A DNA stretch of 42,017 nucleotides from positions 1-42,017 of IMG/VR virus record IMGVR_UViG_3300023223_000570; one strand, given 5' to 3'. The stretch's first letter is position 1; the number at the start of each line of letters is the position of its first letter. Below are positions 1-42,017 of this stretch, piece by piece. A program made the position numbers and the translations under genes. This DNA is from a virus. The notes under the pieces are model-generated. The model ran no database searches. It was not told where the DNA came from and worked only from the letters and a program-made list of their open reading frames with translations.

Positions 1-144
1 TTTATTCTATACCAGCCGAAGTCACAGGAGTCCTGACTGCTTTTGAGTTACTTGCAGGGAAAGGGGATAATGGTACAATAATAACTCATCTTTTCCCTTC
101 TGCTTTGGGAAACATAGATTTTTCTGCACTTACTCAAAATACTT
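1..144. repeat. 144-bp direct repeat of the window's end (circular overlap)
   Basis: These bases are identical to 41874-42017. The reading frame of the gene that runs off the right end (start 41318) continues without a break at position 3, so the repeat marks a circular or circularly permuted molecule of 41,873 bp. Whether the packaged DNA is circularly permuted (headful) or the overlap is only an assembly product cannot be told from the sequence. Confidence 0.95.
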
Positions 145-449
145 ACCAAAATATTATCTCTCCTCATGTCTCTTCATTTTTAATGGAAGCTGGAACAGAT
201 TTCGAAATTACAGGATTTTCGAAAGGTACTGGACCTTCTAATCTCTCTACGTTATTTGAATTAATTTTGATTGATGATGTACCATTTACAAGCGAAACAC
301 ACGAACAAAAAGCACACAAATTATGGTCATATCTATTAGAAAACTCTGACACAATTGAAGATGCAGTAGATATATTTAATACTATTGCACCAGAAATTAA
401 ACAAAATACACATGAGGAAAATATTGCAGCGGCAGATCTACTTTTATAA
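3..449 (+). CDS. Tail fibre/receptor-binding-type protein, C-terminal part (gene crosses the circular junction)
   Basis: This is the last 148 codons of a 334-residue protein that starts at 41318; the join is in frame through codon 186. The portion here runs from the YSIPAEVTGVL segment, a beta-sandwich pattern common in phage tail-fibre proteins, into a more acidic alpha-helical tail (HKLWSYLLENSDTIEDA). A TTG at 105 could be mistaken for a start, but the frame is open through the junction. The TAA stop overlaps the next gene's ATG (TAATG), so the two are probably translationally coupled. Exact function unknown. Confidence 0.85.
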   Translation, partial: YSIPAEVTGVLTAFELLAGKGDNGTIITHLFPSALGNIDFSALTQNTYQNIISPHVSSFLMEAGTDFEITGFSKGTGPSNLSTLFELILIDDVPFTSETHEQKAHKLWSYLLENSDTIEDAVDIFNTIAPEIKQNTHEENIAAADLLL

Positions 450-727
450 TGACAAAAACAACAATAAAATGCGATAGTGAAACTATTTCTTTACTAAATA
501 AAGTAATCGAAAAAAAGATAAAAAATTCTATGACAGATGGAACATTCGATATTATGCAATTAGTAAAAAGCAAAAAAGGTATTTCTTATAATAAAGCAAT
601 AAGGTGGATATGTAATATTTTAATTATTTTTGAAGATGAGTATGAAAAGGCTACTCCAAAAGAAAAGGTTATATTGAATAAACTCTATAAACACATTAAA
701 CGTGATAAGATGAACTCTATAGCGTAA
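449..727 (+). CDS. Small basic hypothetical protein (92 aa)
   Basis: I do not recognise this protein. It is lysine-rich and predicted mostly helical, with a hydrophobic stretch WICNILIIFEDEY in the middle that is too short and too charged at its end for a clear membrane segment. Its ATG overlaps the stop of the preceding tail protein, so it is in the late tail operon; a chaperone or assembly role is possible but unsupported. A TATA-like ATTAAATATA follows at 741-750 and begins a new unit. Confidence 0.75.
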   Translation: MTKTTIKCDSETISLLNKVIEKKIKNSMTDGTFDIMQLVKSKKGISYNKAIRWICNILIIFEDEYEKATPKEKVILNKLYKHIKRDKMNSIA

Positions 728-740
728 ACTCGTAGAACAT

Positions 741-750
741 ATTAAATATA
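741..750 (+). promoter_or_regulatory. Archaeal-type TATA box for the 788 gene
   Basis: ATTAAATATA lies about 43 bp before the ATG at 788, leaving a leader of roughly 17 nt. It does not carry the TATAACAAAG element of the other late promoters. This spacing favours ATG 788 over TTG 761 or ATG 764 as start. Confidence 0.4.
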
Positions 751-787
751 TTTCTTTCAATTGATGATTAACGGGAATATATTTATA

Positions 788-1096
788 ATGACAGGAAAAA
801 CAGAAAGAACTAGGAATTTTAATGATACAGCAGAAGTGTCTGAAGCAATAGTCTTAAATTCAGTAACTCGTACAACTGTGGTATCAGCTAATTCTGATAG
901 AATGTCTTTACAAATACAAAACCTTGGAAATAAAAAAGTAAGAATATTCCAACAGGAAGCCACTACTTTAACAGGTGAAGGAGAAAGGTTGGTAAAAAAT
1001 GCTATATGGTATTTATTGGCAGACAATCCATATTTGGGGGAGGTGAGTGCGATAGCAGAGTCAGGAAATTCTGAAGTCGTATTCCAAGAATACTGA
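788..1096 (+). CDS. Small beta-sandwich virion protein
   Basis: 102 residues from ATG 788 (upstream in-frame TTG 761 and ATG 764 would lie at or before the expected transcription start). The pattern MSLQIQNLGNKKVRIF, then a turn, then AIAESGNSEVVFQE is typical of a small beta-sandwich protein common among phage virion genes, in which an IQN-type strand, a GE.L loop and a final SG.. strand recur. In those phages such proteins are head or tail accessory proteins; the exact role here is inferred only from position, beside fibre genes. The stop TGA overlaps the next ATG (TGATG). Confidence 0.7.
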   Translation: MTGKTERTRNFNDTAEVSEAIVLNSVTRTTVVSANSDRMSLQIQNLGNKKVRIFQQEATTLTGEGERLVKNAIWYLLADNPYLGEVSAIAESGNSEVVFQEY

Positions 1097-1197
1097 TGCC
1101 AATTATTAATCCACCATTCGACGAAGACGATATTTTAACAAATCAGAACGGGGAAGTAATTGTAAACAGCGAGGGCAATGTTTTACTTAAATCTTAA
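1096..1197 (+). CDS. 33-residue acidic peptide gene
   Basis: MPIINPPFDEDDILTNQNGE and 13 more residues. The ATG overlaps the preceding TGA and the TAA directly abuts the ATG of the large fibre gene at 1198, so it fills the gap between two genes perfectly. The repeated GEVIVN/GNVLLK turns suggest a beta-hairpin. Probably a small tail-fibre partner; function unknown. Confidence 0.6.
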   Translation: MPIINPPFDEDDILTNQNGEVIVNSEGNVLLKS

Positions 1198-4100
1198 ATG
1201 GCATTCCACGATGAAGAAGTAGGTGAAAGCATACATCCAATAAATGCTAATCCTAATAGTACAGGAACAGGATATACAGATATAGCTGAACGAGACGCAG
1301 ACACTAACTTTAATACAGATGCATTAAATGTTAACAAAGTAGTAAGAGTAGAAAGTCCGCTTAGTTATTATGTGCTTACTTCTATATCTCCAACTTGGAG
1401 TGAATTTACTAGTACTGGAAGCGATACTTGGGCAGAAATACTTACTGGCGGTAATGTCTCTGGAGGAACAGATGTTTTAGTAAGTTCTGGAGATGAATTA
1501 CAAGTGGCAGATGTTGTTACAATAGGTTCTCTTACAAGTCCGCCTACAGATGTTTCACTTAATCTGTCTGATCCAACTAAAGCTTTTTTGGTTAATCAAG
1601 GTACTACAGCTCAAAGAGATGCCATAACACCAATAGAAGGAATGCAATTTCATAACCTTGATGTCAATGACTTGGAATTTTATAATGGGACAGCTTGGCA
1701 GTCTATGGGTGGTGGTGATGTAGTAGGACCAGCCAGTTCTGTAGATAATTCAATACCTACGTTTAATGGTACTAGCGGTAAAAATATACAAGATCCTAAT
1801 ATAATATTTACGGATGGTACTAATGTTGGTATAAATATAGCATCACCTGATGCCAGTGCCATACTTGAACTTCAATCTGCGTCTAAAGGTTTTTTAGGTC
1901 CAAGAGGAACGGAGGCTGAAAGGGATAATATAGCTTCACCAGCTACAGGTCTTCAATTTTATAATCTTGATGATTTACAGTTAGAAGTCTTTGATGGATC
2001 TACTTGGAAAAAACCTGAACCAGAGGAAACTCTACAGGTTGTACTTGGCTTTGGTAATACGACAGGAGGGAATAGTATTGATGTATCATCTGGAGATACT
2101 GTAATTTTTGGGGATGGTTCAACTCAAGATACTGGTAGCACACCTGATGGTATTGGTTTTCACCCTAGTACATTAAGTAATGTGCAATCATCTAGTCTTA
2201 ACTCTGAAGACGCTCAACCTCTAGCAATCTTTGTCCGTGCTGATGGCTTAAAACTCTATATGACTGGTAATGTGACTGATGATATTTTTGAATATGATAT
2301 GACTGTTCCTTGGGATGTCTCAACTCTTTCATTTTTTCAAACTTTTATAATAAACCAGACTGCACCTCGTGGACTCTACTTCAAACCTGACGGGACTAAG
2401 TTCTATGTTCAGAGTTTTGCGGGAGTTGTAATTGAACGCACAATGAGCACTCCATGGGATATTACTACAGCTAGTCAAACTGGTTCTTTCACGGCTACGG
2501 GCAGTGTTCAAGGTATGTGGTTTAAACCAGATGGTTTAGCATTCTATAATGCTAGAGCTGGCACAATAGTTCAGAGATATGATTTAACAACTGCTTGGGA
2601 TTTAAGTACAGCGTCTGACCCATCTATTTCTGCAACTGTAGCAAATGGTAATGCAGTTTCTTTCCGTCCTGATGGCAGAAGTATGTATTCTATGGGTGGC
2701 ACAAACATCTCTGAATATGAATTATCTACACCTTGGGACATCACAACCCTTAATCTTATTGATACTATAACTGTTAGTATAGATGTAAGTGAGACTATAT
2801 TTAAACCAGATGGCACAAAGGCTTTCATACTTGATGCAACAACTGATTTAGTTCACGAATTTAATCTAGGTATTAAAACTGACAATATTATTACTTCCAA
2901 CATCGTTACTGATGGCATGTTGTCTACGGATATAGTGCAAATACAAGCTGATACTAATGCCATTATCGGAGTTGAATTACTAGATGATGTTGGTACAGCT
3001 CAAGCTTCCTTTGTATATAGCGACCTGCTCAATGTAACAGACTTAATTGCAGTTGGAAACTTAGCAGTGGAATCTGGTGGAGACTTATTAGTAGAATCTA
3101 TTGCTGGAGATTTAACACTAAAATCACTCTCAAATGATATTCTTTTAGAGGTAGGTGGTGGTGTAGGAATTGGCTCTACACCTATTGCCTCGGCTTTGGT
3201 CAACATTGCATCAGTTACTAAGGGTTTTATGCAACCACGTCTTACTACGACACAGCGTGACGCAATTAGCTCACCTGCTACGGGGTTATCAATTTATAAT
3301 TCGACAACCAATGAACCAGAATATTTTAACGGTACAAGTTGGTCTGGCTCTATAGTAGCGACTCTTGCTGAAACTTTAGTCCACGGTAGCAACACTGGAG
3401 GTAATAATATTGATATAGATAATAATGATTCAATAGATTTCGGAGCAGGTGATTTCACAATAACTCACGACGGATTCGACACAACTTTCCTTCAAAATGT
3501 CGGAGATCTTACGTGGGTGCTTGGAGGGGCTAATGGTTTTGAAATTGACCTTGGGTCAACAGATCAAAACTCAACATTTACAATTGACGATTCTGCAGGT
3601 ACAAATCTATTCAAAGTATTAGGTGATGGGCGTGTAGGAGTTGGGAGTGGAGCACTAGAGTTCTCATCAGAATTTTCTATTAATTCAACAACTCGTGGCT
3701 TCTTACCGCCTAGAATGACCCAAGCTCAACGTGATGCAATTGCTGGAACTGATGGGTTAATTATTCACAATCTTGATAGAGACAGACCTGAGTTTCATGG
3801 TGACACTGACTGGCAACAGTACAGTGTAGTTGCTTCTGCTGCTGTTGAGATTTTCACATCCGCCGACCTCGATGATCTAGCGACCGCAGGAGTCATTACA
3901 TTATCATCTTCGACCACATATATTATTAATGGAAACATTGTTACAGATGTAAGGTTTGCTGTGACTGGTGGAGCAACCGTTAAATTTGCAAGTGGTGACT
4001 TCACATCTACTTTGATTTACACAGGGACAGGGGATTTTGTATCAGGAAATGGTGGTATTAGGACAGATTCAGTTGACCTTATATCAACCTCAACAGGGAC

Positions 4101-5430
4101 CTTACTTAATTTATCAGATAGCAGTGGAAGTAGGGCTAACTTTCAAGCAACCTTTTTTGCTGGTTGGGATGACCTAGGAAGTGTAGATAATATTAGTGTG
4201 CTCGTTCTAATATCTTGTGGGTTCGCAGATATAGTTAAAGGATTCACAGTTATTGATACCTCTGTTGAGACTAACATCGTCGGGCTTGTTGCAGGCGTTA
4301 TTCAAAATGGCGAACAGTTATTTAATATCAGTGGTACTAGAAGTGGTATAGGTGTAAATATCGTGGCAGTCTCACAAGTATTAGTCCCTAGTGCTAGCTT
4401 AGTGAGAATTGATCCTGGTATTTCAGAAGATGTTTCAATAGGAATTAGGGGCGTTACTATAACCTCAGGCGACCTATTTGACACTACAGGAGGTATTGGT
4501 GGAGTATTTGACTCTGTAGCTGATGCGGCAATCGCAAGTACTACCATAAATAGCGTCACAGATTCAGGAGGTGTAGCCAGATTTAACTTCACAGTAGGAC
4601 CAACATTATTTGTAAATCAAGAAGTAGATATTGTAAATTTCGTTACTCAAACAAACTATAACCAAACAGGAATAATCACAGCTACAGGAGCAGGCTTCTT
4701 TGAAATTGCTTCCATCCCATTTACTGCTGATGATGCAACGGGAGACTTCAGTGGCGATAGTGTCACACTCACTGAAACTTTGACTGCCCTCGTGGATGGT
4801 GATACACTTGTTATTAATACATCAGACTCAACCGACTATGATGGTGGTGCAACGGTCTATAATCAATTAACTAATTCGTTCCAAATCAACCGAACATTCA
4901 CAGTAACTAAATCTGGAGAGTATTCGACAGCAGGGATTAATCAAACTGACTCACGAGTTCTTGCCAATAATAATCCTGGATTTTCTGATAGCCAAACTGT
5001 AGGCTTTGGTACAACTAATGGAGAATCAACCGCCACCACGGTTATCGACGGTACTTATGCAGAAATTCAATTAGGTACAATGGTCTCTGATACCTCAAGC
5101 GAAAGAATTAAATTAATTGATGCCTCCGCAGGAATATGGGAAATAACCTCTAATGAACCTGTAACAGGAAATGTAGATGCTAGAATATGGCACACTAAAA
5201 CAGGATCAGATCAAAATTATAGGATGGCTCTTTCTATTAATGGTGCAGTACCAGTTTTCGCAACGGCTCAATATGCTCCTATGGGAATAACTACGCTAAA
5301 ACAACATACAACAGGATTATTTCCTATAAGTGGACTTGTAAAGGGAGATACAATTCAATTAATGAGTGCTGGTGATGGAACGACTAATAGCCCTACTTTC
5401 ACAGATATAGTTATAGATATAGTGGGATAG
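1198..5430 (+). CDS. Large modular tail fibre (1410 aa) with beta-propeller-like segment
   Basis: Longest gene of the genome and a likely receptor-binding fibre. Four copies of a module known from many phage fibres are visible: residues about 127-167, 230-270 (GFLGPRGTEAERDNI), 675-715 (GFMQPRLTTTQRDAI) and 833-870 (GFLPPRMTQAQRDAI), each ending in a YNGTAW-like strand. Between the second and third copies, about residues 330-558, at least five repeats of the form FKPDGTKFYV...PWDITT suggest a YVTN/NHL-like beta-propeller. Residues about 880-1130 are Gly/Ser/Thr-rich short strands resembling a beta-helix, and about 1255-1410 look like a compact jelly-roll tip. Begins right at the stop of the 33-aa gene. 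Confidence 0.85.
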   Translation: MAFHDEEVGESIHPINANPNSTGTGYTDIAERDADTNFNTDALNVNKVVRVESPLSYYVLTSISPTWSEFTSTGSDTWAEILTGGNVSGGTDVLVSSGDELQVADVVTIGSLTSPPTDVSLNLSDPTKAFLVNQGTTAQRDAITPIEGMQFHNLDVNDLEFYNGTAWQSMGGGDVVGPASSVDNSIPTFNGTSGKNIQDPNIIFTDGTNVGINIASPDASAILELQSASKGFLGPRGTEAERDNIASPATGLQFYNLDDLQLEVFDGSTWKKPEPEETLQVVLGFGNTTGGNSIDVSSGDTVIFGDGSTQDTGSTPDGIGFHPSTLSNVQSSSLNSEDAQPLAIFVRADGLKLYMTGNVTDDIFEYDMTVPWDVSTLSFFQTFIINQTAPRGLYFKPDGTKFYVQSFAGVVIERTMSTPWDITTASQTGSFTATGSVQGMWFKPDGLAFYNARAGTIVQRYDLTTAWDLSTASDPSISATVANGNAVSFRPDGRSMYSMGGTNISEYELSTPWDITTLNLIDTITVSIDVSETIFKPDGTKAFILDATTDLVHEFNLGIKTDNIITSNIVTDGMLSTDIVQIQADTNAIIGVELLDDVGTAQASFVYSDLLNVTDLIAVGNLAVESGGDLLVESIAGDLTLKSLSNDILLEVGGGVGIGSTPIASALVNIASVTKGFMQPRLTTTQRDAISSPATGLSIYNSTTNEPEYFNGTSWSGSIVATLAETLVHGSNTGGNNIDIDNNDSIDFGAGDFTITHDGFDTTFLQNVGDLTWVLGGANGFEIDLGSTDQNSTFTIDDSAGTNLFKVLGDGRVGVGSGALEFSSEFSINSTTRGFLPPRMTQAQRDAIAGTDGLIIHNLDRDRPEFHGDTDWQQYSVVASAAVEIFTSADLDDLATAGVITLSSSTTYIINGNIVTDVRFAVTGGATVKFASGDFTSTLIYTGTGDFVSGNGGIRTDSVDLISTSTGTLLNLSDSSGSRANFQATFFAGWDDLGSVDNISVLVLISCGFADIVKGFTVIDTSVETNIVGLVAGVIQNGEQLFNISGTRSGIGVNIVAVSQVLVPSASLVRIDPGISEDVSIGIRGVTITSGDLFDTTGGIGGVFDSVADAAIASTTINSVTDSGGVARFNFTVGPTLFVNQEVDIVNFVTQTNYNQTGIITATGAGFFEIASIPFTADDATGDFSGDSVTLTETLTALVDGDTLVINTSDSTDYDGGATVYNQLTNSFQINRTFTVTKSGEYSTAGINQTDSRVLANNNPGFSDSQTVGFGTTNGESTATTVIDGTYAEIQLGTMVSDTSSERIKLIDASAGIWEITSNEPVTGNVDARIWHTKTGSDQNYRMALSINGAVPVFATAQYAPMGITTLKQHTTGLFPISGLVKGDTIQLMSAGDGTTNSPTFTDIVIDIVG

Positions 5431-5437
5431 TAATCAT

Positions 5438-5455
5438 GATAACAAGATTTAAAAA
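5438..5455 (+). promoter_or_regulatory. Late-type promoter (variant) for the 5477 gene
   Basis: GATAACAAGATTTAAAAA matches the late consensus TATAACAAAGATTTAAA with one A missing. The ATTTAAAA box centres about 26 bp before ATG 5477, so the transcript should be leaderless or nearly so. Confidence 0.6.
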
Positions 5456-5476
5456 GAATGATTTCCTCTATTTTAT

Positions 5477-5809
5477 ATGAAGATTGATTTCGACTCTAAG
5501 TTAATTGATTTAAAAGGTAAAGTACTAAAGGATACTGTCGAAGGTAAACAGGTTGAACTCACACTTAAAGATCCATGTTTGAATGCACTTCTTGCAAATA
5601 CTACAAAACCACAAAATGCTCCTATTGAAACTGGGAGAGATAAATTTAAGAAATATAATCTAGCAAAGAAGATTAATTCTGGTGGGGCTGTTGAATTAAT
5701 TTCCGAAGATATTACATTAATTAAAGAACAACTAGGTCTTATTTATCCACCTTTACTAGTTGGAATATGCTACGATTTGCTTGAGAATCCTGTTGCTGAT
5801 AATAAATAG
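5477..5809 (+). CDS. Conserved phage protein of unknown function (110 aa)
   Basis: The layout resembles a small protein family seen in many tailed phages: an N-terminal beta-hairpin (LIDLKGKVLKD), a short helix (LNALLANTT), then a KYNLAKKI helix and GGAVELISEDITLIKEQLG, followed by PLLVGICYDLLE. In those phages the gene lies near head or tail genes and its role is unknown. Here it has its own late promoter and ends the late region before the non-coding block. I am fairly sure it is a real gene; the family assignment is from remembered pattern only. Confidence 0.75.
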   Translation: MKIDFDSKLIDLKGKVLKDTVEGKQVELTLKDPCLNALLANTTKPQNAPIETGRDKFKKYNLAKKINSGGAVELISEDITLIKEQLGLIYPPLLVGICYDLLENPVADNK

Positions 5810-5932
5810 AAATAATTTTATTACTTTATAATAGATACATTTAAAAACACTGATAATCTATTAATTTATACGGGTTCGTGCTAAAATACGATGCCGTGGG
5901 TATATTTATTAAACCCAAAACCTTAACAACTC

Positions 5933-5972
5933 GGGGGTGAGATTTTTAATCGTTTCTTCGCAGAACACCCCC
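5933..5972 (+). terminator. GC-rich hairpin after the late operon
   Basis: GGGGGTG at 5933-5939 pairs with CACCCCC at 5966-5972 across a 26-nt loop. In so AT-rich a genome this stands out. It lies downstream of the last late gene and could end or protect late transcripts; there is no strong T-run directly after it. Confidence 0.45.
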
Positions 5973-6015
5973 ATTTCCACTCCAGACAATTCATTCTAAG
6001 TAAGTACACTATATG

Positions 6016-6055
6016 TACAATACATACAATCATACATATTATACATACAATACAT
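6016..6055. repeat. ATACA-type AT-rich direct repeats
   Basis: ATACATACAAT occurs at 6020-6030 and again at 6041-6051 (21-bp offset), and TACAATACAT at 6016-6025 and 6046-6055 (30-bp offset), with a CATACAT between. Such short iterated units are typical of initiator-binding iterons or operators; no initiator gene is recognised here. Confidence 0.6.
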
Positions 6056-6112
6056 TTATTTATAGGCTAGTTTCCATACGTTCCATAGGAAGTCTATTCG
6101 TTTCCTTTGCAA

Positions 6113-6125
6113 TAAGGTTACCTTA
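6113..6125. promoter_or_regulatory. Palindromic operator candidate
   Basis: TAAGGT-T-ACCTTA is a perfect inverted repeat ending 12 bp before the TATA box at 6138. Its place directly upstream of BRE/TATA suits a dimeric regulator, perhaps the ribbon-helix-helix protein encoded just downstream (autoregulation is inferred). Confidence 0.5.
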
Positions 6126-6137
6126 GTTCTAGATACT

Positions 6138-6145
6138 TTTATAAA
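6138..6145 (+). promoter_or_regulatory. Early promoter TATA box
   Basis: TTTATAAA, with expected start of transcription near 6165-6168. This favours ATG 6178 as start of the following gene, since TTG 6163 would lie at or just before the transcript's 5' end. Confidence 0.5.
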
Positions 6146-6177
6146 CTTAATATAATTAACTATTGAGCGAAGATACG

Positions 6178-6615
6178 ATGAAACAAAAACCAAACTCAAC
6201 ACATAAGACATTTAACTTAGATTTAGATTCAATCAATCATATTAAAGAAGGTTCTAAACTTAATAATATGAATCAATCTGAGTTCATAGAATTCTTAGCA
6301 AATTCATGGGAAAGTTCAATAGATCCTTCACAAAAAATAAAACATATTAAATCAGAGAAACAAATTTTAAAAGATAGACTATCAGAATTAGAGAAACAAG
6401 AATCTCAAATCATGGAGATTTTACAGAAGAAAGACGAGTGGAATAAAAAGCGACAGAAGATAAAACCAAATATAATGAGGAATTTAATGAGAATAATTTC
6501 GGAAGGAAGGTATCAAGATGCAGAAGTCATAGCAAAAAATCAATCTATATTATTGGGGATACCAGCTATAGAATTACTAAATGAGGCTTCAAATAAATTA
6601 GGCGGTGGACAATGA
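6178..6615 (+). CDS. Ribbon-helix-helix-like regulator with coiled coil (145 aa)
   Basis: The N-terminus fits a ribbon-helix-helix DNA-binding domain: a beta-strand (HKTFNLDLD), helix SINHIKEGSKLNN, then helix MNQSEFIEFLANSW. Residues about 60-105 are a charged heptad-like helix (KQILKDRLSELEKQESQIME), probably a coiled coil. This is the first gene after the non-coding block, with a palindrome and TATA box directly upstream, so an autoregulated early repressor or partition-like protein is likely. ATG 6178 is preferred; a TTG at 6163 would add five residues. Its TGA overlaps the next ATG. Confidence 0.65.
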   Translation: MKQKPNSTHKTFNLDLDSINHIKEGSKLNNMNQSEFIEFLANSWESSIDPSQKIKHIKSEKQILKDRLSELEKQESQIMEILQKKDEWNKKRQKIKPNIMRNLMRIISEGRYQDAEVIAKNQSILLGIPAIELLNEASNKLGGGQ

Positions 6616-6761
6616 TAAGATTAAAATCGAAGAATACTGAGATAATAGAAGGAGAAGTAATTAAAGATAAAACTATAAGGAAAACTAAGCCTATTAAATA
6701 TGAAAATAGAGACAAGGAAGATATAATAAAAGTTAGAAAAATATTGAAAATGTTCAAATAG
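6612..6761 (+). CDS. Small basic protein (49 aa)
   Basis: ATG overlaps the previous stop (ATGA), giving MIRLKSKNTEIIEGEVIKDK and 29 more residues, strongly lysine-rich. No family recognised. The tight overlap with the ribbon-helix-helix gene suggests co-translation and perhaps a partner role. Its stop codon ends at the first base of the next promoter. Confidence 0.55.
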   Translation: MIRLKSKNTEIIEGEVIKDKTIRKTKPIKYENRDKEDIIKVRKILKMFK

Positions 6762-6776
6762 AAAGATTTATATAGT
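6761..6776 (+). promoter_or_regulatory. Early-class BRE/TATA promoter 1
   Basis: GAAAGATTTATATAGT: purine-rich BRE (GAAAGA) directly before TTTATATA, about 27 bp before ATG 6797, a textbook archaeal leaderless arrangement. The same 16-mer with one change lies at 11954-11969 in front of the second AbrB-type gene. Confidence 0.7.
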
Positions 6777-6796
6777 ATAATATCCTATAAAATACA

Positions 6797-6919
6797 ATGA
6801 AAACACAGATAAAAAAAATAGGAACAAGTAAAGGAATAATCCTTTCCAAAGAGTTCCTAAAATATCATGATTTAAAAGAAGGAGACTGGGTAGACATCTC
6901 AGATATAGTAAAAAAATGA
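6797..6919 (+). CDS. AbrB/MazE-type DNA-binding protein (40 aa)
   Basis: MKTQIKKIGTSKGIILSKEF then LKYHDLKEGDWVDISDIVKK is the swapped-hairpin AbrB/SpoVT fold: the KIG.SKGI(I)LSKEFL strand-turn and L.EGD.V.I.. end. These dimers bind DNA and act as transcription regulators or antitoxins; the usual domain is 45-50 residues, so this is a minimal copy. It has its own leaderless promoter and overlaps the next gene by ATGA. No toxin is recognised beside it, so a regulator is more likely than an antitoxin. Confidence 0.75.
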   Translation: MKTQIKKIGTSKGIILSKEFLKYHDLKEGDWVDISDIVKK

Positions 6920-7050
6920 ATGCGCAAAATTTAATAGATACTTGTGATAAGTATAACTTCAATCTTATACAATCCCGAAAAGAGATGAATATTTCTTGGT
7001 TGCTAAATGATATAATTAAACAATATAAGGAACAAAATGAAACCAATTAA
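6916..7050 (+). CDS. Small helical protein (44 aa)
   Basis: Starts inside the AbrB-type stop (ATGA). Sequence includes FNLIQSRKEMNISWLLNDII, which could be the helix pair of a minimal ribbon-helix-helix or antitoxin-like protein, but the evidence is weak. Overlaps the next gene by 14 nt. Confidence 0.5.
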   Translation: MNAQNLIDTCDKYNFNLIQSRKEMNISWLLNDIIKQYKEQNETN

Positions 7051-7204
7051 TTGTACTTACCCAAAGATAAATGGCGGAGTAAACGCAATAATAGAACTAG
7101 GGGGTAAGATATTAGAACACAGAAAATTCCCAGAACTAAACGATGCAATAAACTGGACTAATTCATATGTAGAAGGATTCAGAAAAGGAGAAGAATGGAA
7201 ATAA
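7037..7204 (+). CDS. Small hypothetical protein (55 aa)
   Basis: MKPINCTYPKINGGVNAIIE, then a helix ending YVEGFRKGEEWK. No family recognised. Overlaps both neighbours (14 nt upstream, 10 nt downstream), as is usual in this cassette, which supports it as coding. Confidence 0.5.
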   Translation: MKPINCTYPKINGGVNAIIELGGKILEHRKFPELNDAINWTNSYVEGFRKGEEWK

Positions 7205-7395
7205 CAAGTAGAACTAAACCAGACAAAATACTACAATACTTTAGTGAATGCAATGATAGAAGCAAAGTAAATCTTAAAACTTCATTTGGATTTGTCTACT
7301 TAGTAGGTGGAATATTAAATAAATTAGAACAAGACAATCACTACATAGCAATAAATGGGAGGTGGGTTAATGTCCGAAATAATGACAATAACTAA
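7195..7395 (+). CDS. Small hypothetical protein (66 aa)
   Basis: Begins MEITSRTKPDKILQYFSE; the ATG lies within the end of the previous gene after AGAAAAGGAGAAGA, a fair Shine-Dalgarno region. Contains GFVYLVGGILNKLEQDNHYI, perhaps a helix and hairpin. Unknown function. Its 3' end overlaps the next gene, whose GGGAGGTG site sits inside this one. Confidence 0.5.
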   Translation: MEITSRTKPDKILQYFSECNDRSKVNLKTSFGFVYLVGGILNKLEQDNHYIAINGRWVNVRNNDNN

Positions 7396-7660
7396 TAGGG
7401 TAAGAAAAATCATGAGTAATGACCCTAAAACAAGAAATTCAGATTTATTTTTAATACTTCAGACACTTAAACAAATGGGTCTTAAAATAGAAATAGACTT
7501 CGAACAATTAAAAGAAATACCAAGTTTTGAAACTATTACAAGATGTAGAAGACATATTCAAAACACAGAAAAAATACTTTTACCTACTATAATGGAAATA
7601 GCAATTAAACGGAGAATCAAAGAATCTGAATTCAGAGCTTATTATTCAGACTTTAATTAA
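7370..7660 (+). CDS. Conserved small viral protein (96 aa)
   Basis: The start is fixed by GGGAGGTG at 7357-7364, close before ATG 7370; an in-frame ATG at 7355 would lie in front of this site. The pattern NRVRKIMSNDPKTRNSD, then SFETITRCRRHIQN and a C-terminal charged helix recalls small proteins in phage early regions where a helix-turn-helix-like TITRCRRKIQ motif precedes LPT; their function is not established. The motif suggests nucleic-acid binding. Followed after a short gap by a strong GGAGGT for the next gene. Confidence 0.6.
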   Translation: MSEIMTITNRVRKIMSNDPKTRNSDLFLILQTLKQMGLKIEIDFEQLKEIPSFETITRCRRHIQNTEKILLPTIMEIAIKRRIKESEFRAYYSDFN

Positions 7661-7681
7661 ATAATATGGAGGTAAATAAAA

Positions 7682-8062
7682 ATGGGAAGTTTAAAAGAAT
7701 CAGCAAAGGCATTTAAGCCAAAGCAAACATTCAACATTGCAGACCTAGATCGTACAAACCTAAGTTGGCCAATTATCCAAAAGACTGGATCAACCACCAG
7801 AAAGAGTCCAGAAGGCGAAGACGTTCAAGTAGAATATACCTATAATGTAATGGTATTCAATGACCAAGAATACAGAGTACCAAATACAGTATTAGAAGAA
7901 ATTCAAAAAATGTTGAAGTTAAGACCAGATTTAGAATTTGTTAATGTAACAAGCACAGGATCTGGATTAAGTACACGCTATAATGTAGAAGCTATAATTG
8001 AAGAAGATACAGATAAAGTAGATACAAACGAATCTGGAATTGCTGAAGATTCAACAATGTAG
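7682..8062 (+). CDS. Conserved early viral protein (126 aa), possible nucleic-acid-binding
   Basis: Preceded by GGAGGTAAATAAAAATG, the best Shine-Dalgarno of the region, so it is probably abundant. MGSLKESAKAFKPKQTFNIA, then a beta-rich core (EYTYNVMVFNDQEYRVPNTV) and VTSTGSGLSTRYNVEAI, ending in an acidic tail (EEDTDKVDTNESGIAEDS). A small abundant beta-rich protein with an acidic tail recalls single-stranded-DNA-binding proteins, but no defining motif is present, so this is only a suggestion. A T-run follows its stop. Confidence 0.65.
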   Translation: MGSLKESAKAFKPKQTFNIADLDRTNLSWPIIQKTGSTTRKSPEGEDVQVEYTYNVMVFNDQEYRVPNTVLEEIQKMLKLRPDLEFVNVTSTGSGLSTRYNVEAIIEEDTDKVDTNESGIAEDSTM

Positions 8063-8077
8063 ATAAACACAAATTAA

Positions 8078-8088
8078 TTTATTTTTTT
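8078..8088 (+). terminator. T-rich terminator
   Basis: TTTATTTTTTT just after the stop of the 7682 gene; archaeal transcription commonly ends at such T-runs without a hairpin. Confidence 0.5.
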
Positions 8089-8100
8089 ACGTCACACTCA

Positions 8101-8206
8101 TTCATTTGAGCCTCAACCAAACTTCGATGGAGGTAAAACTAGAGAAGAGTTAATGCTTAGGCATGATGTGGGTAGACGACCTTAAGTAAGCCTGACACCC
8201 ACATTT
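8101..8206 (+). ncRNA. Candidate structured leader with crossing helices
   Basis: TTAGGC (8157-8162) can pair with GCCTGA (8190-8195, one G-U), and TGTGGGT (8167-8173) with ACCCACA (8197-8203); the two helices cross, so they form either a pseudoknot or two exclusive hairpins. AGGC can also pair with GCCT at 8110-8113. The element ends 10 nt before ATG 8214. No known riboswitch or tRNA was recognised, and no clear TATA box for it was seen. Confidence 0.45.
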
Positions 8207-8213
8207 TATAATA

Positions 8214-8789
8214 ATGGAAATAACAAACGAAGAAAAAAAGGCATTAGAAGAAGGAATGGAAGAAGGTATTTGTAAAATAATACCAGGAGCAAAGGTAAAT
8301 ATAATAATGCCAAATCAAATTAAGGTAATACCATTCAGGATAAAACCTAGTTTAGAAGAAGATAATTTCAGTGAAGTCCATGACTTTTTAATCCAAGGGA
8401 CAGCTAAAGATGCTTATGAGTTAGAAATAGATATAGACAGTCTAAACGACTTAGGAATTACGGATCTAAGATGTACTTGTCCACACCATACCTTTAATGA
8501 ATGTAATAAAGAACATCGTCATTTTAAGACATGCATAGATATATTGAAAGTATTTGGAAAGAAGACAGAATCTAAACAGATCACGTCTAAAGGATGCAAA
8601 GCAGGATTAGATGGATTTCATTATTGCGGAGAAGATATTGGTGGGTATGTATATTTATGTGATTCGTGCAGTATCAAGATTGCGAATGATGAGGGAAATT
8701 TAACACAAGGAGTAGCAGACTTAGCTGGTAAAATATTACAGCCTTCGTTTAATGTCCAGATTGCGAAGGAGGTTAAGGATGGCAGTTAG
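8214..8789 (+). CDS. Zinc-binding protein with SWIM-like and zinc-ribbon-like clusters (191 aa)
   Basis: Residues about 85-110 contain CTCPHHTFNECNKEHRHF, resembling the CxC...C..H arrangement of SWIM zinc fingers with altered spacing, followed by TCIDILKVFG where SWIM domains also have a helix. Residues about 125-155 contain C...YCGEDIGGYVYLCDSC, a second treble-clef or ribbon-like site. Such proteins bind DNA or protein partners; the role here is unknown. It is the first gene behind the structured leader and heads the small-gene cassette. Its last codons overlap the next gene. Confidence 0.65.
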   Translation: MEITNEEKKALEEGMEEGICKIIPGAKVNIIMPNQIKVIPFRIKPSLEEDNFSEVHDFLIQGTAKDAYELEIDIDSLNDLGITDLRCTCPHHTFNECNKEHRHFKTCIDILKVFGKKTESKQITSKGCKAGLDGFHYCGEDIGGYVYLCDSCSIKIANDEGNLTQGVADLAGKILQPSFNVQIAKEVKDGS

Positions 8790-8961
8790 TAAAGAAATCC
8801 AATATATAGCATGGTGTGATGAGTGTGGAGATTGTGATCAAACAATAATAGGAGAAGATAATACCAGAGACAGACAAAGTGCAATAAAAGAATTTAGGAA
8901 TAGAGGGTGGAAAGTTGGGAAGAAATGTATATGTCCAGATTGTCAGGAGGAACCTAAATGA
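8779..8961 (+). CDS. Small zinc-finger protein (60 aa)
   Basis: ATG 8779 is preferred because GGAGGTTAAGG lies just before it; an in-frame ATG at 8752 lacks a site. Cysteines form WCDECGDC at the N-terminus and CICPDC at the C-terminus, a plausible rubredoxin-like or zinc-ribbon site across the chain. Unknown role. Confidence 0.6.
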   Translation: MAVSKEIQYIAWCDECGDCDQTIIGEDNTRDRQSAIKEFRNRGWKVGKKCICPDCQEEPK

Positions 8962-9221
8962 GAGAGGAAGATTTATCAATACCAGAAGGAACATTAATAA
9001 TAGAATATGCTCATAGCTGGGGAGGATCATTCCATGATAAAAAATTCTGGTGTGGAAGAATAGGTCAAGAAGTTTATGATTACCATACTAAGGATCATTT
9101 AATTAATGATGCTAAAAGAAAAGGAATGAACTGGGTTGTATTAAGATACCACAAAGACGGAAGAGTATCTATTATGGATTGTTCGCCTAATCTAAAGACT
9201 ACGGAGGATAAGAATGCCTAG
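8958..9221 (+). CDS. Hypothetical protein (87 aa)
   Basis: Starts by ATGA overlap after AGGAGGAACCTAA. Contains a run of aromatic strands (LIIEYAHSWGGSFHDKKFW) and VVLRYHKDGRVSIMD, indicating a small beta-rich fold. No family recognised. Overlaps the next gene by 8 nt. Confidence 0.6.
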   Translation: MREEDLSIPEGTLIIEYAHSWGGSFHDKKFWCGRIGQEVYDYHTKDHLINDAKRKGMNWVVLRYHKDGRVSIMDCSPNLKTTEDKNA

Positions 9222-9384
9222 TCATTATTTCAGAATAGAAGTTTTCGGAGTAGCTAATTATGGGTGTGCGGATTTTGATTTAATGGGTTACAATGATATG
9301 GCTGAATTGTTGGACGACTGTTGGGATAAATATTATTCTCATAGTTCCGTAAATCTAAATAATACGACTGGTGATGAAAAATGA
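9214..9384 (+). CDS. Hypothetical protein (56 aa)
   Basis: MPSHYFRIEVFGVANYGCAD and onward, after GGAGGATAAGA. Small, acidic, with three aspartate-rich turns; no family recognised. Its TGA overlaps the next ATG, supporting translation. Confidence 0.5.
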   Translation: MPSHYFRIEVFGVANYGCADFDLMGYNDMAELLDDCWDKYYSHSSVNLNNTTGDEK

Positions 9385-9635
9385 AATATTTTATAGTTGG
9401 ATTATTAGGGTTTTTATTATTAGTATTTATGGGGTTGTGTATTTTTCTTTTGAATCAGAACGAAGATATAAAATCAGATTTATGTTATTCACTAAAAACA
9501 AATAGAGTTGTTATGGATGGATTTGTTGATGTTATAAACAAGTTTGGAGAAGGCGAAGAAGAATTTAATGCAGGTCTTTTTTATTATGAATTAGAACAAA
9601 TGGAAGAAAGAAATTGGATGGAGTGTGAAGAATGA
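9381..9635 (+). CDS. Single-pass membrane protein (84 aa)
   Basis: Residues about 3-24 (YFIVGLLGFLLLVFMGLCIF) are a clear membrane segment, followed by an acidic soluble part ending in EERNWMECEE. One positive residue before the segment suggests a short inside N-terminus with the acidic domain outside, but this is not certain. It is the only membrane protein in the early cassette; superinfection exclusion or host-envelope targeting is possible, unproven. Confidence 0.65.
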   Translation: MKYFIVGLLGFLLLVFMGLCIFLLNQNEDIKSDLCYSLKTNRVVMDGFVDVINKFGEGEEEFNAGLFYYELEQMEERNWMECEE

Positions 9636-9814
9636 ATAAAAAACACTTTAAATATGCAATCTCGCAATATTCAAAGGAAAGCGGAATAGCCGCACATCAA
9701 CTAAGGCATTATTTAACAGATGGAAGACTAATTGGAATATTAGAATTTTATGATGAAATAGATTATTTAGAAGAGGAACAAGGGACGCAATCTCATGGGA
9801 AGGTGACGGAATGA
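9632..9814 (+). CDS. Hypothetical protein (60 aa), possible helix-turn-helix
   Basis: YSKESGIAAHQLRHYLTDGR could form a short helix-turn-helix resembling the start of MerR-type domains; the rest is acidic (DEIDYLEEEQG). Weak evidence. Overlaps both neighbours by ATGA. Confidence 0.5.
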   Translation: MNKKHFKYAISQYSKESGIAAHQLRHYLTDGRLIGILEFYDEIDYLEEEQGTQSHGKVTE

Positions 9815-10029
9815 TAACAAGAGTTCGTATAATGTGTAAGGGTTATTGTGATGAAAGATTATTCATTGAAGATATAAGAGAAAATGTTTTCAATGAAGTA
9901 ACTTTCTGGTTTCAAGGATTGTTTTACAAATGGAACAAAATAGATTATTTAGATGATATTAAGTTTATTGAAGAGCAAATTTATTGTGAGTTTAGATTTC
10001 CTTCGTCATTTACAGGAGCTACGCAATGA
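9811..10029 (+). CDS. Hypothetical protein (72 aa)
   Basis: Aromatic-rich, with FNEVTFWFQGLFYKWNKID in the middle. No family recognised. GGAAGGTGA precedes the ATG, and the ORF overlaps its neighbours by ATGA at both ends, as expected for a translated member of the cassette. Confidence 0.55.
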   Translation: MITRVRIMCKGYCDERLFIEDIRENVFNEVTFWFQGLFYKWNKIDYLDDIKFIEEQIYCEFRFPSSFTGATQ

Positions 10030-10181
10030 TATGTGAAAGATGCGGAAGACTCAAGTTGAGATGCGAAGAAGAAGCAATAAACTATCCAATCAAAATACAT
10101 CCAGGTGCGAATCTTTACTTACATTTTTGCAGATCCAAGACGTACTATACAAGTAATCAGAAGGAGGTAAGTACTAATTAG
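10026..10181 (+). CDS. Small cysteine-rich protein (51 aa)
   Basis: MICERCGRLKLRCEEEAINY and onward, with CERC, a further Cys at 13 and a later HFC; likely one zinc site. Starts in the stop of the previous gene. Followed by a 24-bp gap with ATTAGTAG-type repeats. Confidence 0.5.
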   Translation: MICERCGRLKLRCEEEAINYPIKIHPGANLYLHFCRSKTYYTSNQKEVSTN

Positions 10182-10205
10182 TAGATAATTAGTAGTTATT
10201 AGTAT

Positions 10206-10316
10206 ATGGATAAACTATCAAGAGCAGACGAACAGATGTTAAAGAATTTTAAGATAGCTGGAGAAATAGTATTAATAGAAGATCGTAAATTATTGGAGGA
10301 ACTTGGACGACTTTGA
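10206..10316 (+). CDS. 36-residue peptide gene
   Basis: MDKLSRADEQMLKNFKIAGE and 16 more residues, predicted helical. AGAAGGAGG lies about 45 bp upstream, too far to help, so initiation is uncertain. It ends at the beginning of the next gene. Confidence 0.4.
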   Translation: MDKLSRADEQMLKNFKIAGEIVLIEDRKLLEELGRL

Positions 10317-10324
10317 TAGTTAAA

Positions 10325-10576
10325 ATGAAATACATAAAATCAAAAAAAATAAGCAAACAAAAATATGAATTAACTTTAGAAGTTTCTGAATATGATATAG
10401 AAATGTTTGAAGACCTAGCATTAACCTACGATCCATTCCAAGAATATCATGACAATAAAGAAAAGTTAGGACCAGACTTTGAATTACCAAGCACTTACTT
10501 CACAGAGAAGTATCAAAAGTGGATAAATAAAACATGGAGGACTTTTTGGAAGTTGTGGAAACACCACGACGACTAA
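10325..10576 (+). CDS. Hypothetical protein (83 aa)
   Basis: MKYIKSKKISKQKYELTLEV, then an acidic middle and a tryptophan-rich end (WRTFWKLWKHHDD). An in-frame TTG at 10313 overlaps the previous stop (TTGA) and would add four residues; ATG 10325 is chosen as the commoner codon. No family recognised. Confidence 0.55.
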   Translation: MKYIKSKKISKQKYELTLEVSEYDIEMFEDLALTYDPFQEYHDNKEKLGPDFELPSTYFTEKYQKWINKTWRTFWKLWKHHDD

Positions 10577-10592
10577 GATAGTTAAGACGAAT

Positions 10593-10775
10593 ATGGAATA
10601 TAATAAAGAACAAAGAGAGAGTCTAATAAAAGAATCCATTGGTAAAACAATTATAGGATTAGAATGGGATAGTGAAGATAAATATTGGATTATGGAATTT
10701 AATGATGGTTCAGAAATGTCATTTAGATTTATGGCTGAATTAAATTCGTACACCAAACCAAATACGAAACCATGA
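10593..10775 (+). CDS. Hypothetical protein (60 aa)
   Basis: MEYNKEQRESLIKESIGKTI, then IGLEWDSEDKYWIMEFNDGS, a small two-stranded beta pattern. Unknown function. Overlaps the HNH gene by ATGA. Confidence 0.5.
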   Translation: MEYNKEQRESLIKESIGKTIIGLEWDSEDKYWIMEFNDGSEMSFRFMAELNSYTKPNTKP

Positions 10776-11224
10776 GAGAAATAATAGATGATTTACATTT
10801 TGGAGGCAAAAGGCAAGAGGTTTTAGAGAGAGACAACTTTGAGTGCCAAGATTGTGGAATGACTCAGGAAAAGCATTTTGTATTATTTAACCGTTCATTA
10901 GTAATTCATCATAAGGATGGAAAAGGTACTGGATTTAAAAGAGGGCATAAAAACAATAAAATGGATAATCTAATTACACTTTGTATTAGATGCCACTGTA
11001 GAGTCCACTTACATGAAAGAAAGGCAGAGAAATATGGAGACTTATTAACCCAAGATAATTCAAAATGGAAATATCCGAAAATAAGGGAATTAATACAGAA
11101 GGAAGTAAAGAATGGTTCTGGTATACAAGAGGCAAAAAGAATAGTTTCTAGAAATACAGGGATAGGATTCAGTTCAATAGATCATAATTATTACGAGAAA
11201 AAGGAGAAGCACGACGGCTTTTGA
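10772..11224 (+). CDS. HNH endonuclease (150 aa)
   Basis: Zinc pairs C25/C28 (CQDC) and C71/C74 (CIRC) frame the HNH core: H46-H47 (LVIHHKDG), N66 (MDNLITLC) and H79. The C-terminal part, from KYPKIRELIQ to GIGFSSIDHNYY, could be a DNA-binding module. HNH enzymes nick or cut DNA; in phages they act as homing endonucleases, packaging cofactors or defence factors. It lies within the small-gene operon, overlapping its neighbour, so it seems an integrated gene rather than a recent insertion. Confidence 0.8.
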   Translation: MREIIDDLHFGGKRQEVLERDNFECQDCGMTQEKHFVLFNRSLVIHHKDGKGTGFKRGHKNNKMDNLITLCIRCHCRVHLHERKAEKYGDLLTQDNSKWKYPKIRELIQKEVKNGSGIQEAKRIVSRNTGIGFSSIDHNYYEKKEKHDGF

Positions 11225-11238
11225 TTACTAAACGCACA

Positions 11239-11346
11239 ATGGAACAAGAAGATAAATTTGATTTGTATGGAAATAATATAACTAGAGGAATCTTTTGTGA
11301 TTTAGAAATACTTGGAATAAAGAAGGAGGATTCGCCTAAGCCTTAG
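11239..11346 (+). CDS. 35-residue acidic peptide gene
   Basis: MEQEDKFDLYGNNITRGIFC and 15 more residues. No clear Shine-Dalgarno just before the ATG. Marginal; retained because it fills the gap between the HNH gene and the next strong ribosome site. Confidence 0.35.
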   Translation: MEQEDKFDLYGNNITRGIFCDLEILGIKKEDSPKP

Positions 11347-11386
11347 AATATGAAACTTAAACTAAATTATAGGAGGTATAAAAATA

Positions 11387-11827
11387 ATGACAAAAGACAC
11401 AGACAGTAGTCCTGACGAAACTACAAAAGAAGATGAAACTTCTAAACTAGATACAGCTCCACAGAGACAAGCACATAGTATTATGTTAAATATGAGTAGT
11501 TCAATATATTCGTATGAAGGCAAAGATATAGATATGCTTATAAGTTCTAACTATCCGCATGTAAATGTTGAAGATGGAAAATACTGGAAAGCATATAAAG
11601 ATACAGATGGTAATCCAAATTTAATTGGACAAATACATTTCATGTCAAAAGATAGTGAACACTTTGATGAAAAATATTTAGAACCTAGATTTCATCTATG
11701 CTATAATCCTGGAGGTAAGACATTAACCAAAAACGATTTATTAGCAATAGTCAAGATGATTGATGAGCTTCAGAAATTCAAAGATGCAAAAGTTGCTCAG
11801 CATAAGAAACTTGACAGAAAAAAATAA
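11387..11827 (+). CDS. Hypothetical early protein (146 aa)
   Basis: Strong TAGGAGGTATAAAAATAATG start. The first 30 residues are an acidic, disordered-looking tail (TDSSPDETTKEDETSK); the rest has mixed strands (YWKAYKDTDGNPNLIGQIHF) and a charged C-terminal helix ending HKKLDRKK. Not recognised. Like the 7682 gene it has an unusually good ribosome site and ends just before a non-coding structured region, so both may be abundant early proteins. Confidence 0.6.
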   Translation: MTKDTDSSPDETTKEDETSKLDTAPQRQAHSIMLNMSSSIYSYEGKDIDMLISSNYPHVNVEDGKYWKAYKDTDGNPNLIGQIHFMSKDSEHFDEKYLEPRFHLCYNPGGKTLTKNDLLAIVKMIDELQKFKDAKVAQHKKLDRKK

Positions 11828-11856
11828 ATTAATTTAAAATCAACTTATTATTATTT

Positions 11857-11875
11857 GCCCCAATGTTTGTGGGGC
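11857..11875 (+). terminator. Hairpin terminator candidate
   Basis: GCCCCA (11857-11862) pairs perfectly with TGGGGC (11870-11875) over a 7-nt loop, some 30 bp after the stop of the preceding gene and after an AT-rich run. Confidence 0.5.
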
Positions 11876-11921
11876 TTCACATTCGCATAAGAACTAGGAG
11901 ACGTCACTACTATAAAGTAAT

Positions 11922-11972
11922 CGGACTAATATGTTGTTATTAATAAATAGTCCGAAAGACTTATATAGTCCG
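11922..11972. promoter_or_regulatory. Operator: three TAGTCCG sites at promoter 2
   Basis: CGGACTA (11922-11928) and TAGTCCG (11948-11954) form an inverted repeat; a second direct copy, ATAGTCCGA, lies at 11965-11973, 18 bp on, and overlaps the TATA box. A protein bound there should block TBP/TFB. A candidate ligand is one of the AbrB-type, ribbon-helix-helix or winged-helix proteins of this genome. Confidence 0.6.
11954..11969 (+). promoter_or_regulatory. Early-class BRE/TATA promoter 2
   Basis: GAAAGACTTATATAGT differs from promoter 1 (6761-6776) by one base. The TATA centre at about 11964 predicts transcription from about 11988-11991, which is where the 5' strand of the leader RNA's closing helix begins. 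Confidence 0.7.
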
Positions 11973-11989
11973 ATACACTAGTATAATTA

Positions 11990-12091
11990 ACCTTAATGGG
12001 CGGACACTCCACGCTTCGGAAGAAGAGGAGGGAGAACGCTTAATTGATTAAGAACAGGTAAGAGGGATTTTTATTCCGAACCCGTTAAGGT
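11990..12091 (+). ncRNA. Multi-branched structured leader RNA (about 102 nt)
   Basis: ACCTTAATGGG (11990-12000) pairs with CCCGTTAAGGT (12081-12091): 11 bp with one G-U. Inside are three possible hairpins: CTCC (12007-12010) with GGAG (12027-12030), enclosing CTT-CGG-AAG (12014-12022); CTTAA-TTGA-TTAAG (12039-12052); and GGGAT-TTTT-ATTCC (12064-12077). It ends 10 nt before the ATG of an AbrB-type gene. A 15-codon ORF (11996-12043, MGGHSTLRKKRRENA) overlaps it. It does not match a riboswitch, tRNA or SRP RNA that I know. Structure is from hand pairing. Confidence 0.6.
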
Positions 12092-12101
12092 CAAACTCAA
12101 A

Positions 12102-12266
12102 ATGAAAAAACAAACAAAAATCACACAGGATAAAACCCAAACAAGATCAACAATACCTAAGGTATTTGTAGATGAGTTTGAAGTTACAAAGGATGACAAT
12201 ATTGAATGGGATAACAAGAATGGAAAACTAAAAGGAGAATTAAAGAAAAATGAAAAAACACAATGA
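12102..12266 (+). CDS. AbrB/MazE-type DNA-binding protein 2 (54 aa)
   Basis: TRSTIPKVFVDEFEVTKDDN followed by IEWDNKNGKLKGEL fits the AbrB/SpoVT swapped-hairpin pattern (T.IPK...F.V...D.IEW....GKL). It leads the second early operon behind a promoter almost identical to that of the first AbrB-type gene, which suggests that the two regulators are controlled together. The gene overlaps the next by 17 nt. DNA target unknown; the TAGTCCG sites upstream are obvious candidates. Confidence 0.7.
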   Translation: MKKQTKITQDKTQTRSTIPKVFVDEFEVTKDDNIEWDNKNGKLKGELKKNEKTQ

Positions 12267-12567
12267 ATTTATGAAAGAAGTAGCAGAAGCAAAATCACTT
12301 CCAGCACAAACTAAAAAAGCATTAGGTCCTGAGTCAGATGAAGATAAGAAAATGTATGAAGAAGATAAGGAATGTGCTTGTGGTTATAAAGTTGAAGAAG
12401 ATTCCGAAGGTTGTGGAAAAGTTATTGAAGAGTGGGTTAAAGAAGATGACGATGGAAAAATAATTGATAATGGATGGTATCACTGTGGAGAAAATAGAAT
12501 GTTATGTGATGATTGTCAAAGAACTAAACGAGACGCAGTTTATACCGAAGGCGAGGTAAAAGCATGA
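12250..12567 (+). CDS. Acidic zinc-binding protein (105 aa)
   Basis: Cysteines CACGYKVEEDSEGC, then WYHCGENRMLCDDC, form one or two zinc sites, the second resembling the YCG...LCDSC part of the 8214 protein. The rest is highly charged. GGAG precedes the ATG inside the AbrB-type gene. Unknown function; similarity of the C-terminal cluster to the 8214 protein hints at a shared module. Confidence 0.6.
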   Translation: MKKHNEFMKEVAEAKSLPAQTKKALGPESDEDKKMYEEDKECACGYKVEEDSEGCGKVIEEWVKEDDDGKIIDNGWYHCGENRMLCDDCQRTKRDAVYTEGEVKA

Positions 12568-12776
12568 GAGAACCTAAGGAATTAGAAATTTGTGAAGATA
12601 ATTTAATATTATCACATGTACCAGATACAAAAAAGTGTCGTATAATGGCTTCAGGTTGGGGAGAATCAGGTCTTGTAAATTTAAATAAAAAAGAAGCTAA
12701 GCGAGTCGTGAAGTGGTTAAATAAATGGATTGAATTTGCCGACGCACTAGAAAAGGAAGGTGAACATGGAAATTGA
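12564..12776 (+). CDS. Hypothetical protein (70 aa)
   Basis: Starts by ATGA overlap after GAGGTAAAAGC. A strand-rich first half is followed by LNKKEAKRVVKWLNKWIEFA, an amphipathic helix seen in several small phage proteins of unknown role. Ends EGEHGN, where the GAAGGTGAAC codons are the ribosome site of the next gene. Confidence 0.6.
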   Translation: MREPKELEICEDNLILSHVPDTKKCRIMASGWGESGLVNLNKKEAKRVVKWLNKWIEFADALEKEGEHGN

Positions 12777-13044
12777 GCAGTTAAAACAATTGCACGAGAA
12801 CACAACAGGACAACCAAGAGAGTTATTCATAAAGCAAATGTTATATTTTAGAAAGATTATGGGATCAACTGCATATACTTTAGAGCAGAAAGAAAAAGAA
12901 TTTGAGAACGTAGCACAAGCGTATTTAAGATGTGAATTAAATGAAGGAGACGCAGAATTGTTTATGGCTTTGATTGATGAGTTCAGTAGAAGAAGCATGC
13001 ATGAAACATTCGCACTACAAAAAGGAGACGAACATGGAAAGTAA
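12766..13044 (+). CDS. Hypothetical helical protein (92 aa)
   Basis: ATG 12766 is chosen because GGAAGGTG lies just before it; GTG 12760 is in frame but inside that site. Predicted helical throughout, ending GDEHGK, again because GGAGACGAAC serves the next gene. No family recognised. Confidence 0.55.
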   Translation: MEIEQLKQLHENTTGQPRELFIKQMLYFRKIMGSTAYTLEQKEKEFENVAQAYLRCELNEGDAELFMALIDEFSRRSMHETFALQKGDEHGK

Positions 13045-13174
13045 AGAACAACTAAAGATGCTCATTTCTTCATGGAAATTAATGGATGAAAGAGAATGCC
13101 TAACAGAGAAAGGAAAGGGATATGTGGAAGGGTTAGAAAGAGCCTTCGCACTTGTATCAGGAGATGAACAATGA
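13034..13174 (+). CDS. Small helical protein (46 aa)
   Basis: ATG 13034 follows GGAGACGAAC; an in-frame start 60 bp upstream lies inside the previous gene and has no site. Sequence begins MESKEQLKMLISSWKLMDER. Ends SGDEQ over the next gene's ribosome site. Confidence 0.5.
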   Translation: MESKEQLKMLISSWKLMDERECLTEKGKGYVEGLERAFALVSGDEQ

Positions 13175-13374
13175 ATAATAAGATAGACATTAACATGAGA
13201 AATGATCAGTATGCAATGGCATTATTAGGAGCACCAATAGATTCTAGTTTATTTGGACAAATATCACATAAAGTTAAAGATGATCCTATAACAAATATAA
13301 TGTTTAAACTTATTTTATCATTACTTAATGAAAAGTTCGATTTTAAAGACGTAAACGGAGGCTTGGACGAATAA
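13171..13374 (+). CDS. Hypothetical protein (67 aa)
   Basis: MNNKIDINMRNDQYAMALLG, then a helical segment (NIMFKLILSLLNEKFDF). No family recognised. Overlaps neighbours by ATGA and TAATG. Confidence 0.5.
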   Translation: MNNKIDINMRNDQYAMALLGAPIDSSLFGQISHKVKDDPITNIMFKLILSLLNEKFDFKDVNGGLDE

Positions 13375-13550
13375 TGAAAGAAATAATAGAAAAAAAGATT
13401 AAAGAACTTATATCTTTTATAGAGCATAGTAGAAATAGTAAATGGGCAAAGGATAAAAGTGAGAAATCAAATAGATTGGCATGGATGAGTCAATTGCAAA
13501 TTTTAAGAGAAATAATTAAAGAAGACGCAATCTTAGGAGTGAAGGAATAA
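13374..13550 (+). CDS. Small helical protein (58 aa)
   Basis: MKEIIEKKIKELISFIEHSR and 38 more residues, strongly charged and helical. Starts within the previous stop and ends within the next start (TAATGG). Function unknown. Confidence 0.5.
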   Translation: MKEIIEKKIKELISFIEHSRNSKWAKDKSEKSNRLAWMSQLQILREIIKEDAILGVKE

Positions 13551-13720
13551 TGGCAAAATATCAAGAAGCGGCAACACCAGAGACTATAGAGGAATTATTG
13601 AGATTAAGGAGAAAGGATAATATAATTGCTACATTAGGAATAATTAAAGATATTTCTAAAAGGATCAAAAAACTAGAGAAATTCGTATCTAAACAGGAAG
13701 GAGTAAAAGATGGCAGATAA
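13550..13720 (+). CDS. Small coiled-coil-like protein (56 aa)
   Basis: MAKYQEAATPETIEELLRLR, then IIKDISKRIKKLEKFVSK with heptad-like Ile/Leu spacing. Overlaps the next gene by 11 nt. Function unknown. Confidence 0.5.
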   Translation: MAKYQEAATPETIEELLRLRRKDNIIATLGIIKDISKRIKKLEKFVSKQEGVKDGR

Positions 13721-13889
13721 AGATATAATTTCAGTAGCTGTAGGATATAAAGAAGGATTTGCAGAATGCCAGAAGATGTGTATAGAAATAATAAAAGAAT
13801 CTTCTGTTAATGGAAAACTAGATGTTGTTGACTCTAAAAATTATCTTGTAGAGAAAATAGACGCCTTGTTGGGATTAGGTGAACAATGA
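13710..13889 (+). CDS. Hypothetical protein (59 aa)
   Basis: Starts after GGAGTAAAAG. VAVGYKEGFAECQKMCIEII is a helix with two cysteines. Ends GLGEQ, over GGTGAACA of the next start. Function unknown. Confidence 0.5.
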   Translation: MADKDIISVAVGYKEGFAECQKMCIEIIKESSVNGKLDVVDSKNYLVEKIDALLGLGEQ

Positions 13890-14128
13890 ACTTGTTTTTA
13901 GTTTTTAAAAAGTGTAAGTGTGGGCAATCTGTTGGATGTATGGCAGAAAGTGATATAAAAGACGGAGATGCGATAGACCATGAAGACTGTAATCTAGATG
14001 ATATACTTAATTTTTGTGTTGGTTGCAAGAAAGAATTCAAGTCTAAGAAAGATATACACTATGAAGAAGCTTTGTGTAAAGATTGCGACGTAAGTGTATT
14101 GTTAGACGAAACAAGGAGTAAAGAATGA
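13886..14128 (+). CDS. Zinc-ribbon protein (80 aa)
   Basis: Cysteine pairs CKCGQSVGC, FCVGC and LCKDC imply two small zinc sites, the last pair a usual zinc-ribbon knuckle. Directly precedes and overlaps the methyltransferase gene by ATGA, so a co-regulator or partner role is possible. No specific family recognised. Confidence 0.6.
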   Translation: MNLFLVFKKCKCGQSVGCMAESDIKDGDAIDHEDCNLDDILNFCVGCKKEFKSKKDIHYEEALCKDCDVSVLLDETRSKE

Positions 14129-14766
14129 GAGAAGGACGTGTTATAGCTGGTGCGGTAGGCTCTAGAAAAAGAATTGAAAATGATTATTATGCAACACCAC
14201 CAGAGGCAACACAAGTTCTATTGGATAGTTTTGATTTAACAGACTGTGAGACATTTTATGAACCTGCTTGTGGAGAAGGACACATATCTCAAGTTTTAGA
14301 GCGATGGTTTAATCCAATAACATGCAATGTAAAAATATATTCTTCTGATTTAATAGACAGAGGATATGGGGATACTGGGTTAGACTTTCTTAAAAGTTCT
14401 AATGCACATAATAAAGTAGATTGTATCATAACGAATCCACCATTTAAACTTGCACAACAATTCATAGAAAAATCTTTGGAAGAATCAAATAAATACGTTA
14501 TTATGTTTGCGAAAATACAATTACTAGAAGGAATAGGTAGGAAAAAGTTATTTGATAAACATCCTCCAAAATATATTTATGTTTTTACTAATAGAATTAA
14601 TCCATTAAGGAACGGAAATCCATTAGATGAAAAAGGAAAACCATGGTGCTCTACTATGTGTTTTGCATGGTTTGTATGGGAAATTGGATTTCAGGGAGAA
14701 CCCATGATTAGATGGTTACAGACTAACAATAAGAAACGAGACGTAAATGTTGGGGTGAGCGAATAA
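14125..14766 (+). CDS. DNA N6-adenine methyltransferase-like protein (213 aa)
   Basis: The order DYYATPPE (20-27), EPACGEGH (46-53, AdoMet-binding motif I) and NPPF (104-107, catalytic motif IV of amino-methyltransferases) identifies an AdoMet-dependent methyltransferase, most likely of DNA adenine. No separate target-recognition domain of usual size is seen. No restriction nuclease lies directly beside it, so it is probably an orphan enzyme protecting viral DNA or marking it for regulation. Adenine rather than cytosine-N4 specificity is inferred from the NPPF form. Confidence 0.8.
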   Translation: MREGRVIAGAVGSRKRIENDYYATPPEATQVLLDSFDLTDCETFYEPACGEGHISQVLERWFNPITCNVKIYSSDLIDRGYGDTGLDFLKSSNAHNKVDCIITNPPFKLAQQFIEKSLEESNKYVIMFAKIQLLEGIGRKKLFDKHPPKYIYVFTNRINPLRNGNPLDEKGKPWCSTMCFAWFVWEIGFQGEPMIRWLQTNNKKRDVNVGVSE

Positions 14767-15134
14767 TGGCATTTGAAATAATAAACAAGAAACATGTAAG
14801 GTTAAAAAATATGCAAATTTCTTCAAATAATTGTGGTTTTACATTTAGTAACTATCTATTAAAATATTTCAAAACCAAGAAATATGTAGAAATATATTTA
14901 GATTATAAGAGAAATAAGATAGGATTCAAGCCTTCAAGTAATAGTATTACAGGATTTAAAATCACAGAAAGAAGGCAAGGCAATTCTTTCCAGATAGGAA
15001 GTTTATTTATATCTAAAAGAATAAAAAATGGTATTTATGATGTAAAAATAGAGGATAATTTTTTAGTAATAAAAGTTCCAAAGATACTAAACGACGCAGT
15101 CCATGCGGTAGGGGAAACTGGAGGTAAGAGATGA
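14766..15134 (+). CDS. Conserved small viral protein (122 aa), beta-rich
   Basis: The segment YVEIYLDYKRNKIGFKPSSN, then GFKITERR and later GIYDVKIEDNFLVIKV, resembles small proteins found widely in bacteria, archaea and their viruses, where a leading strand and helix precede a YVxLxYDxxxxxIGxKP hairpin. Function is not established for them. GGGGTGAGCG precedes the ATG; overlaps the next gene by ATGA. Confidence 0.6.
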   Translation: MAFEIINKKHVRLKNMQISSNNCGFTFSNYLLKYFKTKKYVEIYLDYKRNKIGFKPSSNSITGFKITERRQGNSFQIGSLFISKRIKNGIYDVKIEDNFLVIKVPKILNDAVHAVGETGGKR

Positions 15135-15499
15135 CTAGGACTTTTAAATTTGAATATATGGAAGAAGAAGATATTAGAGAAACTATTATACCTCATTGTC
15201 AAGAGGAAGAACATTCTCAACAAGTATCATTTAGCACTTATCATGATTGCTTAACACAAATTTGCTTTAGTTGTAAGTGTATTAGGTCTTCAACATGTGA
15301 AGTAGGCGAAGATAAGACTCAGATAAATAATGACACTATAGATAAATTTAATCCCAAATTTATACCAAACGGAACAATGATTCAAGCACACGAAGATATA
15401 AAAAAAGGTCAAATTGCTTATGCTAAAGATGGGATATTATATCTCATAAAGGACGAAGACGCAAACGTAGCCACAGACGAAGGAGGGAAAGATGACTAA
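15131..15499 (+). CDS. Cysteine-rich hypothetical protein (122 aa)
   Basis: A zinc-like cluster, CLTQICFSCKCIRSSTC, lies near residues 40-56, with His residues before it (PHCQEEEH). The C-terminal part (MIQAHEDIKKGQIAYAKDGI) recalls a short beta-barrel found at the end of small phage proteins. Unknown function. Confidence 0.55.
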   Translation: MTRTFKFEYMEEEDIRETIIPHCQEEEHSQQVSFSTYHDCLTQICFSCKCIRSSTCEVGEDKTQINNDTIDKFNPKFIPNGTMIQAHEDIKKGQIAYAKDGILYLIKDEDANVATDEGGKDD

Positions 15500-15773
15500 A
15501 TTAATACCAGACTTAAAAGGATTCACAAGTAGGAGATATGGAAAGATACAAATTACTTATGATATGTATGAAATATTCTGGAAACAATATCCATTAAATG
15601 TAGTCCCACTATCTTTAGAATTTAAGCCACACAGAGATGTAATAGAATTAGAGTGTTTTTGCGATGCTTTCAGGGAATTAGGAGAATCAGATGCAATTCC
15701 AGAGTATGAGATAATATTCAAAAGAATCCATGATTATGTTTTTGTAGAAGAAATAAAGGAGGTCGGTGCGTAA
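15492..15773 (+). CDS. Hypothetical protein (93 aa)
   Basis: Starts after GGAGGGAAAG within the previous gene. Contains VIELECFCDAFRELGESDAI and a final strand VFVEEIKEV. No family recognised. Overlaps the next gene's possible GTG start by 8 nt. Confidence 0.6.
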   Translation: MTKLIPDLKGFTSRRYGKIQITYDMYEIFWKQYPLNVVPLSLEFKPHRDVIELECFCDAFRELGESDAIPEYEIIFKRIHDYVFVEEIKEVGA

Positions 15774-15792
15774 AACGAGACTTAGACGTAAA

Positions 15793-16200
15793 ATGAAATG
15801 CAAAACTTGTAAAATACACGAAAGAGAAGGTAAGAATGATATATGTAGTTCTTGCAGATTGAAGAAATGGAGAAAGGACAATCCATTAAAAGTAAGAGCT
15901 TATGCTAAGATGAGGTACAAAAGAGATAAGGTAAAGATTTTAGAAAAAGTTAAAGAGTACCATAAGAAAAATAATTATGCATATTTTAAATCTGGCAAAC
16001 CAAAAGAAAATAATTTGATAAGACGTAAGACTAGGTATAAATATCCACTAGAAGGAAATAATTGTCAGTTTTGTAATAATCCAGCAGAGCATAGACATCA
16101 TACAACAGAACCAATAGAGATTGATAAGTTCATTTTTTTATGTAAAAAGTGTCATAATGAGCTTCATGACGACGCATACGAGGTAAAGTACGATAGGTGA
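15793..16200 (+). CDS. HNH-type zinc nuclease (135 aa)
   Basis: N-terminal cysteine pairs C3/C6 and C18/C21 (zinc), a basic linker (KMRYKRDKVKILEKVKEY), then a degenerate HNH core with C91/C94 (CQFC), H102-H103 (HRHHTTEP), C117/C120 (CKKC) and H121/H125. Length and order match phage HNH nucleases. GTG 15766 follows GGAGGTC but with only 2 nt between, so it is an alternative start adding nine basic residues. A second HNH-like frame follows immediately. Confidence 0.7.
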   Translation: MKCKTCKIHEREGKNDICSSCRLKKWRKDNPLKVRAYAKMRYKRDKVKILEKVKEYHKKNNYAYFKSGKPKENNLIRRKTRYKYPLEGNNCQFCNNPAEHRHHTTEPIEIDKFIFLCKKCHNELHDDAYEVKYDR

Positions 16201-16444
16201 CTACATTTTAATAAATGGAAGAGGAGAACACATTCAAGTAGTAGAAAAATTCATAGGAAGGTTTCTAACCAAAACTGAGCGTGTACACCATCTTGACGAG
16301 AATAAAAAAAACAACAAAATAAGCAACCTAATGCTATTTCCAAATGATAAAGAACATATTAAATTTCATAATAAAATAAGACAATTTGGTATGACAAATC
16401 CAATAAAAAGACAAATAAAAAACAGATGGAACGAATTCACATGA
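16193..16444 (+). CDS. Second HNH-like nuclease lacking a canonical start codon (83 aa)
   Basis: The open frame begins after a TAA at 16184-16186 and has no ATG, GTG or TTG before the HNH core. It encodes TERVHHLDENKKNNKISNLM, the core of the HNH_3 type, and LFPNDKEHIKFHN after it. ATA at 16193 lies 8 nt after GAGGT (16180-16184), a proper Shine-Dalgarno distance, and the TGA overlaps the ATG of the next gene. So translation from ATA, a frameshift from the upstream HNH gene, or a decayed gene are the options; the intact core and coupling argue for a functional protein. Confidence 0.5.
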   Translation: MGDYILINGRGEHIQVVEKFIGRFLTKTERVHHLDENKKNNKISNLMLFPNDKEHIKFHNKIRQFGMTNPIKRQIKNRWNEFT

Positions 16445-16803
16445 AGATAATAATACCATTCAAAACTCCTACCATAAACAATATGTATGTGCAATTCAGA
16501 AATTTAAGAATAAAATCAAAGATTTCTAAAGAACAAGCCGAAGAAGTAAAGAAAATAGTTCTAAACACTCCAACAGAGATAATAAAAGGAGAACTAAATG
16601 TAAACATAACTATTTATTCAAACTGGTATAATAAAGATAAAACAATCAAAAAAAGAGATATAGCCAACTTAGAAAAGTTCATAACAGATTCTATTTTTAA
16701 TAATCTAGAAGACATGGATGACAAACAAATTTTTAATATCACAATGAATAAGATACAGTCAAACGAAGAATATACTATAGTAGAAATAAACCCAATAGAA
16801 TAG
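16441..16803 (+). CDS. RusA-like Holliday-junction resolvase (120 aa)
   Basis: The pattern NITIYSNWYNKDKTIKKRDI followed by ANLEKFITDSIFNNL and DDKQIFN matches the RusA family, which cuts Holliday junctions before packaging. The usual motif is DxDN...D..DD.QI; here it reads DIAN, so the second acidic residue is alanine, while the first Asp, the helix Asp and the DDKQI are kept. ATG 16441 starts in the preceding stop; an in-frame ATG at 16426 would add five residues. Last gene before a hairpin. Confidence 0.75.
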   Translation: MKIIIPFKTPTINNMYVQFRNLRIKSKISKEQAEEVKKIVLNTPTEIIKGELNVNITIYSNWYNKDKTIKKRDIANLEKFITDSIFNNLEDMDDKQIFNITMNKIQSNEEYTIVEINPIE

Positions 16804-16805
16804 AA

Positions 16806-16826
16806 GGGGGGCGGGAAAGTCCCCCC
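16806..16826 (+). terminator. G6/C6 hairpin
   Basis: GGGGGG (16806-16811) and CCCCCC (16821-16826) flank a 9-nt loop, just after the RusA-like gene stop and before the next promoter. Likely terminator or transcript-end barrier. Confidence 0.55.
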
Positions 16827-16870
16827 ATACACTAATTATAAAACTGCTTTTATTATTTGTTATAGTAAAT

Positions 16871-16890
16871 GTTTAAAAAGGTATAATATA
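16871..16890 (+). promoter_or_regulatory. Promoter of the NUMOD3-HNH gene
   Basis: TTTAAAAA (16871-16878) and TATAATATA close behind lie 30-17 bp before ATG 16907. The first has the better distance for an archaeal TATA box with a short leader. A separate promoter fits a self-standing homing gene. Confidence 0.4.
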
Positions 16891-16906
16891 TTAAATAACA
16901 GGGAAA

Positions 16907-17560
16907 ATGGGGAAAAGAATAGGTGAAAAAGAGAAGCGCAAGTATAAAACTAGAGCGCCTATGTCTCAGGAGCATAAAGATAAAATCCGCGCGGCTATGC
17001 TTGGGAGAAAAATAACCTGGGGCGATAAAATAAGTAAAGGATTAACTGGAAAAAAGCTAGGATTTATTCCAAAAGGCGCATTTAAAAAAGGACACTTACC
17101 ATGGAATACAGGAAAAAAATATTCTAATCCAAAATTAAAAGGACGTAAAATGCCAGACAAAGTTAGAAAAGCATTATCATATGCTAATAATGGAAGAGAA
17201 AATAAGTGGGGTAATCATTCTGAAAAAACAAAAAAGAAGATCAGTGCAACAATGCAAGGTATAGATATTAAAGATTGGGATGGATTCCGATATAAAGCTA
17301 TACAATTATTAAGACACTCCAGTAGTTATAGAATATGGAGAGAATTAGTTTTTTCACGGGATAATTTCACTTGTCAAAAAGAAAATTGTAAATATTGCAA
17401 TAATAAAATTGGAGTTTATTTGCATGCGCACCACATTAAATCATTTTCTCATTATGTTGAAAGTAGATTTGATATAAATAATGGAATCACATATTGTGCA
17501 GAATTCCATTATAAAGGAGGATTGCATATAGGAATTAAAAAAATAGTTGTGGAGGTTTAG
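16907..17560 (+). CDS. NUMOD3-HNH homing endonuclease (217 aa)
   Basis: The first two thirds carry NUMOD3-type repeats (PMSQEHKDKIRAAMLGRK near 18-35, MPDKVRKAL, HSEKTKKKISATMQG), DNA-binding units of homing endonucleases. The C-terminal part has the nuclease core: WRELVFSRDNFTCQ, paired cysteines, LHAHHIKSFSHY and INNGITYC. It sits as a unit with its own promoter, and its last 14 codons contain the ribosome site of the next gene, as often seen for freestanding homing genes. The C-terminal ...GLHIGIKKIVVEV lacks a usual second zinc pair. Confidence 0.8.
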   Translation: MGKRIGEKEKRKYKTRAPMSQEHKDKIRAAMLGRKITWGDKISKGLTGKKLGFIPKGAFKKGHLPWNTGKKYSNPKLKGRKMPDKVRKALSYANNGRENKWGNHSEKTKKKISATMQGIDIKDWDGFRYKAIQLLRHSSSYRIWRELVFSRDNFTCQKENCKYCNNKIGVYLHAHHIKSFSHYVESRFDINNGITYCAEFHYKGGLHIGIKKIVVEV

Positions 17561-17561
17561 T

Positions 17562-17930
17562 ATGCTCCGATTTGTCTTACGTGAGCGCTACATTAAATTA
17601 TTCAAATTTATATATGACCAAGAAAAACCTAGCATAAAAGATGTATCAAAATACACAGGTTTTCAATATCTACACACTTTAATAGTTTTAAAACAATTCC
17701 AACAAGAAGGATTAATAAAACCAGTATTCGATCAAGAAGATGCAAAACACCAATCAAAACCAGGAAATCCATATATAATAGAGTTAACAATGAAAGGACA
17801 AACAGCACATAAATTATTTAATATGCTGTACAGTTTACATATGGGAATAGATGAAAAACAAATAACAAACAATATCCTTAATATTATTAAAAAAAAGGAG
17901 GATACAAATGGAACCAAAAACAACAATTGA
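17562..17930 (+). CDS. Winged-helix DNA-binding protein (122 aa)
   Basis: GTGGAGGTTTAGTATG fixes ATG 17562. KLFKFIYDQEKPSIKDVSKY, then a recognition helix (LHTLIVLKQFQQEGLIKPV) and a wing with LTMKGQTAHKL, matches winged helix-turn-helix regulators such as the MarR/ArsR-like type. It stands just before the terminase genes, so it is a candidate activator of late genes; that role is inferred from position only. Confidence 0.7.
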   Translation: MLRFVLRERYIKLFKFIYDQEKPSIKDVSKYTGFQYLHTLIVLKQFQQEGLIKPVFDQEDAKHQSKPGNPYIIELTMKGQTAHKLFNMLYSLHMGIDEKQITNNILNIIKKKEDTNGTKNNN

Positions 17931-18360
17931 AATTGATTACGATGAAAGAACTAGAGTACTACAAGCCAAGACTATATACACAGACGAAGAAAAGAATCTT
18001 AAATCTGAGATAAAAAATACTTATACTGGAGACAAATCAGTAAAAAGATTTCTATCACACCAAAAAGAAAAAAAGTTAAACGCAAAGAAAACAATAGAAT
18101 CGGCAAATAAGATGGTAACTGATCTAAAAGACAAAGAAGCTAACCTAAAGAAAGGATTGAAACCTTTAACTACTGAACAGGAACAACTAATCGAAGAGTT
18201 AAGAATCATAGGAACTTATCAAGAATACGACAAAACAAAACAACAAAGAGTAGGTCAAGAAAAACATCTAAGTCAAATGACTGAAGGATTCAAAGAAGAT
18301 AAACAAACTTACGAGAAAATTAAACTAGCATGCAAGTCAGTAGACTTCAACTTTGATTAA
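17908..18360 (+). CDS. Coiled-coil protein (150 aa)
   Basis: AAAAAGGAGGATACAAATG start. After a short beta-hairpin (TIEIDYDERTRVLQAK) the chain is almost all charged helix (KKTIESANKMVTDLKDKEAN), predicted coiled coil. Overlaps the upstream regulator by 23 nt and the following gene by one base. Role unknown; scaffold, terminase partner or structural linker are possible. Confidence 0.65.
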   Translation: MEPKTTIEIDYDERTRVLQAKTIYTDEEKNLKSEIKNTYTGDKSVKRFLSHQKEKKLNAKKTIESANKMVTDLKDKEANLKKGLKPLTTEQEQLIEELRIIGTYQEYDKTKQQRVGQEKHLSQMTEGFKEDKQTYEKIKLACKSVDFNFD

Positions 18361-18533
18361 TGAAATTACCCAAACCAAGAAAGTTCTTCTCAGAACTAGA
18401 TTCTTGGATAATCTTATTAGGAACAGCATACGAAAGAAGAGCAGATTTATACTTAGATGACAAAGGCTGTAAAGAATTAGCCACCGAACTAATGGAATTA
18501 AAACAACGAAGATGTGGAATGTGGAAAAAATAA
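18360..18533 (+). CDS. Small protein before terminase (57 aa)
   Basis: MKLPKPRKFFSELDSWIILL and onward; basic, helical, ends RRCGMWKK. Starts in the previous TAA (TAATG). No family recognised. Confidence 0.5.
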   Translation: MKLPKPRKFFSELDSWIILLGTAYERRADLYLDDKGCKELATELMELKQRRCGMWKK

Positions 18534-18583
18534 TGCAATCTAATCAACACAAAACTAAGTAAAATAACTAATAAAACTAATAA

Positions 18584-19009
18584 ATGGCAAACAAACCCTC
18601 AAAAGTAAAGAAAAGTGATTACACAGCCGTCATAGAGGCTTCTAACGGTACTATGACAGACATATCAAAGAGACTAAACATAACTCATTCAGCAGTAATG
18701 CAATATTTTGATGCTCACCAAGATATTAAAGAACTATACGAAAAAAAAAGAATGACTAATGTAGATCTAGCAGAAGAAGTATTATTCGAACACTTAAAAA
18801 AAGGCACAGACCAAAAAGTAAGACAAGACTCAGCTAAGTTCATTACAACTAGACTCGGAAAGAAAAGAGGTTGGACTGAAAAAACCGAATTAGAACATAG
18901 CGGCGAAATGAATCAAACGATAGATTTAAGTTTAATTACTATGTGTAAAGAATATAATGAATCAAATTCAGGAAATCCAGACAGCAGTAAACCACGCAAT
19001 AAAAAATAA
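18584..19009 (+). CDS. terS: Terminase small subunit (141 aa)
   Basis: The N-terminal helix-turn-helix (TMTDISKRLNITHSAVMQYF) followed by a helical oligomerisation part (VRQDSAKFITTRLGKKRGW) is the layout of phage small terminases, which bind the packaging site and feed DNA to the large subunit. Size is typical. It lies directly before and overlaps the large terminase by 53 nt. No Shine-Dalgarno just upstream; the AT-rich leader may hold its promoter. Confidence 0.8.
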   Translation: MANKPSKVKKSDYTAVIEASNGTMTDISKRLNITHSAVMQYFDAHQDIKELYEKKRMTNVDLAEEVLFEHLKKGTDQKVRQDSAKFITTRLGKKRGWTEKTELEHSGEMNQTIDLSLITMCKEYNESNSGNPDSSKPRNKK

Positions 19010-20402
19010 AGATGTTAAGTTTTTATGTAAATTGAATTTCAATGAAGATATTTCCCTACTTCAAGAAATGTTAATAAGAAAGATAGCATTTTGTTTAGAT
19101 TTACTTATATTTAGATTATGTGTATGTGCTATGACTAGATGGGGTAAGTCTTATTGTGTAAGCAGAGGAATAGCACTATTTTTAATGATGAATCGGGATA
19201 AAAAAGTCTACTTCCTTGGTCCAAAAAACGAACAAGCACTAATTTTAAGAGATTATATGACCGAATTGATATTTAAATGTCCAACTTTACTTAACTTAAC
19301 AGATCTAGACAAAGGTCAAGGTAAAGACAAAGCAAAGAAAGAATCAAGTCGTAAGAGAGTAACACTTAGTAAAATGAACAGTGAATATAGAGTATTTAGC
19401 GCAGAGGGAGACGGAAACAGATTAATGGGACACGGATTAGGAATGGGTGGAGGAATAATAGTACTAGACGAAAGCACATTAATAAGCAACGAAGTAAGAG
19501 CCAAAATAACTAGAATGCTTGGAGACGCACCAGACAAAGCAGTAATCTTAGAGTTATTCAATCCTTGGAACAGAGAGTCTAAATCATTTGATCATACAAC
19601 TGATCCAACTTGGGAATATATTCATATCGGATGGGAAGATGCTATAAAAGACGGAAGAATAACCAAAGAATTCATAGAAATGCAAAGAAGAGAGCTAACA
19701 GACATAGAATTCACAGTTTTATACGAATCTCACTTTCCACTTGAATCAAACGATCAATTAATTCCTTATTGGGCAATCCAGAAAGCAATAAGAAACCCAC
19801 CTAAAGACTTTTCACCAGAATTCAAGAAATTAGGCGTAGACCCAGCCGAAAGAGGAATAGACCTAACAGTTAGAACATTAACAGGAAAAAAAGATTCATT
19901 ACATGTAGTATTAAACATAGTAAGCAAAGCAAAAGACGAACCAGCAGTTACTGCAGCAGATATTCTAAAAGATTATGAACGAGATGTATTTCACGAAGTT
20001 AATATAGACTCACTAGGTGTAGGTTCAGGTGTATTTAGTATTTGTAAGAAATACAAAAGAGAAGACTTAATGAAATGTAAGGTGAGTGAGTTTAGAGCGT
20101 CTCAAAGTCCTAATAATGTCAAGGCAAAGAAAGAATTCTTAAATATTAAAACTCAAGCTGGGTTCTTTCTTAGAGAATTATTTGTGTCTGGAAACATAAT
20201 TATCCCACCAAAGATAGCAAAGAACTACCCAACTTTAATTAAAGAACTAGGAGCAATGAAATGGGAACTAACAACAAAGGGACAAAAACACGTAGTAGAC
20301 CCAGGAGTTTTAAAAGATGATCCAAGTGAAAAGAAGTCTCCAGACTTTTATGACAGTCTAGTTAACTCAGTATTCAAAGGAAATAACGTTTTAACAGTAT
20401 AA
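18957..20402 (+). CDS. terL: Terminase large subunit (481 aa)
   Basis: The ATPase has Walker A in MTRWGKSYC (R61-S65) and Walker B IIVLDE (167-172). The RNase H-like nuclease has its acidic residues at D295 (LGVDPAERG), D351 (NIDSLGVGSGV) and D463/D466 (SPDFYDS). Length is normal. The enzyme pumps DNA into the prohead and cuts it. The start inside the small-subunit gene lacks a clear ribosome site, so coupling is likely. Its TAA lies within the next late promoter. Confidence 0.93.
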   Translation: MNQIQEIQTAVNHAIKNKDVKFLCKLNFNEDISLLQEMLIRKIAFCLDLLIFRLCVCAMTRWGKSYCVSRGIALFLMMNRDKKVYFLGPKNEQALILRDYMTELIFKCPTLLNLTDLDKGQGKDKAKKESSRKRVTLSKMNSEYRVFSAEGDGNRLMGHGLGMGGGIIVLDESTLISNEVRAKITRMLGDAPDKAVILELFNPWNRESKSFDHTTDPTWEYIHIGWEDAIKDGRITKEFIEMQRRELTDIEFTVLYESHFPLESNDQLIPYWAIQKAIRNPPKDFSPEFKKLGVDPAERGIDLTVRTLTGKKDSLHVVLNIVSKAKDEPAVTAADILKDYERDVFHEVNIDSLGVGSGVFSICKKYKREDLMKCKVSEFRASQSPNNVKAKKEFLNIKTQAGFFLRELFVSGNIIIPPKIAKNYPTLIKELGAMKWELTTKGQKHVVDPGVLKDDPSEKKSPDFYDSLVNSVFKGNNVLTV

Positions 20403-20417
20403 CAAAGATTTTAAATA
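20398..20417 (+). promoter_or_regulatory. Late promoter (20437 gene)
   Basis: TATAACAAAGATTTTAAATA, 39 bp from its first base to ATG 20437; TATA part TTTTAAATA centred about 24 bp upstream. Overlaps the terminase stop codon. Confidence 0.75.
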
Positions 20418-20436
20418 AAAAAATATATTATGACGT

Positions 20437-20784
20437 ATGGCAGACGATACCATAAGGATCAACAGACAAGATGCATACATTAAAAATATAGTACTAAAAG
20501 ATAATAATAATAATTTCATTGATGCAACAGGATGGACAATCTTTTTTACAGTAAGACTTACAGTTCCAGATACTTCAGTAACAGATGACACAGGAGCAAC
20601 AATAGCAAAACAGATAGCAGGAGAGGCATCTGGTATTCATGTCCTTAATTTAACAGAATCAGACACAGACATAGATCCAGCTACATACTTATACGATTTC
20701 CAAACTAAAAACGCAGCTGGTAAAATAGAATCAACAATAAGAGCAGACTTCATTATAGCAGGTGATATAACTCGTTCAATATGA
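20437..20784 (+). CDS. Baseplate-upper-protein-like (BppU N-terminal type) protein (115 aa)
   Basis: ATGWTIFFTVRLTVPD, GIHVLNLTESDTDIDPATYL and YDFQTKNAAGKIEST form the beta-sandwich order of the short phage proteins related to the BppU N-terminal domain: polarisation-type IFFTVK strand, LT..DT..... turn and Y.YD.Q strand. These attach receptor-binding proteins to the baseplate. The next gene, a fibre, overlaps by ATGA. Confidence 0.7.
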   Translation: MADDTIRINRQDAYIKNIVLKDNNNNFIDATGWTIFFTVRLTVPDTSVTDDTGATIAKQIAGEASGIHVLNLTESDTDIDPATYLYDFQTKNAAGKIESTIRADFIIAGDITRSI

Positions 20785-23015
20785 CTGACACTATATTATC
20801 CGTAGGTGAACCAGGAGATATTAATTTATCTGTAGGAGACGAAGGAGACATTAATTTAATTATAACAGGATCTGGAACATTAGGAGTATGGGGAGAAATA
20901 ACTGGAACTCTTTCAGATCAAACAGATTTACAAGCTGCTCTAGACGCAAAGGAAGAAGACTTAACATTTTCTACAGGGCTTACTAGATCGGTTAATACTA
21001 TTACAACAAATGATTCACAAATAATTCATGATAATTTAACATCTGGAACTATTGCAAGTCATGATACATCAGCAACTGGTGCACAATTAGACACTTTAAC
21101 AGATAATTCTATAGCTGATTTATTGCATAGACATAGTGAATTAGTTGCAAGTGATGGAAGTCCTGACCCTGCTTTGAGTGTGGATACTACGGGTAATATT
21201 GTTCTAGTTGGAACAAGTATAAAAAGAACTAATACCGCAGGTAATCTTAACATTAGTGGTGGAAACGCTACAAACAACGGTGGTAATATTAATTTACTTG
21301 GTGGAAGTGCAGGGGATGCAAATGATATTCAATTTAGATCTGGAGCAACAATAGTAGGCAAATGGGATGATTCACTTTCAACATGGGATTTTCAAGCTAA
21401 TAATATTACAACTACTGGTTTAATCTCAGGAGGTGACCTAAAACTTACTGCTGGAAACCCTGAAATAAACACTGACGACAGTACTACTGTATTGTCAATT
21501 TCTGCGTCTACTGCTCCACTAACTGGTGGCAATATTGTGTTAGTCCCAGAAGGCCATCCAGCGGCAAATGACATTATATTCAATTCAGGTGCAACAAATG
21601 TTCTTAGATGGGATGATAGTGCAGGATATTGGGATTTCCAAGCTAATGACATTGTAACTACTGGAGCGGTTGGTATTGGTACAACTACAATTGACGCAGG
21701 AGTATCCTTACATATTAAAACTACTGATATTGGTACTAATGCAGAAGTATTAATTGAATCTACTGGAGCAAATGCTGATGCAGTATTGGCTTTTAATTAT
21801 GCATTAGGAAGAAAGGCTGCTTTTTTCTTTCGTGAGGCTGGGAGTCTGAAAGGAAGAATAGAATATGATGATAATACAAATTTACTTGCTTTCAATAATT
21901 CTAATACTCAAGATAATCAATTACTAATTGATACATCAGGTAATGTTGGGATTGGTACTGCTAGTCCTTCACAAACATTACACGTTATGGGACAAACAAT
22001 TATTGACGGAGGAGTAGGTGTTAGTTCATCTGGTACTTTGCACGTTAGACAGAAAGGAGATGGAGTAAATGATGGTTTGACAATTACAAGTAGTAATGGT
22101 GCATCACATAGGATTTGGAAAGATGCTAATGGAGTTTTAGGTATTACTAATTCGAGTAATGTTGGAACTTATTTTACTACGGGTGGAAATGTAGGAGTTA
22201 ATACAAATAGTCCAGATGTGAGATTACATGTTGTTGATGGAGACGGTACAGTACCATCTTTAGGTACAGGAACAACCTTTATAGTTCAAAATAATGATGA
22301 TACCACTGATGATTCTATTATTTCTATTTTAGCAGGAGCAACAGGTTCAAGTATAATTGACTTTGCAGATGCAACAGAGGCTTCAGCAGGAAGAATAGAG
22401 TATGATCATAGTACTGATGAAATGTTATTCAATACATCTGCGACGACCCAAATGACTCTAGATTCAAATGGAGATTTAATAATAAATGATTCACAAGCTC
22501 AAATTAGAACTGCCGCTACAACAAGTCAATTGAATATATCTGGTGGATCAAGCCCAACTAACGGTGGAAATATAACTTTCTTTGGAGGAAGTCATGCTTC
22601 ACAAGCTAGTAAAATATCTTTTAGAACTGACTCAAATACTAGAATGACACTTGAAGCAAATGGTAATGTAATTATCAATGAAGATTTAAGTGTTGATGGA
22701 TTTATGAATCATGGTACAACAACTGAACTTACTATCGCTACTGACACAGTCACAGCAACCCAAACAAGACATACGATAGATACAGAAGCTGACGCAGCCT
22801 CGGATGAGTTAAGAACCATAAATGGAGGCACAGACGGTGATATATTATTCTTGTCGGCTGAAAATAGTGCTAGAACTATTGTAGTAAGAGACGGTGCAGG
22901 AAATATGAGACTTGCTGGAGATTTTTCAATGGACCATACGCAAGATGTCATTCATTTACTATATGATGGACCAGCTGGGTATTGGATAGAAGTATCAAGG
23001 AGTAACAACGGTTAG
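20781..23015 (+). CDS. Tail fibre protein (744 aa)
   Basis: N-terminal GTLSDQTDLQAALDAKE is a frequent fibre-anchoring segment, and the remainder consists of repeats such as GNVGIGTASPSQTLHV, LNISGGNATNNGGNINLLGG and its degenerate copy LNISGGSSPTNGGNITFFGG, plus WDDSLSTWDFQAN and WDDSAGYWDFQAN. Composition is Gly/Asn/Thr-rich beta. The C-terminal part (DEADAAS... DGAGNMRLAGDF) recalls phage fibre tips. Receptor binding is inferred. Its position between terminase and portal is unusual. Confidence 0.8.
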   Translation: MTDTILSVGEPGDINLSVGDEGDINLIITGSGTLGVWGEITGTLSDQTDLQAALDAKEEDLTFSTGLTRSVNTITTNDSQIIHDNLTSGTIASHDTSATGAQLDTLTDNSIADLLHRHSELVASDGSPDPALSVDTTGNIVLVGTSIKRTNTAGNLNISGGNATNNGGNINLLGGSAGDANDIQFRSGATIVGKWDDSLSTWDFQANNITTTGLISGGDLKLTAGNPEINTDDSTTVLSISASTAPLTGGNIVLVPEGHPAANDIIFNSGATNVLRWDDSAGYWDFQANDIVTTGAVGIGTTTIDAGVSLHIKTTDIGTNAEVLIESTGANADAVLAFNYALGRKAAFFFREAGSLKGRIEYDDNTNLLAFNNSNTQDNQLLIDTSGNVGIGTASPSQTLHVMGQTIIDGGVGVSSSGTLHVRQKGDGVNDGLTITSSNGASHRIWKDANGVLGITNSSNVGTYFTTGGNVGVNTNSPDVRLHVVDGDGTVPSLGTGTTFIVQNNDDTTDDSIISILAGATGSSIIDFADATEASAGRIEYDHSTDEMLFNTSATTQMTLDSNGDLIINDSQAQIRTAATTSQLNISGGSSPTNGGNITFFGGSHASQASKISFRTDSNTRMTLEANGNVIINEDLSVDGFMNHGTTTELTIATDTVTATQTRHTIDTEADAASDELRTINGGTDGDILFLSAENSARTIVVRDGAGNMRLAGDFSMDHTQDVIHLLYDGPAGYWIEVSRSNNG

Positions 23016-23053
23016 TATAAAATAAATGAAATTAAACTAATACAGGAGGAAAA

Positions 23054-23266
23054 ATGATAATAGAAAAACACGAAAAGTTTGAAGCAGCTGAACAAGTTTA
23101 TGACATTTATGAAATAGAAGATGTAGAATTAATAGACGGCACTGGTCAAAGAAAGAATAAAATTCAAACAGTAAGAAGAAGTGAATTAGTAGCTCAGAAA
23201 GAAAGCCGAGAATCCGAGATTGCTTTAATTGATAAAAAAATAAGTGAAATTGATAATTTGAAATAA
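23054..23266 (+). CDS. Small helical protein (70 aa)
   Basis: AGGAGGAAAAATG start. A short strand part (YDIYEIEDVELID) is followed by a helix (LVAQKESRESEIALIDKKIS) with coiled-coil spacing. This form, a small protein with a C-terminal coiled coil after fibre genes, is common in phages as a fibre chaperone or accessory; role not proven. Confidence 0.6.
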   Translation: MIIEKHEKFEAAEQVYDIYEIEDVELIDGTGQRKNKIQTVRRSELVAQKESRESEIALIDKKISEIDNLK

Positions 23267-23282
23267 ATGCATATATATGCAG

Positions 23283-23321
23283 TATAACAAAGAATATAAA
23301 TTAAAAAACTTAAATTAAGTT
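23283..23321 (+). promoter_or_regulatory. Late promoter with palindrome (portal operon)
   Basis: TATAACAAAGAATATAAATT (23283-23302), followed by the perfect inverted repeat AACTTAA-A-TTAAGTT (23307-23321) where transcription should begin. About 40 nt of leader remain before ATG 23363, unlike the leaderless sister promoters, so extra control of the portal gene is likely. Confidence 0.65.
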
Positions 23322-23362
23322 ATCGGTTCAGTTACTCGTGGGTATCATTTCACTTCACAATC

Positions 23363-25711
23363 ATGAAAATAGAAAGAAAAAGTGCAAGCATATTTAGTAA
23401 TTGCCCGTATGAAATAGGTAGTAAAGCAATCTCTTCTAGAATTATACCAACCGCTTCTTCAGAATCAATAGTAACAGAATCAAAAGCAAATCCAATTAGA
23501 GTTACATTTGCAGACGAAACAACCAGAGGAGCAATTAACAAAGCTACTATGCCATTTTATATGGTAAAACCACCATTCGGATTACCAAGATTTAAAGATA
23601 TTATTACACTTAGAAGACTAGGAAATGTATCTCAAGCAAGAATGTCTAAAGATACTATAATAGACGAAATAGTAACAGTACCTTGGGATATTGTACCAGT
23701 CGACGAAACAGTCGAAATGTCAGACTCTCAAATAAACGAGCAAACAGAAATAAAGAACTTTTTTCTTAATCCTAATACAAATAATGAGAGTTTAGAATAT
23801 TTATTTAGAGCCATGATGGAAGATAATTTAGACATGGATTCAGGTGTATGGGTAAAAGAATTTGACCAATTTGAAAGAATGGTAGAGTTAAGAGTATTCG
23901 ACGGAGCAACTTTTCTTAAGAATCCAAATATATATGGAAAATACGACAACAGAGCAGAAATAATTCCTGTTGGAACAATTCTAACAGATAATGGATTTGA
24001 ACTAACGTTTGACCAAATAGGCAGAGAAATAAACAGTGAACGAGCAACAAATGCTGCAATTAACTTTGGACCAGACCAAGGACTAACTAATATTCAAGCC
24101 AAAGAAAATGCAGCATATTTTCAATTTCCTTATGTAGCAGGCTACGGAGCAAGTTCAAATGTAAGACCAATTGCTTTTGGTAGACGAGAAATAGTATGGT
24201 TTGAGAAAAACCCACAAACTTGGCAAGTATACGGAAGAAGCCCAATAGAAAGTTTACTGGAAATTCTTCAGACGCTTCAATATTCAGTTGAATATAATTT
24301 AGACTACTTTGAAGACAATAATGTACCAAAAGGCTTTATCAAATTAACAGGAGCAGACGAAGAAGAAATGGATGCATTTAGGTCTAAATGGAATGACTTA
24401 CAGCTTAAAACAAATGCTCAAGGATTACTTAAAAAGAACTTTCATAGAGTTCCTATGACTAATGTAGAAAACGCTGACTTTGTTAGAGTACAATTTAGTT
24501 CAGCAGAATTAGAATTACTTGAATCTCAAAAATGGTTCAGTAAATTAGTTTGGGGAGTATTTGGAGTAAATGCAAGCGAACTAGGATTTACAGAAGATTC
24601 TAACTTAGCTACAGATATAGCTCAAGGAAGGAAATTCAAAAAGAAAGCAGTTTTACCTAGACTTAGAATGATTGAATACTTTATTAATAATAATATTATA
24701 TCTGAATGGGATTTTGGAGACAAATGGAAGTTCCAGTTTAATACTTTTGATATAGAAGATGAAAAACTTAAAATGGAATTATTTGAAAAACAAATAACCA
24801 CAGGCTTCAAAACAGTAAACGAAATCAGAGTAGCAGAAGGATTAGAAGAATTAGAAGAAGAAGTAGACCCAAACGTACAAACTGTTACAGATGAAGATTT
24901 AATAAAGCCAACAGATCCAGACATAGATGATTCAAAAAAGAACGCAGAAAAAAAAGCTAACCCAACACTAGAAAGTGTAATAAGTCAATTTAATAAAAAC
25001 ATTAAATTAGATGAAAAAAGGTTATTAAAAGAGATTAGACAAAACGGAAATGACAGACTAACTCAAGTAAAATCTTTTACATCTCTCTTAAATGGACTAA
25101 GAAACATACTAAACGTAGACAACCTAAAAAGTCTAATAACAGGAGTAACTAACCTCTTATTCAATGAAGGGATAGAAGAAACAGAAACTATGATAAAAGC
25201 TCAAGGAGTAAGAGTAAATTCTGTATCTAGTTCTCCAGAGAAAGTACAATTCTTGTCTAACATGGCATTTGATAATATGAAATCATTAAGCGAAGAAATG
25301 AAAACTAGGCTAAAACAGCAACTTAAAATGGGAATATCTCAAGGAGAAGGTATAGGAATGTTAACCCAGCGAGTTCAAAGCGTATTTAACACAACTGAGA
25401 ATAGAGCTGAAATGATAGCTAGAACAGAAGCTGTAAGAATCAAAGCTCAAGGACAAATGCACGCAGCAGAACAAATAGTAGCAGATGGAGTAAACGTAAA
25501 AAAGTGGCTGTTGTCAGTAGATGATTCCAGAACAAGTGCCTTGACTAAAGCACTTCAAGTTAAATACGGAAGTCCTGAACAAGCTATACCAATTAGTCAG
25601 AATTTTACAATACAGTTTCAAGGAAAGACTATAAGTCAAAATGCTCCACCTTTTCATCCAAACGAACGTGACTCGCTTATGACATTAATCGTAGATAACG
25701 GAGGTGAATAA
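23363..25711 (+). CDS. Portal protein fused to a MuF-like domain (782 aa)
   Basis: Residues about 60-520 resemble phage portals: an early QARMSKDTIIDEIVTVPWDI strand-helix, GRSPIESLLEILQTLQYSVE, FEDNNVPKGFIKL and the long helical stem region. Residues about 676-782 carry the MuF-type head-morphogenesis signature: NRAEMIARTEAVRIKAQGQ, WLLSVDDSRTS and HPNERDSLM. The 12-mer portal forms the DNA entry vertex; MuF parts are minor head components. At 782 residues the length equals both together, and no separate MuF gene is seen, so a natural fusion rather than a misread is likely. Confidence 0.85.
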   Translation: MKIERKSASIFSNCPYEIGSKAISSRIIPTASSESIVTESKANPIRVTFADETTRGAINKATMPFYMVKPPFGLPRFKDIITLRRLGNVSQARMSKDTIIDEIVTVPWDIVPVDETVEMSDSQINEQTEIKNFFLNPNTNNESLEYLFRAMMEDNLDMDSGVWVKEFDQFERMVELRVFDGATFLKNPNIYGKYDNRAEIIPVGTILTDNGFELTFDQIGREINSERATNAAINFGPDQGLTNIQAKENAAYFQFPYVAGYGASSNVRPIAFGRREIVWFEKNPQTWQVYGRSPIESLLEILQTLQYSVEYNLDYFEDNNVPKGFIKLTGADEEEMDAFRSKWNDLQLKTNAQGLLKKNFHRVPMTNVENADFVRVQFSSAELELLESQKWFSKLVWGVFGVNASELGFTEDSNLATDIAQGRKFKKKAVLPRLRMIEYFINNNIISEWDFGDKWKFQFNTFDIEDEKLKMELFEKQITTGFKTVNEIRVAEGLEELEEEVDPNVQTVTDEDLIKPTDPDIDDSKKNAEKKANPTLESVISQFNKNIKLDEKRLLKEIRQNGNDRLTQVKSFTSLLNGLRNILNVDNLKSLITGVTNLLFNEGIEETETMIKAQGVRVNSVSSSPEKVQFLSNMAFDNMKSLSEEMKTRLKQQLKMGISQGEGIGMLTQRVQSVFNTTENRAEMIARTEAVRIKAQGQMHAAEQIVADGVNVKKWLLSVDDSRTSALTKALQVKYGSPEQAIPISQNFTIQFQGKTISQNAPPFHPNERDSLMTLIVDNGGE

Positions 25712-25980
25712 TGGAAGATAATAGAAAAAAAATAGCGATCATCAAGACTAAAATGCCAATAGAAATAGTTAAGTCGTATATGAAAAAACATGATTTGAAA
25801 ACTCTTAAGATTACTGGAGTTGGTAATGACGATATAACAGGAGTACATTTTAGGGAATATAAAGGAGATGTTCCTCTAAGGGAATATTTACAATCTGAAG
25901 AACATGATTATGCGTATAGTAAAGGATATTTAATGGCATTAATAACGCATTTTAATATAACCAATGAGGATTTAGAATAA
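25711..25980 (+). CDS. Hypothetical head-region protein (89 aa)
   Basis: GGAGGTGAATAATG start within the portal stop. Mixed sequence, with IKTKMPIEIVKSYMKKHDLK and a tyrosine-rich end. No family recognised; position between portal and protease suggests a minor head role. Confidence 0.6.
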   Translation: MEDNRKKIAIIKTKMPIEIVKSYMKKHDLKTLKITGVGNDDITGVHFREYKGDVPLREYLQSEEHDYAYSKGYLMALITHFNITNEDLE

Positions 25981-26279
25981 TGATAGTCGATGTAGACTTA
26001 ACAGCACTCAAGAAGTTAGCAATGGCTAGCTCAGGTTTGCTTGTATATGAAGGAGAAAACACATTCGAATTTTATTATTCCAATAAAGGACCTATAGTAT
26101 TTAGGACAATTGTCAAGAAGGATGACAATGCATTAGCACTATTGTCTAGTATCAAGCTTTCAGTTAGATTATTGTCTCCACTTAAAAATACTCCAGACAA
26201 CAAAAATGTTGTAGAATTATTAACTAGGATTGAAAAAAGGTTAGATGATATTCATATGAACGCTAGGATAGGCAAATAG
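25980..26279 (+). CDS. Hypothetical head-region protein (99 aa)
   Basis: Starts in the preceding TAA. Beta-rich first half (LLVYEGENTFEFYYSNKGPI), then a helical end (VELLTRIEKRLDDIHMNA). Unknown function. Followed by the late promoter of the protease-capsid operon. Confidence 0.6.
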   Translation: MIVDVDLTALKKLAMASSGLLVYEGENTFEFYYSNKGPIVFRTIVKKDDNALALLSSIKLSVRLLSPLKNTPDNKNVVELLTRIEKRLDDIHMNARIGK

Positions 26280-26284
26280 CTTAA

Positions 26285-26303
26285 TATAACAAAGAATTTA
26301 AAC
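26285..26303 (+). promoter_or_regulatory. Late promoter (protease-capsid operon)
   Basis: TATAACAAAGAATTTAAAC, 39 bp before ATG 26324; TATA box ATTTAAAC. No Shine-Dalgarno is present before the ATG, as expected of a leaderless transcript. Confidence 0.75.
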
Positions 26304-26323
26304 AAAATCGTAGTTTTCTCAAT

Positions 26324-27580
26324 ATGGATAGGAAGTTTGTATTTACTAACGAGTTAAAGTTCTTTGAGATTGAAGAAAAAGGAGTTAAAAGATTCTTCGT
26401 CAAAGGAGCGTTTAGTTCTGATGATTTAGATTTAGTTAATGACGTTTGTACTGATAATTGTTTAGATTCTATGGTTGCTCAGATTAAGTCTGGTAGTATT
26501 AAAATGGACTTCGAGCATGAGGCATTTAGAGGAAAAGACCAACTAGAAAGAGAGATAAACAAAACTAGACAGGTTTTAGCGAAGGCAATAAGCGCAGAGA
26601 GAAAAGACAACTTTGCTGAGGCAGTTTGGGAATTAAACGATAATTATAAAAAATTAGATGAAAAAGGGAATGTGGTTATGACTTTTAAGGATATTAAACA
26701 AGATGTTGAGAGAGGGTTTTATGATGCATTTTCAATTGCCTACATCCCAACTGAGATAGGTCATAAAACTATCGACGGAGAAGAAGTAAGATTACTAAAT
26801 GATGTTAGATTATTAAATGTAGCACTTACTGGAAACCCTGTTAATACAGCAGCTCAAGTAAGAGGAGTATTTATGAAATCTATGGATGCAGTAGACGAAC
26901 TAAAAAAAGAGATTAAAGATAATCCGACTATAGTAGATAACATTGAAGTAAAGGCAGAAAGCGGATCAGATAGAGAAAAGCGTAAAATAAGAAAAGAAGC
27001 AACATCTGAAGACGAAGACGATACTGATGACCAAGGCGAGAAGAAGTACCGTAGTAAAAAGAAAGTAAAAAAGAAAGCTTATGAAAAAGACGGAGCACAC
27101 GCACACACAGAAGCAGAACCATTAGGATTACATACTCATCCTGAAATAGAAGAACGAATAAGAAATATGTTTGATTTTCTTTTGTCTGAGATAAGAGAAG
27201 AGGAAGAAATAGAAGGCAAATCACACTCTAACGAGAAATTTAACAATTATAAGGAGGTTAAAAATATGGAAAAAAAAGAGAACGAGAACGTTGAAACTGA
27301 AGAAGTAGTTGAAACAACTGAAGCTGAAACATCTGAAGAATCTACTGAAGCTACTGAACCCGTTAAGACTGAAGAGCCAGTAAGCGAGATCAAATCTATG
27401 CTAGGCGCAATGTCAAAAGACATTAAGTCAATGAAGAATCAGATATATGCTCTTGAAGCAAAAGACGAAGCAAATGTTGAAGCCCCAGAGGTTAAAGCAA
27501 ATTCTAAAGCAGTTCAATCTAATACTCAATCTCAAGGAATCCAAGCTAAAACTGTTGCAGGTTTAAGCGAAATATTATAA
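26324..27580 (+). CDS. Prohead protease with C-terminal scaffold part (418 aa)
   Basis: Residues 1-185 form a phage prohead serine protease: H65 (KMDFEHEAF) and S137 (FYDAFSIAYIPTE) are the likely catalytic pair, and LLNVALTGNPVNTAA gives the closing strand. The protease matures the capsid by removing scaffold. The C-terminal half is acidic and Glu/Lys/Thr-rich, with a His cluster (AHAHTEAEPLGLHTHPE, about 263-279) and no globular pattern. An internal ribosome site and ATG at 27266 give a separate scaffold. Stop overlaps the capsid start (TAATG). Confidence 0.82.
   Translation: MDRKFVFTNELKFFEIEEKGVKRFFVKGAFSSDDLDLVNDVCTDNCLDSMVAQIKSGSIKMDFEHEAFRGKDQLEREINKTRQVLAKAISAERKDNFAEAVWELNDNYKKLDEKGNVVMTFKDIKQDVERGFYDAFSIAYIPTEIGHKTIDGEEVRLLNDVRLLNVALTGNPVNTAAQVRGVFMKSMDAVDELKKEIKDNPTIVDNIEVKAESGSDREKRKIRKEATSEDEDDTDDQGEKKYRSKKKVKKKAYEKDGAHAHTEAEPLGLHTHPEIEERIRNMFDFLLSEIREEEEIEGKSHSNEKFNNYKEVKNMEKKENENVETEEVVETTEAETSEESTEATEPVKTEEPVSEIKSMLGAMSKDIKSMKNQIYALEAKDEANVEAPEVKANSKAVQSNTQSQGIQAKTVAGLSEIL
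27266..27580 (+). CDS. Nested in-frame scaffold protein (104 aa)
   Basis: GGAGGT (27253-27258) lies 7 nt before ATG 27266, which is in frame with the protease gene. The product, MEKKENENVETEEVVETTEA onward, is acidic and helical (SMLGAMSKDIKSMKNQIYAL), as phage scaffolds are. It parallels the lambda C/Nu3 arrangement, where the scaffold is made from an in-frame start inside the protease gene. Strong ribosome site in a gene otherwise read from a leaderless start supports use. Confidence 0.65.
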   Translation: MEKKENENVETEEVVETTEAETSEESTEATEPVKTEEPVSEIKSMLGAMSKDIKSMKNQIYALEAKDEANVEAPEVKANSKAVQSNTQSQGIQAKTVAGLSEIL

Positions 27581-28782
27581 TGGTAGTTGAATCAGTAGGA
27601 ACAAAATCCAACGGAATCGATAAATCAGAATATTCTCAAGCTTTTGGAAACTTTCCTGATGAAATGGCTTTCTCTCCTGGTATGAATAGAAATTATTCTG
27701 CTGCTTGTAAGGGTATAAACCCCGTTGCAAGAGAGACGAAAGAAGACATGGGAAGTGGTCTAGGATGGAGAGGACAAATGTATGAAGCTCGAAACGCACA
27801 GACTAAAGCATTAGAAACCACATCTGGTACAGGTGGTGGTACTATTCAAGCTTTGATTCCAATCTTTATCGATCCACGTATCGTTGATATATCTAGACAA
27901 CAGACTCCACTTGTGGAACTGTTTCCAAGAGTTTCAAATCAAGGTATCGTAGCTTCTTATGTAAGAGTTACTGCAAAATCATTTGCAACTACTCAATTAG
28001 AAGATGGTGCTTTGGCAGACGGAAATGCGACTAGAGAACAGGTTAACAAGAACATCAAGTATTTATACTCGGTTGGTCGAGTTACTGGTCCAGCGCAAGC
28101 AGCAATCCCAGCTTATGTACTTCAAGGGTTTAGCCCTACAGGAAGTGGTCTAGGAGGAAACGCATTTAGCGATTCATCTGCTCCAAATGCAATGCAGCAA
28201 GAAGTTTTACTTGCAGCACGAGATTTGAAGGAACTAGAAGAGAACTTGATAGTTAACGGTAATTCAACAACTTCGGTTGCAGGTGGTCCAAACGGTTCAG
28301 AATTCGATGGTTTCGTAGTACTACAAAGTACAACAAATCAAAGAGATCTAGTTGGTGCGGCACTTACTTACGATGATGTAGAAGCATCTGTAAAAGATGC
28401 ATTTGTTGATGGAGGACAACCTAACCTATGTATTGGTTCTCCTAGTGCTGTTGAAGCACTTAGAGCTATCATGATTGATTCTTTTAGGATCAATCCAGGT
28501 GACAATGCTACTGAATTAAGTTTCGGTATCACTGCTCAAGTTGTACTACAAACAATTGTTGGAAGGATCCCAGTAATCCCAAGCAGATTCTTAAGTGATA
28601 CTGCTGCCCAAAGAAGTATGTACTTCTTGGACATGGATTATATAGAGATGAGAGTACTTCTTGATATGAGTTTCCAAGAGTTAGCGCAAGTTAACGATTC
28701 GCGAAAGTTCATGTTAAAGATTTACGAGACATTGATTGTAAGAGCTCCAGAGTTCAATTCGTTTATCGATAATATTGCTTAA
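27580..28782 (+). CDS. Major capsid protein, HK97 fold (400 aa)
   Basis: An N-terminal arm of about 85 residues (possible cleaved part), then ALIPIFIDPRIVDISRQQTP and ELFPRVSNQGIVASYVRVT give the N-arm/E-loop of HK97-type capsids; NLCIGSPSAVEALRAIMID and IPVIPSRFLSD are the A-domain/P-domain parts, and the end has RKFMLKIYETLIVRAPEF. The length fits. Position after protease and scaffold is standard. Followed by a T-rich run. Confidence 0.85.
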   Translation: MVVESVGTKSNGIDKSEYSQAFGNFPDEMAFSPGMNRNYSAACKGINPVARETKEDMGSGLGWRGQMYEARNAQTKALETTSGTGGGTIQALIPIFIDPRIVDISRQQTPLVELFPRVSNQGIVASYVRVTAKSFATTQLEDGALADGNATREQVNKNIKYLYSVGRVTGPAQAAIPAYVLQGFSPTGSGLGGNAFSDSSAPNAMQQEVLLAARDLKELEENLIVNGNSTTSVAGGPNGSEFDGFVVLQSTTNQRDLVGAALTYDDVEASVKDAFVDGGQPNLCIGSPSAVEALRAIMIDSFRINPGDNATELSFGITAQVVLQTIVGRIPVIPSRFLSDTAAQRSMYFLDMDYIEMRVLLDMSFQELAQVNDSRKFMLKIYETLIVRAPEFNSFIDNIA

Positions 28783-28792
28783 TTGCAATAAA

Positions 28793-28809
28793 TTTATTTT
28801 TTTTTATTT
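28793..28809 (+). terminator. T-rich terminator after the capsid gene
   Basis: A run of T broken by two As (28793-28809) directly after the capsid stop; typical of archaeal termination, perhaps partial to set the ratio of capsid to later proteins. Confidence 0.5.
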
Positions 28810-28865
28810 AGATTCTTGGCGAAGTATAAACGCATCGTATTTAACTAAATACACAGGAGGAAAAT

Positions 28866-29138
28866 ATGGCAGCAATATTAATAGCAGACACAACCGTAAC
28901 AAACGACCCACAAAGTGGATTTAATGTTTATAAGATAGTAACAGCAGCAACAGCTGATGACGCAGACACTATAGATATTAGTTCTATCTTGGATGCGGAT
29001 CAAATTGTTTCAGCTTCTTGTCAGGCAGCAACTGACGGATGGTTACCAGTGGCAACTATCACTACACTTGGAGTTTTAACAATTCCAGGCGCTACAGACA
29101 ACGAAGTAAGAACTATCTACGTTATGGGACGAGCCTAA
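28866..29138 (+). CDS. Small head protein (90 aa), possible decoration protein
   Basis: CAGGAGGAAAATATG start. Alternating hydrophobic strands with Thr/Ala/Asp, such as TLGVLTIPGATDNEVRTIYV. Small beta proteins directly after the major capsid gene are usually decoration or capsid-stabilising proteins; no specific family seen. Confidence 0.6.
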   Translation: MAAILIADTTVTNDPQSGFNVYKIVTAATADDADTIDISSILDADQIVSASCQAATDGWLPVATITTLGVLTIPGATDNEVRTIYVMGRA

Positions 29139-29144
29139 TCAAAT

Positions 29145-29561
29145 ATGGTTAGTTTACTCGCAAACGAAGTTAGTGTACGAATTGGAACGATAGCAGCTGG
29201 AACAGACGATGAAAGAACCGTATTTGTGGCTCCACACGATGTAATTATCGAAAAAATCTACTTTACCGTAGGTACGACAATTGCAGCGGGTGCTACAAAC
29301 TTTACAACTATTTCATTTCAGAACAAAGGAACTGCAGGAAGTGGAACTGATGAATTGGCTACGTTTAATACAGATACTGGAGAGACAACTTTGACAGCAT
29401 TTGTACCACACAACGCTGGAACATTGACTAACAGAACCGTAACTAAGGGCGAAGCAGTTAGTTTCGTTAAAGTGGATGCAGCAGCTGGGGACGCAGTAGA
29501 TGAAGGTATAGTAACGATTGTATACAAAGCGCAACCAGGTCTACATCAGTACCAAGTTTAG
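29145..29561 (+). CDS. Small head protein (138 aa), possible decoration or fibre-like
   Basis: Beta-sandwich pattern with ERTVFVAPHDVIIEKIYFTV, then TISFQNKGTAGSG and EAVSFVKVDAAAGDA, of a form seen in many small phage head or tail decoration proteins. The start lies 6 bp after the previous stop without a good ribosome site, so coupling is likely. Followed by a T-run and a promoter. Confidence 0.6.
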   Translation: MVSLLANEVSVRIGTIAAGTDDERTVFVAPHDVIIEKIYFTVGTTIAAGATNFTTISFQNKGTAGSGTDELATFNTDTGETTLTAFVPHNAGTLTNRTVTKGEAVSFVKVDAAAGDAVDEGIVTIVYKAQPGLHQYQV

Positions 29562-29573
29562 TACAAAATAGTA

Positions 29574-29593
29574 TTTTTTTATTTTTTTTATTT
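29574..29593 (+). terminator. T-rich terminator
   Basis: TTTTTTTATTTTTTTTATTT-type run after the 29145 gene and just before the next late promoter; the cleanest archaeal-type terminator in the window. Confidence 0.6.
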
Positions 29594-29595
29594 AA

Positions 29596-29613
29596 TATAA
29601 CAAAGGTTAAAAA
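29596..29613 (+). promoter_or_regulatory. Late promoter (29635 gene)
   Basis: TATAACAAAGGTTAAAAA, 39 bp before ATG 29635. AGGTTA (29604-29609) and TAACCT (29627-29632) form an inverted repeat around the TATA box, a possible operator. Confidence 0.7.
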
Positions 29614-29634
29614 GAGGAATAAGTTATAACCTCT

Positions 29635-29904
29635 ATGAAATACCAAAACAATTCTACCAAAGGCGTAGTTATTCCTGTAAAAAGGAATGTTGCAGATGAA
29701 GTTGCATCCACTAGTTGGATAAAATTTCAATCTGGAGAAGTCAAAGACATCCCAGAAGAAGCAATTGCTGTAGCTGAGGCGAATGGTTTAACAAAGGTGG
29801 AAGAGACAAAGCCAAAAGAGCTTAAATCTCCAGTGGAAGCAGAGGAGTCTGCTATAGGTGATACACCAGTTGAAACCAAACAAGTTAAAAGAAAGAGGAA
29901 ATAA
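29635..29904 (+). CDS. Small head-tail region protein (89 aa)
   Basis: YQNNSTKGVVIPVKRNVADE, then WIKFQSGEVKDIPEEAIAVAE, a short beta domain with a helix common in small phage proteins near connectors; the C-terminal half is Glu/Lys-rich and disordered-looking, ending KQVKRKRK. Leaderless. Abuts the next gene directly. Function unknown. Confidence 0.6.
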   Translation: MKYQNNSTKGVVIPVKRNVADEVASTSWIKFQSGEVKDIPEEAIAVAEANGLTKVEETKPKELKSPVEAEESAIGDTPVETKQVKRKRK

Positions 29905-30738
29905 ATGGCTGTACGTTTCGTAACACCTGATGAATGTCGAAGTTATTCGGGTATCAGTACTGATTTAATAAATGATGCTGATATGACTGAAATGATTAAA
30001 GACATTGAATATCAGGTAGAAAAGTATCTAAATTGTGATTTGACTCCAGTAGTCAGAATAGAGAATCGTGACGGAAACAGAAAGTTTAACATGTTCACTG
30101 ACAGAAGCCCTCTATTGAGCCTTAGAGCGCTCACAATCAACGATCAGGTAATTGACATAACATCCGTTAAGTTCCACAAAACAGGCAAAATAGAGTTCAT
30201 TAATTCAGCAAATATATCAAATACTAGAGGATTTACAGGACTACAAAATAAAGTATTTATTAAATATGTTCACGGAAGAGTTACTTATGATAAGTTAGTC
30301 AATACCGAAACAACGGCTAATTCCATTGTAGGAACAAGTATTGCACTTTCTGTATCTTCAGAGTCTGGATTTATGGTAGACGATTGGGTAGAAATTAGTT
30401 CACTTGATGGAAATACTGAATATGCACAAGTTACTGTAGTTGCTTCTAATACTATCACGGTAGACGAACTAGTCTTAACACATTTAAGCGGAGCAACAGT
30501 CAAAAGATCACAAATTAATTTAACTATCAAAAGACTGATAAAATTATGGGTTGCTATTATGGCAATCAACCGAGCAGTAGGACAATCTTTTGATGAAATA
30601 ACTGGTTATACTATGGGAGAATTCCAAGTACAAAAGGGAGAGCCGTTTACACAATTTCGTGAGTCTATAATTAGATTTGAAAATCAAGCTAGGGATTTAA
30701 TGAACTCACTTAGACCTACTCCAGGTATAATGGTTTAG
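29905..30738 (+). CDS. Head-tail connector/adaptor protein (277 aa)
   Basis: AVRFVTPDECRSYSGISTDL and an early helix (MIKDIEYQVEKYLNCDL) resemble the first helices of gp6/gp15-like adaptor proteins that bind the portal ring. An inserted beta domain of about 50 residues (SSESGFMVDDWVEISSLDGN) precedes the final helices (IKLWVAIMAINRAVG), which makes it longer than the usual 100-150 residues. Position between capsid and gp10-like genes fits. Confidence 0.7.
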   Translation: MAVRFVTPDECRSYSGISTDLINDADMTEMIKDIEYQVEKYLNCDLTPVVRIENRDGNRKFNMFTDRSPLLSLRALTINDQVIDITSVKFHKTGKIEFINSANISNTRGFTGLQNKVFIKYVHGRVTYDKLVNTETTANSIVGTSIALSVSSESGFMVDDWVEISSLDGNTEYAQVTVVASNTITVDELVLTHLSGATVKRSQINLTIKRLIKLWVAIMAINRAVGQSFDEITGYTMGEFQVQKGEPFTQFRESIIRFENQARDLMNSLRPTPGIMV

Positions 30739-30741
30739 AAA

Positions 30742-30751
30742 AGTTTAAAAA
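30742..30751 (+). promoter_or_regulatory. Candidate promoter without the late element
   Basis: AGAAAAGTTTAAAAATA, with TTTAAAAATA near 30742-30751, is about 30 bp before ATG 30779. The TATAACAAAG element is absent, so this unit may be expressed at a different time. Confidence 0.4.
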
Positions 30752-30778
30752 TAGCATTTATATTAAATATTAGGAAAA

Positions 30779-30952
30779 ATGGTACTAACAACTACATCTA
30801 CAGATTCTGAACCAAAAGAACGTCCAAATATAACTCCGTTTCAGAATTGGTTTAATAAAAATCAAAAAAGATTAGAAGAAGAATTTGACTCAGATTTCAT
30901 GGAATGGTGTAATGATAAATATAATGAAAAGGGATTGGAGAAAAAATTATAA
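30779..30952 (+). CDS. Small acidic protein (57 aa)
   Basis: MVLTTTSTDSEPKERPNITP, then FQNWFNKNQKRLEEEFDSDF. Soluble, helical. First of three tiny genes in the connector region. No family recognised. Confidence 0.5.
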   Translation: MVLTTTSTDSEPKERPNITPFQNWFNKNQKRLEEEFDSDFMEWCNDKYNEKGLEKKL

Positions 30953-31077
30953 TTCCAAATAAAACACCAACAGAATTAGCAGGATATGCTGGTATAGCAT
31001 TAAGTGCATTTATAATATTTGGCATAATATTGGGAGTTGCTTCTTTGATTAAATTATTCTGGGCTTACCTATTCTAA
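30949..31077 (+). CDS. Small membrane protein with a non-canonical start (42 aa)
   Basis: IIPNKTPTELAGYAGIALSA and a second half with a membrane segment (AFIIFGIILGVASLIKLFW). No ATG, GTG or TTG precedes the segment in this frame; ATA 30949 lies 8 nt after GGAG (30937-30940), and TAA overlaps the next ATG. The same ATA-plus-8 spacing occurs at 16193. Might be a holin-like or envelope protein; uncertain. Confidence 0.4.
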   Translation: MIPNKTPTELAGYAGIALSAFIIFGIILGVASLIKLFWAYLF

Positions 31078-31187
31078 TGGCAAAAAAACAAAAACATTTC
31101 GTAGGATCGAGTGGTTGGCTAATAGCTTGGATATTGCTATTCTTCCCTTTTGCGATTGTATATTGGGCAATCAGGCAAGATTATTAA
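31077..31187 (+). CDS. Small membrane protein (36 aa)
   Basis: MAKKQKHFVGSSGWLIAWIL, then LFFPFAIVYWAIRQDY: one membrane segment with a positive N-terminus. It resembles the tail segment of archaeal small membrane proteins. It starts in the preceding stop. Unknown role; being next to connectors, it may act in lysis or host-membrane interaction. Confidence 0.55.
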   Translation: MAKKQKHFVGSSGWLIAWILLFFPFAIVYWAIRQDY

Positions 31188-31205
31188 TATAACAAAGATT
31201 AAAAG
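31188..31205 (+). promoter_or_regulatory. Late promoter (31227 gene)
   Basis: TATAACAAAGATTAAAAG, 39 bp before ATG 31227, beginning at the last base of the previous stop. Confidence 0.75.
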
Positions 31206-31226
31206 AAAGGTAAATCTTTTTAGTTT

Positions 31227-31589
31227 ATGGCACCACCAACATCATCAGATTTCGAAAATGGTCCACTTAGAGATCATGGAGTAACAGTTAGTTTAACTCC
31301 AAATACTGTAGGTGTTGACAACCTAACAGGAGACCGTCAAGATAACTTTGGAACTCCAGTTAATATTTCTATAGTTTTTGAGAATCCCGATATAGTAAAT
31401 CAGTTACTTCAACCTGGAGAAACTGAAAATTCCACTGTTAGAGCTTTTATAAAAGGAGATGTTACAGTTGAACATGAAGATTTAATTACATGGAATACTG
31501 CAGTTTTTAGAGTTGAATCAGTTAGTTTTAGATATTTTGACGGAAATTTAATATTTAAAACAGTGATGTTATCACTTAGAACCCCATGA
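31227..31589 (+). CDS. Head-closure/neck-like protein (120 aa)
   Basis: Beta-rich with FGTPVNISIVFENPD, STVRAFIKGDVTVEHEDLIT and FRVESVSFRYFDG, as in phage stopper or head-closure proteins of the gp16/gpFII-like type. Position before the gp10-like gene is the expected one. Assignment is from position and strand pattern only. Overlaps the next gene by ATGA. Confidence 0.6.
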   Translation: MAPPTSSDFENGPLRDHGVTVSLTPNTVGVDNLTGDRQDNFGTPVNISIVFENPDIVNQLLQPGETENSTVRAFIKGDVTVEHEDLITWNTAVFRVESVSFRYFDGNLIFKTVMLSLRTP

Positions 31590-31972
31590 GTATTCAACAA
31601 TATGTAGAAAATAGATTAGACAAAGCAGGTCCCAGAATAGCACTTAGACTAGAAAATGAATTAAAATTAGCTGCACCAGTAAATAAAGATACAACAGCAA
31701 AAAATAGAGGAGACTTAAGACGAAGTATTAATGTTATTTGGGAAGATGGGTTTATTAGAATATTTGCAAATAACAATATCTTTCATGTAATTTTTGGTAC
31801 TAGACCACATGCTATAACCGCAAAAAATAAAAAGGCACTAGCTTTCAAAATGGGAGGAAATAATGTTGTAGTTAAAAGCGTAATGCATCCAGGTACTAGA
31901 CCAAATCCATTTATACAAGATGTATTATTCAGAAGACTTCAACCAATAATAATGGAGGAACTAAACAGATGA
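31586..31972 (+). CDS. HK97 gp10-like neck protein (128 aa)
   Basis: AAPVNKDTTAKNRGDLRRSI, then FHVIFGTRPHAIT and VVVKSVMHPGTRPNPFIQD follow the HK97 gp10 family pattern (aP..TG.LR.SI...V.FGT.PH...HPGT.PNPF). The protein is a neck or tail-completion component. Length and position are normal. The next gene starts in its stop. Confidence 0.85.
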   Translation: MSIQQYVENRLDKAGPRIALRLENELKLAAPVNKDTTAKNRGDLRRSINVIWEDGFIRIFANNNIFHVIFGTRPHAITAKNKKALAFKMGGNNVVVKSVMHPGTRPNPFIQDVLFRRLQPIIMEELNR

Positions 31973-32637
31973 CAATAATAAACTCATCAGACGTACTAGA
32001 AGAATGGACCTATTTTCTTCGTAACTCTGATATTTTAACAATTACAGAAAGAAATGTAACTACAGATACTGATACTGGAACATTCGCTTCAGATTTGACA
32101 CATACCATTTCTGTAACTAACATAAAAAATATTAGAAGTATAGTTGTAGCTTCGGTTACTTTAACTTTTGGAATAGATTATACTTACGACATAAACAATG
32201 GATTAGTAGGATCCAAGGACACATTAATTACATTTACTTCTGCTCAAACTGGAGCATTTACGATTACTTATGATTTTGGATCTGACAAGATATTTCCAGA
32301 CTATCCTAAAAATAATCTTTCAATTGGGTCTTTCCCAAGAATTGCATGTGATATTGTATCTGAAACATCAGAAGTCCAAGGATTTGGAAATCAAAGAATA
32401 GCAATCTTAACTAGTTTTTTACTTAGTTCAGTTTGTTATGCAGACACAACAAGAAAACTTAGATCAATGAATGATTCAATTAAGACCGCTATAATGAATA
32501 ATCAAAATGGATTCTTCTTCTTTAAAATCACATTACCTCAAGACGCTAGTAGAATAACAGTTGCAGATAATCTAAAAGAAGAAATATTACAGCAAACTAG
32601 ACAATTTATAAGTATAACAAACTTAGAAAGACCATGA
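31969..32637 (+). CDS. Tail terminator/neck protein with inserted domain (222 aa)
   Basis: The ends (EEWTYFLRNSDILTIT; later PRIACDIVSETSEVQGFG and the final helix/strand) fit tail-terminator type proteins following gp10-like genes, with an inserted beta domain of about 70 residues (SVTNIKNIRSIVVASVTLTF). Assigned mostly by position. Overlaps the next ATG. Confidence 0.55.
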   Translation: MTIINSSDVLEEWTYFLRNSDILTITERNVTTDTDTGTFASDLTHTISVTNIKNIRSIVVASVTLTFGIDYTYDINNGLVGSKDTLITFTSAQTGAFTITYDFGSDKIFPDYPKNNLSIGSFPRIACDIVSETSEVQGFGNQRIAILTSFLLSSVCYADTTRKLRSMNDSIKTAIMNNQNGFFFFKITLPQDASRITVADNLKEEILQQTRQFISITNLERP

Positions 32638-32795
32638 TAAAAGAATTAAGAAAATTATGCAAATCAGTAGAAAGGGGAAATAAAATCCTAGAACGAAGTA
32701 ATAAAATGATATTTTGGACCATAATGGCAGCCATCGGTACTATAGTTGTAAACATAGCAACTATCATAATAATAATGTGGGTGGTGTTGAGATGA
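32634..32795 (+). CDS. Small membrane protein (53 aa)
   Basis: A basic helix (MIKELRKLCKSVERGNKILE) is followed by a membrane segment (MIFWTIMAAIGTIVVNIATI). The layout, charged helix then segment at the C-terminus, resembles small holin-like proteins. Starts in the previous stop. Confidence 0.6.
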   Translation: MIKELRKLCKSVERGNKILERSNKMIFWTIMAAIGTIVVNIATIIIIMWVVLR

Positions 32796-32917
32796 ATGAG
32801 TATGAAATAGAAAGTCTTAAAATACAGAAAGAAATGTTAGATATTTCTAAATCAATGTTTAAACAAATGCGTGAGATGAATGTTAGGCTTCAAGAAGCAT
32901 TAAGTAAGCTTTCTTAA
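32792..32917 (+). CDS. Small helical protein (41 aa)
   Basis: ATG 32792, in the preceding TGA, is preferred over an in-frame start 78 bp upstream, as GGTGGTGTTGAG lies just before it. EYEIESLKIQKEMLDISKSM onward is coiled-coil-like. May partner the membrane protein. Confidence 0.5.
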   Translation: MNEYEIESLKIQKEMLDISKSMFKQMREMNVRLQEALSKLS

Positions 32918-32936
32918 TATAACAAAGATTATAAAT
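32918..32936 (+). promoter_or_regulatory. Late promoter with leader (major tail protein)
   Basis: TATAACAAAGATTATAAAT, 75 bp before ATG 32993. The leader carries the hairpin TTGAG-GTAGT-CTCAA (32950-32964) and AAGAGGAA before the start, so this strong gene is translated with a ribosome site rather than leaderless. Confidence 0.7.
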
Positions 32937-32992
32937 GAATTTGGATTTATTGAGGTAGTCTCAAGTGGGACTTAAAACTTATCCAAGAGGAA

Positions 32993-33940
32993 ATGGCAAA
33001 TACAGAAAAAACAGGTGGAGCAGATAGTTATCTATTATATGGAGTTGAGACTACTTACGGAACGGCTGCTTCTACAATTGATCAACATATTGGTCTTGTT
33101 CAAAATACTACTCCTAAAATCAATAGAAATATCCAAGAAAACGTTGGACTAAAAGGAACCACAACAGGAGGTCAAGAAACTGCAAAATATACGCTAGGTG
33201 TAGCAGACACAGGGCTACCCGTAGAATTCAATGCATTCAATTGGGACATTATGCAATATGTCTTAGGAGCTAGAACAGGAACTGGCTCATCTGGAGACCC
33301 TTATATTTATACTAGAGACAATCAAGTCAGTTCACTTACATTTGCTTCTAACATTGAAAATGATACAACTGACAGGGATTTTCAAGTTTTAGGCGCAAAG
33401 GTTGGAACAATGACCATCAGAGCAGCTGTTGGTGAACCTGTCTCAGTAACTTCTGATTGGCTAAGTGGAAAAATATTAAAGGATACTACAAATACAACCC
33501 CAGTAGCACTTCCTACAAATGAAATTATGAATTTTACTGGGGCGGATTTAGAAATTCCAGATGCTGCTTCTATTACAAATATTATTGACAGTATTGAAAT
33601 TGTAATAAATAGGGGAACAGAACTATTCCCTGGAGTAGGTTCCGATACAGCTAGAAACGCACTCTTTAAGAAATTTGAATTAAGAATTAACTTTACAGTA
33701 AAATATCTAGATGAAACCCTTATAGAATTAGTAATGGGCGGAAACTCTGTACTTACTACAATAAGCGAAACAACATTGACAGCAGTCTTCGATAACGGGA
33801 CAAACCGAACAGCAGATTGGGCATTCTCTGGAGTAGTTTTTCCTGAATATGAAAATCCTAATACGCCTAATGAAATTTTAACGGAAGGAATAACGGCTTT
33901 TGCACGAAGCCTAACTATAACCGAGCAGGTGAGCGCATAA
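32993..33940 (+). CDS. Major tail protein (315 aa)
   Basis: SYLLYGVETTYGTAASTIDQ near the N-terminus is a signature of phage tail-tube proteins; the middle has FEFNAFNWDIM-like text and EPVSVTSDWLSG, and the end contains RTADWAFSGVVFPEY. Length is normal. Situated between neck genes and the tail-assembly chaperone, as expected. It overlaps the chaperone gene by one base. No C-terminal Ig-like addition is evident. Confidence 0.82.
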   Translation: MANTEKTGGADSYLLYGVETTYGTAASTIDQHIGLVQNTTPKINRNIQENVGLKGTTTGGQETAKYTLGVADTGLPVEFNAFNWDIMQYVLGARTGTGSSGDPYIYTRDNQVSSLTFASNIENDTTDRDFQVLGAKVGTMTIRAAVGEPVSVTSDWLSGKILKDTTNTTPVALPTNEIMNFTGADLEIPDAASITNIIDSIEIVINRGTELFPGVGSDTARNALFKKFELRINFTVKYLDETLIELVMGGNSVLTTISETTLTAVFDNGTNRTADWAFSGVVFPEYENPNTPNEILTEGITAFARSLTITEQVSA

Positions 33941-34380
33941 TGGCAGATAGAACAAAATCAGTTATGATAAAATGGAAAGAAGAAGTAACTACTGGAGAAG
34001 GCAAAGAAGCCAAAACTGAAATAGTAGAAAAAGAGTGGGGACCAGTAGTCTTACAAAAATGGAATTACAGACAAGAATGTGATCTTAAAGGCAAAATTCT
34101 TAAAGTAGAAATGAAAGACTTAGGCGGAGGACGAGTCCAAGAAATTAATTCTGTAGATTCAGGTGCTATTTTCTTTTGGACTGTTGTTTATTCCATTAGA
34201 AGTCTACCTAACCATCAAGATTTTTGGCAACTAAGCGAAGATAAAAAGGCTGATATTGTGAGCTATCTAGGTTGCGCAGAAGACGAGCCAGATAAATTGG
34301 GGGAAAGAATTCTAATAGAGGCTCGAAAGCTCAATAAATACGAGATGGACCCTCAAGAGTTAAAAAAAAAGTCAGACTAG
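33940..34380 (+). CDS. Tail-assembly chaperone, short form (146 aa; gpG-like)
   Basis: Small acidic-basic protein located between the major tail protein and the tape measure, where phage tail chaperones G/GT lie. It ends LKKKSD at a run of nine As. A -1 shift there would fuse it to the 60-codon frame at 34371-34553. Sequence similarity is not obvious, so the assignment rests on position plus the frameshift layout, which is highly characteristic. Confidence 0.75.
   Translation: MADRTKSVMIKWKEEVTTGEGKEAKTEIVEKEWGPVVLQKWNYRQECDLKGKILKVEMKDLGGGRVQEINSVDSGAIFFWTVVYSIRSLPNHQDFWQLSEDKKADIVSYLGCAEDEPDKLGERILIEARKLNKYEMDPQELKKKSD
34362..34371 (+). promoter_or_regulatory. -1 ribosomal frameshift site
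   Basis: AAAAAAAAAG, in the zero frame TTA AAA AAA AAG TCA GAC TAG: it includes A AAA AAG, one of the most efficient -1 slippery heptamers, nine bases before the zero-frame stop. The -1 frame is open through 34553. Confidence 0.7.
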
Positions 34381-34553
34381 CCCTCAAGGGAACCTCTAAA
34401 AACAAACAAGTTTCACGTATAATTAAAGAAGCTATTCTATGTAAAATGTGGGGTTGTAGACCAAGCCAACTAAATGATGAGTCTATTGAGGATGTTGAGG
34501 CACATATGATTGTGTACTCAGAGCTAATGGGGCTTAATCCATTCTTTGGATAA
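34371..34553 (+). CDS. Frameshift extension of tail-assembly chaperone (gpT-like)
   Basis: 60 codons in the -1 frame with no upstream start of their own, reading VRLALKGTSKNKQVSRIIKE, then MWGCRPSQLNDESIEDVEAH and MIVYSELMGLNPFFG. The W-G-x-x-P-S-x-L...ED-VE pattern resembles the T part of chaperones. It ends just before the tape measure gene. The fused product would be about 204 residues. Confidence 0.7.
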   Translation, partial: VRLALKGTSKNKQVSRIIKEAILCKMWGCRPSQLNDESIEDVEAHMIVYSELMGLNPFFG

Positions 34554-34570
34554 AATGGAAAATATAAAAT

Positions 34571-35722
34571 ATGGTTGAAGCATTCAAGATACCTATAAAA
34601 CTTGATTTTGATGCAGCCGCAAAAAGATTTGCAAATAATTTAGAAAAAGGTGCGACAGGAGTAGGAGGTAGGCTACAAGGAGCAGGGAGGGGTCTACAAC
34701 CCGAAAAGATTGCAATTGGTGAAACCGTAGGTGATATTCTACAAGATGCAGGAAAAGACACTAAAGCAGCTTCTAAGAAGTCTGGAGACCTACTTGGGGG
34801 AATCCTTGGAAAAGTAGGAATTGCCTCTGCTGGTATAGCGGTATTAATAGGATTTTTGGATGCATTTAAACCAATAATAAATATAGCAAAACAAATTATT
34901 AAGGTTCTTTTTGAATTTTTAAGACCTATTGCAGATGTGATTCTTTTACTACTTATGCCCGTACTTCAGATAATAAAACCCATACTTCAAGTAGTCAGAC
35001 AAATAATGGCTCCCTTTAGACAATTAGCATTTAGTCTAAGCCGACAGGCTGTTCAAGCAGGCAGAGAAGGAGACACAACTGCAGCAGCTGGTTTGTTTGC
35101 ATTAAGTTTTCAGGCAATGGGTTTAGGAATACAAGCAGTGTTTGGATTCTTTACAAAATCTATAGTTGACCAGTTAGTAGATTTATCTGGATTTTTGATA
35201 AAACAAGTAACTGGTGTACTAATATCATTAGTAGGACCAATTTTATCGTTCTTTGGAGTAAACGTAGCAGAAGTCATAACAGGTATAGAAGGATTTATCG
35301 ACAGAGGTACAAAAACATTAAAAGATATAATGGCATTTAGTTTTTCAACTTTAATATCTGTCCAGGCACTCGGAATTGCAAAGGCAGCAGAATCTCTTGG
35401 AGGAGATGTATCAACTGAATATCAAAAAGTTAATGATATATTAGGTGAATTATTTATAGGAGGAGAAAATAGTTTTAAATCTACTTTTGAAAATATGACA
35501 GTTGCTTTTGAAGGTACACTAGTTAACTTAGATGATGTTTTGCTTGGACCAAATGGGATAGTAGCTAAATTTCAAAGGGCTGCAAATGAGATAAATGCTA
35601 TTGATATTAATGTAGGAGGAAGTGGAGGAGGAAGTAGTTCTGGTATAGGAGGTTTTGCCAATGCTATATTGCCTGGAACTTTGGTTAGGTCGGCTAGTAA
35701 TTTATTAAGAGGTAGATTATGA
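34571..35722 (+). CDS. Tape measure protein (383 aa)
   Basis: Helical with a central hydrophobic part (FEFLRPIADVILLLLMPVLQ and VLISLVGPILSFFGVNVAEV) and Gly-rich ends, typical of tape measure proteins that set tail length and pass to the host membrane. At 383 residues, the usual 0.15 nm per residue predicts a tail of only about 57 nm. The C-terminal half (NVGGSGGGSSSGIGGF) is a flexible linker. Located after the chaperone pair. Confidence 0.82.
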   Translation: MVEAFKIPIKLDFDAAAKRFANNLEKGATGVGGRLQGAGRGLQPEKIAIGETVGDILQDAGKDTKAASKKSGDLLGGILGKVGIASAGIAVLIGFLDAFKPIINIAKQIIKVLFEFLRPIADVILLLLMPVLQIIKPILQVVRQIMAPFRQLAFSLSRQAVQAGREGDTTAAAGLFALSFQAMGLGIQAVFGFFTKSIVDQLVDLSGFLIKQVTGVLISLVGPILSFFGVNVAEVITGIEGFIDRGTKTLKDIMAFSFSTLISVQALGIAKAAESLGGDVSTEYQKVNDILGELFIGGENSFKSTFENMTVAFEGTLVNLDDVLLGPNGIVAKFQRAANEINAIDINVGGSGGGSSSGIGGFANAILPGTLVRSASNLLRGRL

Positions 35723-36156
35723 CAGACGTAACTATTACAGGACAAGATGATGCTATTTTTACATTTGAACAAGGAGAAGTAAAAGACGTAAAAAGCAGAA
35801 CAGCTGGTGATATAGAATTAAATGCTCTCCCTGGATCTGGTCCTTCTCAAGCAATTGGTTTTGATTTTAATGGAGTAATAAAGATGATAACAATTTCAGG
35901 AGTTTTATTTGAAACTACCGCAAGCCGAGTAGATACAAGTTCAGTTACTACAATTTTAGAACAAAAACAATGGTTAGAAAAACAACTAAATGGTGCACAG
36001 TTTCCAAAAGGATTTACTTCTAATTATGAATCTCAATCTTATGATGGAAATTCTTTCGTAAGTACGCAAGTATTCAAGGGACAATTAGAAATAAACGAAA
36101 CAGAGGGAAGCCCCGAAGCATTACCTTTTACGATTACTTTACTGGTGGGATCATAA
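35719..36156 (+). CDS. Distal-tail/baseplate-like protein (145 aa)
   Basis: Beta-rich; FDFNGVIKMITISGVLFE, an intervening helix (TTILEQKQWLEKQLNGAQFP) and a final sandwich strand (LPFTITLLVGS) resemble the compact tail-tip proteins found between tape measure and hub genes. Overlaps the tape measure gene by ATGA. Family not certain. Confidence 0.6.
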   Translation: MTDVTITGQDDAIFTFEQGEVKDVKSRTAGDIELNALPGSGPSQAIGFDFNGVIKMITISGVLFETTASRVDTSSVTTILEQKQWLEKQLNGAQFPKGFTSNYESQSYDGNSFVSTQVFKGQLEINETEGSPEALPFTITLLVGS

Positions 36157-36157
36157 A

Positions 36158-37981
36158 ATGACGAGTGGAGAACCAACACTTACAAAAGTATTAATAAATA
36201 ATGTAGACGTGGCTACTTCTCTTTTGGGATGGGATCAAAATCCAGTGCTTGGAGCAAAATTAAAAAGCATTGCAATTGAATTATCTAGAAACGTTTATTC
36301 ATTAGTCCCAGAATTAGAAACAGATCCGACTGGGTTAACTGTAACAGTTCAACGAGGAGAAACCATAAGCACTGAAGAATGGGTATTTAGAGGAACAGTA
36401 TTAAAAAGAGATACTCTTGGAAATAGAGTCTTTCTTAAATGTAATGATAAAATGTTCCAAGCAGTGCAAAAAAATATTACAAAAACTTTTAATGCAAATA
36501 TAGATACTGAAGCAGGTAAGGTAAGTGAAATATTCATAACCCTTGGAGAAACAGCAGGATTAACATTAGACAGTACTTCAGTAGAAGATTCTGGTACTGT
36601 TTTAACGCTTAACACTTTTATTTGTAATAATGCAGATGTGTTTGAAAGACAACAAAGATTAGCAGAATTACTAGATTGGCAATTTTATTATAGTCCTACC
36701 ACAGATAAAGAACACTTTGAACCAAAAGGAACTAGAGCTGGAACAGATACTTTAACCGTAGGAACCAACGTAGTAAATCGCCCAAGATGGAAGCGAGATG
36801 GAGAAAGTAGAGTCAAAAAGGCTAAGTTATTTGGAGGACCAGTTCAAACCCAGACTACGGATTCATTTACCGCGACAGCATCTCAAACGGTTTTCGATTT
36901 ATCTGAAATAGCAACCAGTATAAAGGTAACTGTGGACGGAGTAGAAAAATTAGGTGGACTAGAAGATCAATCACCTGATGCAGATTATTTTCTAGACAGC
37001 GTAAATAAAAATATAACTTTTGTAGTCCCTATGACAGGAGGTGAAGCAGTAGTAGCAGAAGTATCTTTTTTGAGTCCACTGGCTATTGAGGGAGAAAATC
37101 CAATAGATACTGGTCTAGAAGTAAGGATTGATAAAGAAGACATAGTTAAAGTTACAGATGCAGAAAATTACTTAAATACTTTTTTAGCAAGATTCGGAGT
37201 TGATTTTTTAAGCACGACTTTAAACGTTACAAATGTAATAGATTTAGAGGTAGGGCAAACTGTGAGTGTAATTGATATAGATGAAGGAATAGACCAAACA
37301 TTTATAATTACCAGAATAAGAAAAACATTTCCTTATGCTTTTGACGAAGTAGAAGTAAACACAGAGCCATTAGAAATAGAGGAATGGCAAATAAGTATAG
37401 AAGATAGAATAAAACGAATAGAAGAGAAATTGGCTCAAGAAGAAACATTAGTAATTCATTTAAGGGCTGGAAATAGGACAATTAAAATAGGTAGAGAATG
37501 GTTTAGATTCGATAAAAGAGACGTAAGTGGAGACACATTAATATGGGATAATCCTACATTTGGTACTTGGGATGCTCAGGATTGGGGGGAAACCTTACCA
37601 GGAACAGATACATTATTTCAATTAATACAAGGTGGTGGAATTTATATAGAAGACTTTTTAGATGATGACTTTGAAGGAGCAGGAACAGCTAGTTGGTCAA
37701 ATACAGGAAGCGTAACATTTACTTCTGGACAAATAGCTCTTTCTACATCTATAGAATTCAACAACGGAACTATAACTACTGCAAAATTAACTAGCACAGA
37801 AGTAAGCGGATCGTTTACTTATGAACTTAGTGCAGATGGTGGCTCTAATTTTGAAACTGTTTCTAGTGGAGTTGCACATAATTTTACGAGCACTGGAACA
37901 GATTTGAGATTTAGAATAACAGAAGATGCTGCTAGTACTGGTGAAATAAGTGAAATAAAAATAGAGGACTTTATAATATGA
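36158..37981 (+). CDS. Baseplate hub/tail-associated protein (607 aa)
   Basis: The first part (AIELSRNVYSLVPELETDPTG, VQRGETISTEEWVFRGTVL) fits hub proteins of the gp27/gp44-like type, whose beta-barrels follow the distal tail protein. A coiled coil (DRIKRIEEKLAQEETLVIHL, about residue 430) links it to the C-terminal beta domains. Its last 100 residues (YELSADGGSNFETVSSGV) share a module with the end of the 38970 protein. Its stop codon overlaps the next late promoter. Confidence 0.72.
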   Translation: MTSGEPTLTKVLINNVDVATSLLGWDQNPVLGAKLKSIAIELSRNVYSLVPELETDPTGLTVTVQRGETISTEEWVFRGTVLKRDTLGNRVFLKCNDKMFQAVQKNITKTFNANIDTEAGKVSEIFITLGETAGLTLDSTSVEDSGTVLTLNTFICNNADVFERQQRLAELLDWQFYYSPTTDKEHFEPKGTRAGTDTLTVGTNVVNRPRWKRDGESRVKKAKLFGGPVQTQTTDSFTATASQTVFDLSEIATSIKVTVDGVEKLGGLEDQSPDADYFLDSVNKNITFVVPMTGGEAVVAEVSFLSPLAIEGENPIDTGLEVRIDKEDIVKVTDAENYLNTFLARFGVDFLSTTLNVTNVIDLEVGQTVSVIDIDEGIDQTFIITRIRKTFPYAFDEVEVNTEPLEIEEWQISIEDRIKRIEEKLAQEETLVIHLRAGNRTIKIGREWFRFDKRDVSGDTLIWDNPTFGTWDAQDWGETLPGTDTLFQLIQGGGIYIEDFLDDDFEGAGTASWSNTGSVTFTSGQIALSTSIEFNNGTITTAKLTSTEVSGSFTYELSADGGSNFETVSSGVAHNFTSTGTDLRFRITEDAASTGEISEIKIEDFII

Positions 37982-37995
37982 CAAAGAATTTAAAT
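37977..37995 (+). promoter_or_regulatory. Late promoter (38015 gene)
   Basis: TATGACAAAGAATTTAAAT, one base off the consensus, 38 bp before ATG 38015; overlaps the previous stop. Confidence 0.7.
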
Positions 37996-38014
37996 GAAAA
38001 AAGGATAAAATATT

Positions 38015-38935
38015 ATGGCAAGTAGTTACACTAACAGTGGTATAAAAATACTTCTAAATCGTACATACGAAGATGCATCTTTAAGTAAGCCAAATGCAGT
38101 AAAAATTGGTCAAGAACAATCAGAACCAACAATAGCAGATACAGATTTAACACAAGCTGTTCCTATTTCAAACGGAACAGTTAACGACAACGGAGCTAAT
38201 CAATTAACTGGAAGTTCAGGAGGAGATAACACAACAGATAACACCACAACCTTTAAACCAGGTGCAGGACTCTCAGACGACACATCTCAAAATTTAATAG
38301 CAAATAATACAAGTGATACAAAGATTTGGACAATAGCTGATCTATCATCTCTTGGAAATAATATAACAATAACACAGCCTTTTGGACTTTGGTTTTTTAT
38401 ACTTGACCAGACTACATTAGATAAATTTTTAACGAGTGGAACAGTTCTTGAGATCAAGTTAGGATCGGATACTTCTAATTATTTTAGCCTAACAAAAGAG
38501 GTAAGTGACTTAGTAATAGGTTTCAACTGGATTACTTCTAATACAGTAAATGTAGAAGATTTATCTGAAACAGGTACCGTAACAGGGAATGTCGATACCT
38601 TCATAATAGAAGTAACAACAAACAATTCAACTGATACATTCATAGCGGGAGACGTACTTTATGATTTACTTAGACAATGGGCAATATCAGATTTACTAAA
38701 GGTAGAAGATACTGGTTATCCAATTACTGATACGATTGCATTAACAGTTGCTCATCGTTCTACTATTAGTAGCACAGAAGCAAATGGATTTCTAATTGAT
38801 GGATTTGGAACATTTAATCAAGATACAACTCCACAAGTAGAAGGAATAGATAAATTTAGTGAAGAATCAAAAAGTGATTCAGACCAATTTATTTATACAG
38901 CTAAAAATAAACATATAGTTGATAATACAATATAA
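38015..38935 (+). CDS. Tail-tip protein (306 aa)
   Basis: Thr/Asn/Ser-rich beta protein: GLWFFILDQTTLDKFLTSGT, then VLEIKLGSDTSNYFSL, and a helix (YDLLRQWAISDLLKVEDTG). No family recognised. It has its own promoter and lies between the hub and lectin-like gene, so it is likely a receptor-binding or tail-tip part. Confidence 0.65.
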   Translation: MASSYTNSGIKILLNRTYEDASLSKPNAVKIGQEQSEPTIADTDLTQAVPISNGTVNDNGANQLTGSSGGDNTTDNTTTFKPGAGLSDDTSQNLIANNTSDTKIWTIADLSSLGNNITITQPFGLWFFILDQTTLDKFLTSGTVLEIKLGSDTSNYFSLTKEVSDLVIGFNWITSNTVNVEDLSETGTVTGNVDTFIIEVTTNNSTDTFIAGDVLYDLLRQWAISDLLKVEDTGYPITDTIALTVAHRSTISSTEANGFLIDGFGTFNQDTTPQVEGIDKFSEESKSDSDQFIYTAKNKHIVDNTI

Positions 38936-38949
38936 CAAAACCTAAAAAT
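38931..38949 (+). promoter_or_regulatory. Late promoter (38970 gene)
   Basis: TATAACAAAACCTAAAAAT, 39 bp before ATG 38970, with the 3' half less conserved. Confidence 0.65.
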
Positions 38950-38969
38950 GAGGAATAATTTAATATAAT

Positions 38970-39995
38970 ATGACAGGAATAATATCAGGACAGAATGCAA
39001 GTGCAGACGAGGTAATGAATTCATTTGGTTCTAACTTTGCGGATAATGCACAACTACTTTTTAATGCAGATTTACTTGGTTTTGATCCACTGTTAAATGG
39101 AGATGGAATAATCTCCCCTCTTAGAGTATTTTATGATACACTTCAAGATACTGCAAAAATTGATACTGGGAATTCAGATGTTGTAGATTTTCCAATTTTT
39201 GGAGCAAATGTTTCTGATGATTTTGAAGATAGTTCTATTGATTCAAATATTTGGAGTACTTCTACTTCTGGGACTGGTGCCGTCAGTGAGACAGGTGGAA
39301 AATTAAGATTTACTTGGAGTGGAACTAATACTGGTAGTGCACAAGCAACAGCAGACCAAGTAAATTCTATAGATTTTAATCAACAATGTACTATTTTTAC
39401 TCGTTGGGAAGGAGCTGTAAGTGGAGCTCCAGTTGATACTTTTGCCATAAGAATAACTGACGGCTCAACTACATTAACACTTAAATCATTTTCTGCTACG
39501 TTCTCAGTTGAAGATATTAGAATAGAAATAGACCCAACTGGAAATGAGGCAATTGTTTTCACAGATGATATAAACGGAGCAGGGAGTAGTTCTACTATTG
39601 ACATAACATCTCTATCAGATGGGGCAACTTGGAGTATAGATTTATTCCTTAATCAAACTGGTAGTCTTGGTAGTAGTGCAAGTATGACTATGCAAGTTCA
39701 TTTTTTAAGATATTTATTGAATTCTATCGTAGCAAAAGATTTAGTTAGTTCCGCAACAACTTCTAGTTCGACTATTACAAATGCAATTCTAACAAGTTCG
39801 GATGATACAACTAATGGTTCAATTGATTATTTTTTATCAGCAGATAACGGTTCTAATTATGAAGCTGTTACCCCAAACGAAATTCACAGATTTTCAAATA
39901 CTGGAACTCAACTAAAATTAAAAGCTACTCTGAATTCAACAGTAGATAAAGTTCCTATACTTTATCATTGGGCTTCTAAATACAACTTTTATTAA
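38970..39995 (+). CDS. Lectin-like tail protein (341 aa)
   Basis: SDDFEDSSIDSNIWSTSTSG followed by SETGGKLRFTWSG is the start of a laminin-G/concanavalin-like jelly roll, used by virus tail proteins to bind sugars (about residues 77-250). The C-terminus (FLSADNGSNYEAV, then HRFSNTGTQLKLKATL) repeats the module at the end of the 36158 protein. Likely host-receptor binding. Leaderless late transcript. Confidence 0.72.
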   Translation: MTGIISGQNASADEVMNSFGSNFADNAQLLFNADLLGFDPLLNGDGIISPLRVFYDTLQDTAKIDTGNSDVVDFPIFGANVSDDFEDSSIDSNIWSTSTSGTGAVSETGGKLRFTWSGTNTGSAQATADQVNSIDFNQQCTIFTRWEGAVSGAPVDTFAIRITDGSTTLTLKSFSATFSVEDIRIEIDPTGNEAIVFTDDINGAGSSSTIDITSLSDGATWSIDLFLNQTGSLGSSASMTMQVHFLRYLLNSIVAKDLVSSATTSSSTITNAILTSSDDTTNGSIDYFLSADNGSNYEAVTPNEIHRFSNTGTQLKLKATLNSTVDKVPILYHWASKYNFY

Positions 39996-40132
39996 TGGCA
40001 AAATCTAAAACAACAATACTAAAAGAAAGAAAAAAGAAAAATAGAACATTTAAAGAAAACACTGCATTTGGAAAACTTCAAGATAGAATAACAGAATTAG
40101 AAAGCAGAATAGAGGAATTGGAAAATGCTTAG
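39995..40132 (+). CDS. Small basic coiled-coil protein (45 aa)
   Basis: MAKSKTTILKERKKKNRTFK, then LQDRITELESRIEELENA, a short trimeric or dimeric coiled coil. Starts in the previous stop. Possibly a fibre linker. Confidence 0.55.
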   Translation: MAKSKTTILKERKKKNRTFKENTAFGKLQDRITELESRIEELENA

Positions 40133-40397
40133 TTATAATAAAGAAGAAGATTACTGCTCTTATTCCCCAGACAAACTATTTGGAGTTAATCATAATTACG
40201 GATGTTATTTACATGACAGACAATATAGAAATGAAGTAGTCAATAGAAAAACAAGAAAACAAGCAGACCTTCAATTAAAAAACGTAATGTATTCCGCTTA
40301 TAAAAAACAAAATAAAAAGATAATTGGATGGATTGTTAGTAGAATTTATTATATCTTCGTAAGATTATTTGCTCGGAGGGCTTACATAAATGGTTGA
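40125..40397 (+). CDS. Phospholipase A2-like protein with C-terminal membrane-active helix (90 aa)
   Basis: DYCSYSPDKLFGVNHNYGCY followed by LHDRQYRNEVVNRKTRKQAD keeps the PLA2-type core: Cys-x-x-His-Asp (GCYLHD) and a later AD in the second helix, plus a Gly/Asn loop where calcium would bind. The end (WIVSRIYYIFVRLFARRAYI) is amphipathic or membrane-inserted, as in a family of small phage proteins with the same layout. PLA2 enzymes cleave ester lipids; archaeal lipids are ethers, so the target is a puzzle. Overlaps both neighbours, together with the membrane proteins that follow. Confidence 0.65.
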   Translation: MLSYNKEEDYCSYSPDKLFGVNHNYGCYLHDRQYRNEVVNRKTRKQADLQLKNVMYSAYKKQNKKIIGWIVSRIYYIFVRLFARRAYING

Positions 40398-40620
40398 ATC
40401 TCACGGAAAAAGAATAACAAAGTTAGAAAAAACAGCAATAGACCACGAAACACGTATAAATGACTTAGAAAATAAGTATAACATTATAATCAATGGGATA
40501 AAAGGAATTGATGAAAAGCTTCCTAAACACCCCATACTAAATTTTCTTGCTTACATAACTGCTGGGATAGGAATCGGAGGATCCTTAGCATTATTTCTCA
40601 TAGTCATATTTTATGGATGA
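40390..40620 (+). CDS. Coiled-coil plus membrane segment protein (76 aa), holin-like
   Basis: KRITKLEKTAIDHETRINDL is a coiled coil and FLAYITAGIGIGGSLALFLI a membrane segment near the C-terminus. This matches XhlA-type haemolysin or holin-associated proteins of phages. Together with the next gene it may form the lysis or membrane-disrupting unit. Overlaps the next by ATGA. Confidence 0.6.
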   Translation: MVESHGKRITKLEKTAIDHETRINDLENKYNIIINGIKGIDEKLPKHPILNFLAYITAGIGIGGSLALFLIVIFYG

Positions 40621-40877
40621 TGGTAACAATGGCTGAACGTATGGCAAGGATAGAAGAAAAGGTTGATAATCTAGTAGTAGGTTTCAAAGAGTTAAAGGAT
40701 TTTCTAATTAGTGATAAAGGATTTGTAGGAAAGACAAATACAGATATAGAAAGTATAAAATTAAGACTCGCAAAACAAGAAGGAATAATGTCAACACTAA
40801 AATTTATATTCGGAGGAGGAATTATACTTGTAATATTTATTGCTGGAATAAAAATATTTTTAAAATATGTATCTTAA
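40617..40877 (+). CDS. XhlA-like coiled-coil membrane protein (86 aa)
   Basis: MAERMARIEEKVDNLVVGFK, then a second coiled-coil part (IESIKLRLAKQEGIMSTLKF) and a C-terminal membrane segment (FGGGIILVIFIAGIKIFL). The layout is that of XhlA-type proteins, which in phages act with a holin. ATG 40620 and 40632 are alternative starts. A second copy of the same layout as the preceding gene, perhaps an old duplication. Confidence 0.65.
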   Translation: MMVTMAERMARIEEKVDNLVVGFKELKDFLISDKGFVGKTNTDIESIKLRLAKQEGIMSTLKFIFGGGIILVIFIAGIKIFLKYVS

Positions 40878-40883
40878 CGTGAA

Positions 40884-40902
40884 TATAACAAAGATTAAAA
40901 AG
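40884..40902 (+). promoter_or_regulatory. Late promoter (40926 gene)
   Basis: TATAACAAAGATTAAAAAG, 42 bp before ATG 40926; drives the genes that cross the circular junction. Confidence 0.7.
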
Positions 40903-40925
40903 TAATAGAGATTTATTTAATTATT

Positions 40926-41312
40926 ATGGTTACTTTAAAAAGGATTAACGAAGGTGGAGTTTATGTATGGACAGAGACCGCTACACAATTAACTGCTGTA
41001 GGTGTTACAGATTCCGTTACAATAGAAGGATCAACAGACCATACTGTACAAGTTACTGTAGCAACTATTGATACTAATGTTGTTATTCAACTTGAAGGTT
41101 CAGTTGATGGAACTAATTTTTTTATTCTACCAATTGAAGACTCCACAGTATCTGGATTGGCTATCTCTGCTAATGTAGTAACTATAACAGCTAATGGTAC
41201 TTATTTATTATATGTTAAAGAAACTGCAATAAAACAAATTCGATTAAACTTTGTATCTGAGGCTGGTGGTGCAGCAGCTACAATTGATTCTAAATTCTAT
41301 AGTCAGACTTAA
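40926..41312 (+). CDS. Small beta-sandwich virion protein (128 aa)
   Basis: TDHTVQVTVATIDTNVVIQL and VDGTNFFILPIEDSTVSG with NGTYLLYVKETAIKQIRLNF match a recurrent phage virion domain in which SxDGTNF...NG.Y.L....I..IR.N strands form a jelly roll. Such proteins decorate heads or tails. Leaderless late transcript. Followed within 5 bp by the next gene. Confidence 0.65.
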   Translation: MVTLKRINEGGVYVWTETATQLTAVGVTDSVTIEGSTDHTVQVTVATIDTNVVIQLEGSVDGTNFFILPIEDSTVSGLAISANVVTITANGTYLLYVKETAIKQIRLNFVSEAGGAAATIDSKFYSQT

Positions 41313-41317
41313 GAAAA

Positions 41318-42017
41318 ATGGCACACCCATTACAGCAGGGAACAAAAAGAGTTGATGTTTTTACTGGTTCTACTCCCACACAAGGAGGAACCCAAGTAAG
41401 TACTTCTAATAGATTTCCAGTAGATAATTTTCCAAGTAGTGACTTTCCTACTAATATAGCCCTCGGTTTAATACCTGGAACTGAATTTAGGCAAGTATTC
41501 GGAGTAAGTTCAGTAGGAATAGGCGCAGGAGCTGAACAAGTCTTAGGGGATGGAATGACTGTGAGATACCCGTTTCCGAGTATTGCAGTACAAATGATTA
41601 TAGAAAGTGATTCTACTGATGATACTTCAGCTGGGACAGGTGCTCAGGTAATGCTGGTTAGAGGAAATATAACAGACAATGTTGATTTATTTGAATCTGT
41701 TTTGCTAGACGGAACTACTCCAGTAACAACAATTAATGATTATTTCAGAATAAATAGTACTTTGATAGTAAGTGTTGGATCTGGTGGTAAAAATGCTGGA
41801 ACTATTACATTGAAAAATGGCTCTGATTTACTTGCACAGACAGATATAGGAAATAATTTAAGTAGAACTGCTGTTTATTCTATACCAGCCGAAGTCACAG
41901 GAGTCCTGACTGCTTTTGAGTTACTTGCAGGGAAAGGGGATAATGGTACAATAATAACTCATCTTTTCCCTTCTGCTTTGGGAAACATAGATTTTTCTGC
42001 ACTTACTCAAAATACTT
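41318..42017 (+). CDS. Tail fibre/receptor-binding-type protein, N-terminal part (runs off the window)
   Basis: MAHPLQQGTKRVDVFTGSTP begins the 334-residue protein that ends at 449. The region with FRINSTLIVSVGSGGKNAGT and ITLKNGSDLLAQTDIG, then AVYSIPAEV, is a beta-sandwich known from tail and fibre proteins of marine phages. The start is 5 bp after the previous stop without a good ribosome site, so coupling is likely. There is no stop before the window ends. Confidence 0.85.
   Translation, partial: MAHPLQQGTKRVDVFTGSTPTQGGTQVSTSNRFPVDNFPSSDFPTNIALGLIPGTEFRQVFGVSSVGIGAGAEQVLGDGMTVRYPFPSIAVQMIIESDSTDDTSAGTGAQVMLVRGNITDNVDLFESVLLDGTTPVTTINDYFRINSTLIVSVGSGGKNAGTITLKNGSDLLAQTDIGNNLSRTAVYSIPAEVTGVLTAFELLAGKGDNGTIITHLFPSALGNIDFSALTQNT
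41874..42017. repeat. 144-bp direct repeat of the window's start
   Basis: Identical to 1-144; see there. It contains part of the junction-crossing tail gene and no promoter. Confidence 0.95.

Follow-up and report, generated by a model that had tools for sequence, protein, structure and literature searches.

A candidate structured leader RNA between an operator-flanked promoter and an AbrB-type gene in a tailed virus with archaeal-type promoters

Results

A predicted stable RNA domain precedes an AbrB-type gene

Analysis of a 42,017-bp virus record (the window, examined over its full length) revealed a 102-nt RNA element that appears to begin at the transcription start predicted for an operator-flanked promoter and to end shortly before an AbrB/MazE-type gene. 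Two viruses that are otherwise largely unrelated carry the same promoter-repressor cassette with protein genes in the slot, so that the RNA looks real, with a putative function; no second copy of it was found. Both were reached via the AbrB gene: IMGVR_UViG_3300009788_000056 (G001, cassette locus L002) and JAFCGI010000006.1, contig 21 of G002, which is also IMGVR_UViG_3300033148_008057 (cassette locus L004). The element and the genes that follow it are:

11990..12091, plus strand: structured RNA element, 102 nt, closed by a terminal helix
11990..12000, plus strand: 5′ arm of the closing helix, ACCTTAATGGG
12081..12091, plus strand: 3′ arm of the closing helix, CCCGTTAAGGT, containing AAGGT (12087-12091), the sole Shine-Dalgarno (SD)-like sequence of the AbrB gene
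12102..12266, plus strand: AbrB/MazE-type DNA-binding protein gene, 54 aa, assigned through PF04014, which the G001 homologue reaches
12250..12567, plus strand: cysteine-rich protein gene, next in the operon and partly shared with G001

The 11-bp closing helix described in the initial annotation, with its single G-U pair, was recovered at a predicted probability of 0.98-1.0 for 10 of the 11 pairs and 0.72 for the outermost one, and it does end 10 nt ahead of the AbrB gene, the ATG of which lies at 12102. As a 5′ leader the element is more stable than expected for its composition, with a minimum free energy of −31.1 kcal/mol compared to −21.5 on average for shuffles (z −3.35; none of 200 folded as well), ranking second by z among 68 gene-leader segments of equal length and being the most stable of the eight best-ranked. 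Its GC content of 0.46 falls in the top 1.5% of 102-nt windows in this 34% GC genome. Helices of 11 bp and like span are not rare genome-wide (7 in the window versus 5-11 in dinucleotide shuffles), and those with GC-rich arms number 3, two of them being one overlapping helix, versus 0-2 in shuffles. The weight of the element lies in position, stability and composition jointly; helix length alone is no rarity. The best z of the 68 leader segments (−4.05) belongs to 10481-10582, before a start at 10593.

The interior of the element is predicted with less certainty than its closing helix

The interior fold is uncertain in the models, whereas the closing helix is firm. The features enclosed by the helix, with predicted pairing probabilities (p), are:

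12001..12004, plus strand: CGGA, forming an inner helix with UCCG at 12075-12078 (p 0.55-0.70)
12007..12034, plus strand: hairpin 1, CUCC pairing with GGAG, for which two registers exist (p 0.5)
12039..12052, plus strand: hairpin 2, CUUAA-UUGA-UUAAG (p about 0.3)
12064..12077, plus strand: hairpin 3, GGGAU-UUUU-AUUCC (p about 0.25), competing with the inner helix
12072..12080, plus strand: operator-like TATTCCGAA in the RNA, one mismatch from TAGTCCGAA, partly in the inner helix
11996..12043, plus strand: near-leaderless 15-codon ORF, MGGHSTLRKKRRENA, read from the sequence and maybe due to chance

In the minimum free energy fold, CGGA/UCCG lengthens the closing helix and hairpin 3 is excluded. 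The three hairpins initially placed inside the helix (loops CGG, TTGA and TTTT) are together near-optimal, at −30.0 versus −31.1 kcal/mol and thus 1.1 costlier, but their probabilities reach only about 0.5, 0.3 and 0.25. The pairing of CTCC with GGAGG proposed for the first of them survives as CTCC with GGAG at p 0.5, in two registers.

Other roles for the fold were also considered. An alternative pairing of UUCGGAAGAA with UUAUUCCGAA as a switch is 5.3 kcal/mol worse and has a probability of 0. An archaeal bulge-helix-bulge splice site, defined as a 4-bp helix between 3-nt bulges on opposite strands in intron orientation, was rejected because the bulges around CGGA/UCCG, read by eye from the fold, are 2 nt long and on the wrong sides. 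A match as good as TATTCCGAA occurs in 3.6% of other windows and in 6.6% of shuffled elements; its presence in the leader is a lead only, one that would allow AbrB to bind RNA too.

Searches for homologues of the RNA

The early impression that the element fits no known class agreed with the Rfam comparison, in which 0 of 4227 families reached the gathering score in the window. Three sub-threshold matches had E values of 5.8-8.1, at the level of chance, and the best CRISPR-repeat-type match was CRISPR-DR43 (13.9 bits, E 8.1), in a comparison that covered the CRISPR repeat families of Rfam. Among 2.9 million viral contigs, none matched the paired-arm pattern of the closing helix; in phages and plasmids, blastn returned matches of 19-27 nt only; and a single-sequence covariance model found no homologue in related contigs or, with stricter filters and no positive control, in 371 genomes of the G002 phylum. 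Diverged relatives would escape both the paired-arm pattern and the single-sequence model. Across Rfam, viral contigs, phages and plasmids, related contigs and the 371 genomes, the element stands as a singleton.

The virus and its promoters

A perfect 144-nt direct terminal repeat (1-144 = 41874-42017) suggests that the window is a complete genome. Its genes include those for an SU10-type major capsid protein, a terminase, a portal protein and tail proteins; by its sequence the virus is tailed, and its promoters are of archaeal type. A comparison with deposited phages gave no close relative, and neither the terminase nor the gene upstream of the element led to any relative. A late-promoter motif is repeated at 20396, 23281, 26283, 29594, 31186, 32916, 37975, 38929 and 40882; it consists of RTATAACAAAG and, after it, an AT-rich TATA-like box. 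At seven late promoters the distance from ACAAAG to the ATG is 34-38 nt (35 nt in five of the seven), which by sequence is the leaderless geometry of late genes; two further copies of RTATAACAAAG lie 71 and 76 nt upstream of genes. SD sequences are frequent at operon-internal genes of this virus.

Two regions elsewhere in the genome deserve mention: a 421-nt gap between ORFs at 6616-7036 (24% GC), possibly an origin or regulatory region, and a non-coding stretch on the minus strand at 5950-6091 with a fold z of about −3.4. A Pacearchaeota host, the bin label of G002, is not claimed, and we name no host because none of the 370 further genomes sampled in that phylum has the AbrB gene. One contig in a genome of the same phylum (G016:C163, 36,231 bp; L071-L072) carries related capsid (56% aa), portal and terminase genes and is devoid of the TAGTCCGA operator; this related virus may help to name the host range.

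The promoter and start site of the cassette

The promoter region upstream of the element contains:

11857..11875, plus strand: hairpin GCCCC-N9-GGGGC at the 5′ boundary of the cassette that the viruses share, seen in the sequence and in a fold of 11840-12110 and kept in G001; likely to signal the 3′ end of the gene before it
11921..11928, minus strand: operator-like site 1, TAGTCCGA, at the same positions in G001
11948..11955, plus strand: operator-like site 2, TAGTCCGA
11966..11973, plus strand: operator-like site 3, TAGTCCGA, overlapping the TATA box
11953..11967, plus strand: BRE-like CGAAAG (11953-11958) and TATA box (A)CTTATATA (11961-11967), between operators 2 and 3
11988..11990, plus strand: predicted transcription start, from the BRE-to-ATG geometry of the late genes and the leaderless ATG of the G001 promoter

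A start 34-38 nt after the BRE-like sequence at 11953 would fall at 11987-11991. In the homologous promoter of G001, where the TATA box is CGAAAGACTTAAATAG, the ATG of a leaderless gene aligns opposite window position 11989. Because genome-specific promoter geometry and this leaderless ATG point to the same place, the prediction that the element begins at the transcription start is well supported; an earlier placement of the start within a few bases of 11990, made from the TATA box at 11961-11967, was borne out by both.

A shared cassette with a variable slot

The promoter (11837-11986) is 83.5% identical in DNA to that of G001, and the AbrB gene region is 79.4% identical both to G001 (12101-12345) and to G002 (12099-12253). 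Elsewhere, a small number of early-region genes and a weak likeness of tail proteins connect the window with G001, and nothing else connects it with G002. All three viruses have three TAGTCCGA sites around the TATA box, spaced by 27 and 18 nt and confined to the cassette in those genomes, with the first site of G002 in reverse orientation relative to the layout of the others. A paired-operator pattern with loose spacing matched 35 stretches; judged by their flanks, nearly all of these were chance matches or unrelated repeats, and only the two known relatives among them had the AbrB gene.

What lies between promoter and AbrB differs in each virus. The slot of G001 holds a leaderless gene for a 120-aa protein, the stop of which overlaps the AbrB start and the product of which has a winged-helix, TFIIE-beta-like match (E 1.4e-5, below the curated cut-off). 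That of G002 holds a short leader, a 74-aa ORF that matches no Pfam family and, directly before AbrB, a 55-nt spacer predicted to fold into two hairpins:

L004:4946-5000: hairpins CTCAC-TTCG-GTGAG and GGGGTTGG-TTT-CCAACCTC, −20.6 kcal/mol, z −4.67

These hairpins could be a partial terminator or an AbrB leader; a match to the L20 leader in the same locus (E 0.026; 23.1 versus 58.7 bits) was taken as chance in AT-rich sequence. In the window the slot contains the RNA alone, and its similarity to the cargo of either relative was not above that of shuffles. Structured RNA thus precedes AbrB in two of the three cassettes. We read the cassette as an exchangeable promoter-repressor module, in which AbrB would bind the TAGTCCGA sites as its putative operators.

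Translation signals of AbrB

The assignment of the downstream gene to the AbrB type, made initially from the translation, is supported indirectly: the window protein is below the PF04014 cut-off, and it is the 82% identical G001 relative that is just above it (25.1 versus 24.7 bits). A structure prediction was of low confidence (pLDDT 57) and was given no weight. SD pairing energies for AbrB are −3.8 kcal/mol in the window, −1.3 in G001 and +1.0 in G002, compared to −6 to −15 kcal/mol at many internal genes of the window virus; the SD is weak or absent in all three cassettes. The AAGGU of the closing helix is paired at p about 0.99, its last base excepted. In the sequence, no upstream ATG, GTG or TTG could lengthen the AbrB frame, and element and gene have no T-run terminator between them. 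When the transcript was modelled to 12270, the bases ahead of the AUG could pair with the AbrB coding sequence.

Discussion

We tentatively propose, while rating it as somewhat short of an even chance, that the element, at the 5′ end of an early viral transcript, is a structured leader that limits AbrB expression. Transcription from the operator-flanked archaeal BRE/TATA promoter would begin at about 11988-11990, and the first ~102 nt of the transcript would fold into one closed domain, the terminal helix of which would take up the weak SD-like AAGGU and leave about 10 mostly unpaired bases ahead of the AbrB AUG. Such a structure could hold repressor translation at a low, steady level and may shield the 5′ end of the mRNA. 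AbrB bound to its three TAGTCCGA operators would turn the promoter off, the early promoter having presumably been active for a while beforehand. We infer the early timing, the repressor role of AbrB, the existence of the RNA as folded and its action in cis on AbrB. A cis role is favoured because the AbrB SD is weak or absent in every cassette, AAGGU lies inside the helix and structured RNA is present in two of the three; the coincidence of the predicted start with the closing helix also argues for it, as do the three operators kept at 27/18 spacing around the TATA box and the lack of an upstream start codon or intervening terminator. Against it, no homologue of the RNA was found; in G001, where the AbrB start and the stop of the winged-helix gene overlap, there is no leader RNA, so AbrB can do without one; AAGGU is a poor SD even when unpaired; and the bases before the AUG have pairing partners in the coding sequence. 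As for a switch, the 15-bp, near-continuous terminal stem looks too stable in the models.

Rather unlikely, in our estimate, is a reading in which a protein cargo was lost and what remains is ordinary untranslated leader or filler, its helix being due to chance or functionless. Such helices are equally common in shuffles, no homologue was found and slot content varies between viruses, all as expected of filler; it fits poorly with the z rank of second among 68 leaders, the unusually high GC and the nearly exact coverage of the interval from predicted start to ATG, and no similarity to putative source cargo genes is detectable. We likewise consider it unlikely that the RNA is itself the cargo, a stable early ncRNA acting in trans on the host (as a decoy or in counter-defence) with AbrB as an Aca-like regulator behind it. 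The slot does differ per virus (RNA, the 120-aa winged-helix gene or the 74-aa ORF) and base pairing closes the domain from the first nucleotide on; in addition, operator-controlled early promoters with variable small genes typify archaeal-virus anti-defence (PMC11065993), and RNA anti-CRISPRs are small ncRNAs that mimic CRISPR repeats, often just 3′ of a promoter (PMC10651486). A terminator or processing site after the element was not seen, however, no Rfam CRISPR repeat family matched above chance, no homologue was found and neither protein cargo is known as anti-defence. Still less likely is the broader proposal of a mobile, AbrB-autoregulated early cassette whose exchangeable slot may hold an ncRNA acting in trans against the host, for example its defence.

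We regard as improbable an attenuator in which translation of the 15-codon ORF at 11996-12043 opens the helix and lets ribosomes reach AbrB. Its ATG is 6-8 nt past the predicted start, within leaderless range, the ORF passes through the 5′ arm and hairpin 1, and the G001 slot has a leaderless ORF; yet the BRE-to-ATG distance is 43 nt, outside the 34-38 nt range, a chance ATG in so short a space is not unlikely, and no homologue shows codon-level conservation. Least probable of all is a small mobile element inserted ahead of AbrB: imperfect 14-nt terminal inverted repeats (TTAACCTTAATGGG/CCCGTTAAGGTCAA) suggest one, but the flanking sequence has no target duplication, a second copy is absent from the window, G001 and the other contigs searched, and no viral contig matches both arms.

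The proposed cis leader and its cassette bear comparison with several known systems. In archaeal-virus anti-defence operons, a conserved regulatory sequence is followed by unrelated small genes (PMC11065993). Similar to acr-aca early operons such as the Aca8-controlled one of SIRV2 (PMC11065993), the window has a strong BRE/TATA promoter in a conserved regulatory sequence, and its cassettes combine variable small cargo with a gene for a small DNA-binding protein. The operator-repeat promoter is common to the viruses while the cargo differs, and a small predicted DNA-binding repressor gene (AbrB/MazE-type) lies downstream of the cargo; by analogy, the slot layout resembles an acr-aca operon with an RNA in the variable position. 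In contrast to SIRV2, the regulator is of the AbrB/MazE type and not the wHTH Aca8, and the cargo is RNA, with no known anti-defence activity. The likeness is one of layout and is not evidence of anti-defence function. Racr anti-CRISPRs, encoded by solitary CRISPR repeats (PMC10651486), are also small structured viral RNAs directly 3′ of a promoter; Racrs, however, mimic the CRISPR repeat, whereas the window RNA has no similarity above chance to an Rfam CRISPR repeat family, is ~102 nt long and multibranched, and would be read through into a protein gene. Translational riboswitches and ribosomal-protein leaders share with the window a multibranched domain in which a closing helix takes up an SD-like sequence, but the window element is without an Rfam match, its closing stem is unusually stable and its SD very weak. 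Aca2-type autoregulation relies on a repressor that binds both DNA and RNA. The window is similar in pairing a repressor and promoter operators with the operator-like TATTCCGAA in the leader RNA, where binding is putative; the AbrB fold is different, and the match in the RNA is a single 8-mer that carries one mismatch, expected by chance in about 4-7%.

If the cassette is read correctly, three TAGTCCGA sites at 27/18 spacing together with the AbrB family would serve as bait for early cargo, proteins and RNAs alike, in a group of archaeal-type viruses of which we found no characterised member. If the RNA had neither a cis nor a trans role, it would be an ordinary leader. Acting in trans, it would be a structured early ncRNA carried as cargo by such a virus; acting in cis, it would mean that an Aca-like repressor is also controlled at the RNA level.
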